Origin: Aurantiochytrium sp. KH105
Lineage: Eukaryota > Sar > Bigyra > Thraustochytrida > Thraustochytriidae
Direction of reading: 5' to 3'
NCBI GenBank assembly: GCA_003116975.1
Contig: BGKB01000054.1
Coordinates: forward strand, 186,001 to 250,000
DNA length: 64,000 bases
Positions 1 through 64,000 of this stretch are shown piece after piece. The notes beneath the pieces are model-generated. The model saw nothing but the letters and a program-made list of their open reading frames with translations, was not told the DNA's origin and did no database searches. Every line of letters starts with the position of its first letter. Position 1 is the stretch's first letter. A program made the translations under genes and the position numbers.

Positions 1-1732
1 TGATGAGACGCTCCATAGGCTGCTGCTCTGTCGGCTGCTGTGGTCGACCAACACCCGTCCGCGCATTGGATTCGATCGCAGCCGCCTTCCAGTCGGCATC
101 CGGATCAGCCATTTGTAGAGCTGAGAGAAGTTTTGCGAGCCTTTGCTGGTTTTCTTGAGCCCGCGCAATTTCGGCCTGCGCAAGTGCCTCCATGGCACTT
201 GCGAGGCGGAATTCGTGATGCTCACTGTGCGATTGGAGATCGCCTGCCAACGCCTCCTCTTCGGCGGCGAGCGGTGAGTCGTCAGCGCGGTCGAGCGCGG
301 GATCTGCGACATTCTTTTGACGCCGCGCGCGCAGTAGACGCTGATACGCGCGATCGGCACCTTGCATGACAAGCGTCGTGGCGAGAACGGGCTCGATGGC
401 CTCGGTGAGTCGGAAGCGTGCGGCATCGGAAGCATAAGCCTCGGACAACTCCTGCATGCCTCCCGCAAGGGCCTCGAGAACGCAGGCCACCGGGAATCCT
501 CCTGCACTGGCAGACTTGGCATCACGTGCGGGCGCGCCGGTACGCTCTGCCGCACCGAGATCCTTTGCGGCAACCGAGAGATCTTGCAAGCAGGTGCCAA
601 GCTCGGAGGACCGCTGGACATGGTCGAGACTGGCTCGCGCCAGACGCTCCACGGCCCGCAAACGGCCATCTTGGGCCTCAATCTGAAAGCGGAGCTCTTT
701 GGGCGTCTTACTGGTCGAATTCGAAGAGGCCACGGCAATTAGAGGAAGGGCAGCGGTAAGGGGCAAAACCAAAGCTCGCAAGGGTTTGTCTGACCAGCAC
801 AGCTTCACATACTGGGAGTCAACTGTGCGTCCGAGTGGGCCGCCGCGCGAAGACTTTGGGCTCGTGTCAAGGACACTATGCACCGAACTCCCTTCGTCTC
901 CCTCGTTCATGTCTTCGGGCTGCCCAAGCACAGTCGGCCTGGTATCGGGTGACCCCGGAGCGGAGGACGTGGGCGATGAACCTGAGGTAGAGTCGACGCT
1001 GCTTGCACGCGCACGCGATGACAAGTTGCTGAGACTTGAAACCATCGAGGAGGACCATCCCGAGACCATGGACTTGAAGGAGGATACATCCGGCGCAAGT
1101 TGCTGCAGCTGGTGAAGGCTCGCTTGTGCCGAAGACTCGAGAACGCCCGTGGTGGCGACCTCGCTGAGCGGGCTGAGACGTACGCCGTTTGCTGCGCTTG
1201 CATTGCCGTTCGCACCTGCACGGGCGTCGGCTTCAGGGCTGGATGCGTCCTGTTCGCAGCGCGTTTGCCAGTCCTCCGTGGCCATTTGCAAAAAGTCGCG
1301 GAGCCACGGCGAAGTGGCAAGTCGTGGGTGCTCGACAAGGCTGTGCAAGAAGGCCTGGAACCATTGAGCGCGTTCCGCGGCGAGGGCGTCTCCCGCGAGG
1401 GCGCCCTGATAAATCATCTTCTTCTCTGGGTGATTGGGAACGACTGCGCCGGGAAACTCACGCACCAGCTTGGCGTAGAGCAGCACAAAGTCTGAGAACC
1501 TTCGGTACACGACAAGAGACTGTCCCTCCCAGGTGCGTCTAATCTTGTACCTGCAGTGCTTGGCGAGCGCGGATCCGTGCCAGGCGTAGCCGTCGACGCG
1601 GACATCCATGGCCGCGGGAGGGGGCGGATCCTCGTACATTTTCAGGCGTGCCTTGATTCTGTCCATCTCGGACTCCATTTCCTCCAGCCTGCGACCCTCA
1701 CCGGCGGCGGCGCCGGCCTCCGAACTGGCCAT
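1..1732 (-). CDS. PX-BAR sorting nexin (Vps5/SNX1-like), 3' end outside the window
   Basis: A single open frame of 577 codons starts at the ATG at 1732-1730 and is still open at base 1, so the C-terminus is missing. Residues about 40-150 form a PX domain, the phosphoinositide-binding fold of endosomal sorting nexins. It carries the diagnostic RRFSDF at residues 77-82, the following FPGAVVPNHPEKK proline segment, and a final helix ending WLRDFLQM. A Ser/Ala/Pro-rich linker follows. The last ~240 residues are Ala/Leu/Glu-rich and helical, as expected for a BAR (Vps5) dimerisation domain (for example FQIEAQDGRLRAVERLAR). PX-BAR proteins bind PI3P on endosomes and form the tubulating half of retromer or ESCPE-1. 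The PX assignment is firm; the BAR is inferred from composition and position. The gene diverges from the formin gene across a 1.27-kb GC-rich spacer. No intron is needed. Confidence 0.85.
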   Translation of the reverse strand, partial: MASSEAGAAAGEGRRLEEMESEMDRIKARLKMYEDPPPPAAMDVRVDGYAWHGSALAKHCRYKIRRTWEGQSLVVYRRFSDFVLLYAKLVREFPGAVVPNHPEKKMIYQGALAGDALAAERAQWFQAFLHSLVEHPRLATSPWLRDFLQMATEDWQTRCEQDASSPEADARAGANGNASAANGVRLSPLSEVATTGVLESSAQASLHQLQQLAPDVSSFKSMVSGWSSSMVSSLSNLSSRARASSVDSTSGSSPTSSAPGSPDTRPTVLGQPEDMNEGDEGSSVHSVLDTSPKSSRGGPLGRTVDSQYVKLCWSDKPLRALVLPLTAALPLIAVASSNSTSKTPKELRFQIEAQDGRLRAVERLARASLDHVQRSSELGTCLQDLSVAAKDLGAAERTGAPARDAKSASAGGFPVACVLEALAGGMQELSEAYASDAARFRLTEAIEPVLATTLVMQGADRAYQRLLRARRQKNVADPALDRADDSPLAAEEEALAGDLQSHSEHHEFRLASAMEALAQAEIARAQENQQRLAKLLSALQMADPDADWKAAAIESNARTGVGRPQQPTEQQPMERLI

Positions 1733-3003
1733 GGCTCCTCCGCGTGCAGGTGAGGGTGAGAGAATCAAGAAAAGAGAGAGATGTAGACAGCGAGAGAGCA
1801 CAAGACTCCCGGCGAGTGAGGCCCACGAGGCTGGCGACGACAACGACAACGACGACGACGCCGGCGGCGAGCCCAGAACTCTCCGCGCTTGCGCCGCCGC
1901 TCGCGCCGCCTGGGCCCTGGCTGCGCCGCTGCGCCGGGCGCGCGGACAGTTTCCGGGCGCCGGGTCCTTCCTCGCTCGCTCGCGCGCAAGCCGGGCTCGG
2001 CGGCTCCGCGTCGAGGAGCCGGGAGTCGCGATCGAAGGATTCGACTTTTGCTTTCTTCTTCTTCTTCTTGTTCTTGTTTTCCTGAGTGTTTTCCTTGTTT
2101 GTTTTTTTTCTGATCTTTGCTTTGGTGATGATCCTTACCTTACCTCTCTTCCACCCTACGGCGCATTTCGCGGCAGGAACCCGGCCTCTCGACCTCGCCG
2201 GGAAGCCCTTTTCCTTTCTCGTCTCCGCTCCCGCCAGCGCGGGCTTCTTCTTCCGCGCCGGCGAGCGCCCCGGGCCCGGCGCTCTGGCGCACCGAATGAA
2301 CCCACCGCGGCCGCGCCGTGTCGAGCGACGTGCGCGCGAGAGAAAGAGAAAATTACGTTGGCGTTCCGGGCCGGTTCCGTGTCGGTTCCCGCCGGGGCGC
2401 CTCGCGCGGAGACGGCTCCGCCATTCCCGACTTGCGCCGCCCTATATCCCACTTGCACCGCGCCAATCGCCACTTACACAGCCGCCTCCCCCAACTGTGT
2501 AGGCACGCCGCTTGTGCGCGCTCCGCCCTCTCTGCCCCTCTCCGCCGCCGCTATACGCCACTTGCGCCGCCGCTATACCCCACTTGCGCCGCCGCTATTC
2601 CGCGCTTACGCCGCCGCGATACTCCACTTGCGCCGCAGGAGGCGGCGACGTCGAGGCTCGGACGCCAGAACTGGCAAAAGACCTCGCGCCTGGCTCCGCG
2701 CGGCGAGTTGAGGCGAGGCGAGGCGAAGCTTGGCTTGGCTCCGCGCGGCGAGGCGCGGCGCGGCGCGGCTGCGAGGCTGCCTGCGCGCACGCCGCCCCGG
2801 CGCCGCGGCTCGGGCTGCGTTGGATCGGATTGGATTGGATTGGATTGGATTGGATCGTCTCGGCACTACTTACTTGGCCGCGAAACGCTCCGCTCCGTCG
2901 CGTAGGGCGACGAGGACGGGGACGAAGCCAGGGAGGACCTGGCTGGGCAGCGACGGGAGCGGCGTAGACCCGCGTCGTCGCGATACCTGACGGAGTGCGT
3001 CTC
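1733..3003. promoter_or_regulatory. Divergent spacer between sorting nexin and formin
   Basis: No supportable gene. It must contain both promoters. It holds a T-rich pyrimidine tract at about 2055-2115, a 22-bp tandem element (listed separately), GC-rich low-complexity sequence, and a short GGATT pentanucleotide run at about 2822-2855. Long open frames here occur in several frames at once and are a by-product of high GC. Confidence 0.5.
2546..2638 (+). promoter_or_regulatory. 22-bp tandem element (CGCCGCTATAC..CACTTGCG), 4 copies
   Basis: Copies begin at 2546, 2568, 2590 and 2612, an exact 22-bp period. The core is CGCCGCTAT followed by CACTTGCG, with a few substitutions in copies 3 and 4. 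Single ACTTGCG/ACTTGCA cores also occur at 2430 and 2450. A closely related 22-bp element lies just upstream of the ARM-NEL gene at 48.9 kb. I infer a promoter element because of its position and reuse; no factor is known to me. Confidence 0.45.
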
Positions 3004-6000
3004 ATGTTTGTTCGTAAAATCCTCCAAGCCAACGACCAGCAGGCCTCTTCGCGTGGCGACGAGGACGAGGAGGTGAAGGAGGACAAGAAGGAGGACGCGG
3101 ACGCAGCCAGCGAGAGCGAAACCAACAAGTCGGCCGCGCGATCTCATGGCAAAGAATTTGGAAGCGTCATGAAAAACGATGAGTCTCCAGCTGACGCGCA
3201 TCAGCCATTGGCGCCCGAGACGGCCGAGCACAAACATGGTGACAACCTAATTAGCATGAACGATGATGGTGGAAACAAGACCTCGTCACTGTCTGAAATC
3301 CTCGCTGTCGAATCTTCACATGGAGCCGGATCTGGAGAAAAGGTGGAAGCAAAAGATGGGTCGTACCCAACAATGGAACACGTGTCGGACGCAGGAGAAG
3401 CCAAAGTGTCACAGGATGTTGCTTCTTCTCAGAACAACAACCTGTCTCCGAGCGCTATCGATGATGCGACTGCTACAGAGCCTGTTAGTGCTGCAAATGA
3501 AACTCCCGTCGTCGATGATGCCAACGTTTCTACTTCCAAGGAAACTCCCATGGTCGATGATGTCAATGCTTCGGAGAAACCTCCCGTGAAGAACACTGCC
3601 TTAGAGAAAATCCCTGCAAATGCTACCCCACTGGATGAGACTGCTGCTGAGACTACTGCTTCTATCTCGGATAAAGGCCCTGCCGAAGCCAGTGCATCAG
3701 ATACAAACTCCGTGAATCTTGCTTCTTCTGATGTACCCCTTGCAGATGGTTCAACTTCTGTAGATGGTTCAATCCCTGCAGATCCAGAAGCTCCTACAGA
3801 TCCTGCAGCGTCTGTAGATGGTTCTGTTCCTGTAGATGGCTCAACTTCTGAAGATGGTCCAACTTCTGTAGATGGTTCAACTCCTGCAAATTCTGAAGCT
3901 CCTGCAAATTCTGAAGCTCCTGCAAATTCTGAAGCTCCTGCAAATTCTGAAGCTCCTGCAGATCCTGAAGCTCCTTCAGACCTTGAAGCTTCCGCAGACC
4001 TTGCAACTACTGCAAATGCAAAAGCTCCAACAGACGAAACAAGTCCTGGAGACGCTTCTGTCTCAAATGGCGCGGCTCATGAAAGTGGAGAACTCGCTGA
4101 CCAAGCTGCAGCTTCAGCAAGTCAAGCATCAGAAGATCCATCAGCAGGTGATCAACAAGCAGACGAAACGACGCGGGCAGCGACGGGCCAAGCTCACTCA
4201 TCGTCAGGAGTCGAGAATACCGAGGCTGCAAAGAAGGAGGCCACGGCAAGCGTCGACGGCGACGAGGGAGACGACAAGGTCTCAGAGAAAAGAAAGAAAC
4301 CACGGAGTCTCAGCAGCAATGCATCAGAACGATTTGAAGAGATTCAGCAGAAAATGACACCGAGCCAGCTGAAAAGGGCCACGAGCAGCAGGAAAGCAAG
4401 CTATGCCATCGTTGATGAAGATTCGGACGATGGCGAGGGCAGCAACCGCTCAATCGACGCCTACAGTGACGAGGAGGAGACTTTCATGGTCAGGAACCTT
4501 GACACGGGCGAGTACGAGCGCGTTACACTTTCTCAGATGATTAATGGTGGTGTGGTCAGCGGCATCAACGGGGGAAGCTTTGACGATGGCGAAGACGACT
4601 CGCAGTACGAGGAGGTGGAAAGCACTCGCGACGACGCGTCAACCGCGCCCAAGGGACGGCGCGGGCGGTTTTCGTCGCTTGCGAGCGAATCTGTGACGGG
4701 CGAAGAGTCTGAAGCCGAAATGCAGCTCAAATTGAGTTCATTACCTTCAATCAGCATGGATGGTCTGGGTGTTCCCGCGCCCAAGTCGGGTGAAGATGAA
4801 GACGACATGGATGAGATCGACACCGCGAATGCGCCCGCGCCGGAGACGCCCGCATCAGACGCACCTTCGTCGAATGCGGCACCACCACCCGAGGCCCCGC
4901 GCTTGTCGCCTTTGCATCGCGCGGGGGCGATGCTGGTTCGCTCGATCTTGGGACGTCGTCAGCGCAGTCGCCTCGTGCGTGCATTTGGAAAGTGGGACGC
5001 GCTTCAGCTTGTCGAGGTGGAGACGCAGCGGCTTGCAGAAGAGGTATCTTCCAAGTCAGAGGAGTGTGCCAAATTGAATGACGAGAATACTGCCCTTCGA
5101 GTGAAACGCGCTGGTGAGCCTGGTCCACAGTCCGAGCCAAACCTTCCGCAGCTAGTGCCCATTCGGTATGCCGAGGTACCGGCGACCATTCCAATTGCAC
5201 GGGAGTCTTTGGGGGCAAGTACAGAGGGCGCAAGTGGCGCGGGGGCTGGGATGCAAGGAATGCTGTCACGTGCACAGGTAGAGGCATTGCTTCGCGAAAA
5301 GGGCGTCGACCCAAGTTTGGTCTTTGGGGATGGAGCCCAGACAGCGAATCAGCAAGAGCAGGTCGTGGTCAAGCTCAAGGACGACCCACAGTACGGCAAG
5401 TTCTTCAAAATGTTGGCAGTGCGCGTCCCTCTGCAGGCAGTCAAGAACAAGGCAGAGGCAGAGGGTCTGGACCCTTCAATGCTCGACAAGGACCCAAATG
5501 ATCCTTCTTCGAACCAACCAAAACCTGCGGTGGCCGCAGAGGCGCCCGCTGCAGCGGCGGAGATTGCTCCGGTCAAGCTCAAGGATGATCCACAATATGG
5601 CAAGTTTTTCAAGATGCTTGCGGTTCGCGTGCCGCTGCAAGCAGTGAAAAACAAGGTCGAAGCGGAAGGTCTGGACCCAAATATGCTGGACAAGGATCCG
5701 AATGACCCATCGCCGAACCAACCGAAGCCCGCCACATCGGCTGCGGGCGAGACCGAGGGGGCAGTAACAGGAGAAGCAGCAGCTCCAGTGAAGCTTAAAG
5801 ACGATCCACAGTACGGCAAGTTTTTCAAGATGCTTGCGGTTCGTGTGCCGCTGCAAGCAGTGAAAAACAAGGTCGAAGCGGAAGGTTTGGACCCAAATAT
5901 GCTGGACAAGGACCCGAACGACCCATCGCCGAACCAGCCAGCTGCCAAGAAAGAGGAAGAGAAGGCTGCTGCTGTTGCGCTCAAGGATGACCCTCGGTAT

Positions 6001-8967
6001 GGCAAGTTTTTCAAGATGCTTGCGGTGCGCGTACCGCTGCAAGCGGTCAAGAACAAGGTCGAGGCAGAAGGTCTGGACCCAGCAATGATGGACAAGGATC
6101 CGAATGATCCCGCGCCCCCTATGCCCGGCGCGGAGAGCGAAAAGGGCGGTGGTGAAAAGGCTGCTGTCGCGCTCAAGGATGATCCTCGGTATGGCAAGTT
6201 TTTCAAGATGCTTGCTGTGCGCGTACCGCTGCAAGCAGTCAAGAACAAGGTTGAAGCGGAAGGCTTGGACCCGGCCATGATGGACAAGGATCCGAATGAC
6301 CCTGCGCCGCCTTTACCCGGGGCCGAGGGGGGAAAGAAAAAGAAGAAGGAGAAACCTACGGTGCCGCTCAAGGATGATCCGCGATACGGCAAGTTCTTCA
6401 AGATGCTTGCCGTGCGCGTGCCGCTGCAGGCGGTCAAGAACAAGGTCGAGGCAGAAGGTCTGGACCCGGCAATGATGGACAAGGACCCGAATGATCCGGC
6501 GCCGGCCGCAGCAGACGAAGATGACGAAGACGAAGACGATGAAGAGGAGGAAGCCGCGACGGTGGCGCTCAAGGATGATCCGCGATACGGCAAGTTTTTC
6601 AAGATGCTCGCCGTGCGCGTGCCGCTGCAGGCGGTCAAGAACAAGGTCGAGGCAGAAGGTCTGGACCCGGCAATGATGGACAAGGATCCGAATGATGCCG
6701 CGCCTCCCATCGAAGACAAGGACGGTGGCAAGAAGAAGTCCAAGAAGAAGAAGGCGAAAATGGTCAAAGTGAAGGATGATCCTCGTTACGCCCCGTTTCT
6801 GAAAATGCTGGCCGTCAAGGTGCCGCGTGGCGCTGTGGAAGTGAAGATGCGCGGCAAAGGTCTGGATCCGGCAATCTTGGACTTGGATCCGGAGTCGCTA
6901 ATCGAGGCTGAAGGCGAGGGGGATGGGTCTTTGAAGAAGAAGAAGGGCAGCAAGAAGAAGGCGAAGAAGGCGAAAGAAATGGTCAAGCTCAAGGACGACG
7001 AGCGCTACGCGCCATTCTTTAAAATGCTTGCCGTCAAGGTTCCGCGGGGTGCGGTGGAGGTAAAGATGCGTGGCAAGGGTCTAGACCCGGACATGCTGGA
7101 CAAGGACCCTGAAACAATGATTCCAGCAGCCGGCGCAGAAGGCGGCGACGAGGACAGTGACGATGACGATGAGGAAGACGGCGAGGGCGAGGTCAAGATG
7201 GTCAAGCTCAAGGACGATGAGCGTTATGCGCCATTTTTTAAGATGCTTGCCGTCAAGGTGCCGCGCGGAGCGGTGGAGGTGAAGATGCGCGGCAAGGGTC
7301 TGGATCCAGAGATGTTGGATAAGGACCCGGAGACGATGATTCCGGCCGCAGGGAGTGGCAGCGGGAAGAAGACGGCATCATCGAAGGCAGCGAAACCCAA
7401 GGCGAAGCCCAAGCCCAAGCCCGTGGAGAAGAAGCCGGACAAGATTGTGCGTCGCAAGTTGCATTGGCGCAAGGTGACAAAACATGCATTGGACAAGGCG
7501 GATGATCGAGCTCTTTGGACAAAGGCGTCAAAGTTTATGTTTGAGCAGCGCGAGGTGAAAGAGCTGAACGACTACTTTACGTTTAACATGTCGGAACAGG
7601 AACGGCGCAAGGAGCGAGAAAAGGCTGCCAAGGCGAAGGAAGAGGGCGCGAGCGGCGCGGGCGACGCGGGCAAGAAGAAGAAGGCGAAGAAGGAGGCAAA
7701 GAAGCAGGTGCTGGACCCGCAACGATCGAACAACATTTCCATTGTGCTTTCGCGCATGAAGGGTCATGGTATCGACAGCAAGGTCGTGCGACGGTGTTTG
7801 TACACGTTGGACGTGCCGGACAGCGTCTCGACGGAAGACGTGCGATCGCTTTTGGGTTTGCTGCCCACACCCGAGGAGGAGAAGACGCTCAAGGCATTTG
7901 AGGGCGAGCGGTCGGAGCTGGAGCGCGCCGAGGCGTACTTTTTGGACCTGATGGACATTCCGAGGTACAAGCAGCGTGTGAACTGCTTCTTGTACAAGCT
8001 CAAATTCAACGAGTCGTACGAGGAGGCGGAGATTGACTTTGAGGTGTTGGGCAAGGCGTGCAAGGAGATTTTGGAGAGCAAGAAGTTGCGTCGCATCTTT
8101 GAGATTGTCCTTGCGCTGGGCAATTTTTTGAACGAGGGAGAGTCGCCGCCGCCGGCACGGGTCGCCGAGGGGTTCATGTTGGACTCGCTCTCTAAGCTGC
8201 GGCAGGTGCGTAGTTTCCAGTCCAAGACCACGGCGCTGCACTACATGGTGATGCTCATCCAGACGCGGCAGGTGGAGCTGGTTTCGTACGTCAAATCGGA
8301 GACGGACAATGTGCGCGCGGCTTCGAACGTGTCGCTGACCAACGCGCTCGCGCAGCTGCAGGTGCTGGAGAATGGCATCAAGACGTTGGCGAACGAGGTC
8401 AAGTTTGTGGCGGGCGTTCTCGAGGATCCAGCGAAGCGGGAGGCCATGACGGAGGAGGACCAGGCCTTTGCGCTGGGCTTGAATCGCTTTTACAAGGAAG
8501 CGTCTTCTTCTCTTGAAGAGCTGCGCACCAATGCAAACGAGACGGAGGAGTCGTTCAAGTCGGTTGTGGACTACTTTTGTGAGGACGCGTCGACGACGTC
8601 GGAGACGCTTTTCCGCATGCTGCAGGGATTTTTTGCGGACTTTGAGCTTGCGCTTAATGAGAATGACGCGGCGCGTCAAAAGTATTTGCGCGTGAAGCGA
8701 CAAAAGGAGAAGATCGAGGCGCAGAAACAAAAGGACGAGGCGCAAAAACAAAAGGAAAAGCCAAAGGGCAAGGCTGCGGGTGCGGAGGGTCGAAAGGTAA
8801 AGGCCAAGCCAAAGGATGGCGAGGAGGGCCCCAAGTCCAAGGATGGGGATGGGGCCTCAGCGTCCAAGGCTGACGCTGACGCTAGCAAGCCTGTGGCTAA
8901 GAAGAAGGACGAGACGACCAAGATTGAGGAAGGTTCTTCTGGTAAGAAGGCGCCGTGGAGAGGCTGA
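3004..8967 (+). CDS. Formin (FH2) with ten WASH/CCDC53-like tandem repeats
   Basis: An intronless 1987-residue protein. The frame could begin at a GTG at 2995, but the first ATG is at 3004. Residues 1-~650 are acidic, Ser/Ala/Pro-rich and probably disordered, with an 18-bp tandem repeat (APANSE) at 3883-3980. Residues ~790-1450 contain ten repeats of the form KDDPxYxxFFKMLAVxVP, then VKxKxxxxGLDPxMLDKDP. This motif resembles the core of the WASH-complex subunit CCDC53. Repeats 1-7 are one subtype (VPLQAVKNK) and repeats 8-10 another (VPRGAVEVKM). Residues ~1478-1870 are the actin-nucleating FH2 domain, with RRKLHWRKV at its start and LALGNFLNEG in the core. A Lys/Glu-rich tail follows. No classical polyproline FH1 is visible; the repeat linkers are Pro/Asn/Asp-rich. 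The role is unbranched actin filament nucleation. The FH2 call is firm; the function of the repeats is unknown. Confidence 0.93.
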   Translation: MFVRKILQANDQQASSRGDEDEEVKEDKKEDADAASESETNKSAARSHGKEFGSVMKNDESPADAHQPLAPETAEHKHGDNLISMNDDGGNKTSSLSEILAVESSHGAGSGEKVEAKDGSYPTMEHVSDAGEAKVSQDVASSQNNNLSPSAIDDATATEPVSAANETPVVDDANVSTSKETPMVDDVNASEKPPVKNTALEKIPANATPLDETAAETTASISDKGPAEASASDTNSVNLASSDVPLADGSTSVDGSIPADPEAPTDPAASVDGSVPVDGSTSEDGPTSVDGSTPANSEAPANSEAPANSEAPANSEAPADPEAPSDLEASADLATTANAKAPTDETSPGDASVSNGAAHESGELADQAAASASQASEDPSAGDQQADETTRAATGQAHSSSGVENTEAAKKEATASVDGDEGDDKVSEKRKKPRSLSSNASERFEEIQQKMTPSQLKRATSSRKASYAIVDEDSDDGEGSNRSIDAYSDEEETFMVRNLDTGEYERVTLSQMINGGVVSGINGGSFDDGEDDSQYEEVESTRDDASTAPKGRRGRFSSLASESVTGEESEAEMQLKLSSLPSISMDGLGVPAPKSGEDEDDMDEIDTANAPAPETPASDAPSSNAAPPPEAPRLSPLHRAGAMLVRSILGRRQRSRLVRAFGKWDALQLVEVETQRLAEEVSSKSEECAKLNDENTALRVKRAGEPGPQSEPNLPQLVPIRYAEVPATIPIARESLGASTEGASGAGAGMQGMLSRAQVEALLREKGVDPSLVFGDGAQTANQQEQVVVKLKDDPQYGKFFKMLAVRVPLQAVKNKAEAEGLDPSMLDKDPNDPSSNQPKPAVAAEAPAAAAEIAPVKLKDDPQYGKFFKMLAVRVPLQAVKNKVEAEGLDPNMLDKDPNDPSPNQPKPATSAAGETEGAVTGEAAAPVKLKDDPQYGKFFKMLAVRVPLQAVKNKVEAEGLDPNMLDKDPNDPSPNQPAAKKEEEKAAAVALKDDPRYGKFFKMLAVRVPLQAVKNKVEAEGLDPAMMDKDPNDPAPPMPGAESEKGGGEKAAVALKDDPRYGKFFKMLAVRVPLQAVKNKVEAEGLDPAMMDKDPNDPAPPLPGAEGGKKKKKEKPTVPLKDDPRYGKFFKMLAVRVPLQAVKNKVEAEGLDPAMMDKDPNDPAPAAADEDDEDEDDEEEEAATVALKDDPRYGKFFKMLAVRVPLQAVKNKVEAEGLDPAMMDKDPNDAAPPIEDKDGGKKKSKKKKAKMVKVKDDPRYAPFLKMLAVKVPRGAVEVKMRGKGLDPAILDLDPESLIEAEGEGDGSLKKKKGSKKKAKKAKEMVKLKDDERYAPFFKMLAVKVPRGAVEVKMRGKGLDPDMLDKDPETMIPAAGAEGGDEDSDDDDEEDGEGEVKMVKLKDDERYAPFFKMLAVKVPRGAVEVKMRGKGLDPEMLDKDPETMIPAAGSGSGKKTASSKAAKPKAKPKPKPVEKKPDKIVRRKLHWRKVTKHALDKADDRALWTKASKFMFEQREVKELNDYFTFNMSEQERRKEREKAAKAKEEGASGAGDAGKKKKAKKEAKKQVLDPQRSNNISIVLSRMKGHGIDSKVVRRCLYTLDVPDSVSTEDVRSLLGLLPTPEEEKTLKAFEGERSELERAEAYFLDLMDIPRYKQRVNCFLYKLKFNESYEEAEIDFEVLGKACKEILESKKLRRIFEIVLALGNFLNEGESPPPARVAEGFMLDSLSKLRQVRSFQSKTTALHYMVMLIQTRQVELVSYVKSETDNVRAASNVSLTNALAQLQVLENGIKTLANEVKFVAGVLEDPAKREAMTEEDQAFALGLNRFYKEASSSLEELRTNANETEESFKSVVDYFCEDASTTSETLFRMLQGFFADFELALNENDAARQKYLRVKRQKEKIEAQKQKDEAQKQKEKPKGKAAGAEGRKVKAKPKDGEEGPKSKDGDGASASKADADASKPVAKKKDETTKIEEGSSGKKAPWRG
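5368..7350 (+). repeat. Ten in-frame CCDC53-like repeats inside the formin
   Basis: Repeat cores begin near 5368, 5575, 5791, 5977, 6166, 6364, 6562, 6766, 6985 and 7201. Spacing is about 190-220 bp. DNA identity between neighbours is high, mostly third-position changes, which suggests tandem duplication with partial homogenisation. Linkers vary: acidic, lysine-rich or Pro-rich. Confidence 0.9.
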
Positions 8968-8985
8968 TTAGCCAGCTAGCTTACT

Positions 8986-9580
8986 AGGCTAGCTTGCAAT
9001 CGATTGTCACCACGAATGTAAAAAAGTTTACTTACTACACTGCATGAAAAGGCTCCCAAGAGATTGAATGAGAAGAACGATGGCTGCCCGTAATATATAA
9101 ACATACTCTATTTGAGGACGGATCGTGCACGAGCCTACTTTTCAGCTAGCTTACTTGCAATAGATTGTCACCACGAATGTAAAAAAGTTTACTTACTACA
9201 CTGCATGAAAAGGCTCCCAAGAGATTGCCCGTAATATATAAACATACTCTATTTGAGGACGGATCGTGCACGAGCCTACTTTTCAGCTAGCTTACTTGCA
9301 ATAGAATGAAAAAAGGTTACTTGTTACTACACTGCATGAAAAGGCTTCCAAGATATTGACTGAGAAGAACGATGGCTGCCCGTAATGTATGAACATATTC
9401 TATTTGAGGACGGATTGTGCATGAGCCTACTTTTCAGCTGGCTTACTTGCAGTAGATTGTCACTATGAATGAAGAAAGGGTGTACTTGTTACTACACTGC
9501 ATGGAAAGGCTTCCAAGAGATTGACTGAGAAGAGCAATTGCTGAACATGTACATTCGAGGCCGGATGGCGCATGAGCCTG
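8986..9580. repeat. Tandem array of four ~140-155-bp units 3' of the formin
   Basis: Units start near 8991, 9143, 9286 and 9436. Each contains GCTTGCAAT or GCTTACTTGCA, then GATTGTCACCA, a CACTGCATGAAAAGGCT segment, TAATATATAAACATA, and GACGGATCGTGCACGAGCC. Copy 2 lacks about 15 bp present in copies 1 and 3. Copies 3 and 4 are more diverged. No coding frame is shared. The array sits immediately after the stop codon, so the first copy probably overlaps the formin 3' UTR. Confidence 0.85.
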
Positions 9581-10217
9581 ATTTAGAACCTTTTCTGACA
9601 AAATTGGGGCAAGAGCATTTCTACTTTTAGGGAGAGGCTTGCCTACCTACCTGTGTGATGAAGGTGGACTGGCCAGGGCTCACCAGGACTAATGGAAAAC
9701 TTATGAAGAGAGAAAATATGAAAAAAGGGGCAAATTTGCAATTTTAAGTTGGAGATGTACGTGGTAATGGCACCGCAAAAAAGGAGTGCGGTAAAAGAGG
9801 CGCAGATTATGTCATGCGTTGGGTGGCTGCTCGTGGACACGACGACGAGGCTGTGAATAGTTTTTTTTTAATGTGATGAAGGAGGTGTCCTCCCGCGCGG
9901 GTGCTCTTGGCTGAGAGCGCAGCGGAAGATTACAAAGGACACCCGTGTCTTGCCAAGGTCGCTGTGGCCAAACGTGAAAGACCTGTGTGTATATGTGCTA
10001 GAGGTCAACACGCTCCAAAAAAAAAAGGGGGGAGAAGAGGGGGAAAGGCTGGAAAGTAGGACGAGTATGGGAGAGCTGAATGTTCGCTAGCGGGCATGCT
10101 CGCGACTCGGAGCTAGGAAATAAACGAGCAGTTTCCCCCCCGGGGATGCTGTAGAATACATTTTTCGCGCAGTTGTACAAGTTCGAGAGCTTTGTCAAAG
10201 AAAGCGGGCGTAGTGGC
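9581..10217. other. Intergenic, convergent 3' regions
   Basis: AT-richer spacer between the formin repeat array and the 3' end of the minus-strand Myb gene. I see no gene. It contains short A/T homopolymers (9860, 10017) and a CCCCCC-containing stretch at 10130-10145. Confidence 0.5.
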
Positions 10218-11477
10218 TTACTCGAACTCATTGACCATGAAAGCGCACCAATCGGCGAGCTCATCATCGCCACCGTGGTTTGTGGTCGCGGCGACATCGT
10301 GCGAGTTGACCGAGACCTGACGAAGCGAAGATACCCAGTTATGGTTGGTGGATGTGAATCGGGATGCCATCTTGGCGGGCGGCGCGGCAGGGATGGGCGA
10401 TGCCGTGGTGGTTGAGCCCGAGCCCGAGCCCGAGCCCGAGCCGGCCGTGGTACGCGAGGTGTTGGAGGAGACCGACGAGGTTGCCGAGGGGGGCGAGGGA
10501 GGGATCGAAGCAGCAGACATTGCCGGAGCGATGACGTCCTTTTGGGTGGTGGTGGTTGCGGGGGCCCGGGGCAACGGTGCCTCAAAGATGGGGGGCGGGG
10601 GCGTGGGCGCCTGCTGGGGGTGGGGCTGGGGGGAGCGCATGATGTACAGATTATCAGAGAGACGCTCGGGCTGGAATTGAGGCGATGCCTGGTTTGAGGG
10701 AGGCTGTGTGACAACGGGTGCGGCAAGCTGCGGCGGCGGTGGCGGCGTCGAGGTCTCGTGCATCTGGTGGGGCGCCTGGGTCTGCTGCGCCTGCATGGCC
10801 ATGTGCGGTGGCGCCTGCTGTTGCATGTTGGGTGCCAGGGCCATTTGCTGCTGCTGCTGCTGCTGCTGCTGTTGCTGCATCTGCATGTTGTGCTGCTTGG
10901 TGCACTCTGCCTTGATACGTTTCATGAGCGCGCGGAACCGGGACTTGAGCATGTTATCATTGCGGCCGTTGAATTCCTTTGCGATGCGGACCCACGAGTT
11001 CTTGTGCTTGGCGTAGAGGCGGAGGAGGAGCTCGTCCTCTTCTTGCGTCCACTCGCGCTTACGGATGCCCGGTGTGATGGAGGTCCAGCGGTCGCGGCAT
11101 TGCTTGGCGCTGCGCGTGGGGATGCGCTGCGCGACTGCGGACCAGGAGACCTTGGGGTTTGCGGCGGTGGCGCCGGGGCGCTGGAGCTCCGCGACGACGG
11201 CGCGCAGCTGCTTGTCCTCGGTGGGTCCCCACTTGCGGCGGCGGCGCTTCTTGCGGTCGTCGCTGGTGCTGGCGCCGGCGCCGGACTTGCGGCGGATTTT
11301 GCTGCTGCCGCTGCCAGAGTTCTTGCGGCTCACGTCCTCGTCCTCGTCGCTCCAGCTCGAGCACGTGCTGCCTGTCTCGCTGTCGGAGCGGGACCGCGAG
11401 CTCGACAGCGCGTCGGTGCTCACCTCCTCGTCCTTCATGACCTGGTCGAACCCGCGCTTCTTCATCAGCAGGCCCAT
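10218..11477 (-). CDS. Two-repeat Myb/SANT transcription factor with polyQ
   Basis: A 419-residue protein from the ATG at 11477. A longer frame begins at an ATG at 11558, but its extra 27 residues come from a GAGAGC-type purine repeat, so I treat that as 5' UTR. A basic stretch (DRKKRRRRK) precedes two Myb repeats. Repeat 1 (about 82-135) runs from KWGPTEDKQL to RSAKQCRDRW. Repeat 2 (about 138-185) runs from REWTQEEDELLLRLY to MLKSRFRALM. A polyglutamine run (plus strand about 10850-10875) and a long Gln/Pro/Ser-rich, low-complexity region follow, typical of an activation domain. The spaced tryptophans and the RSAKQCRDRW motif identify R2R3-like DNA-binding repeats. Targets are unknown. The gene is unrelated in layout to the three-repeat Myb at 38.3 kb. 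Confidence 0.85.
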   Translation of the reverse strand: MGLLMKKRGFDQVMKDEEVSTDALSSSRSRSDSETGSTCSSWSDEDEDVSRKNSGSGSSKIRRKSGAGASTSDDRKKRRRRKWGPTEDKQLRAVVAELQRPGATAANPKVSWSAVAQRIPTRSAKQCRDRWTSITPGIRKREWTQEEDELLLRLYAKHKNSWVRIAKEFNGRNDNMLKSRFRALMKRIKAECTKQHNMQMQQQQQQQQQQQMALAPNMQQQAPPHMAMQAQQTQAPHQMHETSTPPPPPQLAAPVVTQPPSNQASPQFQPERLSDNLYIMRSPQPHPQQAPTPPPPIFEAPLPRAPATTTTQKDVIAPAMSAASIPPSPPSATSSVSSNTSRTTAGSGSGSGSGSTTTASPIPAAPPAKMASRFTSTNHNWVSSLRQVSVNSHDVAATTNHGGDDELADWCAFMVNEFE

Positions 11478-12014
11478 GCTCCCGGCTCTCGCTCTCTGCT
11501 CTCGCTCTCGCTCTCGCTCTTGCCTCGCTGCTGCTCCTCGCTCGCCGCCTGCATGCACCGCGGCGCCTGCCCTGCCTGCAACCGACGTCCGTCCGTGCGC
11601 TGCTCCCGCGCGAAGATGGCGATCTCGCTCGCTCGCTCGTAGCGGGTTTGCGGACTGGCTCGGACGGGTGGCGCCCTCACCTGCTGCTGCGCTGCCGCTG
11701 CTGTGGCCGGGCTGGCTCGGCTCGCCGCGACCCGACTCGACTCGCGAGCTGGAAGCGGCGCGCGGAAGGAAGGCGCGGGAGGAGGCCTGGCCTCGGAGGA
11801 GCGAGGGAGGGAGGGAGGGAGGGAAGGACGGGAAGGAAAGCGAAGGCGCGGCTCGACGAGGCGCGGCTCGACGAGGCCGGGCGGGGCGGGGCGGGGCGAG
11901 GCTGCTGCTGCTCGCAAGCTGGAGCGCAGCGGGTCCTCGGCGCGAACGCTCGGGGGCTTGCTCGCGGGGGCGCTGGCTGGCCGCAGGCCTGGTGGTGGTG
12001 GCTCGGCTGCACGG

Positions 12015-12046
<32 letters not shown>

Positions 12047-13700
12047 TGCGAAAGGTGTTTGCTTCAGCTGCCGCGCGAGGTGACTAGGTCCAGCGGACGA
12101 GGTCTAGCTGGGCGGAGCGTGTCTGGCTGCGGCTTTGCGTCACTGGCACTTGCGGTGACGGGCGGCGGTACAGTAAGGCAGGCAGGCAGGCAGGCAGGGC
12201 CTGGTGCGTAGTGCGCGCGGTGCGAGGGCCGCGAGGGAGGGAGGGAGGTGTCTCTCGCCAGCACGGGCGGGGAGGACAACTGGCCGGGGCAAGCGGCTGC
12301 ACGCCGTGCTCGAGCTCGGATCCGCGATGCGATTTGAATTGATTTGGAATGCGCTCGAGTTTCGATTTGAAATTCGCGATTTGAATTCCTGCCCTGCCTG
12401 CCTCTGCATGAACATGTATGATGGGCCCGAGCCGATTCAAACCGAAGCTGCAGCAGCCCGCTCGGCTCGGCTCGGCTCGGCTCGGCTCGGCTCGGCTTGG
12501 CTTGGCTCGCTCGCCCGCCCCTCGCAGTCGCGCGCGCGGATCCGCGCCGGGCGGGCGACGCCGGGCGCGGGGAGGCGCTTCCTGCGCAGCCGCGGCCCGG
12601 AAGCCGCGCGGAAGCCGGCGGCCTGCGGCGGCGGGCGCTGCGAGTCGCGCGCCGCGGGTGCTGGTCCCGGGGAAGACGCGGAGAAGCGCGGAAGCGGGGC
12701 GGAAGCCTGTGGGAAACCACCCGCCCTGGCCGCCGCCGCCGCCCCCGGGCGCGCACCCCCCCGTTGTGGGGTCCTGCAGCTTCCAGCCCAGCTTGGGGCA
12801 GAAGCTGCCAGCTTTCCGAGGGCTGCGGGACGATTCTGCATGCGCAACAGACACCCAGTGGCGGCCTCTGGCGGCGCGCAGGGGCAGTGGAGAAGGGGGA
12901 ACACGCGCCCGCTGCGGTGCGGTTGCGGGGCACGCGCAGACGGATCGCGCAGGTTGGATCAAGATTCTGGCGGGGACAGAGGCGAGTCGTCCCGCACTGC
13001 AGCGCATGGCGGCTACAAAAGGGAGGGTCGGCAAAGGTGTGCTGACCACATGGCCGCTGCCATCCGCTGTGGGGCTTGGCCCCGGCGTCCAAGCCGGAGA
13101 AGCCGCCTTCCTGACGCGCCATCTTGCTGGGACGGCGCCGATGCGTCCCTGCGATGAGCCACGGAATCCGAGCGGAAACAGCGCTTCTGCTGTGAGGAGC
13201 GGCCGCTGCCTGCACCTTCGTTCCACTGCCTCTGCGCGCACTAAGGTCACGTGTAGAGGCTGCCACTGCGACGTTTGCGGGCTTCACGGCCCTCTCCGGC
13301 AAAGGCGCGCCACTGGCTTCGCCGCGCGACTCGATGCCTCTGCCCGCAGCCGGACACGAGCGTTCGTGCGCGGCTCCGCTTCCGGCAAAGTGTGGCACCC
13401 ATCGCCCGCAGCCGCCCTAGACCGCTGGCCTTCTGGGAACTCGCAGACGGAGGTGTGGGTCTGTTTGCCGCCTTGCTGCGGTATGCCGCCAGGCGCGCGA
13501 GGCGGTGAGAATCCTCCACTCCAGCACAGCTGCGCCAGACCTCCCACCAGGCTCCCCGCAAGACAAGCCTTGGGCACTACTCGCGGACCCAGCGATATTT
13601 TGCAAACTGTTTTGATCAAACATCCCTGGGTCCGGTGCGATGTCGCAGCTTTGTCTCCGGTTGTGTCCAAGGTGGCTACTTGCCCTGCCTAGCTCCACAA
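11478..13700. other. GC-rich spacer upstream of the Myb gene, no supportable gene
   Basis: Long open frames exist on both strands in several frames simultaneously (for example 12064-13398 and 12418-13692). Their residues are Arg/Ala/Pro/Gly-rich with no domain, as expected from high GC. Visible simple repeats are GGGA at about 11805-11825, GGCT at 12018-12046, GGCA/CAGG at 12175-12198 and CTCGG at 12463-12500. Confidence 0.55.
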
Positions 13701-16700
13701 TGAAATATATACTTACTTCTCTACTCTACTCTACTACTCTACTGTCCGAGGCCGGTATACTACTGCCGGCGCACTGGCTGCGGGCAGCAGCAATGCGCTG
13801 GCCGATCCGCGTCTCGGCATCTGGCTGGGCCAGCCAGCTGACTCACTAACCGACCACTGCCCGCCGGCCCGCCGCCGGTATGCAGTTCGAACGTATACAC
13901 TGTGCCGTGCCGCCTATAACCGACTGTTTGGCGCGCGGGCCGTCCACCCTTCCCTGTCTGACTGTCTGTCGGTCTTTCGCCCTCTCTGGCTGGCCGCCTC
14001 CCGCCTGCCCCATTGTTCCCCACTTCGCCGCATACCGCACTTGCGGACGCCGCCGGCAAGTGCGGAATGGCCGCCCCGGAAACCAGCGGAAAACCCGCGC
14101 GCAGGGGGGACGCTCGCCGCGCGTCCCTCCCAATCCGCGTAGCATACAGTGCATGTATACCACGGCGCTGGCGCCACGGGCGCGCCGCGGCACACGCAAA
14201 GCACCCGAGGCCGCCCGAGTGACTCGCCTCGCCTCGTCTCGCTCCGCCCGCGTCGCGGCTGCGGCCGGTTTCCGGGGGCCGGTGCGGAGGAGGGAGGAAG
14301 GCGGCGAGGGGGGGGAAGGAGGGAGGAGGCCGCGGCGCATCGGCCTGGCGCGAGGGATGAGTGAGTGGGTGGGTTCTACGAAACTATCATCTGCATCCTG
14401 ACCTGCCGGCGGCATGGCTTGTAGTAAGTAGAGTATGGGAACTCACTAACTGTAGGCGAGACGCGCAGGACGGTCGATCGATCGATCGATCGATCGAACA
14501 ATCGGTCGATCGATCGGAGCCTGGAGCGCATGCGCGAGACCGTGTCCGAAGCCGTTGCGCCGCACCGCCAAAGCACGCTCGGCTGTGGCTCGGTCGAGAG
14601 AGGGGTCGCGGCGGTGTGCTTGTTTGTACGCAGGTCCCGGGAAGCCTTGGAGTCGATCGGAGGTGAGCTCTTCGTTTTTCGAATCCATCTTCACTTTATA
14701 ATAATTATAAATAAAATTCCTCCCTCATCGTCTCTCTCTATTCCAGCCAGACGTGATGGCAGCGGTAAGGAGAGAGATTCTGCGGACCTAGGAGCGCGGA
14801 AACGCGGACCGCGCAGCGCAGCACGGCTTCAAGTACCTTTTCTGGGCCACCGCGAGCGAGCGACCAGACCAGACCGCTGGCAGTGGCAGGCAGGCATCAG
14901 CAGGGTCGATTTCTCCAACCGACCTCTCGCTCTCGCGCGATGCGAGCGAGTCTGGCCTGCGAAGCGAGGACTTACGTATCTCGTCTCGCGGTAGATCTCT
15001 GCAGCTGCAGCTGCCGCTGCAGCTGTTGCTTCTCTCTTTGCTCGCGTCAGCGTGCGGACTCTCGTGTCACTCACTTGCTTTGAATTGTTTTCTTTCTTCG
15101 CTTCTTGCGCGTCAGATCAGATCGACTCGACTTGACTTGACTCGACTCGGCTCGACGCAGATCGGCTCGAACGGAGTCGATGGGAGGTGATGCGATCGCG
15201 GCGATGGATCGTCTCGCCCGCGGGGCGGGTGAGGCAAAGCAAGCGCAGCTCGTACAAGAGCCGCCTCCGCCACTTCTTCGGGCCTCGCTGGTCCCCGCCG
15301 CCGAACGGCGATTTTTTCGCTCTCGAGAAATCAGTCGAGCACGTTGATGTAAAAGCAGGGAGCTCCAGCTAGCGAGCTAGGTAGCTAGCTAGTTCTCTCA
15401 ACGCGAGGAACATTCGCACGCAAACAACGAAGGTGGACATTGCAATTTCGATGTCCCTCCCGCCTTCGGAATCTTCGAAGAAACGACCCAACTCAGGCCC
15501 GCTCTCGCCTTTCCGCCAGCCCAATTTTTCGCACCACCGGGACTGCATCTTGAACTCGCCCGATCGTTCGCCCCGCGACAGTGACGCAAGAAGAAAGTTT
15601 CCTGCGCCTTCTTCTTCTTCTTCTTCTTTTTCTTGTTGTTGAAGTACTTCATCATCATCATCTTCTTCTTCTTCTTCTGCTTCTGTGTCGATCTGGAAAA
15701 AGAAGAGCACAGCAAAGCCGTTCTTGAAGCCCTGCGGCAACGACAGCGAGCAGTCCGAGCAGATATCTCTAAAACTGCTAAAAACAAAAATGCAGCACCC
15801 ACCCACCCATGGCCACTGGCATGTGCGGCGCGAGCCACACCCTCGCAAGCCTCTCCTCCCTTGCTTGCCCCGTCAGATCGAGCCACGCCAAGCCGTGGCA
15901 CGACGGCGGCGCAGAGACTGCCATATGCCAACTACAACGTGCACTCGCTTGATGCGTACGGCTGATGCGAACGCAGCGTGGCACAGCGTAGCACAGCACG
16001 GCCGCGGTGATGCACAGCAGCTTCGCTTCGTTTCTGCCGGCCACCGTCGCAGCTTCAAAGGTGCCGCGCCCCCCCCCCCCCTGCTCCGCACTCTTCTTTC
16101 ATCTCACTTGCCTACATCGGTTCGGTCCTCGCCGCGTTTCCCACGCCCACAGCCTAGTCGCTTCTAACCCGCAGCCGCCCCGCCAGCCGCGCGCTAACCG
16201 TCAATGGACTAGCCGCCGACCCACCCCGCAGCTATCGCCGCCGGTGTGGGCCGGCCTGGGCTGCTCCCGCGATTCCTGGGACGCGCCGTCGCAATTGGGG
16301 CCACGATTGTCGCGTCGCGATCCATCCGCCAAGTCGGAGTCGCCAGAGCCAGGCGCGGAGCCACCGCGGCCGCCGGCGACGGCGACGTGCCGAGCGAGAC
16401 GAAGGAGGGAGGCCGCCGCGCGAGCTCACTTACTTCCTTGCCGCGTTCGGCTTTCCCAGGTCGCCTGTGTTGCCGAGGAAAGAGCTCAATTTATCTCTCT
16501 ATCTTTGTCGCCGTCAACGCGCTCCAGCAAGCATCATGACGCTGACGCGCGGGCTCGTACGTCCTGAGGAGCACGGCGCTGGCGGCGGTGCCGGAGGCTT
16601 CTCCGGAAGGAAGCCCCGCGCGGCCGTCAAGTTGCTGCAACGAGGAGCGCGAAACAGCGCAGCAGCAGCTGCAGCAGCGGCGGCGGCTGAGCGGGCGTTG

Positions 16701-18600
16701 ACAGACCGTCCGAGGGCGGGTCATCGCGGCGCGGTATTGAAGCCGCAGGAGGCCGGTAGGACACAGCCACCACGAGTTGCGTCGCGTCGAGGCGAGGCCT
16801 GTCTCGAGGCTGCTGCGCCTCGAGGCGCGAAGTCGCGGCCGGCAGGCGGCGAGAGCAGCCGTGCTGCAGCAGCAGCGGCGGCGGCGGACGACTTGAGGTG
16901 AGGGCGGGCAGTGCCTCGTCCACGGTGGAATGCTGGTGCGGTGTTCTTGCGGGAGAAGCTCTACACCACAGTGGCGCTAGCCGTGCTGCGCCGTCGCCTG
17001 CGGGCCCGCAAATCCCCGCTTCCGTGGGGTGGCACGAGGCGGCACAGCACGGTTGGCCGCACAAACATGGCCAACAGGCACGAGACGAACAAACAAATAG
17101 CTGTTCCCAGGAAACGAACTCGGCAGGACGCGGCGGTCGGAGTGCTCGGCACCGAATGCGACAGCGACGTCCAACAAGCGACCGTCCTGATGGGCCTGAG
17201 GATTCTTCTTCTTTCCAGGAATCATGCCATTTGGCGCTCATTTGGCGCTCGATCCATCGATCGAGCGAGCGAGCGAGCGATCGCTTGACCAGATCAAGCG
17301 ACCGGTCCATGGGTCGTGCCAGGCGCAGCAGCAGCTGCAGCAGCTAGCCAGCTGTAGCGCGCGGGTGCGTGCATCAGAACACGAGGCGTACGCGGGATGG
17401 ACGAACTTGAGGTTGTCAAACATGGGCCTCTCCCGCATCCCCGTAGGGACGCAGGCGCCGAAGCTGGTCCCGATGGGTGCGGAGACCGCGGAAAACGTGT
17501 TGAAATCTGACACGGCGGAACCTCCCTCGCTCCACGACGCCAGCTGCAGCTCATTCGCATCCCAGCTCATTTCATTTCATCTCATTCCATTCCATTCCAT
17601 TCCATTGCATCTCATTGCATTGCACGGCATGAGCCGCACATCATCGGCGTCACCGTCGTGGACTCCTCGTAGGTACAGCCCAGTACGTCCCCCGAGCTCG
17701 TAATTATCGCCTCTGTGCACGCAAGCACTCGCCAGGTGCAAAAGGACTCGAGGCCTGGCGCAGTGCACCTTCCCGATGCACGCGGCGGGCGCAAAGCACT
17801 GGCGGGCGCGGAGGCGGCCAGGCCCCGCGGGGTCAACAAACCCCGGGCAGGACAACGGCAGCTTCCTGGGTGCCTCGAACAGTTTCCTTGACGCTCGGAA
17901 CAAGCGAGAGCCACGCCAGGTGCACCAGCGCGGACGCAGGGGAGAAGGTGTTGCTGGCAGCGGCTGCGGCTGCGGATCTGTGAAGCGCAGTCGTGAGCGT
18001 CGTCGTCGTCGTCGTCGACGGCGAGCTCGAAAACCGTCGGGCATGAAAACCGTCGGGAGGTGCGTGCGTGGCTCGACGTGAACTACATGGCTTGCCTTCG
18101 ATTAGAGATGAGTGGCGGGGCCGAAGCTTGACGCTGGGCATGGGGTCCAGGGTTCGTGCTGCAGGCGCATGCAGGAATGGGATGAGCGCGCAGCTGCAGA
18201 CAGAAGATGAGATGCGGTCTCAGAAAGCTCCTGCACGAAGATGACCTCGACAACAGACGAACCTTGTCCGTGACAATTTCGCAGGCGAACAAGACAAGAC
18301 GCGCTTTCCTCGCTGACAAACAAGACACGGAGAGAAGACGCGGCAGAATCTCTGCATTCAAGTCGCTCTCGTGGTCCCTCGAAATTTAGCTGCTCCAGTC
18401 CGCCAACTTGTTGCGTCCAGCCTTGTGACGACCCTTGCTCTTAATAGCGCGCAGGCTACTTGCTTCTTGTCTAGCGAGCACTCTTGATCCAGCTGCAATT
18501 GAAAGATCTCCATCGTCCGTGATAGACGTCTAACTTGTTTACACATCATGCTCTTGCGCGCGCGCTGCAAGGGCGCTGTTCTTCCCTTCGAAAAGTTTCA
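13701..18600. other. Repeat-rich spacer, no supportable gene
   Basis: No frame gives a recognisable domain. Simple repeats include CTCTA at 13717-13742, ATCG at 14473-14517, a CTT/CAT tract at 15608-15685, ATCG/GCGA at 17250-17283, a CATTC/CATTG tract at 17568-17630 and CGT trinucleotides at 17999-18020. A hairpin-forming inverted repeat at 14035-14065 is listed separately. AT content rises after 18.2 kb. Confidence 0.5.
14035..14065. repeat. Perfect 10-bp inverted repeat containing CACTTGC
   Basis: CCGCACTTGC at 14035-14044 is followed by an 11-bp GC-rich spacer and its exact reverse complement at 14056-14065. The arms contain the same ACTTGC core seen in the formin and ARM-NEL upstream elements. 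It could be a dyad binding site or a hairpin. Confidence 0.5.
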
Positions 18601-19566
18601 GAGCTTGGATAAATGGTCTTGAGCTGGACTCACTTCAGATGCAGAGGGCGTCGAGACAGCTCACCGGGGAAGTATTGAAGCCGAGTATTTTTTAAAATCA
18701 TAAACCTTTCTATGAGATTTGCGCAATCCTTGGTGAAGATCGCTCTTGGTTCATACTCTAGGAGCAAGTTTGCTCATGCTGCGGTCCGCAATGTGCCCAT
18801 AAAAAGGTCCTCATGACCACGATGCAGCTAAATAATTGACTGTCGTAATCGGTGCGGTTGTCCATGGTACGATTGTCGTGAGCCACGTTTAGGAACGAAA
18901 AAATCGTGATTTTGCAAGAAGATACATTTTGAGAAATTTAGATCAGACAAAGAACAGTGTGCGCAGCTTGTAGACAGAAGTAAGCAGTCCTGACTCCGGC
19001 GCAGTACTTGTATCGACGTAAACGATGCAGTCTACCCAAACCCGTTAGACCGCTATGGTTGTCAGGTCGCATAATCGTGATCTCGTGATTCTCAAGGGCC
19101 TCAATCTTTCAAGGCACAGACCGCGCGCACCTCCAGGCACGTTGCGTAAAGACAAAGATTAAAACACTAGCAGAAGGGTTTACGCCCAAGCTTCTAAGCC
19201 TCTCTGATGCAGCTGCGACTCTCTAGTACTGAATTGACGCAAAGGACTCAGAGGCACATTTACAATGTCCAAAAATTTGACGAGTGGTGCACGCGAGACA
19301 GTATGATATACTTTAGCTGCCAATTTTTTCCCTTCAAATCTTGCCGCTTGGCCAGATGGTTCTAATGACGTCCCCCCGCACCCCTGTGCTAGTTTGTAGG
19401 GAAACTCGCCCGGTGAAAGTGTCAACGTTCTTCTGCAAAGTTGGTCACCGCGAAGGCGAACTGTAGAGCGCCCAAACGGCGGATCTTACTCACCCGAGAG
19501 CAACGCAACTTTAGAGTCCCACTCAGTTTGTATCGATCATTCTAGGCCAAATGGGCCAGATACTAG
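18601..19566. other. AT-richer spacer with no gene seen
   Basis: Base composition is clearly lower in GC than the flanks. All six frames are broken by frequent stops. I see no tRNA-like or repeat structure. Confidence 0.45.
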
Positions 19567-20015
19567 ACTCTTATCTTCTCCGCGCATCTCGCCATTCGAC
19601 CCAGCGTCTCCGCGAGGCCGCGCGCCTCGACCACGCAGACCTCGACGCCGCCGACCGTGGCTGGCTCGCGCTCGCGCTCGGACCCTTCGGCCCTCTCCGC
19701 GCAGGGCGTCTTGCAGCGCGACGGCGAGGGCAGCGTCTTCGTCCTGGATATCGAATGGGTCTTCAAGCTGCAGCTGCTGCTGCACCAGTTCGTGCCCAAC
19801 GGCGGCCTCGGCGACAGGCGCCGGCACGGCTGAGCAGGACCCAGGCTCCGGGGTCTGGCAGCCTACTAGTACTCTGGCCGCAGCGGTCCGAGCTCGAGCG
19901 CGCCACGAGGCAAGCTCTGGGACAAGACGCTATCGGCCATCTTGCGCCACTACCAGGACTGGGCGGGACTGGGTGTGCATGCATGCCAGTCTTGCGGACG
20001 CGAATGCTTGAATGA
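19567..20015 (+). pseudogene. Coding-like remnant, unassigned
   Basis: Two adjacent stretches on the plus strand read like real protein but lie in different frames and have no start codon. The frame ending at the TGA at 19831 contains GSVFVLDIEWVFKLQLLL and HQFVPNGG. A second frame closing near 20013 contains KLWDKTLSAILRHYQDWAG and CQSCGREC, with a stop just upstream. The first stretch is vaguely like the hydrophobic core of a COR domain. It lies tail to tail with the ROCO gene, but I cannot assign a family. It could be a decayed gene fragment or missed exons. Confidence 0.3.
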
Positions 20016-20202
20016 GTGATTCTTCGGAGTCGCCCCCTCCGCGCGTTCGGCTATATGCCATTATGTACGAGTCGCCGATTACTCAACGTAGCGCTGCTGC
20101 AGCAAGATTTCAAGCGGTCGCACGCGCGCGATCACGCGTAGTCGCTTTCCGCCGCCGCGAAAGATCGCGCCTTCAAGGAAATCTCGTCAATATTCAAGAT
20201 TT

Positions 20203-23200
20203 TTACTTGCTAAAGTTGCGCGCACCTGCGGGGTACAGCTCGACGAGTTTCGCGCGCTCCTCTGCAGCATCGTACGGAAAAATTTCAGCCAGGATGCGAA
20301 ATGCCAGCTCATCAAGGTGTTTGAGGTCATCGTCTGCGAGGCTCACATACACCATCTCCGCGAGATCCGGCGCCCATCGGTCGTTTACAGAGTCCGTCAT
20401 GTGGACGCAGATCACCGTGTCGCTTCCCACGCTCGTCTTCTTGTGCTTAAAAATGTGACTGTACTCCAGCTTGCAGTAGTTCCGCTTTGCGTGAGTCCGA
20501 ATCTTGTCCATGTAGCTCGGGGAGAGGCACACCAAAACGACGTGGGACTCATTGATGCCATCAGCCATCCACAGTGACATGTCGGACCCTTGCAGATCCT
20601 CTGTGTCGAACCAGCACCTCAGCTTAAACTCCCCCTCGAGACTCTCTTTAACATCTTCAACTCGCATGTGGTTGAAGAACCCGCTGTCGTTGGAGTCCAC
20701 CATCCAACTGTGCGACAAAAAGACATCGTAGGCCGTGCGAAGCCGCGTCTCCAATTTCGCTACGGCTTCCACCATCCTACGCGCATCCTTCGGCGATGGG
20801 CGGTCATTCCGCGAGAGCTTCAAGAGTTCATCCAGCGTCGTCGCCAGCCCTGCGTCAACATCATGCAGCCCGAAAAGGTCCGCAATCTCGAATTCGTAGG
20901 CAGCTGACGAGGTGCATCCGAAGAGCCTGAGCATGCCCAGCAAGTACCGAAGGGCTTCCTTGACCATTTGGCTTGCAGTCTTCTCCGTTGTATTCAGCAT
21001 CAGCCTAAGTGCTGCCCGCGCCTGGTACTTAAAAGCCCACAGACCATCGGTTCCCATCTCGGCCGGGTCCACGAGCATCAGCAAAGACGCAAGAGGCGCG
21101 ATCTGTGATCGTGGAACCATAACGGTCTCATCATCCCCCGGTCCTCGAGAAAGAATTCGAAGCGGAACATATGCATTCTCCACGACCGCGTTGACTCTGC
21201 GAAGTCGCACTTGCAGCTGCGCATCATCGCTCTCGCGAGCGCTCAAATATTGATCCACCTTGTCTAGATCTTCACGTCTTATCCCAAATGCACCGTCGTG
21301 GTTGAGGAACAGCTGGGTGGTGGACCACCGCAGCGTATGAAGAAGCTCGTCTATACGCCGCAGAACAACGCTAAAGCTGTCGAAAAGACTACGGCGGTGC
21401 GATCTTAATGACCAGGCCCTCACCTCAATACGTCCACGACCGTTGGGGTTGCGCGCCTCAGCGAGTCGAAAGTATACGACTGCTGGCTGGCTTGTGCTCT
21501 CGGAGATGGTACCCTCGAACTTCGACTCATCAAACGTCTTGAAATGGATCAGGCGATAGCAACGCGCCACGAGACGGAGAAAGAGACCCTCGGGCAGGAA
21601 GGTGTTGAACTCGCAGTGCCAGTGTAGGACAAGCGAGTCTGGACCCGGGCCGCGAGACAGACTGGAGCGACCCAGCGACGCGCGTCTAGAGAGCCTGTCC
21701 AGATGCCTCGATAGACTTCTCGCCAACGTCGGCCGCTTGTACACGCGCGGGAAGTCTTTGCGCAGAAGCAGCGGGATCATGAACTCGCGCTCCTCAACGT
21801 TCCGGTCTGTGCGCGGTGGTAGCTCGAACATTAGATCCAGCTCCATGAAGACGTCGAGGTACATGGATCGATCCTCGGGAGTCAGCTGGGCCCAGGTTTG
21901 CGACCTGGTACCCTGGAGCGAGCCGCACGCTGTGTCGTGGATAATGGGAAGGTAGCCGAGGAGGAATTCCGACAGCACACAGTCCTGCTCGAGACGCGTT
22001 CGGTCCGCATTGAGCTTTGTGAGCTTGGCATTCCTACCCCGCCCCTCCGGTTTTGGTAGCTTATATATCGCGCCCTTGTCGCGAGTCTCGGGGTTCTTGA
22101 AGAGGTCGTGGCGGTAAATAGACCGCATCACCTCGATGAGCCATGCAGGATCCGTGAAAACGTTGCGCGACAGCGCTGGGTTCTCTCCGTACCACAGCAC
22201 GTGCCCAAGGTCGTGCAGCAGCTTGAGAGCAAGATCCAGCTTTTCAGGATCTTTCGCGAGGCTCGCGCCTTCTCCGTCGCTCACTCCCAACCTCTCCTGT
22301 ACCTCGGACAGGTCCCGGACTGTGATACACATAGCTGCCAGCGTACGAGTGACAGGCACCTCATACGAGAACAGCGTGTCGCGAAGCGCCATGCACGACT
22401 TGGGCACACGTAAAGCAATGCCCAGCGCTGGGTCGCATGCGAGGTCTTGCAGCGTGGCGTAGAGCTGCGGAACCCCGTCGAACTGCTGTGTGTTCTTGTT
22501 GCTTAGGACGAAGGCGCGCTGCGGCACAAATTTTATATCACCCGACCGGCCCAGACTTGCCACGAGCGCCTCGACACGAGTCATGATGGCCTCCATGACA
22601 GCATCCGGCCTGGCGTTCTCAGGCACCTCGTCTGCTTTGGTGCCAACGACAACCAAGCGCAGGCGCGACGCTTGGACCGCGAGCGCGCGAATCCACCGTC
22701 CCGCCGTCCGATCGAAGTACGCGTCGGAGTCCTCGTAGGCGCCAAGGTCCATCACCAGCATGACGAGACTGCGGCTCGAGATAAAGAGGGAGTGGGTCAT
22801 GTAGTACTCCTGCTGGCCACCGAAATCCCAGAGCGAGATCTTGCCAGTAAATCCATCTTCTCTGGCGTCGAACTCGAGCTGGCGAATGTCCACACTGATC
22901 GTGGCGCGCTCGTTGCCCTCCCCGGTCAGCTTCGCCTTTCTGCCTTCTTCCAGGGTAAGTGCGTTCGCCAGGCTCGTCTTGCCCACGGCCTGCGGTCCCA
23001 CCATGAGCACTTTGAGCTCTGAGATTGCGCTTACACCTTTCACGAGTTCGTCCAGGTACAGGCGCAACTTATCAGCACCTTGGACCAGGATCTCCTCAGG
23101 AATGTCGACAACAGGATGCACGCCGGCCTCCCTGCAAGCGAGGCTGTACTCCTTCGCGATGTGGCAACGCTCGTCGTTCAATCTGAGTCGCGCATCATCA

Positions 23201-26200
23201 AACCGAAGAATTGCGAGTGCTACCATGGCCTCAATAGGGTTGCCGGAAAAACTTTGTTTCGAACCGATTGTGATGCGTTAGCAGGATAAAACTTCGTCAA
23301 ACGCCTAGAAAGAAAGACGGACTTACTTAAGCTCCTGCAGCGACTTGCTCTGCGCCATCGCGCTGGCCAGCGCCTTGGCGCCATCTGAGCCGATACTGTT
23401 GCTCCCAAGACTGCTCATTCCAGTGCGAGTAAGGGCCAGGGCAAGCATTCGGGGGCAGAGACGGCCGTGCCGTGGGCGACGTGGTGTCGCAGGAACGTTA
23501 GTCCTCATTGCTCTTTGCTGTCGATCCGGCGTCATCATGACTTACTCCAGCGTCTGCAGCGACTTGCTCTGCGCTACCGCGTCAGCCAGCGCCTTGGCGC
23601 CCTCGTCGCCGATGCTGTTGCCCCCAAGACTGCTCATTCAAGTGCGTGCGAGGGCCAGGGCACGCATGCAGAGGCCAGAGACGGCCATGCCGTGGGCAAT
23701 GCGGTGTCGCGAGGAGTTAGTCTTCGTCGTTCCTTGCTGTCGATCCGTCGTCATCATGACTTACTTCAGCGTCTGCAGCGACTTGCTCTGCGCCACCGCG
23801 TCGGCCAGCGCCTTGGCGCCCTCGTCGCCGATACTGTTGTTCTTAAGACTGCTCATTCAAGTGCGTGCGAGGGCCAGGGCAAGCATGCAGAGGCCAGAGA
23901 CGGCCATGCCTCGGACGATGTGGTGTCGCGGAGGAGTTAGTCCTCATTGCTCTTTGCTGTCGATCCGGCGTCATCATGACTTACTTCAGCGTCTGCAGCG
24001 ACTTGCTCTGCGCCGCCGCGTCGGCCAGCGCCTTGGCGCCCTCGTCGCCGATGCTGTTGAAAGAAGAGCTGGAAATCGTGTCGCTCCCAAGACTGTCCGT
24101 TTGAGTGCGTGAGTGCCAGAGCACGCATGCAGAGGCCAGAGACGGCCATGCCGTGGGCAATGCGGTGTCGCGAGGAATTAGTCTTCGTCGCTCTTTGCCG
24201 TCGATCCGTCACCATCATGACTTACTTCAGCGTCTGCAGCGACTTGCTCTGCGCCACCGCGTCGGCCAGCGCCTTGGCGCCCTCGTTGCCGATGCTGTTG
24301 CCCCCAAGACTGCTCATTCAAGTGCGTGCGAGGGCCAGGGCACGCATGCAGAGGTCAGAGACGGCCATACCGTGGGCGATGTGATGTCGCGGGGGCGTTA
24401 GTCCTCGTCGCTCTTTGCCGTCGATCCATCGTCATCATGACTTACTCCAGTTTCTGCAGCGACTTGCTCTGCGCCGCCGCGTCGGCCAGCGCCTTGGCGC
24501 CCTCGTCGCCGATGCTGCTGAAAGAAGAGCCGAACAACCCGTCGCTCCCAAGACTTACGTTTGAGTGCATGTGAGGGGCAGGGCAAGCATGCAGAGGCCA
24601 GAGACGGCCATGCCGTGGGCAATGTGGTGTCGCGGGGGCGTTAGTCCTCGTCGCTCTTTGCCGTCGATCCGTAATGACTTACTTCAGCGTCTGCAGCGAC
24701 TTGCTCTGTGCCACCGCGTCAGCCAGCGCCTTGGCGCCCTCGTCGCCGATGCTGTTGTTCCGAAGACTGCTCATTCGAGTGCGTGTGAGGGCCAGGGCAC
24801 GCATGCAGAGGTCAGAGACGGCCATGCCGTGGGCGATGTGGTGTCGCGGGGGCGTCAGTCCTCTTCGCTCTTTGCCGTCGATCCGTCATCATCATGACTT
24901 ACTTCAGCGTCTGCAGCGACTTGCTCTGCGCCGCCGCGTCGGCCAGTGCCTTGGCGCCCTCGTCGCCGATGCTGTTGAAGGAAACACTGAGTATCGTGTC
25001 GCCCCCAAGACTGTCCGTTTGAGTGCGTGAGTGCCAGAGCACGCATGCAGAGGCCAGAGACGGCCATGTCGTGGGCGATGTGGTGTTGCGGGGGCGTTAG
25101 TCCTCTTCGCTCTTTGCCGTCGATCCGTCGTCATCATGACTTACTTCAGCGTCTGCAGCGACTTGCTCTGCGCCACCGCGTCGGCCAGCGCCTTGGCGCC
25201 CTCGTCGCCGATGCTGTTGCCCCAAAGACTGCTCATTCAAGTGCGTGTGAGGGCCAGGGCAAGCATGCAGAGGCCAGAGACGGCCATGCAGTGGGCGATG
25301 TGGTGTTGCGGGGGAGTTAGTCCTTGTCAGTCTTTGCCGTCGATCCGTCGCCATCATGACTTACTCCAGCGTCTGCAGCGACTTGCTCTGCGCCACCGCG
25401 TCGGCCAGCGCCTTGGCGCCCTCGTCGCCGATGCGGCTGTCCCCAAGACTGCTTATTCAAGTGCGTGTGAGGGCCAGGGCACGCATGCAGAGGTCAGAGA
25501 CGGCCATACCGTGGGCGATGTGATGTCGCGGGGGCGTTAGTCCTCGTCGCTCTTTGCCGTCGATCCGTCGTCATCATGACTTACTTGAGCGTCTGCAGCG
25601 ACATGCTCTGCGCCACCGCGTCGGCCAGCGCCTTGGCGCCCTCGTCGCCGATGCTGCTGAAAGAAGAGCCGAACAACCCGTCGCTCCCAAGACTTACGTT
25701 TGAGTGCATGTGAGGGGCAGGGCAAGCATGCAGAGGCCAGAGACGGCCATGCCGTGGGCAATGTGGTGTCGCGGGGGCGTTAGTCCTCGTCGCTCTTTGC
25801 CGTCGATCCGTAATGACTTACTCCAGTGTCTGCAGCGACTTGTTCTGCGCCACCGCGTCGGCGAGTGCCTTGGCGCCCTTCGAGCCGATGCTGTTGTCCC
25901 GAAGACTGCTCATTCGAGTGCGTGTCAGGGTCAGGGACCAAAGACGGCCCCATACCATGAACGATGCGGTGTCGCGGGGGCGTTAGTCCTCGTCGGTCTT
26001 TGCCGTCGATCCGTCATCATCATGACTTACTTCAACGTCTGCAGCGACTTGCTCTGCGCCACCGCGTCGGCCAGCGCCTTGGCGCCCTCGTCGCCGATGC
26101 TGTTGCCCCAAAGACTGCTCATTTAAGTGCATGTAAGGGCCAGGGCACGCATGCAGAGGCCAGAGACGGCCATACGGTGGACAATGCAGTGTCGCGGGCG

Positions 26201-27425
26201 CGTTAGTCCTCGTCGCTCTTTGCCGTCGATCCGTAATGACTTACTCCAGTGTCTGCAGCGACTTGTTCTGCGCCACCGCGTCGGCGAGTGCCTTGGCGCC
26301 CTTCGAGCCGATGCTGTTGTCCCGAAGACTGCTCATTCGAGTGCGTGTCAGGGTCAGGGACCAAAAACGGCCCCATACCATGAACGATGCGGTGTCGCGG
26401 GGGCGTTAGTCCTCGTCGGTCTTTGCCGTCGATCCGTCATCATCATGACTTACTTCAACGTCTGCAGCGACTTGCTCTGCGCCACCGCGTCGGCCAGCGC
26501 CTTGGCGCCCTCGTTGCCGATGCTGTTGCCCCCAAGACTGCTCATTCAAGTGCGTGTGAGGGCCAGGGCACGCATGCAGAGGCCAGAGACGGCCATGCAG
26601 TGGGCGATGTGGTGTTGCGGGGGCGTTAGTCCTCGTTGCTCTTTGCCATCGATCCGTGGTCAGCATGACTTACTTGAGCGTCTGCAGCGACTTGCTCTGC
26701 GCCACCGCGTCGGCCAGCGCCTTGGCGCCCTCGTCGCCGATGCTGTTGTGACGAAGACTGCTCATTCGAGTACGTGTGAGGGCCAGGGCAAGCATGCAGA
26801 GGCCAGAGACGGCCATGCAGTGGGCGATGTGGTGTTGCGGGGGAGTTAGTCCTCGTCAGTCTTTGCCGTCGATCGGTCGTCATTATGACTTACTCCAGTG
26901 TCTGCAGCGACTTGCTCTGCGCCACCGCGTCGGCCAGCACCTTGGCGCCCTCGTCGCCGATGCGGTTGCTCGAAAGACTGCTCGTTCGAGTGCGTGTGAG
27001 GGCCAGGGCAAGCATGTAGAGGCCAGAGACGGCCATGCCGTGGGGGATGTGGTGTTCGCAGGAGAGTTAGTGCTCGTCGCTCTTTGCCGTCGATCTGTCG
27101 TCATCATGGCTTACTCGAGTTCCTGCAGCGACTTGCTCTGCGCCACCGCGTCGGCCAGCGCCTTGGCGCCCTCGTCGCCGATGCTGTTGTGAGGAAGACT
27201 GCTCATTCAAGTGCGTGTGAGGGCCAGGGCAAGAATGCAGAGGCCGGAGACGGCCATGCCGGGGGCAATGTGGTGTCACGGGGAAGTTAGTCCTCATCGC
27301 TCTTTGCCGTCAATCTGTCGTCATCATGTCTCCATTTGCTTTCTTGGCGCTTACACTATCTCGAATTCGCCATCGAATATGGCCTTGGTGGCCTTTGCGA
27401 CCACCTCGTTCTTCGTGATGGGCAT
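20203..27425 (-). CDS. LRR-Roc-COR-TIR (ROCO family) protein, 20 exons
   Basis: Exons on the minus strand: 27425-27355 (start ATG 27425), 18 LRR exons (27198-27115 down to 23410-23327), and one large exon 23251-20203. All introns are phase 2. The sum is 4728 nt, giving 1575 residues with no internal stop. Residues 1-24 are a leader. Residues ~25-560 are 18 RNI/NLRC3-type LRRs (NSIGDEGAKALADAVAQ). The Roc GTPase has a P-loop GPQAVGKTS at 645-653, a G3 motif WDFGGQQE at 701-708 and TKAD at 764-767. COR follows (for example DPAWLIEVMRSIYRHDL near 927-943). Residues ~1400-1550 are TIR-like: YDVFLSHSW, WFDTEDLQGSDM, then NYCKLE with Glu1489 at the position of the TIR NADase catalytic glutamate. 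Most ROCO proteins end in a kinase; none is present here. I infer a GTPase-regulated sensor with a TIR output. Domain calls are firm; function is not. Confidence 0.9.
23327..27198 (-). repeat. Array of 18 LRR exon-intron units (~210-240 bp each)
   Basis: Plus-coordinate exons are 23327-23410, 23546-23629, 23765-23848, 23985-24092, 24226-24309, 24446-24553, 24683-24766, 24903-25010, 25145-25228, 25365-25448, 25585-25692, 25822-25905, 26031-26114, 26245-26328, 26454-26537, 26674-26757, 26894-26977 and 27115-27198. Fourteen are 84 bp and four are 108 bp, with an in-frame 24-bp insert. Introns are 125-137 bp and nearly identical, ending in GAGCAG or similar and starting with GTAAGTC (GTAAGCC in the first). 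Larger duplicated blocks are visible: the 84/108/84 trio at 24226-24766 recurs at 25365-25905, and 25822-26114 recurs at 26245-26537. Confidence 0.92.
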
Positions 27426-28394
27426 TGTCTCGTCGTTTTCGCCTCCTTCACGTCCTCGGCGGGAAACGGAGCTCGTTCTCATCGATCACGGAGCCGAGCC
27501 CTTCGCCAAGGCGGACGCTTTCGCCTCGCGTTTGGCAATCTCGTCCGCGCGGGATGATCCTGACGGCGCGCAGTGCGCGCTCGTGCAGCTGCACGGCGAG
27601 CGAAGGGCGGGCGGGCGAGCGCGTGCGTTGACCTTGTCTTGGCTTCCGTTCAGAGGTTGCAGTTTTGCTCTTCGCTTTCGCGCAAGTACTGTACGAAATC
27701 GTCGCGAAGCGTGCGCACTACAGGCCTGGACAGCGGCCACTGCACGGAGGGCTGCGGGGCGCTCTCCAAGGACTGATTCCGTGTATCCCAGGGAGGGACC
27801 ACTCAGTGAGCGAGAGCGATCGCCCCTCAGTCTTCGCGAACGCCCCGCACTCCGCGGCGCGTGCAGCGACTTTCTCTAAAAAGCCGCAGAGCAGAGGGAA
27901 GTGGCGCTGGGAGGTAGGGCGCGTCGTCGCTGGCAGCCTAAGACTGCGGGAGGTCTGCGTTCTGCTGCGGAGACGCCGAGGTTGCGCGGAGACGTGGAGT
28001 CGTGGTATAGCGTGAATAGTGCATGCCAAGTATTGACTGTGAAGTGCATTTTACGGATTTATCTAAAGTAGGCCCAAAAAGGGAGAGAGGGAAGAGAATG
28101 AGAGGGACGCATGACGCCTGCGAGTTTTCTATGTGAGGAGGACGGCCTGTGTCGGCTGTGGCCAGTCTCAGCGGCGCTGAGTGGACATATCAAGTATGTC
28201 CCCGTCTGGTATGACTTTGAGTCATCGATTCTTTGACACAAGGCGACAATTAAAGAGCAGAGAATCTTGGATGGGCTTAGTTTAAAGGCGCGCGGACTCA
28301 TTCTGAGCGTGCTCGAGTGAGTCGCGCAAATGAAATTTCGTTCGGTGTTTCGTTCGTCGAATTAGTAGATTTATGCTCATTTGCGGCACGCTTC
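27426..28394. other. Upstream region of the ROCO gene, no gene seen
   Basis: Contains the presumed 5' UTR and promoter of the ROCO gene (27426 upward) and the spacer before the G8 pseudogene. The first ~550 bp are GC-rich; the rest is AT-richer with stops in all frames. No domain was recognised. Confidence 0.45.
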
Positions 28395-30228
28395 CTATGA
28401 ATCAGAGATCAGTGTAGCTGCGCGGCCCGGAAATGGACTTTTATCAATACTTGTGCCGCCATCGAGTTCAGAAAGGAGCGCGTATGTTTTCTTGTTGGAC
28501 CCCTTGGCCGTGTAATTCAAGCGCGTGCACGTTTCGGCGTCACGGTAAGCGGTTCGACAAGCTTGCCAAGTCTTGACGTCTGCAATGTGATCAAGCACCT
28601 TGCGCTGCGGTTCTTTTATTTTGACAGAATCGATGCACAGGTTCCGCACTTGATCATGTGAGAACGCCTGCAGTCCATTCGTTCTTGCGAATTATTTCGT
28701 GGTCCTGTCCACGAAGCAACATGCACCTTTTGCGCTTCGCAAAGAGATTAAACTTGCCATACTCAGCGTCCGCGAAGCAAGCCTGCTGGCATACCTCGGT
28801 GGTGTCGATCTTCAACTGGACCTTGATCTTGGTCTGCTTGGTGGGCTTAATGTAGAGACTTTCGCCAGTCGTCACGTTGAGGCCCGGGACGCAGCGGTCA
28901 AAGGCGGCGGCAAAGCTCCCCATTCCAAAGCCGTAGTCCTCGCAGACGGCTGAAGCGTCACAAGCAGACTTTGCGCAGTAAGCAGAATTGGTCGAATTGA
29001 GCTTGCAACATGAATAGAACATGATGGCCTTGGGCATTTTCACGATGGCAAATCCTGCGTTATCACCAGAAGCGGCGTTGCCAATGTACGAGTTGTACAC
29101 ATTGGTAATGTAGATGCCGCTGGCCGTGGTGTTGGCGGGCTGGGTGAGCTTATTCGAGCTGTAAACGTTCTCCATGAACGGTGCACCAGAGGTCCATAAA
29201 GTGGACGTGGCTGGCCAGGTGTAGGCAAGTGTGTTCTTTTCTTCGACGCCATCTTCGCCGCTGTAAAAGCCGTGACTGATGGCGTCATACGCGACGTTGT
29301 CTTGAAGAAGGGTGTTATTGGTGCTGTGGATGGTGGTGCAGCGTAGAATGTATGGTGCATACTCGAATGTTTGAGGTATGAGCGACTACCGCCTTCACCG
29401 ATCAAGTGCACGTGCCACATATAGCCCGGTAGCACGTTGGTCTGGCTCATGCGGTAGAGCTCGACGCCCTCGAAACGAGTCGTGGCATTCGGACCCATGG
29501 CAATCGTGTGCCCGCCATAGCCCGTCAGCCACTTGTGCTCGCACGGGTACGTGCCGTAGCCGCTGCTTTCGCAAATGTCATCGTCCGTATCGGTGGGCTC
29601 GGATGTCTCGTCGCCTTGAATGGCTATGTTGCGCGAAAGTAGATCCACCTCGCTCTGGTACTCGGGACCGCCATAGTGCGTGTATGCGAGAGCCTCGGTG
29701 AGCGTGATGCGCGAGAACGAACTCGCCTTTAACGTGCACATTGGCAATCTCGCACACCTTCTTGCGATGCCAGTCACGAGAGTCCTTGATTTCCGTTCCC
29801 GTGAGCACGAGGTGTTGGCCAGCGCGTTAGTTTACACGATGCTGAAGGTATATTTGGGTGTCTCCTGCCGCGGCCGTAGAGACCAAACGTGTCCAGATCG
29901 GATGAAAAATGCTGCCGTGAATGTCGAGGGTCCCCGTGCCAACCGCGGCGATGCCCTTGTACCAGACCGGGGCGGGAAGGCTGTCGGGGCGATCGCCATG
30001 CAAGGTGATGACAATGTCGCTGTGCAGACGGCAGTTCAGAGCCGAGAGTGAACTTGCCCTCGACCTGCATGCCGGATTTATTAAAGATGTCGCTTCGTCC
30101 GAAAAAATGAGCTCTAAAGATGCTGGGATGGTGATTTTGCCGACGCAAGTATCAAAAATCATTTGAACAGCGCTATCTTGTAAGTAGGGCTGAATTCGAG
30201 AGAGGCGAGCCAGCTGCGCATTATACAT
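28395..30228 (-). pseudogene. G8-domain / CEMIP-fibrocystin-like gene, decayed
   Basis: Successive minus-strand segments in different frames line up with one G8-type extracellular protein. In order they are: GKITIPASLELIFSDEA; QVEGKFTLGSEL in another frame; IVITLHGDRPDSLPAPV and LDIHGSIFHPIWTRL back in the first frame; an in-frame TAA (plus 29827-29829) inside AAAGDTQIYLQHRVN-stop-RAGQHLVLTG; a frameshift near 29.70-29.75 kb before RITLTEALAY and EVDLLSRNIAIQGDE; another near 29.35 kb before RCTTIHSTNNTLLQDNVAYD; then two PAN/apple-like segments separated by a stop near 28.65 kb. Intact relatives are secreted or membrane glycoproteins with a G8 domain and beta-helix repeats. At least five disruptions make this a pseudogene unless the assembly is poor. 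Three cysteines expected from the apple pattern read as Tyr (plus 28482-28484, 28545-28547, 28759-28761). Confidence 0.8.
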
Positions 30229-31669
30229 GCGCCGGCTTTTTTCCTTTCAGGCATCGTCTCAAATAACATGTATTTCTCACGTCCTCGACTCTTACTTGAC
30301 GCAAGGACGAATCAAAACCATGGCAGTGCCTGCAAAGTTGCTTTTATCTGCAATGGTTCATCTGAACAAGACGAAAGGCCGTATAAGCTGAAAGAGTCGG
30401 AGCAAAGGAGGTAGGACAGGCTGGCTCACAAAGGCATAGAGCTAGTGGCTCCTCTCCGAAGTTTTGGCGTGAAATGTTCAGCCTCACATTCAATGCAAGA
30501 GTCCAAAGAAAAGAAACATTGAAAGCCTGGCACGGAAGCGCGTTGCAAACGCTTCTTCTTTTCCATGTTCCTTCGGTTAGCATCCGCCGGTCATCTTGCC
30601 GTCGCACGCAAAAATTGTGGCGTCGTGATGCGACGGTGGGGCTTTCCAGACACGTTGTTGGGGCTCCAACCATTCTTTGTGCGGGTAGGTAAAGACGCGT
30701 CGCAGAGAGGTTCCTCTTCCTCCACTTAAAGGCGATGCTTACAGCTTTTTGCTCCCACACAGAGGGGGAGAGAGAGAAGCCCCGCTTTCGCTGTCGGGAA
30801 CGGGCGTGGGGTCCCGCGTCTCCGCGCAGGTCCTGAACACGCACTTGTCACATGGATTTCGGTCGAGGTACGCTTACGGAGCCTCGTCGCAGTTTTTTTG
30901 CTTCGCAGGCTCTGTGGACCATTGCTTTATTGTTAGTCGAAAGATAGACACTGGGGCGTCTTTTCGTTCGAAGCCCGGTCCCGGAAAGCGCGCGCTGTAG
31001 CTACTCGCGACTGGCTTGAGATGGTTCGGGCTTGTGAGCGGCTGCTGCTGCTGCTGCAGCTGCTGCTGCTGCTGTGTTTACAGAGAAGGATCTGTCAAAA
31101 TATCTTTCCTTTTCTTTTCTCGCGCGCACGTCATCCAGAGTACTTTGACTTGCAAGGCGTGATGGCGCCACGACTACGATTATTATTTCGCTGGTCTATA
31201 TCTGGCTTGCTGACAGTGACTGGCGGCTGCTCGCCATGATCGTTTTTCTTTCGGCGCCAATGAAGAAGATGGCTCTCCTGCGTGCTTTTTCCGTTCTCGT
31301 AAAGTATCATAGTTGGTCGATTGATTGGCTGTCTGGCTGGCTGTCTGGCGGGGTTGATGAGCTAACTGCAGCAGCAGCTGCTGCTGGTGGGCGGGCCTCC
31401 AGCTCCATCCCGATTGCCCTGCTAGCTTGTTGACATCTTCCTCTTTCGTCGTAATGGCAACTCCAAGCCAACTTGCTCGGTCTCACAACCGCTCGCGCAG
31501 TCCCAACGGCGCTCGCTCGGAGTTTTCCGACCTTTGCTTTTCGATGTTGGTGCGCTAGACTTGCCACGCAGCTGCAGGGTTCGCATAAAGACGACCTCGT
31601 CTTGATGGGTGGATGAACTGCCAGGCTGATGGATGGATGGATGGATGGCGCTCCGCCCTTGGGCTGCCA
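30229..31669. other. Spacer with no supportable gene
   Basis: A minus frame of 166 codons at 30344-30844 has no recognisable motif and unremarkable composition, so I do not call it. CTG trinucleotide runs occur at 31038-31075 and GCTG/CTGG runs at about 31325-31350. A GGAT tetranucleotide run at 31627-31645 precedes the coiled-coil remnant. Confidence 0.4.
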
Positions 31670-32047
31670 TCTTTTTCCTTTCTTCGCAGGAGCCCTCCAC
31701 GATGGCCTTCTGTTCAGACGCAGTCGCCCCGGCCGCGTGGAGGGCGACTGCCTGCGAAGCGACATTTGCAGCGAGCGCCACGATCGCTGTCTCGCTCGGG
31801 CTTGATCGCTTCCTCCTGGCGCCAGGTCTGCACCTTGCGTTCGCAGGCCTCTCTCTCTGCACGCACTGCCGGTCTTCGGAGCGTGGCCTCGTGTCGCCGC
31901 CAGGAAGTCCGCCTCGTACCATCGAACGAATGGCTGATCGGCCTGGAAACCACGAACCAAGCAGCGCATCCCAGCCGCCATGATGATCTTCCTCGCGCAA
32001 GACGCCTTGGCGCTCTCAGCTTCGGGCCCTCCCATGTATTTGTTCAT
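31670..32047 (-). pseudogene. Coiled-coil protein fragment with frameshifts
   Basis: Reading down the minus strand, three frames in turn look like one Ala/Glu-rich helical protein. The first has GMRCLVRGFQADQPFVRWYE and DFLAATR from an ATG at 32047. The second has REACERKVQTWRQEEAIK. The third has SETAIVALAANVASQ, AVALHAAGATASEQKAIVE and GSCEERKK. Each shift occurs without a plausible splice junction, so I read this as a decayed gene or isolated fragment. A further helical piece (ASIELKEIAAAQLENERAWR) lies upstream on the same strand at about 33150-33245 and may have belonged to it. The family is unknown. Confidence 0.4.
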
Positions 32048-34791
32048 GTATACCCGTCCATCATGGCGGCGCCGTCGACCACTCGACTGGGACGGGCGCG
32101 CATGAAGACAGAAAGATACGCAGTGGCCCCGTCCCGTGAAGACACCTGCGGCGCAGACGCTCGCCGCCGCGCCGCGCGAACGAGGCGGCGTGAGGTCCTT
32201 GGGTCGGGGTCATCTTCGATGGCCATGGTCAATGGCCATGGTCGATGGCCATGGCGATGCCACAACGGCCGAGGGCGGGGAGCGGGGGCGGCAAAGGCGG
32301 CGGCGGCGGCGGCGGCGCTGGCGTCGATGGCGGCCGCGTCGATTTCCCCGGCAGCTGAGCATCTCGCCGCGGCGACGAACAGCTCGTCGCTGGGAAGGAA
32401 GCGCGGCCTCTGCGGAGCTGCGCCTCGGCGCGCCGCAAAGAGAGGAAGAGGAAAAGAAAGATTGAAAGAAAGAAATCAATGGAAAGAAAGAAAGAAAGAA
32501 GAAAAAAAGAAAGGAAAAATGAAAGACTGAAAGAAAGGATGGAAGAAGGAAAAGAAAAACAAGGAAAAAGGATGGAATGGCGTGCCATGTCGTGCCATGC
32601 ATGCCCTGAAAAAAAGAAATGATGGCCAAGAAAAAAGGGGATCGGGAAGTGGAAAAATCTGAATTGCGCGAGATAGCGAATACCTACACTACTAACGACC
32701 GGGCGCGGGCGATAAACGGGCGGAGCTCGTTTGGCGGTGTCTTGCTTGGGCCCCGCTTGGACTGTTAACCTTCCATTCCATTACATTTCATTTCGTTTGG
32801 ATGCAAGACATTTCATTTCGTTGCGTCTGCGCCTTGGTCTCTCAGGTTGGTCTTGGTTTCCATTCGAGTTGGTTGGATTGCTCTCTCTTGGGTTGGTTTG
32901 CTGGCTGGAAGGTTTGCCGTAGTACGATGGCATACCCAGGGAGGGCGGGTGTGCGCTGTTGCAGCTGGCTGCTGTCCACACCATGGATCGCGGCAGGCCG
33001 CGCAGTAGCCAGCTGCAGATGCAGCCAGAGCGCATGCAAACGGCGTGTTTGCGTGCGTGCCGGGACTTGCGCTGATTGCCGGCGAAGCCGAGAGGCACGA
33101 GCTTGCTTTCAGCAGCAGCGGTTGGCGCGGTGACGGATGAACATCGTCCGAATCCCCAGCTTTGGCGGTTGATTTCCCAATCTCTCCAAGCTCGCTCATT
33201 TTCCAGCTGCGCTGCCGCTATCTCCTTGAGCTCGATCGAGGCCATGTTTCTTCCCTTTCTCAAGGACGGGAGCTCCCTCGGTTCGCTGACCGACCCAAGG
33301 ACTCACGCAAGCGAGTAAGCGAGCGGTTGGCGGTTGGCGGCTCCACGTCCATCCATCCATCCATCCATTCATCCATCCGCCGTGGGCATCCTCTCTCAAC
33401 GCGAGCTCCTCCTCCTCCCTCCTCGTCCCGCCCTTGCGCAGGTTCGTCGTGTCGCCGTCGCTCTTTTTCCGTCGCCGCCCGTGCTTTCTTTCTTTCTACT
33501 GTTGCTTTCTCCCGCGAGGAGACAGCGCGAACGCCAGGCCAATTCTCCAGGCTCGGGGGTGTGCGCCGCGCCGCCTCCGCCTCGCGGATAGAGCTAGATA
33601 GTAGCCAGATGGATAGATGGCGTTGATCAACGCCGTCCCAGCTTCGCCTCCCCGCCTCCGGCAGCAGCCTGCTAGCCCAGCCCGGTCGCGAGTCGCAGTC
33701 GCAGTCGCTTGCTCTTGCTCTTGCTCTTGCTCCTGCTCTTGCTCTTTCGCTGCGTACGCGCGTGCGTGCGTGCGTGCACCCGCGACCGCGACGCGCGGCC
33801 AACGGTCGCTCGTACTCGCTCCTCCCTCGCCGCAACGGCGCCGCGGATCGATCGATCGATTGGTCGAGGCGGGCTTGGCTTGGCTTTCATTCTTTCTTCC
33901 TTCTTTCTTTCTTTCTTTCTTTCTTTCTTTCATTCATTCTTTCTTTCTTTCTTTCATTCTTTCTTTCTTTTTCCGCGCCTTCCATGGCTTTCTTCGAACT
34001 TTTTTTTCCAATTGTTTTTATTTTTATTTTGTTTTATTTTTCTTTCTTTTTTTCTTTCTTTTGCGCCAGGAAGGTGGCGCGGCCAACTTGCCACTTGGCT
34101 TGGCGATTGATTGACTGATCCGCAGCGCTCGCTGCCAAGTGAGCCCGAAGCAAGGCGCCGCCGGAGGTGCGGCGGCGCAGCTTCGTTCCGAGCCGCGGCA
34201 GCTCGCACCGCGCCGCGGCTCCGTGTCGAAGCGGGGAAAATGCGGCGCAGAGAAGCCAGCGAGCGGGAGGGCGAGCGTTCAAAAAGTGGACTCCGAGGAT
34301 CAGCGAGGCGCACGCGCCCGCCCGCCCGCCCTCATTCGCTCCCTCCCCCGCTCCGTCCGTGCCGCAGCGGCGTCCGCGAGGAAGGGAGGGGAGAGAGGGG
34401 AGGACGGAGGCCGGGAGCGCGCGCAGGTCTCCGGGAGCGGCGGCGCGCAGGAGCGAGCGCAGAAAGTCCGCGCGTTTGGCAAGGCACGCATGGTGTGGTG
34501 CCGCGTTTTATGAAGGGGATTTCGGAATCTAGTAGTAGTCTTACTTACTAGGTGAGCACGCGCGACAACGGGGACCGGGACGAGCGCCGCGTCCCCGGGA
34601 GCGCGCGAGCGTTGGCACGAGGCTGGAAAGGCGTCCAGGCTCTGCCTTTGCGCTGCCTGCTTGCCTGTCTGTCTGTCTGTCTGTCTGTCTGTCTGCGTCG
34701 CGCGCACGGACGCGCGGAACCGCCGAGTTTGGAGCGAGCGAGGGAGGCGCGAGGGAGGGAGCTCGGCGAGAACCCTCGCTCTGGGAGCGCC

Positions 34792-34824
<33 letters not shown>

Positions 34825-37593
34825 TTTCTGTATTATGATGCTAGCCATCTCGTGCCGTGCGTCCCGCGCTCGGCCGGCGATCGGGACAAGAAGCACGGCA
34901 GGGAGGCCCGTACGCGTGCGCGGAGGCGGCACGGGCCCGCGGGAGCGCGGGAAGAGCAGGCTCGCGAAGCTGCGCCAGGCTGCGCGAAGCTGCGCGAGCC
35001 TGGAAAGAGGGGTGGCAAGGCGGACGGGCGGCGAGGCGAGGAGACAGCGCGCGAGGAACTTCCGCTCGCTCTTTTTCGCGAGGAAAGAATGGAGAAAGAA
35101 AGCACTTTCAATTTTGTTTTTGCGCAGGCAGGTGAAAAAAGTTAAAAAAACATTTTAGGCTGAAAGAAAAGTAAAAGGAAACGAAATATGTTGTCTCGTG
35201 CTTGCTCCCTATCAAACTATCTAACCGGCCGACCAACTGAAAAGAATCTTTCGATTTTCGTTTCTTTTTATTCAGTTGGTTTTCTGTTTTTCGCAGGTCC
35301 CCGAAGCGGAGTATGAAAGAAAAGGGAAGGAGCAGGGAAGGAAAGGAGAAAGCAAGGAAAGGAAAGAATGAAAGAGAAAGAAAACAAGAAAAAAATTAAA
35401 AAGCGAATGCAGCGAGCTGTGCGAGGGGAGCGAGACGCTCTCTGCAGCCAGCGCAATCGACCTCGCCGCGCTTGGCCACGTCTACGCTCGCATGAGCTGC
35501 GCGCTCTGCTTGCTTTGATCTAGCTTGCGTGCGCATAGGCCCCGCGCGGGCGTACTCCCTCCGCCAGCCTCGGCGCCTCCTGCCTCGCAGCGCTCGTCTC
35601 GCGAGAAAGGCTTCCCGGGCTCACAATCAATAAGCGCCTAATTCTAGAGCCTTCCTTATTCTGGTGCCTCGGCCCTGCTCGTCCATGGCGATCCCCAAGT
35701 CAAGTCAAGTCAAGTCGAGTCGCGCATGGCGGACGCGGGCGCCATGATGATGAAGAAGATGCTCCTCGCGGCCGGGCGATGCGACGCACAGCGGCGCGAA
35801 GGGCCTCGAGGATGGCGGCTGCGGAGAGCGGTATCCTCGCGCCGGGCCGCTGCGTCTCAGACGCGGAGCGGAGATCGAGAATGAGAGAGAGCGAGTTGGT
35901 GCGGTGCGGATACGCATTTCCTGGGGACGCCGTCAAGTTCAAGGTCAAGCAGGGCGCGCTTGACGGGCTGGAGAGCGAGAGAAGACCTTCGAGAGCTGAG
36001 GGCCGATCGACCGGTGGCCATTGCGAATCAAGGGACGAATGAACGCAATGGCATGGCATGCCATGCCATGGCATGGCATGCAAGCAAGATGCGATGCGGG
36101 ATGTACGCATTTCTGTCAAGTTGTTTGTTCATTCGTTCGTCCATGCGCAAGCAACTCGCGCTTGATGATGGTCGGTCGGTCGGTCGGTCGATCGATCGAT
36201 CGGTTGCCTGCACTGGCCGATCGATGCACGACGAGATCGTCAACGGGCCGGCCCTGCATCTCATCTCACCCATCCCATCCCGTTCGCCGCGTCGACCCAC
36301 CAACCGTCCACGCGGCCTTACGGCAACGCACGACGGACGGACGCGGCGGTCTCTCGCTCGCCGCCTGCCAGGCCGGTCGGAGCCAGAGCTGCCGCGCTGG
36401 CTGCTGCGCTGCGTGCTGGGACGCAAGATAGATACGCCCACCTGGTCCTGCTACAGCTACAGCTGCTGCTGCAGCAAGCAAGCAAGCAAGAGCGGGCTGG
36501 GACGAGCGAGGGCTGGGTGGGACGCGGGACCCGCCGGCGGAGGCGCGAAGGCGCAGGAGCAGAGCGGGGCGGAGCAGGGCGAGGGCGCCGCGCGGCCAGG
36601 ACCCCGCGCGAGGAACGGCTGTGCGGAGCAGAGCAGAGCAGAGCAGAGCAGAGCAGGGCCTGGACGGTGATGATGCGAATGGCGATGGGCGATGACGATG
36701 CGGATTGACGGAGACTGAGGAGGAGGAGGCGACGCGGGAGCGCGAGCGAGAGGCGCGGCGCGAGAGGGCGCGGCGGAGGGGAGCGGGAGCAGCGCGCGCG
36801 CCCGGGACCGCGGGGCGCGCCCGCGCGGGCTGGGTGGTGAGGGGTGGACGAGGAGGACGGGATGGATGAGGCAGACCCCGCGTGACGGGCGTCGAACGGC
36901 GCGTGACGGGCGCAGACAGAGAGAGAGGCGGGCGGGGAGGGAGGGAGGGAGGGAGGGAGGGGAGGGGGAGAGCGGAGGGAGGGAGCGGCGGGTGACACGG
37001 ACGGACAGGAGGGAGGAGGGAGGGAGGGAGGGAGGAGCGAGGAAAAAAGAGCGACGCGTGACGGCGCGCTGAACGCTCTTGAACCTCAGCCGAAAAGAAT
37101 TTTTGAATTTTTGTTTATACAAAGAAAAAACGAGATAAAAGAAAAGAAAAAATTGGAATTGAAAAATGTTTGTCTGAAAATAAAAGTTTCTAAAAAATGG
37201 AGGGGACGGAGGGAGGGAGGGAGGGAGGGAGGGAGGGGAAAGCCAAAAGGCCAGCCAGGCGCGTCGGAGAGGCGAGGCGACTCGGGACGCGCCCCGGGAC
37301 GCCGGGACTTCGCGGCGAGGCTCTCCGGGAGGCGGCGCGGCGAGAGCCGGGGAGAAGGGCCCTGCCGCGCGGTCTCCGCGGGCGGGCGGAGGCAGGGCAG
37401 GCCGCGGCGGCCAGCCAGGTGGCGGAGACCGCGACTTGAGGATGGATGGGAAGGGCGGCGTCCTCCAACAAAAATAGAACGACAAAAGAAAAAAGAAATG
37501 AACCCTGGCTCGTGTAAAAAACCCCGTCCCTCGTGAAAGCAGAAACCAGAGAAAAAAGTTTTCATTTCCATTTTCATTCTCGTTTTTGTTTTT

Positions 37594-37624
<31 letters not shown>

Positions 37625-38320
37625 GCGGGAGGACGGGCGAAAGAAAGAAAGGAAAAGGAAAGAAAAAGGAAAGAAAAAGGGAAAATGAAGGCCCCAACCG
37701 AGTTCGAGTTCGGAACCGGCGGCAAACTCGAATCGCAATCGCAACCGCGCAGACAGATCGAGCAAGCCGGAGCCATCAAGCCAAGGCACGCCGCGCCAAG
37801 CAAGCCACGCCAAGGCAAGCCACGCCACGCCGCGCCGCGCCGCGCCGCGCCGCGCCGAGCCCTGCCGAGCGAGCGAGGCCGCGCGGACAGACAGACGCAG
37901 CGCCGCGCAGAGCAGCGGCGACCCCGGTCGGTCGCGTTGATCGGCATCGTCGTCACCGCGAAGACGGGAGAGAGAGAGGAGAGCGGAGAAGCCAGCGCGC
38001 ACTCTTCGCAAGAGGAGGAGCAAGAGAGGGCGGAGACGAGAGGGATAGGTAGAGCAGGCAGGGCGTAGGCGACGCGGGAAGACAGACAGAAGACCAATTG
38101 CCCAACGCCCGCAAGCGCGAACGAAGAAAGGAAAGAAGTTTTTTCGAGATAAGCAAGAGCCAGCGAACGCAAAGGTCTCTTTCATTCATTCATTCATTCG
38201 CCTTCAGTCAACAAACCCTCAAGCCAAGCACCACCGTCCATCGAGACCACCCTCGGCAAGCCCACAAAGCAAACCCACAAAACGCCAACGCAGCAAGAGC
38301 AGCAGCACCCAAAAAAGGCA
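32048..38320. other. 6.3-kb microsatellite-rich region without a supportable gene
   Basis: Dominated by simple repeats and purine/pyrimidine strand asymmetry. These include GAAA tracts at 32455-32570, CATT tracts at 32774-32818, CCAT at 33349-33377, TTTC at 33890-33975, GTCT at 34664-34692, TTTC at 34794-34826, CAAGT at 35699-35720, ATGGC at 36048-36080, GGTC/GATC at 36173-36202, AGAGC at 36624-36657, GGGA at 36931-36962 and 37200-37240, TTTTG at 37595-37625, and CGCCG at 37825-37858. Very long open frames (for example minus 36457-38172) translate to Phe/Leu/Ser/Pro low complexity and are artefacts. The last ~200 bp, with a CATT run at 38183-38203, is the likely 5' UTR of the next gene. Confidence 0.5.
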
Positions 38321-40180
38321 ATGATCCTCGAGACGGCACACGCCCTCCAGCTCGCAGCAGACCAAAAGAGAGACATGGAGGCCAGAATGCAAAAGGAAAA
38401 ACGTTTGCTCCGCGAACAGCAGGGCATCGTGACGCGCCGAAGGGCGCTCGCCGCCGCCGCGCACTCCAACCCAATCGCAAGCGGCGACGAGAACGCATCA
38501 CACCCCAACAACAAACGCAGCAGGCCCGCCGCCATCAAGACTGCGAACGCCGCGCGCGGCCAGGACGCAGCAGACGTCGCACTCTTCGACGACCTCAGCG
38601 GCATGCTCTCGCCCATGAACGCCAACTCCACCTACAGCGAGCTCTTTTCCAACGGCGAGGAAGCTGCCCACCTCGATATGCACGACAAGCATCGTCACCA
38701 CCACGCGCGCAACGCCAGCGGAGGCAGTCTGCCGCTCCTCGGTCTCGAGGACATCCTCGGCGCCGGCGGACTCGAGGTTTCCGCCTCCGCCTACGAAGAC
38801 GACTTCGCGCCCATGAACTACGGCTTTGAGCAGCATCATCTTGATCAAGAGCAGCAGCAGCAGCAGCAGCTCCACCACCACGACAGTCACTACGACCTCG
38901 TCCACAGCGTCGCCAGCGAAAGCCTCTTTGCCGCGCGCCAACGCAACAACAACAACAGCGCAAACATTGTCGTCGACGCCTCTGAAAACGACGTGGACGC
39001 CGTCGCCGAGTTCGGCGATCTCTTCCTCAACGGCCCTTCTCCGGCGGCCGCTCACGCTCACGCAACCGCAAACCCGTACAGCAGCCACCACCACGGCTAC
39101 ACCGAGCGAACCCACAGCCACCACGACATCTCCGCCGGCGCCACCGGCATGGAGGAAACCTACGGTGGTCTCGTCAACGACGACGACGATGAGGGATTCT
39201 CTTTTATGATCCAGGACCTCGCGCAAGGCGAGCCCTCCGACACCCACTCCGCGTCGAGCGCATCCTCTGCAGCGACCGCGGCCCTCTCGGCAGCCTCCGC
39301 CCCGAACCCCACCAAGAAGCGCAAGCTTCACGTGGACCCGGCCGTGCCCTACAAGACCAAGCAGGCGCGCCAAAACTCTTCGTCGTCCTCGTCGACCGCC
39401 TCGTGGTCTCACCCTTCGGCGAGCAGCAGCGGATACTCGACGCCCAACCTGGCCCAGCAGAACAAGGCCCGGGCCTCCTCCAACAAGAACGCACAGAACC
39501 GCCACATGTCGCCCCTCGCCACCAAACAGCAGCTGCAGCAGCAGCAGCAAAAGCAACATGCCACCACCGTCCATGCCCCGCCTGCAGTAGCCGCAGCCGC
39601 AGCAAGACTCGGCACCAACCTTCCCTACGCGCCGGCGCCAGGCTCCTCGCGAGATCCCCTCGCCGCCCTTCGCTACGGCAGCTCCAAGGTCGCAGGCAAG
39701 CGCTGGACCGCCAAGCAGGACGAGCAGCTCCGCAAGGCCGTCAACAAGTTCAAGTCCTCGAACTGGAAGGCCATCGCTCAATGCGTCGAGGGCCGCAACC
39801 ACGTCCAGTGCCTTCAGCGCTGGAAAAAGGTCCTTCAGCCCGGACTCATCAAGGGCATGTGGGCTCAAGAGGAGGACGACAAACTGCTTGAGCTCCTGGC
39901 GCAGCAGGGCAAGGAAAAATCGTGGACGAAGATCGCCGAGCACATTCCCGGCCGCACCGCCAAGCAGTGCCGCGAGCGATGGCATCTCAACCTCGACCCC
40001 TCCATCAACCGCGGCCCCTGGACCAAGCAGGAGGACGACATCCTCATGGGTCTTCATGCCAAGATCGGCAACAAGTGGGCAGAGATCAAGCGCAGTCTCC
40101 CCGGAAGGACTGAGAACGGCGTCAAGTCTCGCTTCAAGTCCATCCAGCGCGCCCTCAACAAGGATACGCGCTTTGACTAA
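38321..40180 (+). CDS. Three-repeat (R1R2R3) Myb transcription factor
   Basis: An intronless 619-residue protein starting at the first ATG after a purine-rich leader. The N-terminal two-thirds are low complexity: a charged helix (MEARMQKEKRLLREQQ), His-rich and Gln runs, and Ser/Ala tracts. A basic KKRKLH near residue 330 may be a nuclear signal. The C-terminal ~160 residues hold three Myb repeats. R1 at ~460-508 begins KRWTAKQDEQL. R2 at ~513-560 runs from GMWAQEEDDKLLELL to RTAKQCRERWHLNLDP. R3 at ~565-612 runs from RGPWTKQEDDILMGLHAK to RTENGVKSRF. This architecture is that of animal c-Myb and plant MYB3R cell-cycle regulators, but with the DNA-binding domain at the extreme C-terminus. The repeat order and the conserved R2-R3 linker make the call firm; regulation of cell-cycle genes is only an inference from the family. 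Confidence 0.93.
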   Translation: MILETAHALQLAADQKRDMEARMQKEKRLLREQQGIVTRRRALAAAAHSNPIASGDENASHPNNKRSRPAAIKTANAARGQDAADVALFDDLSGMLSPMNANSTYSELFSNGEEAAHLDMHDKHRHHHARNASGGSLPLLGLEDILGAGGLEVSASAYEDDFAPMNYGFEQHHLDQEQQQQQQLHHHDSHYDLVHSVASESLFAARQRNNNNSANIVVDASENDVDAVAEFGDLFLNGPSPAAAHAHATANPYSSHHHGYTERTHSHHDISAGATGMEETYGGLVNDDDDEGFSFMIQDLAQGEPSDTHSASSASSAATAALSAASAPNPTKKRKLHVDPAVPYKTKQARQNSSSSSSTASWSHPSASSSGYSTPNLAQQNKARASSNKNAQNRHMSPLATKQQLQQQQQKQHATTVHAPPAVAAAAARLGTNLPYAPAPGSSRDPLAALRYGSSKVAGKRWTAKQDEQLRKAVNKFKSSNWKAIAQCVEGRNHVQCLQRWKKVLQPGLIKGMWAQEEDDKLLELLAQQGKEKSWTKIAEHIPGRTAKQCRERWHLNLDPSINRGPWTKQEDDILMGLHAKIGNKWAEIKRSLPGRTENGVKSRFKSIQRALNKDTRFD

Positions 40181-40494
40181 AACACACGGGCAGCGAGCGA
40201 CTTCCGCGACTGATTTATAAAAACCTCTTGTTTAGGTTCTGTACAAAGTATAATTCTTTTCTTTTGAGCTCGATTTCGTTTCATAAAAATTCATTGCATG
40301 CATGATCGGGAATCATCAGATGGCCTGCAAAGAAGTTCCCGAGCAGTCTCGGCTCTTCGTTCTCCCTGTTCACTGTTGACTGTAGTCAAGCAATCAATCA
40401 TGTCATCGACAGAATTGAAACAAAGACTTTACCGCAACCTCCCCATCGCCATGATTGAATATCGGTCTCACTGTTTTTTATTTAAACTTAACAT

Positions 40495-40790
40495 AGGTGA
40501 CAGCGCGGTTGATAGATGCGCTCAGGCAAAAACGTCTCTTGTCTCAACAGCGTGATAATCTAGCAAAGGTCGACTCGAGCAACAGAGCTCTCATCAAGTC
40601 CGAGAACGACGATAAAATTTTGACCACGACATTGAGCAAGACACTGATGAGATCCGCAGAATCCACCACTGCCATGGTGCGGAATCTGTCTCAACGCGGT
40701 TGATATGATGTGCTTAGGAAAGCGCGACGCTTCTCTCGACAGGGTGGTTGCAGCGCCCTCATCAAGTCTGAGAGACACCTCCTCTTCCTT
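40495..40790. repeat. Diverged direct repeat pair
   Basis: GCGGTTGATAGATGCGCTCAGG with following CTCATCAAGTCCGAGA (40502-40604) recurs as GCGGTTGATATGATGTGCTTAGG with CCTCATCAAGTCTGAGA (40697-40772), about 195 bp downstream. The first copy lies in a short frame containing SSNRALIKSENDDK; the second does not preserve it. It may be a remnant of an expanded exon array, but that is speculative. Confidence 0.4.
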
Positions 40791-41427
40791 CTCTTTCTTC
40801 TTCTTCTTATTCTTGAAGTTTGTCGGCAATACTGATGATGTTGTTGAAGCAAGGATATCATGCGTCTTGCAGAATCCGAGGTTAGACCAACAGCTAGGCC
40901 TAGGCCTACTGCATGGCGGAGACGCTCCAAGGTTCGCTCGATCGCTGAGCCGCAGGCTCGCGCTCTTCCGTGAACGCGGCGACATGGCCCTCTCCCTCCG
41001 CTGGCACCTGCGACTCTCGCCCGAGGTGCTGGTCGCAGTCCTCTCCACACCTCGCCTGGTCCCGCCTGCGTCAGGTCAGGTCAGGTCCGAGAGATTTCCC
41101 CGCCGCTCCTCCTTTGCAAGCCCTGCACCAAACTCGCCGTCCCTTCGCTTTGCTGGCCCGCTCTGCCTGCGCCTCGCCTGCGCGTCGGCCGTCGTCTTGC
41201 GCGCCGCGGTCTCCCCCCTCCTCGATGATCGCGGTCTCCTCCCTCGCCGTGCACACGCTCGCGCAAACGAACAAGCAGCCCCATGATGGTTTCACTACTC
41301 CATTGGCATGGCAAACTGCATGCAATCCTGGTGTAGTGTAGTACAGGAGGGTCTTCGTGTCGACGCGCCGCGGCGCCGCGTCGGTGCCGCTCCTCTTCTG
41401 GCTGGCCTTACTGTTACTACAACTTTT

Positions 41428-41512
41428 CATTGCATTGCATTGCATTGCATTGCATTGCATTGCATTGCATTGCATTGCATTGCGCTGCACTGCACCGCAC
41501 CGCACTGCATTG
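41428..41512. repeat. (CATTG)n pentanucleotide microsatellite
   Basis: About ten perfect CATTG units, decaying at the right end into CACTG/CACCG variants. Confidence 0.9.
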
Positions 41513-41886
41513 CAGCCGCGCACAAGTGCAACCGGTTTCACGAGCCGCGCTGGAAGACAGCGGCACGTACACTCGCGCCGTCCTCCTCGCCGGCGCCGCC
41601 GTTGCAGGCCGAGGCGGAGACCGACCGGGACGCGCACACGTGCTTCTGCATGCGGGCGCCGCGGCGGGCGCCGGAAAGGAAACTACGGTTGGTCGTTGGG
41701 CGAGGTCCTGGTCCTCTTCGCGGGCGCGGCCTAGGGTTTCCGGTGGCGCGCGGCTAGGAGCCCGCGCCTCAGGGAGAGCGGAGGAAGAAAGCAGAAGAAA
41801 GAAAGCAAAGCAGAGCAGAGCAGAGACAGCAGAGCCGCAACAGAGCGAGGCCGAGGCGAGCGAGCGGCGCGGCGAGGAGCGGCAGC

Positions 41887-44800
41887 ATGAGCCTGGGCGC
41901 GCAGGGCGCGTGGCACGCCGTGCACGGCGACGAGGCGGCGGCGGCGGAGATCCTGTACGTGGGCGGGGCGCCGTGCGGGCATGCGCGCATGCGCGCATGC
42001 AGGCAGGCAGGCAGGCAGGCGAGGATGGGCAGGGAAATGTCCACGGCGCACACGCCGGTGAAGCGCGTGGCGCGCGAGGGAGGAGCGCGCAGAGCGAGGG
42101 CTGACTGACGCGGAGAGGACGCGACGCGATGCCGTGCGCAGGGAGAAGGGAGAGCTCAGCATCGAGAGCCTCGTGGACGTGGTCGAGCGCAGCTGCACGC
42201 TGCAGGAGTTAACGTACGTTCGATCGTTGGGGTTGGCCCATGCCGACTTCACCGTCAGGCAGGCAGGCAGGCAGGCAGACGCGCGGACAGAATACTGACG
42301 GGGAGACGGATGGGAAACCGCGCAGACTCAATGGACACCTGCTCGCGGACGAGGAGGCCCGGGCCCTCGGCCTCGCCCTGCAGCACAACAAGTCTCTGCG
42401 ATACCTCGAGTACGTGACCTGCTTGACCCCCCCTTCCCTCTCTCGGGGAGGAAAAGGGGAAAAAAAGGAAAGAGAAAAAGACTGACGAAGACGAGCAAGC
42501 GCAGCCTCCACAAGAACAATATTGGTAGTGCCGGCGTAGCGCACCTCGTAGACGGCTGCCTGCGCAACAAGTCCTTGCACACGCTCAAGTAAGTCGACAC
42601 GGTCAAGGCAAGGAATAAAATGGAGAGAGAGAGAAAAAAGAAAAGAAAAGAAAAAAAAGAGAGACCCATCTCACACTGACACATGCGCTTCATTATCTCG
42701 TTCCAGTCTTGCCAGCAATGAGTTCAATCAACAGGCATGCGCGTCCATCGCTCGCATCCTTGCGCAGAGCCAATCTCTTCGCTCACTCAAGTACGTTGGG
42801 ACATTAAGATGTGTGGCGGAGGGACAATTGGACATTTGGACTGACCCTTTTCGATGGCATGTCGTTGCTTTGATTTTGTTTTGTTCTATTCTGTTGTTAA
42901 TCGCAGCCTCTCCAACAACTACCTGCACGACGGTATCGTTGAAGCCATCCAAAAGACCTTGCACGAGAATGGACCTCTCGAGAACCTTGAGTACGTTGGC
43001 ACATACATACTCTTTCTTTTTTTCCCCAAAAATTCTCGCAATCCACCCATCGCGTATACTAACATTTTGCGCCGCTGCACATATTTGTTCGCTCTACAGT
43101 CTCTCACGAAATGGCATTCAGGAAGCGGGCTTTGCTCGGTTCCTTCCCGTGCTCATGCGCAATCAATGTCTGCGCAAGCTGGAGTAAGTCCAAAAAGGAT
43201 GGTCTCGGCCCAAGAAAGGGCAACGACGGGAAATCGAGTAGTAAAGAGGGGGACCGCAAACTCACTTTACTTCGCCTCCCTCCCCACACTCACGTTCAGC
43301 ATCTCCACCAACAAAGTCGGCAAGGATGGCGCACGAGCTCTGGCCATCGTGCTCCAGACCAACAAGACCTTGCACTCTCTCAAGTACGTGAACACATTGC
43401 TTTCCATGGCTCAAACATGAACACTCACCAAATGATCATGAACGCAGCCTCGAACAGACTCGCATGGGCGCCGAGGGTCTCTTTGTCGTCGTCGCTGCTC
43501 TTCACAGCAACGACACCTTGCGCGAGCTCAACCTTTCCCACAACGAGGTCAACTTTTTTGCCATTACGGCACTTGCTGCCGCAGTCAAGCAGTCCGGCTT
43601 GCGTGTTCTCCAGTACGTTTTACTTTCAACTTCGCGACCACGTCGACGCAAGTGGCTGACCCCGTTCTCATCTTGTTCGTAACCAGACTCAACCAGACCA
43701 CGCTAGGACGCAAAGGAACCGAGGTCTTGGCCACAGCTCTAACGCGCACAAGCACCTTGGAAACGCTTTCTCTTGCTTCTAACTCCATCGGGGATGTCGG
43801 CGTCCAAGCTCTCGCAAATGCGCTCCACCACAATCGTTCTCTCCTGCGCATTGATCTTTCGAGCAACAACATTGGCGACGAAGGCGCCAAAGCCATGGGC
43901 CTTGTCCTGCAGCAACGTCGCACACTCCGTGAACTTCGGTACGTGAAATGCTTGCTTCTCCTTTTCTCTTTTGTTTTTCGGCTACTCGTGATCCGTGAAC
44001 ACTGACCCATGCTTTATAAACAAACATGCAAACACAGCCTTGACCATAACCGCATTGGCAACGATGGCATCAAAGCTCTAGCGCTTGGCCTCCGCGTCGC
44101 GACAACCTTGGAGTCGCTCGAGTACGTTCCTTCGTTCTTCTTTCTTCGTTATGTTTTCTCGAACAAACTCTAACTCTCTGTTGTTCGGATATGCGCGCGC
44201 ACAGTCTTGGTCGCAATGACTTCAATCACGAGGGAGTCTCTGCTCTGGCCGAAGTCGTCCGCCACCATCCTTCGCTTCGGGTCCTCCAGTAAGTTCCAAG
44301 CGCGCACAGTACAATTCCCTTTTCCTTTTCTTTACTTTATTTCTGACGTGACACGAGCGATCTAACATGCGCTATACAGTCTTGACGAGAACGACCTTGG
44401 GGACAGCGGGGCCTCCACTTTGGCCTCTGCGCTGCAACGCAATCAAGTCATGAGGACGCTCAAGTACGTTTGACAAACCTTTGCTCATTCTTGCGAACAC
44501 GTCATTCTAACGAACCAAATTCTGCACATAGTCTGTACTGCTGTCAGATTGGCGACAATGGTGCCCACGCCTTGGCAGTTGTGCTTCGACACCATACTTC
44601 GCTGCAGTCTCTCAACCTTGACAGCGCCAAAATCGGCCATGCGGGACTCTCGTCCCTGGCCATGGCCCTCGAGCAGAACCGTTCACTCCGACACCTTTCG
44701 TACGTTTGTTTCATGATCAACTCTTCTGGATGCGGGACGAATGTACTGACTGACACAACTTGTTTGTAATTGTTTTCGTGTATTCAGGCTCCTCTTTGCC

Positions 44801-45343
44801 GACGTCACTCCGGCCTCGATCGACGTCCTTGCAAAAGCGCTCGAGGACAACGAGGTCCTCGTGGACTTGCGACTGCGATACGAATACGGCTACGTCAAAT
44901 TCGACCAAACGGTGCAGAACCGTAAACTCATGGCTGCTCAAGAGCTCTTTGCCGGCGCCAACCAACTCTTGCTAGAGGTAGAGACAGCGCGCACGTTGTC
45001 TCTGCGTCATGGACTCCCAGTCATGAGCCAGAAAAAACCAGACAAGTTTGTCAGCAGGGTCTCCGACATCGTCGAGCAGGAAGAGAAAATCTACGACCTC
45101 GATCCCGTGCGCGAGATGCAGAGACGCCTGACGCGGACCCGTGCTCAAATCGACCGTCTTGCGCAGGACATTCCACTCTTGGGCCCCTACCTGCTGCGCC
45201 CTTGCCACCGTGCCTCGACGCGCACAGGGACGCGCGAGGCCGAAATGTTTAGCTCCAGGCACATTCTCTTCAACGACAACAACACGCGCCACCACCACCA
45301 GCTGCAGCGCTCCGTTAGCGGCCGCATCATTCTCGCTCCTTGA
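41887..45343 (+). CDS. NLRC3-like LRR (RNI-type) protein, 15 exons
   Basis: Exons: 41887-41954, 42142-42213, 42326-42409, 42505-42588, 42707-42790, 42907-42990, 43100-43183, 43300-43383, 43448-43612, 43687-43938, 44038-44121, 44205-44288, 44380-44463, 44532-44699 and 44788-45343. All introns are phase 2, GTACGT or GTAAGT to CAG/TAG. The total is 2037 nt, 678 residues, no internal stop. After a short leader come about 16 LRRs of 28 residues with the RNI pattern (for example NNIGDEGAKAMGLVLQQ). Most LRRs are one 84-bp exon; exons 9, 10 and 14 carry two, three and two LRRs with no intron. The ~185-residue last exon ends the LRR fold and adds a charged helical region (EIVEQEEKI-like, REMQRRLTRTRAQIDRL) and a His-rich tail. 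No NACHT, kinase or TIR is present, so a scaffold or sensor role is an inference. Exon 2's acceptor at 42141 is the least certain. Confidence 0.85.
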
Positions 45344-45651
45344 TGCTCACGAGGCTTTCTCGACCCTAGGGAATAATGAATGGGTCTCATCTTGTACATA
45401 CACAATATCAAAGACAAAGAGTGCCGTCCTGGCCGGCCTTCCGACAATGATCGACACCTTTGCCAACCTATAGCCTAGCTTTTCGCTGCCATAACAGTTT
45501 TAGTCATCGACCGAAAGTTCTACGCAAACGTCTTGATCTCTGCTGCGATTGCTCCCTTTTCTCGAGCACACCAAGAAGAAAGTCCTCTGTTCAAAAGTTA
45601 CAAATTCGAACACATAGTAGGTCTACTTAGCCTTGAGTGGGTGTCCTCATC
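45344..45651. other. Convergent 3' spacer
   Basis: A 308-bp region between the ends of the LRR (+) and WD40 (-) genes. It is AT-richer, with no frame of note; it presumably holds both polyadenylation regions. Confidence 0.5.
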
Positions 45652-46713
45652 TTACCGTGCCGTCTCTAGATCTGTTTCCACTTCAGCTGACGATCCAAGT
45701 ACTTCTTCGATGGGACTCTCTAAATGAACTTCCGCCGGCAATCCGGACCGCACGGCCTCCGTGCCGTCCAGCTTGCGGATCAAGACGCCCGTCTCCGCGT
45801 TCCAGACACGCACAGTGCTGTCGTCACTGCCGCTTACGACCTCCAACCCGAAGAGAGAGACCGATTTGACCCAATCCTTGTGTCCTCGCAGGACGCGCAG
45901 CGCGCGTCCACTGTGCGCGTCCCAGAGTCTAACCGTTTTGTCCCTGGACCCGCTCACAATGCGATGTCCCTCGAGCGCGACAGAGGTCACTACGCTGAGG
46001 TGTTGTCCCAGCACGCGGACGAGCTCGAAGGAGGGCATGGCGTAGATCCTCACTTTCCTGTCGCGTGACCCGCTCACCATGCGCTGCGCGTCGATCGCGA
46101 CCGCGTTGACCTCGCCTTCCGCTTCCGTAAGGACGTCGCGTGGGTCGCCGTTGGCCCGGTCAAAAACGCGCACGGTGTGGTCGCTCAACCCGGCCACGAG
46201 CAGGTTCTCGTAGGCGGCAAGGTCCATGACAGACGCCCCGGCGTCGATTCGCAAGGTCTCTCGGCCGCTGATCTTGTCCCAAAAACGAATGGTCGTGTCG
46301 TACGAGCCGGAGACGAGCTCGTTGCCACTGAAGATGAGACCCCCAGCATTGCTTGTGTGGCCCTCCAAGGCGTGCAGAACGGAGGCGGTGGTCAGGTCGA
46401 TGATGAAGAGGCTGCCTCCGATAGTCCCCACGGCGGCCAGCATCCCCTGCACGGCCACTGTGATGGCCGGCTTGTCATTGGGCATCTTCATCTCCAAGAC
46501 GAGAGCTCCATCCTGCTCGCTCCACACGCGCAAGAAGCCATCGATGCTGGCAGCCAGCACAAGGTCGGTGGACTGCGCGACGCCCCACACGTAGCCTCGG
46601 TTCATGGGTGCGGCGGTGGCAAGAGGAGCGAGGGAGCGAGTGCGGCCGGCAAAGGAAGCGAAGCGAGCGGTGGCGGCTCGGAGAAAGAGAAAGGCACGAC
46701 GCGAAGCGTGCAT
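45652..46713 (-). CDS. WD40-repeat beta-propeller protein
   Basis: From the ATG at 46713 the protein has 353 residues. The frame stays open to an ATG at 46959 (435 residues), and another ATG at 46605 directly precedes the propeller. I prefer 46713 because the segment MHASRRAFLFLRAATARFAS is Arg-rich, lacks acidic residues and looks like a mitochondrial presequence. The rest is about seven WD repeats with clear GSRDKTVRLWD, GSYDTTIRFWD, GSRDRKVRIYA and GSDDSTVRVWN strands, and GH dipeptides at blade starts. A short acidic tail (PIEEVLGSSAEVETDLE) follows. It has no catalytic domain and is likely a scaffold. The specific partner cannot be inferred, and the targeting and start choice are uncertain. 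Confidence 0.85.
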   Translation of the reverse strand: MHASRRAFLFLRAATARFASFAGRTRSLAPLATAAPMNRGYVWGVAQSTDLVLAASIDGFLRVWSEQDGALVLEMKMPNDKPAITVAVQGMLAAVGTIGGSLFIIDLTTASVLHALEGHTSNAGGLIFSGNELVSGSYDTTIRFWDKISGRETLRIDAGASVMDLAAYENLLVAGLSDHTVRVFDRANGDPRDVLTEAEGEVNAVAIDAQRMVSGSRDRKVRIYAMPSFELVRVLGQHLSVVTSVALEGHRIVSGSRDKTVRLWDAHSGRALRVLRGHKDWVKSVSLFGLEVVSGSDDSTVRVWNAETGVLIRKLDGTEAVRSGLPAEVHLESPIEEVLGSSAEVETDLETAR

Positions 46714-47204
46714 GTAGGCTTGCCGCGTTCTCCGCGGGCTTGCAGCGCCTTCGCGAAAGTAGGGCTGAGAAGGGGAGCAAAGACGGCTGCTGGCTTGCGG
46801 GCCTTGCGGGCGGGCCTTGCGGGCCTGCGTGCGAGCCTGCCGCGCGGCCCCTTTCGCGCGCGAGGGCGATGTGGAATTATGAGATTGGGCAAAGGACCAG
46901 TATTCATGTTGGCACTTGTGCACACCTTGTCCTGGCTCAGACTGGCCCGGAGAACTCATGCGATCTCCCGGACACTGATTAAGCGAAAGAAGTGCGATGT
47001 TGGAGTTGCGAAACCAACAATCACTGGCTTGACATGAACGAAAGTAGAGACAACCATGGCATGTTGTCTTGTGATATCGTCAAAAGGGAGAAGGGGAGAA
47101 AATCTGGAGGACGTCCGCAATCGCGGCTGGACTGGAGAAACCTGATGTGCCAAATACTATGCATAACACGGCATACGTGCTTGCATCCATGGGCAAGTGC
47201 GCCA
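46714..47204. other. Spacer upstream of the WD40 gene
   Basis: GC-rich for the first ~150 bp (promoter or alternative N-terminus of the WD40 gene), then mixed composition. No further gene was recognised. Confidence 0.4.
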
Positions 47205-48004
47205 AAGCACTCACCAAGAGGTTCTTGAAATCGAAAAGAAAAAGCTAGAACCCGAGCACCCTTCCTCGGGGGCGACGATGTATAGCATCGCCAGCGTGCT
47301 TACCTTTCTACGACGAAGCGCTCAATATGTACCAAGAGGTTCTTGAGATTGAGAAGAAGAAGAAGAAGTTCGGATCACGTCACTTTAAAGTAGCGAACAC
47401 CATGCGCAGTCTATGTGCATGTTCAGGACGAATAAGCACTCAAAATGTACCAAGAGATGCTTGAGATTAGAAAGAAGAAGCTGGGCCCAGAACACCCGTC
47501 CACGGCGACGATGATGGCTTGCATCGCCAGAGTGCTCGAACCACAAGGCCATTACGACGCAGCGCTAGGTCTTTCTGCGAAAGTTCTCGAGATCAGAAAA
47601 AAAAAAAATGCGGGCCAAAGCTTGAGCTGGTGGCTGTGGCGCAATATTGGATGTCGCTTACGTATTCGCACCTCGAGCAATCTGCGAAGGCTTTCGATCA
47701 TGCTCAGGATGCGTTGAAAGTCCTTCGACACACTTTTCCGTCAGGTGACGCAGATCCTCGTTTTGCTTATGCCTGGCTTGCCAAAGGCCAAGTTCTGATG
47801 GATCTGGGTGTTTTCAAGCGCGCTGAGGCAATTGCTGCGCTCAGACGGTCCGTTAAAAACTGGGGATCCCGACTGGGCATGGAGTCACTGTACTGGCTCG
47901 CTGCAGCTATACTCGATATTGTCGTATCTACTCGGGCACTTGACATCGAAGAAAGAAAGTGGACGGTCAAATCGAGGGAGAAAGTCGACCCCAAATCCAT
48001 ATGA
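47205..48004 (+). pseudogene. Decayed kinesin-light-chain/NPHP3-type TPR gene
   Basis: At least three 42-residue TPR units of the type YQEVLEIxKKKLGPEHPS can be read, but in changing frames. The first unit (HQEVLEIEKKKLEPEHPSS, 47212 on) shifts frame after TMYSIASVL. The second (YDEALNMYQEVLEIEKKKK) runs into a degenerate segment and an in-frame TAA before ALKMYQEMLEIRKKKLGPEH. The third (HYDAALGLSAKVLEIRKKK) shifts at a run of 12 A's at 47596-47608, after which a 120-residue frame (LAVAQYW-like, FDHAQDALKVL, FAYAWLAKGQVLMD) runs to the stop at 48004. There is no start codon at the left. The multiple independent lesions indicate a pseudogene. Confidence 0.75.
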
Positions 48005-49116
48005 TCAATAAACTTGAGACAGAAGAAGCTTTGTGCTCACACTGAGCTCGATCCTGACAATGACTTCACATGTCGAGGCACCATGTCGAAGCAAGGTCTG
48101 CTTCGTACCACCCCGTGCCGAGGTGTGACTCTGATTCCTCCTCGAGGACGCATGGTCCCTTTTGGAGGAATCCGCACCTCCTGCACGCGCGCGCAAGAGC
48201 ACACCATTCTCGAGTCTCCCTCGCTGGTTTTTCAGGTCGCCTCCCCTTACAACTCTAGCTAGCTTACAGTTAGCTAGCTGGCACACCATCCCCACCCTTC
48301 AAGCCAGCGCTAGCCCGCGCCAAACACCTGCATCAAGTCCGGAAGCTCCTGCACGTCCAAGACGAAGTCGCCGTTCTGCCGACGGTCTTCTTCCTTCATT
48401 CAGGTCGTCTGTCCCAGTCCAGCCCCGGCCAGCAAGCTCAGGGCGGGCTAGCGCGCCGAAGGTACTGACCGCACTGCAGCCCGCCCCGCACGCAAAGCCG
48501 CCGCGTCTCCGCGAGACGGCGCCCCCGGGGCCGGCGTCGTCGGCAGCTGCTGCGCGCCGGGCCGAGGTCCGTGTGCTGCTCGCCCTCGCGCGTGCAGTGC
48601 GGAGTCTTGCTGTGCGGCACGTGCACACGCCGCGCCATTCATTCATTTCCTCATTTACCAACTCGCCCCCTTCCCTCCCGCGACCGCCCGGCTCCGCCTG
48701 CGCCAGAGCTCGAGGCCTGGCGGCCGCGGGGGCGCAACGCAGGGCAGGGCAGGGCAGGGCAGGGCAGCGGCCGAGCGGTCTCCGCGGCGGCGGTCTTCGC
48801 GGCGGCGGCGGTCTTCGCGGCGGCGCGAGCGAGCGCGTGACCGCCTGGCCGCCGCGGATAGCGCACTTGGAGGGGCGTTTGGGCGACTTGCGCGGCGCGC
48901 ATAGCGCTGTTGCGGGGCGCGCATAGCGCACTTGCGGCGCGTGCACGGCGCGCGCGGTTGAAAGAGTCGCACACTCGCAAAGAGGCGGGCTTGAAAGAGA
49001 GAGAGAGAGAGGGAGAGAAGGAGAGAGGGACTTGCAGAGGCGGCGGCAGAGCGCGATCGAGGACGCGGAGGGCGGCGCGGCGAGCGAGGGCGGGCGCGAG
49101 GCGAGCGGGGCGCAGG
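48005..49116. promoter_or_regulatory. Upstream region of the ARM-NEL gene
   Basis: No gene. From about 48.4 kb it is strongly GC-rich, with a GGGCA pentanucleotide run at 48741-48770, a GGCGGCGGTCTTCGC direct repeat at 48786-48830, the 22-bp ACTTGCG element at 48857-48943, and a GA-rich leader (48995-49030) just before the start codon. Confidence 0.5.
48857..48943 (+). promoter_or_regulatory. 22-bp tandem element (GCGCATAGCGCACTTGCGGC)
   Basis: GGCGCGCATAGCGC followed by TGTTGCGG or ACTTGCGG occurs at 48894 and 48916, a 22-bp period. Related GATAGCGCACTTGG (48857) and CGACTTGCGC (48884) lie upstream. The period and the ATA-n-CACTTGCG core match the formin upstream array at 2546-2638. It lies about 170-260 bp before the ATG. 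Confidence 0.45.
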
Positions 49117-52100
49117 ATGAGCGCGGCGGGCGGCGAGGAGGAGGAGAACATCGCGCTCCGGCTGCTGCGCAGGTGCACGGCGTGGCGCGAGGAGGATGGC
49201 GAGGACGACGCCGCGGCCGACGAGGAGACGCCGACCATGAGGCGCGCACGAGACGCGCAAAGACGCTCCGGCGCGCACGTGCAGGCGCAGAGGCTGCAGG
49301 AGGACGGGGACGAGGACGACGAGGAGGAGGAGGAGGACTCCTTTCAGGAGGAAGGGGCGGAAAACGACGCCGAGCAAGACGGAGCGCCCCGGCGTGCGGC
49401 GAGGGGCTCGGGCGTGAAGCGGCCCTCGCAGGCTGGATCGTACTTTGCCGCGACCCTCTCGAGCCTCTTCGGACCGTGGATCCCCGGCGGCGAGGAGCAA
49501 CGCGAAAGCGGCGAGGGGAATGACGCAGAGGACGACGCTGCAAACCTTGCGTCCGAGGCCGACGAAGACGACGAAGACGACGAAGACGACGAAGAGCATG
49601 ATAGTGGCGACTCAGATCGGTCCTTTTACACGCGTGACGGGAGCACACGCGGCACCATCGTCGCGCAGGCGCCCATGAAGCGCAGACAAAGCAAGCTTAC
49701 AACTAGTGTCTGGCCCAAAACGGCCGAGACCAAGCGCGATCGCGACCGCATTGAAAAGTACTGCGAGGACCTCAAGGCCTTTGCGGACGACGTCAAAGAG
49801 CACCAGTTCACCAAGCAGGCCGATCTCGCGACGTGGATGCTCGGCATCGTCGCCGTATCGGACGAAGCGCTCGACAGCCGCCTGGAAGGCAAGCAAGCCC
49901 TGACGGCCGTGCTTCGCGAAGCAATGAACAACGCGCGTCCCAGCAACGATGAGCACCTGCGATTCATCGTCGCAGCAAGCATGCTTGTTGTTCGTCTCGA
50001 TGCTGGTTCAGAAGGCTCCATCATGATAGATCAAGTCCGTGAAATCCTCAGCAAACTTGTATCAACCTTTCAAGCGACCATCAAGGCAAAACAGGATGGA
50101 AACCGTTCGCCCTTTCGCCCCGCAGCCAGCGGTGTCGTCGCCTCGGCATTGGCCTACATTTTGTCACGCGCCTCCGATGCGCGCTCCATGCGCGATGAGG
50201 TTATTCTTCCTAGCGGATTCGTCTCGGACCTCATTGGCTTTATCGAAAGCCTCGACGTCACAGACGACGAGACGCGCGGAACCCTCTTTTCGCCCTGTGT
50301 GCACGTTGCCGATTTCATTTGCTGTGTTCGTCCGTTTCTGGATTTCGATGTAAGCAAGGGATTCGTCCAGCCGCTGGCATCCAAACTCAAGGCGCTTCAC
50401 GAACTCGAGGACCGGCGGACGCCCGAGCTCGACGAGGAGGACATTGCATTTTGTAACGATTTTCACCAGCGCGCTCTCGGCATGGCAAGTCCCGTTGCCG
50501 AGGCCAGCCCATCGTCGACTCGCGCACTCGGACACGCCATGGCCATTCTCGCAAATCTCTGTGACGGCTCGGATCACCAAATTGCCTTTGTTGTCAAGAA
50601 CAGCCAAATTCTCGCTGAAGCCTCCGCGCTGCTCAAGCACCCAAACCTGCGTATCTACATGTCTTCACTACGTTTGCTTGGTAACGTGGTGACGGGCCCC
50701 GATGACCTGACCCAGACCGTCATTGATATTGGCGCCGTCCCCTCCATTCTCGAATTTGTCACCAAGGCCCCGTCTGCAGTCCATGGCGACGAAGGCATCC
50801 CTCTGTACAAGGAGTCGCTCTGGCTCTTATCCAACATTCTCGCTGGCAATGAGGAACAGATCAACTACATTCTCGACCTCGACGCCATGAAATACATTAT
50901 CGAGGTGCTCACGTCCGACCAAGTCTTTGCGCCTCTCAAGTCGGAAGCGCTTTGGTGCGTGCGCAATGCGCTCGCGGGCGGCACACCCGAGCACGTCCAA
51001 AAGTGTATCGACGCCGATTGCATTGAGGCCTTTGTCCCTGTGATCGCCGCCCGTGGGAACATCGCGCAAGATTCCATTCTCTGCGCCGAGGGTATTGCGG
51101 AAATTTTTCGCACGCTACGCGAGCATGCACAAAGCAGCGAGGATGAGGCCGCCCAGTCCGCGTACGAGGACGCCAAGACGCGTCTCCGCGAGAGCCATGG
51201 TGTTGAGGTGCTCGACCAGAGCGCTTGTGGAAGCGAGGTGAGCGCTTCTGTTACGCAGCTGGCTCAGGAGATCCTTCGCCAGCACTTTGAGATGAACAAT
51301 GATAATTGGGTCAATCTCGAGCAGCGGAGCCAGATGTTTAACTTTGGCGGCTACTCGCTGAGCGATAGTTTCCAGAGCCTTGGCGAGGCCGTGACCTTTT
51401 GGCGCGACAAGGCGAACGAGGGCGTCGACGAGGAGAGCGAAGACTACTTTGACGAGCTTCTTGTCGACCCATACGTGTCTGCAGACAATGTTCGAGGTGT
51501 CCTCGTCTTTCTCTCCAAGTTGCGGATCTCCCAAGAGTTCCAAAACACGAGCATGCAGACCGGACTCGCGCGTCGCGTCATGGACGGCCTTGAAACGCTG
51601 TGCTCCGACGAGTTTGCGCGGGAGGAAATTATTGCCCGCATGGTCGACTCTGTCGACACGTGTGGCGACAAGCCCATCTGGGCGCTCAACCAAATCTCGC
51701 TCGTCAGCCGCGTCGCGCATGCCCGCGGCAACAAGGAGGAGCTTCGCAAGGTTGGCCGTGGTGTCATGAACCTCGACATTGTGCATGAGCACGTGCGCCG
51801 CGTGATCGACAAGTTCGTCAAGCGCAATGGTGGTGTGGACGATGTCTGCGTGTACCTGCGCTTCGAAATTGAATTGCGCGAGGACCTCGACCTCCCTGTC
51901 TCCGCGCAGGACATGATCTACTCCACCTATGTGCAGATCGATAAAGCAGACCTCGAGGCAGCACGCACTGCCTGCAACGAAGTTGACGATGAGGCCTTTG
52001 AGGTATGGCTCTCTGCCTGGCCAGAATGGATCCGCGAGGAGCGCCGCGAGTTTGCTGATGAAACGGACTGGGCCGAGCTTGATCAAGAAGAGCTTTCGCG

Positions 52101-52530
52101 CAATAGCCTGCGCGACAGCCTCACGAACCTATTTGGAGACCCGGTGGAAGATCCGATTCGCCTTCTCGATCCGGACCATCCCGGCAAGAGACCCGTGTGG
52201 AGTCTCAAGGATCTGCTCCGGCATTGGGTCGCCACGGGCATGGATCTCCACGGCGTGCACCGCTCAACGGATGATTTGCGCAGTAATTTGCGGCGATGCA
52301 CACGCCGCAAATCCATTCGGAGCATGCTTTCCTTCAAGTCCGCAAAGTCTGTCTCGCCCTTTAAGCGCCATTCTAGCCGCAGCAACATTCTCGGCGAAGA
52401 GGAGGGCGAGGATCAGGGCGCGCTCGGGCTTGGCGAGCTCGACGAAATCGACGAGCGTGACCAAATTGTATCGGGAAACGGCAATGAGGACGACGATGCC
52501 GCCCGCCGCGCAGATGCCGTGGAGAGTTGA
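49117..52530 (+). CDS. Importin-alpha-like ARM repeats fused to a NEL E3 ubiquitin ligase domain
   Basis: An intronless 1137-residue protein from the ATG at 49117; upstream in-frame sequence is Arg-rich GC-driven leader. Residues 1-160 are acidic and low complexity. Residues ~200-660 are helical ARM-type repeats resembling the importin-alpha fold (LRLLGNVVTGPDDLTQ, ESLWLLSNILAGNEEQI, EALWCVRNALAGGTPEH). Residues ~735-985 match the NEL fold of bacterial IpaH/SspH effector ligases: YFDELL, a helix pair, then the catalytic motif TCGDK with Cys849 and Asp851 (CxD), NQISLVSRVAHARG, ELREDLDLPVS near 917-927, and MIYSTYVQIDKADLEAA near 933-949. A basic Ser-rich tail (RRKSIRSMLSFKSAKS) follows. In bacterial NELs the Cys forms a thioester with ubiquitin, and LRRs bind substrate; here ARM repeats take the substrate-binding position. 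The NEL call rests on the CxD motif plus surrounding pattern. Activity is inferred. Confidence 0.8.
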   Translation: MSAAGGEEEENIALRLLRRCTAWREEDGEDDAAADEETPTMRRARDAQRRSGAHVQAQRLQEDGDEDDEEEEEDSFQEEGAENDAEQDGAPRRAARGSGVKRPSQAGSYFAATLSSLFGPWIPGGEEQRESGEGNDAEDDAANLASEADEDDEDDEDDEEHDSGDSDRSFYTRDGSTRGTIVAQAPMKRRQSKLTTSVWPKTAETKRDRDRIEKYCEDLKAFADDVKEHQFTKQADLATWMLGIVAVSDEALDSRLEGKQALTAVLREAMNNARPSNDEHLRFIVAASMLVVRLDAGSEGSIMIDQVREILSKLVSTFQATIKAKQDGNRSPFRPAASGVVASALAYILSRASDARSMRDEVILPSGFVSDLIGFIESLDVTDDETRGTLFSPCVHVADFICCVRPFLDFDVSKGFVQPLASKLKALHELEDRRTPELDEEDIAFCNDFHQRALGMASPVAEASPSSTRALGHAMAILANLCDGSDHQIAFVVKNSQILAEASALLKHPNLRIYMSSLRLLGNVVTGPDDLTQTVIDIGAVPSILEFVTKAPSAVHGDEGIPLYKESLWLLSNILAGNEEQINYILDLDAMKYIIEVLTSDQVFAPLKSEALWCVRNALAGGTPEHVQKCIDADCIEAFVPVIAARGNIAQDSILCAEGIAEIFRTLREHAQSSEDEAAQSAYEDAKTRLRESHGVEVLDQSACGSEVSASVTQLAQEILRQHFEMNNDNWVNLEQRSQMFNFGGYSLSDSFQSLGEAVTFWRDKANEGVDEESEDYFDELLVDPYVSADNVRGVLVFLSKLRISQEFQNTSMQTGLARRVMDGLETLCSDEFAREEIIARMVDSVDTCGDKPIWALNQISLVSRVAHARGNKEELRKVGRGVMNLDIVHEHVRRVIDKFVKRNGGVDDVCVYLRFEIELREDLDLPVSAQDMIYSTYVQIDKADLEAARTACNEVDDEAFEVWLSAWPEWIREERREFADETDWAELDQEELSRNSLRDSLTNLFGDPVEDPIRLLDPDHPGKRPVWSLKDLLRHWVATGMDLHGVHRSTDDLRSNLRRCTRRKSIRSMLSFKSAKSVSPFKRHSSRSNILGEEEGEDQGALGLGELDEIDERDQIVSGNGNEDDDAARRADAVES

Positions 52531-52568
52531 TGAATAAGATGTTACAAGCCTACTTTCCCCCCTTTTGT

Positions 52569-52790
52569 GTGATCAAATTGCTATCAGTTCTGGACCTCTT
52601 TTCTACTCCTTCCAGGGTCTCCTCTTTTGCGCTTGTGATCAAATTGCTGTCAGTTCTGACCCTCTATTCTACTCCTTTCAGTGCCTCCTCTTTTGCGCTT
52701 GTGATCAAATTGCTATCAGTTCTGGACCTCTTTTCTACTCCTTCCAGGGTACTCCTTCCAGGGTCTCCTCTTTTGTGCTTGCTACTTTTA
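52569..52790. repeat. Three 66-bp tandem repeats 3' of the ARM-NEL gene
   Basis: GTGATCAAATTGCT starts copies at 52569, 52635 and 52701, each followed by TCAGTTCTG and CTACTCCTTYCAG. The third copy has an internal partial duplication of TACTCCTTCCAGGG. The repeats lie in the presumed 3' UTR. Confidence 0.9.
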
Positions 52791-52994
52791 CGTATAGACT
52801 CGGCCGATTTTCTCTTCCTCGCAGTTGACGCCGCTGCAGATCCATAAATAAAGCCTTCAAAGAAATTTCGCTGTTTGGCTGCGCGCAAATCGTTCTACGG
52901 AGCGCGAGCGCACGAACAAGCGCGTTTGTGAGTGTGCGCGCGCGCGCGCGCCAGAGCTCGGAGTCTGCTACTTTTTCTGAGCGCGACGCTAACC

Positions 52995-54302
52995 ATGCAC
53001 CTCCGTCGCCGCGGTCGCGAACCCTCGAGGTCTGCGCCGGTCGCTTTTCAGACAGTTGGAATGGCGACGGCACTCCTGGTCTTGGCGGTCCTCACCGGCG
53101 ACACGAGAGCTGAGGTGGTCTCTTTGCGGGCGCAGACTCTGCTCGAGAGGACAGCGATTGGATGCACGGAGGACCTCGCGCTTGCGGAGCGTTTCGTGGC
53201 TTTCCGACGCCGTGTCGGTCGGGAACATGAGGTCGTGACCTGCAAACACGTCCAAACCTTTTCAGATAATCTGCGACACGTCGAAGCGCTTCGCACAGAG
53301 ATGCACGCCATAGCAAAGGAGAGAAGTGATGAAGCGGATGACGAAGTGGACACAGCAGAGTACTCTGTCGATCATAGCCCGTTTGGCGACATGACCCCGC
53401 AAGAGTTCCAGGAAAAAGTCCTCATGACCGAGATCGACACCTCGCACCTGGGGTCTGCATCGCAGGCATCTCTGCCAGAGGTCACTGAGGCTTCAGACAA
53501 GGTCTTTGACTGGAATGAAAAGGGCGCCGTATCCGCAGTTCGATCTCAAGGTAGCATCGGAACATGCTATGCTTTTGCAGCTGCTGGAGCGGTCGAGGGG
53601 CAACTAGCGATTCACCAAGGAGTGCAGGGCGCCGTGGTCAGCGTCGAACATGTGATCGAGTGCGATGAAGGCCAAGAAGAGACCTCCGAGCGAACGATTG
53701 CAGATTGTGGAGAATTTGGCGGCTGGCCGCATCTCGTGTTCTCCTTTTGGAAAGATCAAGGTGGTTTCGTCGCCGAGGACATCTTTCCTTATTGCGCTGG
53801 AGAACTCGACGCCAAAACGCTCATGCCCAAGTGCTTTCCCTGCATGGCCCGAGGGTACTCAAAGAACGGCTGTGGCGACCACGGTGACCTCTACTGTAAC
53901 GCGAGCTCAACGCAAGGCCAGGGCACGCATCGACCCATTTGCAAGGACAGAGGTTGGGTTCGCGCCAATCGCCTCGGGGTACCATCGTCATGGACACGTC
54001 TTTCCACCGATGTTGGTGAACAGACTGCGCAGATTGCAAAGACCGGGCCCGCAACAGCGCTCATGGACGCAACCATGCTGCAATTCTACAGGCGCGGCGT
54101 GGCGAATCCGTGGCTGTGCAGCAAGTCTGTCAAGAATCATGCGGTGCTCATTACTGGCCACGGCCCGGGCTGGTTTCGCGTCAAGAATTCATGGGGCCCA
54201 AAGTTTGGCGAGAATGGTTTTTTCCGCATTCGTGAGGCAAAGTGTGGCATCAATGACCTCGTTTATAGTGTTGCGCTTGCGGGTGATCAAAACGTGCAGT
54301 GA
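52995..54302 (+). CDS. Papain-family (C1A) cysteine protease, secreted/lysosomal
   Basis: A 435-residue protein from the ATG at 52995 (context AACCATGC). The alternative ATG at 53061 begins directly at a signal peptide (MATALLVLAVLTGDTRA). An I29-like propeptide follows (AERFVAFRRRVGREHEVVTC, then FGDMTPQEFQEKV). The mature enzyme shows oxyanion Gln185 and catalytic Cys191 in QGSIGTCYAFA, His382 in KNHAVLITGHG, and Asn398 in VKNSWGPKFGENGFFRI. The Gln-to-Cys spacing of six matches papain. The residue after Cys is Tyr rather than Trp, as in cathepsin C. Between Cys and His is a cysteine-rich segment (CFPCMARGYSKNGCGDHG). The likely role is endolysosomal or secreted proteolysis. The family is firm; specificity is unknown. 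The coding GC is lower than its neighbours in the second half. Confidence 0.92.
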   Translation: MHLRRRGREPSRSAPVAFQTVGMATALLVLAVLTGDTRAEVVSLRAQTLLERTAIGCTEDLALAERFVAFRRRVGREHEVVTCKHVQTFSDNLRHVEALRTEMHAIAKERSDEADDEVDTAEYSVDHSPFGDMTPQEFQEKVLMTEIDTSHLGSASQASLPEVTEASDKVFDWNEKGAVSAVRSQGSIGTCYAFAAAGAVEGQLAIHQGVQGAVVSVEHVIECDEGQEETSERTIADCGEFGGWPHLVFSFWKDQGGFVAEDIFPYCAGELDAKTLMPKCFPCMARGYSKNGCGDHGDLYCNASSTQGQGTHRPICKDRGWVRANRLGVPSSWTRLSTDVGEQTAQIAKTGPATALMDATMLQFYRRGVANPWLCSKSVKNHAVLITGHGPGWFRVKNSWGPKFGENGFFRIREAKCGINDLVYSVALAGDQNVQ

Positions 54303-54770
54303 AAAGCAATCACGAGAGCCAACCGCCATTTTCTTTTTTCTTTTCTCTTTTACATTTGTATAACGTCGAACAGGATCATCTCTCTTGATCTGATTACATC
54401 TATTTTCAGAGAAAGCACGTGGCAAGCACATAAGCGAGCAAGTAAGCTAGTAAGCAAGCAGTCATGAGAGCCATTCTCCTCGTAAGGCTTGATCAGCCAA
54501 TGTCCTTATTTCTTTTCAAGGAAAGCACGTATCAGGCAAGCAAGCAAATAACTCAGGCTAAATGGCTTATTTGTTTTGTTTTTTTGGGGGGGGGAGTGAG
54601 AGGAGGGTTCTGGAGGGGAATGGTAGTTGTTGATGATCAAAGTCACGCGGACGCAGCCAGTGCGCACGCACGATATACGATTATTGAAGAAACGGAGATA
54701 CGAGGGGAAAAGGCAATGGTTATAAAGAAGAAAAGGAAAGACGTACAAAGAGGGTCGAGCGACCGCACAT
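54303..54770. other. Convergent 3' spacer
   Basis: Between the protease (+) and the V-ATPase accessory-like gene (-). Contains imperfect AAGC/AAGCAAGCA runs, a short GAAAGCACGT direct repeat at 54412 and 54522, a T/G homopolymer zone at about 54570-54595, and no gene. Confidence 0.45.
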
Positions 54771-55799
54771 TTACATCTCCTTCTTGCCGTCGTCCTGCTG
54801 AAGACCCGAAAAGAGAACCGGGTCAAGATCGTCTGACCAAGGCACGCAAATGAAGACCATGAGCATGAAAACAAAGAGAATCACCGAAGTCCAGCTCATA
54901 ATCAGGTAGTCAGCGATCTCGTCCGTGCTAAAGTAGAGGGCGCTCGAGGTCGAGTTCGAGTCATCATCGGTGGACTCCTGAAGAAGACGCGCGTGGTGGT
55001 GTGCCGGGATAGACTTGCCAAGAAGAACGATCTGCACAGCCGCCCGGTCAGCAAAGGCAGTCTGGAAGGCCTCAAGGACCTTGGGCACCGCGGCATCAAT
55101 CTCCGCGAGGGCGGACTTGAAGGCCTCCTGGGCGTCCTCGAGGGAGCGCAGGCTAGACACGGGCAGGACGACCACATCAGGCTCGGCGTCGCGCAGCGTC
55201 TCGACGTCGAGCTTCGCGGCGATGGCGGCAAAGGCCTCCATCTCTGCGGTCGACGCGTCGACGGGGAAGGCCTCGTCGGGCATGATGGTCTGCGCCATGG
55301 CTTCGTCGGCGCTGGCCGCAATCAGGGTGCTCTTCGGGAACTGGGTTTGGAGGAGCGTCGCGAGCGGCGTGCGCTGGTACGAAAAGGCGTGGCTGAGCTT
55401 GACATCGCCAGCGGACTCGCAGACAGACCAGCGGCGCGGCTTCTCGAGACGGATGGCCTTGTCCGCAAAGGCGGCAAAGAGGTTCGGGGTCTCGGTCTCG
55501 TCGAGGTCCTCGAGGCCGACGCCCTCAAGCGTGAGGATCACGCAGCCCTTGGGGCGGTTGAGCACGTCGCCGGCCACGGGCACGGCGCGGTCCAGAGCGA
55601 CGTCCAGGCCGAGCAGCCTCGCCGTCACGGCGGTCACGTCCTGGAGGGGCGCGGCGCGCTTCGAGGCCTCCTGGTGCACGCCGAAGCCGCTCACCGCGAG
55701 CGCGGGGCCGCTCGCGGCGGCAGCGGCGGCGGCCTCCGCGCCTCCCGTCATCATCGCCGCCGCCACGCAGGCCACCACTGTCAGCGCGCGCGCCGCCAT
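54771..55799 (-). CDS. Type I membrane protein, V-ATPase accessory ATP6AP2 (prorenin receptor)-like
   Basis: A 342-residue protein from the ATG at 55799; the open frame extends further upstream but through GC-rich leader. An N-terminal signal peptide (MAARALTVVACVAAAMM) precedes a luminal domain with CVILTLEGVGLEDL, DVVVLPVSSLRSLEDA and a helix ending AVQIVLLGKS. Near the C-terminus is one membrane segment (VILFVFMLMVFICV), followed by a short tail with DDLDPVLFSGL. The order of elements and the short tail resemble animal ATP6AP2, whose tail reads DPGYDSIIY. ATP6AP2 helps assemble the V-ATPase Vo sector in the ER. Primary identity is low, so this is a topology-plus-motif call, strengthened by the divergent neighbour, which looks like the partner subunit. 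An alternative is an unrelated single-pass protein. Confidence 0.55.
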   Translation of the reverse strand: MAARALTVVACVAAAMMTGGAEAAAAAAASGPALAVSGFGVHQEASKRAAPLQDVTAVTARLLGLDVALDRAVPVAGDVLNRPKGCVILTLEGVGLEDLDETETPNLFAAFADKAIRLEKPRRWSVCESAGDVKLSHAFSYQRTPLATLLQTQFPKSTLIAASADEAMAQTIMPDEAFPVDASTAEMEAFAAIAAKLDVETLRDAEPDVVVLPVSSLRSLEDAQEAFKSALAEIDAAVPKVLEAFQTAFADRAAVQIVLLGKSIPAHHHARLLQESTDDDSNSTSSALYFSTDEIADYLIMSWTSVILFVFMLMVFICVPWSDDLDPVLFSGLQQDDGKKEM

Positions 55800-57012
55800 G
55801 GTGCTTGTCGTCCTCCTCGTCCTCGTCCTCGTCCTCGGCCTCGACGGCGCCGCTCGGGTGAATGAATGCACGCGGCGCGGCGCGGCGCGGCGGCGCGAGG
55901 GGGAGGGGGCGGGCGCGGGAGGTGCGGCGAGGTCGCGGGCTGGCGCGCGGGCTTGCGGGAGCGAGCGCGAGCGGCCGGGTCGACCTGATCCGACTTGAAA
56001 TCGATAAGCGAATGAATGAATTGAACGCGCTGATTTGAATGATCGCGCGGCGAAGTTTCGAATCGAAGGCGGCGCCGGCGAAACTCTACCGCAGAGTTGT
56101 CCCGTCACTGCGCATCTGCGCGCATTGGCCCACCTTAAAGCAGCACATTGTGGCAGTGGTACCAGGGGGAATAGCTTTGTACATGCTGTGTCTGACAAGA
56201 GGGAATATACCGCTGATTTGCCCTCAGCTCCAACACACACGGGCGATCCACGCCGGGTGAACCCAAAACATCTCCACATTATCACTGCAACCAAATAATG
56301 CCAGTGCATAGAGAAGTAAGCAATTCGATGACAAAGAGTAGTGGCCACTGGCGCGGCGGGGAGCCAGTGGCGGGCATACCCCGTGCTGGGACATCGCACG
56401 CTTCCTCATCGCTTGTCGAACCATGTCCAAGCTCGCGGCCGCCGCCTCGCCGCTGCAGCCGCCCTGCGCGGCGCCCGAGGCGGCTGCCCGCGGCGCCGGC
56501 CTCCGCGCCCGCTGCTGCTCCGCTGCAGCCGCGAGCGCCGGCGCGCCGCCCGCGCAGCGCGGCGAGGCGTGGCGCGCCGCCGCGCGAGGCCAGAAAAGCT
56601 ACGGTTGTGCGCGACGCACAGTTTTGAAAACTAGTTACTGGCGAAGGGCGTTTACAAGGACGAGGTTTGAAACTAGTACGGTAACTGTACGACATGCAAC
56701 GCGGGCGCGAGCTGCGGCAAGATTGGAGAGGGAGAGAGAGAGACTGACGGAGAGGCAGACTAGCAACACGCTCGCGCACGCCGCCGCCGCCGCCGCCGCG
56801 CACGCTCGCTCGCGCGCGCCCTGCCCGCGTTCCTGCCTGCGTCCCCGCTCGCCCGCGCCCGCGCCGACCTCCTTCCCGCGGCTCCCCGGCGCCGCGCGCG
56901 GAGGCCTCGAGCGGCCTGGCGGCCTCGGGTGCGAAGCAGAGCAGAGCAAGAACAAGAGCGTGCAGCTCGCGTGCAAGCAGCAGCAGCAGCAGCAGCAGCC
57001 GCAGGAGCAAAG
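55800..57012. promoter_or_regulatory. Bidirectional promoter region of two V-ATPase accessory-like genes
   Basis: A 1.2-kb head-to-head spacer without a gene. GC-rich flanks (55.8-56.0 and 56.4-57.0 kb) enclose a less GC-rich centre around 56.15-56.35 kb. CCGCC runs at 56780-56797 and a CAGCAG run at 56977-57000 lie just before the plus-strand start. Confidence 0.5.
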
Positions 57013-57954
57013 ATGCGCGCCGGCATGAAGATGGCGGGCGCCGTGGCGGCGTGCGTCGTTGCCGCGGCGCAGGGTGCGTGCACGACGTCGACGAAGCTCG
57101 CAGTGCCCACGCTCGTGTGGTCGCCGCAGGAGACGTGGAGCGGGCAGAACCTGTACGCCGGTCTCGAGGGCGTGCACGCTCAGGACGCCGTGGCGCTCGT
57201 GGAGCGCCTCGCCGGCGATGCTGAAAAGATCGTCGCGGAGGAATCGCTCCAGTCCGTCCGGCTCGGCGCCGCGCACGGCAACGCCGATGTTACCGTACTC
57301 TTCGCCGTCGAACAGCTCAGCGCTGCGGAGCTCTCGCAGGCGCTCGGCGCCTTTGACGAGGCCCCCGCGGCCAAGGCTGCCGTCCCCGCTCTTCGCGAAG
57401 CCTTTGACGCTGCCAAGTCCTCGCTTGTCATGCCCTACGTGGTCGACAAGTCGCGCCCGGGCACTCAGTCTGCTTGGAGCCGCTGGGCCTTTGGCGAGGG
57501 CAGTGAAGCCGTCGTCGCCGTCGAGGCTGCGCAGGTGGCCACCACCCTGGAGAGCGAGCTTCAAGGCAAGCTGTCTGCTGGTGGCAAGGTTCGTGTTGTT
57601 GTGCTTTTGCCCACGGATCTCGATGCCTGGGATGCCGCGATCGCGACCACTCTGCAGGTGGTGCGCAGCCATGTCGAGGATCGCTTCGTGGCCGTGCTGA
57701 CCGGTGACAGTGCCAAGCCCGCTCCCGAGCTTCCGGAGGTCAACTCGCTCATCGAGGTCAGCCGCCGTCGTCTCGCCAACATTCTCTCTGGCCACGAGAC
57801 CCAGGTTCGCAGCTCTCCTCACATTATGGCCGGTCTTCTTCTTTCTCTCATTCTTGTTCTCGTCACCATTCTCTACATGTGCTGCCTTGACGACCTGCAG
57901 ACCCCATCATTCTACGTCAAGGAGTACCCGCCCATTGGCAAGGTCTTTGACTAA
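57013..57954 (+). CDS. Type I membrane protein, V-ATPase accessory ATP6AP1/Ac45 (BIG1)-like
   Basis: A 313-residue protein with a signal peptide (MAGAVAACVVAAAQGAC). The luminal domain starts with PTLVWSPQETW, a beginning common in Ac45/BIG1 proteins, and ends with SLIEVSRRRLANILS. One membrane helix (AGLLLSLILVLVTILYMC) is followed by CCLDDLQTPSFYVKEY and GKVFD. The LQTP motif shortly after the membrane and the short tail are hallmarks I associate with the ATP6AP1/BIG1 family, which assembles with ATP6AP2 in the V-ATPase Vo sector. No intron. The gene is divergently paired with the ATP6AP2-like gene at 54771-55799. The luminal half is poorly conserved, so confidence is moderate. Confidence 0.65.
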   Translation: MRAGMKMAGAVAACVVAAAQGACTTSTKLAVPTLVWSPQETWSGQNLYAGLEGVHAQDAVALVERLAGDAEKIVAEESLQSVRLGAAHGNADVTVLFAVEQLSAAELSQALGAFDEAPAAKAAVPALREAFDAAKSSLVMPYVVDKSRPGTQSAWSRWAFGEGSEAVVAVEAAQVATTLESELQGKLSAGGKVRVVVLLPTDLDAWDAAIATTLQVVRSHVEDRFVAVLTGDSAKPAPELPEVNSLIEVSRRRLANILSGHETQVRSSPHIMAGLLLSLILVLVTILYMCCLDDLQTPSFYVKEYPPIGKVFD

Positions 57955-58480
57955 CACTAACAACACCAAAATTTCGTTTGCTTATAAAAATTATAATAAC
58001 AATAAAACAACTGACGTGAGTAGTACCACTCCTGGCCGTCGGGATGATCTTGCCACTTGATCTTCTTTTCTTCACGCTCGCTCAAAGGACCCCGAAGATT
58101 GACTTGTTTGAAAGAGAGAGAAAAGAAGAACCAACACAAAAAGAAAAAACCAAGCCAAAAAATTCGCAAAAGAACAAACGAGAACAAAAGAAAAAAATTG
58201 AAAAGCAAAAAAGCAAAAGACGGTTTCATCTTGGTCCCGACCGTCAGCGCGGCGTGGCGAGCGGCGCTGGGGCACGCTCGTACTGCCTGCCTCTCTACCT
58301 GCCTGCCGTCTCCACCGCAACAATCCTCTTTACAGGCCCGGAACGCTTTGCGAGGAGAAGGGCGCAAGTGGCACGAGTTTCGTCTCGCAAACAACGTGCG
58401 CTCGCATCGTGCGAGTCGCGCCAACTAAAGAAAAGCGAAACGAAACGCAAAAGAGGCGAGACGCGCGAAAGAAGACCAAG
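57955..58480. other. Spacer between ATP6AP1-like and SPEF1 genes
   Basis: An AT-rich 3' region (57955-58020), a long A/G-rich stretch (58100-58220), then mixed sequence. The last ~60 bp (AAGCGAAACGAAACGC) is the probable SPEF1 leader. No gene was seen. Confidence 0.45.
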
Positions 58481-59365
58481 ATGCCAGAGCCACGCCTCTC
58501 GGACGAACAGCTCCAAGACCTTTACACGTGGGTGGACCAGGTCCCGCTGTCGAGGCAAAAGCGCAACATTGCGCGCGACTTTAGCGATGGCGTTCTCTTT
58601 GCGGAAGTCATTCAACACTACCATCCAAAGCTGATCGACATTCACAACTACAGCCCGGCCAACAGCTTGGGCCAGAAAATGTACAATTGGGACACCATGC
58701 AAAGTAAGTCAAAAGTTCGCGCACGATGAGTTCTTTCATAAATTGCTGCTTTCGATTCGCGCGAGCGATAGAGAACGTTGTCGCTAACCTAACGATGATT
58801 GTGCGTTGACGCAGAACGAGTCTTCCGAAAACTCAAATTGACCGTGTCTAGAGAAGAATTGCAAGCTGTGGCAGAGTGCAAGCCTTCGCACATTGAACGT
58901 CTCCTGCTGCGTCTCCGCGGCAAGCTCGCAGCGTACAACGCCGATGCATTGCCTGTGCGGGTTTCGAGCAGCGATGCAAGCTCAGTCGGTTCCAACATGC
59001 TAAGCCGCGCGACACGCGCCATGCACAAGAACCCTGTCGCTTTTCCTGACGCATCCAACGTGCGGCCTCGTCGCCACGACGGCGCTTCTAGTCGTATGCT
59101 CGGGTCAGACGACAGAAACATTGACTATGATGATGATGATGACAACGACGAGATCCATGATGCAGGAACCTATTTCCGTACAGCACCGAATGCTCGTGCG
59201 GGTGCAGGAGCGGGGGACCTTGGTGCCCTTCTTGAGGAGCGCGACCAAACAATTGCCGAGCTTCAAGACACCGTCAGTATTCTTGAACTAAAAGTGAAAA
59301 AAATGGAGGAGCTCATCAAACTCAAGGATCGCAAGATCAGCGCTCTCCAGCAGCAAATCATGTAA
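58481..59365 (+). CDS. SPEF1: SPEF1/CLAMP microtubule-bundling ciliary protein, 2 exons
   Basis: Exon 1 is 58481-58703 and exon 2 is 58815-59365, joined by a 111-bp phase-1 GTAAGT...GCAG intron. The total is 774 nt, 257 residues. Residues 1-~110 form the divergent calponin-homology domain of SPEF1: LYTWVDQVPLSRQKRNIARD, FSDGVLFAEVIQHYHPKL, NYSPANSLGQKMYNWDTM, then VFRKL and the AECKPSHIERLLLRLR helix across the splice. The middle is Ser/Asp-rich. Residues ~210-257 are a coiled coil (ERDQTIAELQDTVSILELK, KMEELIKLKDRKISALQQQI), which dimerises the protein. Length is close to the animal protein (~235 residues). SPEF1 binds and bundles microtubules in the ciliary central apparatus and apical cell cortex, so the organism very likely makes flagellated cells. 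Confidence 0.93.
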
Positions 59366-60049
59366 ATCTCGAGAGGGTAGGGTTATTGCAAAGAAGAAGC
59401 CACGTCTCTTCTTTATTGCTCCCCATTCTAGAGGCAAGCAAGCGGGATGCTCCTCAGACCTCATTCCCTCATGCGCCTCTTGCTCCCCAACGAACGTAAA
59501 CGAAAGAAACTTTAGGATAAACCTTGCTACAAGGCCAGAACTATCTGAGTCTGTACGCGCAATCCGTCACAGCCTAGAGGTGCCACAAAAATCGAGTTGA
59601 TCCGTAGAATAAGCAGATGATGCGCTGATGAACAAACAAACAGACAAACAAACAAACAGACAAACAAACAAACACAAACAAACAAACAAACAAACAATAA
59701 AAAAGAGGACATTGACGTCTCTTTCCCCGTTCCCTTTCCTTCATCTCCCTCCTCGTTCCTGAACCCGGGCTGCCTGATTGGAATGGCGAGCGCGGCCTGG
59801 CGCGGCAGAGCGGGTTGGAAATTGCGTTGCGCAGATCGCCGAGTCCACTCAGTCTCGCTGCTGCGCGCGAAGAAAGAGGTGCGCATTTGCGGCGCGGCAG
59901 AGTCCATCGCATACCCGTCCAAGCGCGAAGCCGGAGGGCGCGCGCGAGCAGAGCGGGCGCCGGAGCGGAAGCGGGAGCGGGACAGGGTCGCGCGGCCGAC
60001 CTTCTCGTGGATAGGAGCGATTCCCGCGCGAGACGTGGAAGGGGACGAG
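59366..60049. other. Spacer and GC-rich leader before ADSS, with (CAAA)n tract
   Basis: The SPEF1 3' region is followed by a CAAA/CAGA tetranucleotide tract at 59632-59698, then GC-rich DNA. An in-frame ATG at 59783 would extend ADSS by 89 residues, but that stretch is Arg-rich and looks like untranslated leader or, less likely, a targeting extension. Confidence 0.5.
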
Positions 60050-61714
60050 ATGATGATGCTGCAGCAGCTGCGCGGCGCGTCGGCCAAGGGCCTGCGCGCC
60101 GGTGACGCGCTCGCCGCCGCCGACGGCAGGCGCGGGCTTGCGGACATGGCCCAGCGGAGCGGTCTTCAGGCGCGCGTGGCCGTGGTGCTCGGCGCCCAGT
60201 GGGGAGGTGAGTTTTTTCCTTGAGAGCGAGCACCTTGCACCTGTCCTGCCCGGACCCGTCGGCGTAACTGGCTGGCTAGCTTGCTAGCTAGCTGGCTCGC
60301 CAGCCGGCCAGCAGGGGCACGGGAGCACGACGACAATTCCGATGAAGCGAGGACGGCGAAGGCTAACAACCAATTGAGCAAATGCTGGTGCTTGTGATGT
60401 TCGTTCCCACGCACAGATGAGGGCAAGGGCAAGCTTGCTGATGTGCTGCAGGAGCGCTTCGACTTTGGTGTCCGCTTCGGAGGCGGCGCCAACGCTGGCC
60501 ACACCCTTGTGATCGATGGCAAGAAGTTCGCCTTTCACCTTCTTCCCTGCGGCCTTGTGCAGGAGCACACCATTAACGTTCTCGGCAACGGCTGCGTGGT
60601 CCACGTGCCTGCCATTTTTGACGAGCTCGAGCCGCTCACCGAGGCCGGTATCGACACCAAGGGCCGCCTCAAGGTCTCGGACCGCGCCCACCTTCTCTTT
60701 GACTTCCACAAGCAGGTCGATGGTCTCCTCGAACAGGGCCGCGGTGGAAACAAGCTTGGCACGACCAAGCAGGGCATCGGTCCCGCGTACTCGTCCAAGA
60801 TGACCCGTAACGGCGTGCGCGCCGGTATGCTCAAGGAGCCTTGGGAGGAGTTCGAAAAGGTCTACACCGCTCTCGCCGAGGCCCACGAGCGCATGTACAA
60901 CGTCGAGGTGGACAAGGCCGCTGAGCTCGAAAAGCTCAAGGGCATGCGCCAGAAGATGCTTGACGAGGACATGATCACCGACACCACCTACCTTCTCAAC
61001 AAGGCGTACATGGACGGCAAGAACATTTTGGCTGAGGGCGCCAACGCCTGCATGCTTGACATTGACCACGGCACTTACCCGTTCGTCACCTCGTCTTCGA
61101 CCACTGTCGGCGGCGTCTGCACTGGCATGGGCTTGTCCCCGGACAAGGTCGATTGCTCCATCGGTGTCGTCAAGGCTTACACGACGCGCGTCGGCACGGG
61201 CCCCTTCCCCACCGAGCTCACTGACGACCTTGCCGGCGGCGACCTCCCGCGCGGCGCTCCGGGCACCGAGATTGGCGCCTACCTGCAAAAGGTTGGTGGC
61301 GAGATTGGCGTCACCACCGGTCGCAAGCGCCGCTGCGGCTGGTTCGATGCTGCGCTCATGCAGTACTCGGTTATGATCAACAACTATTCTTCGATCAACA
61401 TCACCAAGCTCGATTGCCTTGACGAGCTCGACGAGATCAAGATTGGTGTTGCCTACAAGAGCAAGTCCACGGGTGAGCGTCTCCCTGCGGGCTTCATGCC
61501 CAGCACCATTAGCGGTCTCTACGACGTTGAGGTCGTCTACGAGACTCTTCCGGGCTGGAAGACGAGCATCGCCGAGGCTCGCACGTTCGAGGAGCTTCCC
61601 TCTAACGCTCAGGCCTACTTGAACCGGATCGAGGAGCTGCTTCAGGTCCCAATTTCCTGGATTGGCGTTGGCCCGGGTCGCAACCAGATGGCCACCAAGG
61701 GTTTCAAGGCTTAA
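60050..61714 (+). CDS. ADSS: Adenylosuccinate synthetase, 2 exons
   Basis: Exon 1 is 60050-60206 and exon 2 is 60417-61714, with a 210-bp phase-1 GTGAGT...ACAG intron. The product is 484 residues (573 if the ATG at 59783 is used). It catalyses GTP-dependent condensation of IMP and aspartate to adenylosuccinate, the committed step to AMP. The P-loop-like VVLGAQWGDEGKGKLAD carries catalytic Asp53, and the intron splits its codon. Catalytic His81 is in NAGHT, 28 residues on, as in the bacterial enzyme. Other family signatures seen are GTTKQGIGPAYSSK, ILAEGANACMLDIDHGTYP, FVTSSSTTVGG, VKAYTTRVGTGPFPTEL, RRCGWFD and a C-terminal WIGVGPGR. The core length is normal (~440). The N-terminal 43 residues are an extension of unknown purpose. 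Confidence 0.96.
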
Positions 61715-61786
61715 ATTAAAGAACACCTCTTGGTTCGCTACTCTGTCGTAAACATGCTTGAATTCTTTCTCACTTTGTGGTCCCTT

Positions 61787-61837
<51 letters not shown>

Positions 61838-62221
61838 CCCGCTCATTCACATATCCGGCTCGTGCGAATGTGACGTTCGTGTCGTGGGCAATTTCTACTT
61901 CTTCCGTCTTCCTTCTTTTCTCTTCAATCTTTGCAGATTTTAGCAATCAATGCCTTGCTCAAGGACGTTACAATCCTCGCGCGGACTACATTCACGATAC
62001 AAACAAAATACGAGATACCTAACCATCTTCCCATATTCTTTAAGGCCCTTTTACAGAGCCGTATACAGATCAACATCTTTGCATGCAAAATCTTGACAAC
62101 GAATAGCTGGTATACGGAGAAGCAGCTTGCTGCGTTGTGCAAATTCGAGATAATCCTCTTTCCCTTCCGCCCTTTTTTTAAAACCTACCTCACAGCTGCA
62201 CAGAGAAAGGAAGAAATTAAC
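61715..62221. other. Convergent 3' spacer with (CT)n(GT)n
   Basis: Between ADSS (+) and the Cwc2-like gene (-). A CT dinucleotide run at 61791-61822 passes directly into a GT run at 61822-61838. The remainder is AT-rich with no gene seen. Confidence 0.6.
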
Positions 62222-63574
62222 TTAGGCGGTTCGTTGCCGCTTGTTGACTTGCTCCTGCCCACTGGCGGCAAACTGGGCGTCAGTGTTGGGATAAAATAGG
62301 TCGCTACCAGGCGCTGCAGCGTCGGCAATCTGAGGCACCGTTTCTTTCTCTGCTGCAGAGTCAGGTCCGGACACTATGGCGTTTGCAGCGGTCGAAGAGG
62401 TGGGCTGAGCCGCGCCGCCAGCCCCCGAAGCATAGTCTGCCGGAAGCTGATATGCCGTGTCGTCAATGTGGTGCCCTGCGGCACGAATGGCAGCAACCAC
62501 AGCATCGGCATTTGATCGTTTAATGGCCTCCTGCGCCACCGGATTGGGATCCTCGTGAGCCCACTTGACGTCCAGGACCTCATCTTTGTCGAGCTGCTGA
62601 TTTGCCATGGCAAGCAAGGCAAACTCGGCGTGACTTCGAAAGCGATAGCGCACAAAGGCGATTGATTTTTGCCAAACCAAGTTGATGGATTCCACTTCGC
62701 CCCATTCAGCAAAGTGACGCTGCAATGCCTTACGCAGCTCACTCGAAGAATCATTGTACGAGGCACGCAGCAAACGGCCTACATATAGTGTGCGACTGGG
62801 TGACTTGAATGAGCCAGCGCCGCGCATGTCGTCGCGGTGCGTGGCGTGTCGTTCCCTTCCGAAACAGTCCCGCATCGCGTCCTTCTCGAGACGGCCCACG
62901 TCAGCATAGGTTGGGATGCGGTGGTAGTAACGGCAAGATTTGCCCTTGGGGCACTCGCCCTGGGCAAAAAACATGCAAAAGTACGTCCCCTCGCCGCCCT
63001 CTTTGTCCGCACGCGTGTACCCTGCGTGCAAGTCGACCTTGCAGCGATGTTTGGCCGGATCGAGGCGTTGCTCTTTGGACCAATGCTCGCCAACGTACTT
63101 GCCATACCATTTATTGTACATTTCTGCGCCCTGCAAGTAGGCTGTCTCCTTTGGTTGGGCCTCGATCTGCTTCGGAGCAGGGCGTTCGAGATACTTGGCA
63201 TTGTTCCTGTCGAGTCTGGACTGCTCGCCCGCGCGGCCGCGTCCGTACCAGCCGGTGTTGCGCACGGTCTCGCCCATGGCTTTGGGTCTTTCCCACTGGA
63301 CCGCGCCTGTTTTTTCATTGAAATAATAAATTTGCTTTGAATCCGGGTCGAGGGCCTCTCTCCAGTTGTGGTCGTCGCCCGCGGCCGCCCGCGCCGCGCC
63401 CTCGTGCCACACGAGCGCCTTTTGCGCGTCCTGGGGCGCCTTCTTGCGGCACCGCACGCACGCCTTGCGCTGGGGCGGGTTCTTGGCCTTGCAGGCGCCG
63501 CATTGCCACGTCCGCTCGCGCACTGCGAACGCCGCGCCCACGGGCCCCGACGTCCCCGTCACGGAGCTCTTCAT
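62222..63574 (-). CDS. CWC2: Cwc2-like spliceosomal RNA-binding protein with extra RanBP2 zinc finger and WW domain
   Basis: An intronless 450-residue protein from the ATG at 63574. Residues 22-45 are a RanBP2-type zinc finger (TWQCGACKAKNPPQRKACVR with CxxC...CxxC). Residues ~70-99 are a WW domain (NWREALD, YYFNEKTG, WERP). Residues ~150-260 are the Cwc2 torus: KWYGKYVGEHW, then a CCCH finger with Cys200, Cys208, Cys214 and His218 (FCMFFAQGECPKGKSCRYYH), and the Cwc2 signature DCFGRERHATHRDDMRGAGS. Residues ~261-340 are an RRM (RNP2 LYVGRL, RNP1 SIAFVRY). The tail is low complexity. Cwc2, a Prp19-complex protein (RBM22 in animals), contacts U6 snRNA and the pre-mRNA in the catalytic spliceosome. 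The torus-RRM core is diagnostic; the N-terminal finger and WW are additions. Confidence 0.92.
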   Translation of the reverse strand: MKSSVTGTSGPVGAAFAVRERTWQCGACKAKNPPQRKACVRCRKKAPQDAQKALVWHEGAARAAAGDDHNWREALDPDSKQIYYFNEKTGAVQWERPKAMGETVRNTGWYGRGRAGEQSRLDRNNAKYLERPAPKQIEAQPKETAYLQGAEMYNKWYGKYVGEHWSKEQRLDPAKHRCKVDLHAGYTRADKEGGEGTYFCMFFAQGECPKGKSCRYYHRIPTYADVGRLEKDAMRDCFGRERHATHRDDMRGAGSFKSPSRTLYVGRLLRASYNDSSSELRKALQRHFAEWGEVESINLVWQKSIAFVRYRFRSHAEFALLAMANQQLDKDEVLDVKWAHEDPNPVAQEAIKRSNADAVVAAIRAAGHHIDDTAYQLPADYASGAGGAAQPTSSTAANAIVSGPDSAAEKETVPQIADAAAPGSDLFYPNTDAQFAASGQEQVNKRQRTA

Positions 63575-64000
63575 CCCGCTCCCGCCCCCGCCCCGTCCCC
63601 GCTCGCGCTCGCGCTCGCGCTCCCCGCGCCGCCGCTCGACTCTCCCGCGGCTGCGGCTGCGAAGCGCGACTGCTCGCTCGCCTTCGCTTCGCCTGCTTCG
63701 GCCAGTGGTTGCCGGGGCAGGAAGCTGCCTCGCCCGGGTCAGCTCCCTGCCCCGCGTCTTTCCACCGTGGATGGAGGCCGGAAAGGAGGAGTTGGGTCAG
63801 GCATCTGACTCAGCGCGCGGTAGACGAAGAAGACGCCTCGCGACGCGACGCGACGGCCGGAGCGCAGCGAGAGGAGATGAGCCCCGGCGAGACGAGACGA
63901 GCCGAGACGAGGCGAGACGGGGCGAGGCGAGACGCCCGTGCTTGCGCCGCTTGCCGAGGGCACGGCCCGACGCGAGCGCGACCGGCGAGCCGCATCTGCG
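63575..64000. other. GC-rich upstream region of CWC2 at window edge
   Basis: Probable CWC2 leader and promoter. CTCGCG repeats lie at 63600-63625 and GAGACGA/GGCGAGAC repeats at 63885-63935. No gene was recognised to the end of the window. Confidence 0.4.

Follow-up and report, generated by a model that had tools for sequence, protein, structure and literature searches.

A candidate NEL-type ubiquitin ligase fused to an importin-alpha-like ARM segment in the thraustochytrid Aurantiochytrium sp. KH105

In the sources cited here, the NEL ubiquitin ligases count as a family of bacterial enzymes with no structural homology to the E3s of eukaryotes (PMC12506513, PMC9320238). In these bacterial proteins, substrate-recognising LRRs precede the NEL (PMC12506513), and the thumb of SspH1 occupies residues 623-697 (PMC12506513). 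Close to the active site, beyond the CxD motif, lies a third acidic residue, Asp397 in IpaH9.8 (PMC11354881). Among the literature matches listed, the only claims of a NEL in a eukaryote come from two sources: an inventory of Giardia, where PF14496 appears in the Pfam list and is filed under RING ligases (PMC7029713), and a report on green-algal NLRs, where the NEL-like domain claimed is one that bears LRRs and is described as a NEL homologue (PMC7145615). The latter resembles the present case in placing a NEL in a eukaryote but, in the passages on that domain, differs in that a CxD catalytic core is not described.

The gene described here lies in a 64,000-nucleotide stretch of contig BGKB01000054.1 (hereafter, the window). 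Its features, all on the plus strand, are as follows.

49117..52530, plus strand: CDS of the importin-alpha/NEL fusion, one uninterrupted ORF of 1137 codons without an intron.
49117..49728, plus strand: aa 1-204, acidic, low-complexity N-terminus (from the translation); IBB not found.
49729..50481, plus strand: aa 205-455, first half of the presumed solenoid; no confident importin-alpha alignment, major-site W..N motifs absent.
50527..51363, plus strand: aa 471-749, importin-alpha ARM 5-10 and acidic 'F-x-FGG' tail (BLASTP and PDB importin-alpha matches).
50821..50835, plus strand: W569-N573, minor NLS-site motif of ARM7, corresponding to W357/S360/N361 (alignment A8).
50953..50967, plus strand: W613-N617, minor-site motif of ARM8 (alignment A8).
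51487..52056, plus strand: NEL catalytic core, aa 791-980 (PF14496, E 1.5e-27).
51661..51663, plus strand: Cys849, cysteine of the CxD motif, present in 16/16 aligned NELs and lying over the SspH1/IpaH Cys.
51667..51669, plus strand: Asp851 of the CxD motif, present in 16/16 aligned NELs.
51838..51840, plus strand: Asp908, counterpart of IpaH9.8 Asp397, the equivalence being hand-counted on the phmmer alignment.
52087..52302, plus strand: aa 991-1062, conserved C-terminal domain at the place of the bacterial thumb (alignments A5 and A6, hhalign).

With the IpaH/SspH/SlrP/NopM LRR-NEL effectors the encoded protein shares the NEL core, the CxD, the third acidic residue and a reader placed before the core. 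Unlike them, it is encoded by a eukaryotic chromosomal gene, carries an importin-alpha ARM segment for the LRR, and has neither a recognisable thumb nor a type III secretion context. It resembles importin-alpha in ARM 5-10, the minor NLS-site residues and the FGG tail, and departs from it in that it carries a NEL, that an IBB was not found and that the major site is not recognisable. Plant U-box/ARM (PUB-ARM) and ARM-bearing HECT ligases likewise couple an ARM reader to an E3 catalytic unit; the window protein has the same layout but uses a NEL with a catalytic cysteine, against a U-box alone or a HECT, and its ARM is of the importin-alpha type. RBR ligases combine a RING-type E2 dock with a separate catalytic Cys, a division of labour that would be shared here, on an unrelated catalytic core, if the C-terminal domain is U-box-like.

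A first-pass annotation had proposed an intronless fusion of importin-like ARM repeats to a complete NEL with the CxD motif, and at the level of sequence the fusion is confirmed, as is the continuous reading frame. The Pfam NEL profile matches at 96.9 bits (cut-off 24) and is aligned over positions 25-221 of its 223, by which coverage the core is nearly complete; completeness thus holds for the core, but a bacterial-type E2-Ub-binding thumb was not recognised behind it. When aa 729-1018 were compared by phmmer with PDB sequences, 13 sequences matched at E<=10, namely 12 NEL E3s (best 4.1e-11) and mL85 (E 0.24), and a profile of the 16 paralogues retrieved only NEL chains at E<=0.001 (12/12). 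Cys849 and Asp851 are identified as the catalytic CxD because the window 'DTCGDKPIWALNQ' is aligned by phmmer with SspH1 'STCEDRVTHALHQ', which places Cys849 on the known catalytic Cys and Asp851 on its Asp, as had been proposed. All 15 other aligned paralogues of this genome keep the cysteine, and so does the second copy of the window gene. Profile-profile comparison with nine bacterial NELs (E 3.9e-21, prob 99.4) likewise aligned C over C, and the Asp of the protist VDDV over that of the bacterial PDEV. An AlphaFold model of aa 735-1085, made with an alignment that included eight Pseudomonas NELs, was helical and of low confidence (pLDDT 41.6); Foldseek retrieved no structure for it at E<=0.001, and the 50 matches listed out of 125 contain no NEL chain.

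At least 32 NEL places are present in the 76-Mb genome, which we read as two near-copies of each of 16 genes; eight of the 16 pairs were aligned copy to copy and the other eight are inferred from near-equal match scores. Among the aligned pairs, one copy is partial in three and both are partial in a fourth (C94/C82), and dN/dS ranges from 0.11 to 0.28 across all eight. The paralogues have NELs 30-47% identical to that of the window, and in all 15 LRRs are found by Pfam or by an LRR profile (built from four of the proteins later scored with it), while neither matched an LRR in the window protein. The ARM-NEL fusion is real but not isolated: it belongs to a family, read as 16 genes, in which LRRs are the usual reader; an isolated chance fusion is rejected by the 32 NEL places. 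To judge from the domain arrangements, the window gene has swapped the usual LRR for a piece of importin-alpha.

The joint reading that we favour, and consider somewhat probable, is that of a native cysteine-type E3 of the protist that would recruit proteins with KR-type NLSs. Its basis is a NEL core with the catalytic Cys and two Asp, in a family read as 16 paralogues, to which the C-terminal half of importin-alpha (minor groove of ARM6-8 and FGG tail) is fused in frame just before the NEL. The fused half is without a recognisable major groove or IBB, and the C-terminal domain shared by the family is not recognisably the bacterial thumb. The ARM groove would capture proteins with a KR-type (minor-site) NLS, the ubiquitin-loaded E2 would dock on the C-terminal domain, which may be a degenerate U-box, and ubiquitin would pass through a thioester on Cys849 to the captured protein; the targets would be nuclear-import cargo or free NLS proteins. 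Taken together, the family members would form a reader-swapping set of E3s (LRR, SPRY+LRR and ARM), comparable to the plant F-box and U-box families. A conserved set of about 16 protist genes would add a cysteine-E3 class to the eukaryotic cell, and would supply natural reader swaps on one catalytic core, one of them seemingly reading nuclear localisation signals. Genetic tools for thraustochytrids exist, gene knockout being described in the relevant passages for Aurantiochytrium limacinum (PMC10016063).

The C-terminal domain is common to all 16 family members, and between the two copies of the window gene aa 986-1066 are unchanged (0/81 aa). Against six U-boxes from the same genome, hhalign scored it at 25.3 (best of 200 column shuffles, 18.5; reversed profile, 7.4), and against a larger U-box set at 21.1, with at most 18.0 in 500 shuffles. 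The match is weak, with a probability of 54% for the six U-boxes, 26% for the longer alignment A5 and 21% when three plant U-boxes were added, and two unrelated profiles (A3 and A8) scored 12.9 and 14.9 in the U-box comparison. The Pfam U-box matched 0/16 members at E<=10, hmmsearch with the domain found no U-box in the PDB, and the matches of its profile to Pfam and PDB were weak and all to unrelated families. AlphaFold modelled aa 959-1075 alone with low confidence (pLDDT 50.2). That this domain is a highly divergent NEL thumb, and not U-box-like, is plausible at somewhat less than even chances: it has the same position in the chain and a similar length (about 75 aa) to the SspH1 thumb, and the weakness of the U-box signal points the same way. 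Against this, it did not match the C-termini of ten bacterial NELs, which differ among themselves (hhalign score 8.8, prob 0.1), while the NEL cores of nine of these matched with near certainty.

The ARM repeats, numbered by the usual convention, were called importin-like in the first pass, and this is borne out. BLASTP against one of the genome's own importin-alphas (L043) gave 28% identity over 283 columns (E 5e-24) and extended to the FGG tail, which lies directly before the NEL, and in the PDB sequences the matches were importin-alphas, among them importin alpha-7 (whole-sequence E 2.6e-27), and designed ARM chains; the Pfam Arm model by itself stayed under its cut-off (13.7 vs 20.6 bits). 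For the NLS sites, the residues listed in the relevant passages of PMC10999750 and PMC3858281 were used. At the minor site, 9/9 checked positions are identical to both own importin-alphas, and E610, the E396 equivalent, lies just ahead of the ARM8 motif. At the major site 0/7 positions are kept (2 replaced and 5 in gaps); because the first ARM half aligns poorly, the case for its loss rests mainly on the missing W...N motifs, none being found in the window protein before aa 569. A Pfam scan (E<=10) returned no IBB domain for the window protein, whereas an IBB was found in both own importin-alphas scanned.

It is rather unlikely that the ARM part serves localisation or regulation and not the choice of substrate. 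The importin-alpha half and its tail would then bind CAS-like export or transport factors and hold the NEL at the nuclear envelope, with substrates chosen elsewhere. The C-terminal part of importin-alpha is its exporter-binding end, and it is this part that is kept, up to the FGG tail; that no IBB was found fits as well, as does the copy-to-copy dN/dS, which is 0.37 for the minor-site segment and lower, at 0.15, for the ARM half at aa 205-455. Substrate capture by the groove is nevertheless better supported by the full retention of the checked minor-site positions, and by the LRRs that precede the NEL in the other 15 members, as substrate-recognising LRRs do in bacterial NELs.

In an unrooted tree, the 16 protist NELs group in a single clade apart from the 12 bacterial rows, of which 11 are distinct (L029 and L037 being the same gene). 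A NEL was found in 9/398 Pseudomonadota genomes, a count that includes the centre genome, whose NEL was already known, and among viral contigs three pattern matches were obtained, none of them confirmed. The protist set would reopen the question of where the bacterial NEL effectors came from. As a tentative proposal, NEL might be a native eukaryotic E3 class, RBR-like in joining a U-box-like E2 dock to the NEL Cys, with swappable readers (LRR, SPRY-LRR or importin-alpha groove) that choose the target; the window member would mark NLS proteins, and the bacterial effectors, instead of being a purely bacterial invention, may be parts of this system that were borrowed or lent. The claim that NEL arose in protists and was later acquired by bacteria is unlikely. 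The unrooted tree permits it, and an old radiation in the protist, indicated by the paralogue identities, contrasts with the scattered bacterial presence; however, with a NEL in one eukaryote (one eukaryotic genome being compared) and in several bacterial groups, transfer from a bacterium to the protist is simpler.

An inactive NEL relic serving as a scaffold would fit the unrecognisable thumb, but is quite improbable: Cys and Asp of the motif are invariant across the family, the Asp908 column has Asp in 15/16 paralogues and Glu in one (L016), and between the two copies the NEL differs at just 2/235 aa, the NEL and C-terminal domain together having the fewest aa changes of any part.

The second copy (C201:2328-5726) has 97% aa identity to the window gene and a dN/dS of 0.28, and the window is collinear with L012 1226-9900 in three blocks of 93.3-94.4%. 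The GC3 of the gene (0.707) falls within the 0.607-0.811 of the seven other window ORFs measured, in agreement with the neighbour-like base composition reported earlier, and 6/10 neighbour ORFs scanned carry eukaryotic-type domains (formin, Roc-COR-TIR, Myb, WD40, papain and Torus/WW/RRM). Bacterial contamination or a recent insertion, which the chiefly bacterial occurrence of NEL might suggest, is for practical purposes ruled out by these neighbours on both flanks, the fusion to importin-alpha, the spread of the 32 NEL places over many contigs, the GC3 and the two collinear copies. The N-terminus (aa 1-204) has the highest dN/dS of six segments between the copies (0.58), and a sub-threshold Ubiq_cyt_C_chap match is the third Pfam match of the protein at E<=10, besides NEL and Arm.

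The gene under study is a single intronless ORF, in which importin-like ARM repeats precede a NEL domain:

49117-52530, + strand, importin-alpha/NEL fusion CDS (1137 aa, intronless ORF)

A Pfam match (PF14496) of 96.9 bits at aa 791-980, against a cut-off of 24 bits, bears out the NEL domain proposed in the first-pass annotation. The NCBIfam IpaH and SlrP models also hit this region, at about E 2e-9, and fall far short of the equivalog thresholds, as they should for a remote relative. When aa 729-1018 were searched against PDB sequences, 13 chains matched at E<=10, 12 of them NEL ligases, and in the printed alignments Cys849-Gly-Asp851 overlies the catalytic CxD, as had been annotated. Counted by hand in these alignments, Asp908 (the first Asp of VDDV) aligns with Asp397 of IpaH9.8, a residue named in PMC11354881. 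A profile of the 16 family members described below retrieved only NEL chains from PDB (12/12 matches at E<=0.001, best E 2.7e-28), and the middle of the protein matched importin-alpha and designed ARM proteins, in agreement with the annotated ARM repeats. Structure prediction with the protein and eight Pseudomonas relatives gave a helical model too poor for fold comparison (mean pLDDT 41.6), and a prediction of the C-terminal part alone reached a mean pLDDT of 50.2; these models count neither for nor against the NEL fold. The NEL assignment is a sequence-based one, on which all sequence tests run agree.

The fusion is one member of a NEL family. A profile search of the assembly (76.0 Mb, 367 contigs) placed PF14496 at no fewer than 32 sites, all above cut-off, which sort into 16 pairs by score and position; the eight pairs aligned share 0.955-0.980 amino-acid identity with dN/dS of 0.11-0.28. 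The second copy of the window gene lies on contig C201, in surrounding DNA that is collinear at 93-94%. Scored on one copy of each pair (n=16), Asp851 and Cys849, the latter a residue whose conservation in orthologues the first-pass annotation had made a test, are invariant among these paralogues (16/16), and the Asp908 position is Asp in 15 and Glu in L016. The latter (L016:4383-6092) is the shortest paralogue, at 570 aa, with CGDM in place of CxDK as well as Glu for the third Asp, and perhaps has altered activity. Two paralogues on C31 (L009 and L025) are adjacent, about 4.7 kb apart and divergently oriented, an arrangement repeated on C93. Several NEL genes are only a few kb away from the start of their contig (C4:1150, C55:1168, C201:4683) and are perhaps subtelomeric. 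Near-copies in twos occur for most genes examined (NEL, importin-alpha, 5/6 U-box genes and 2/3 phytoene/squalene synthase genes), with dS of 5-11% in the eight aligned NEL pairs, and are read as a two-haplotype or hybrid assembly.

LRRs N-terminal to the NEL domain were detected in 14 of the 15 other genes (E <2e-5) with a 21-residue LRR profile; its seeds came from four NEL proteins that are themselves among the 14. The fifteenth, L010, scored 0.017 with this profile but 4.6e-6 with Pfam LRR_1. None of 16 shuffled sequences scored <0.1, and the window protein gave no match to the profile. LRR-NEL is therefore the usual family plan, and the window gene is, on its predicted domains, the one member whose reader is an ARM solenoid and not an LRR. 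L010 (919-5769) and L019 (164-5464) carry an additional SPRY domain, giving a three-part reader-ligase plan of SPRY, LRR and NEL.

The ARM part aligns across 283 columns (28%, E 5e-24) with L043, an importin-alpha encoded in this genome and carrying an IBB. This alignment spans the acidic tail up to 'FGG' at about aa 743-745, directly before the NEL part shared by the family. From the repeat pattern we take W399 and N403 to be positions of the importin-alpha minor NLS site; W142 and W231 are among the seven major-site positions compared. In structures, the minor site is lined by V321, T328, E354, W357, S360, N361 and E396 (PMC10999750, PMC3858281). All nine of these minor-site positions are identical in the window protein (aa 525, 532, 566, 569, 572, 573, 610, 613 and 617), and the two W...N motifs of this site are the only ones in the entire protein. 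No major-site position is kept (0/7), two being replaced and five falling in gaps of a poor alignment, and Pfam found no IBB domain, which is present in both own importin-alphas scanned. Since the minor site is kept while the major site and IBB were not found, the ARM part is a piece of importin-alpha with half its signal-reading groove, and no import receptor. The protein is thus not an importin-alpha, and because the LRR reader of the LRR-NEL effectors was also sought and not found, it stands outside that family too.

In bacterial NELs, a helical thumb behind the core binds E2-ubiquitin (SspH1 623-697; PMC12506513). At this position the 16 protist proteins carry a different conserved stretch, weakest in L014, with the consensus 'DLxGxxxxDPVxLxxxxxxWSLxDLLxHWVxTGxDFxN'. 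The NEL cores match those of nine bacterial NEL proteins (hhalign prob 99.4), but the stretch itself gave no match when compared with the C-terminal ends of ten such proteins (score 8.8). A resemblance to U-boxes, first spotted by eye and tested afterwards, scored 25.3 (prob 54%) against six from the same genome, with DPV on DPV and HW on the U-box W; the longer alignment A5 scored 26.6 (prob 26%). For the former score, the best of 200 column shuffles reached 18.5 and the reversed profile 7.4. Adding three plant U-boxes lowered the score to 21.1 (prob 21%); here the best of 500 shuffles gave 18.0, and the unrelated profiles A3 and A8 gave 12.9 and 14.9. No U-box was found by Pfam (0/16 proteins) or the PDB profile search. 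We treat the U-box likeness as a lead rather than as a finding. Constraint on the domain is clear, since the two copies of the window gene differ at 0/81 residues here (2/235 in the NEL, 9/198 aligned residues in the N-terminus).

Most likely, and in keeping with how bacterial NELs work, the core would take ubiquitin from an E2 onto Cys849 and pass it to a lysine of the protein held by the reader, with the C-terminal domain as the best candidate for an E2 dock. The ARM groove would hold KR-type, minor-site signals, in which case the targets would be proteins en route to the nucleus. In this scheme the residues, the order of the domains, their conservation and the family are seen in the sequence, and the chemistry, the E2 dock and the targets are predicted.

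An unrooted tree of 16 protist and 12 bacterial rows, with long branches and a small bacterial sample (two rhizobia and ten Pseudomonas rows, among which L029 and L037 represent one gene; row L038 is a long one), sets the protist NELs apart from the bacterial rows by a branch with support 100/99 that recurs in 100% of 200 bootstrap trees. This shows a single origin of the protist set, the direction of transfer not being readable from an unrooted tree. NEL is scattered in bacteria (9/398 Pseudomonadota genomes, including the centre genome, known beforehand to carry it), and PF14496 was absent from all 14 control genomes of the profile search. Seven of eight Pseudomonas NELs (L029:2-4795, L030, L031, L033-L036) are encoded towards the 3' end of very large ORFs (at least 1562-1652 aa), and six of these ORFs continue past the locus edge; L029, the one scanned, combines a dermonecrotic-toxin N-terminal domain with LRRs. 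No eukaryotic NEL family appeared in the titles, abstracts and passages of open-access papers that were covered; the nearest claim there concerns green-algal NLRs, in which an LRR domain is described as NEL-like (PMC7145615). Eukaryotic sequences may already lie within PF14496, unremarked.

The window lies on a eukaryotic chromosome: six of the ten other ORFs scanned carry eukaryotic-type domains (formin, Roc-COR-TIR, Myb, WD40, papain-type protease, Torus/WW/RRM); of the other four, one had only a below-cut-off match and three had no domain. The Roc-COR GTPase (20206-23226, - strand) has a C-terminal TIR domain and is possibly an immune or NADase-type protein. The formin (FH2; 3004-8964, + strand) also has ten stretches matching the WASH-subunit CCDC53 model, probably due to composition. 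Elsewhere in the genome, an ORF of 1318 aa (L056:1-3516, contig C268) joins amine-oxidase-type and phytoene-synthase domains, with no third domain after the latter at E<=1e-5 (Pfam, 1172 aa scanned). By its predicted domains, this fusion fits the thraustochytrid crtIBY and makes a thraustochytrid the likely source of the genome; PMC10016063 reports that type of fusion only from thraustochytrids and Thecamonas.
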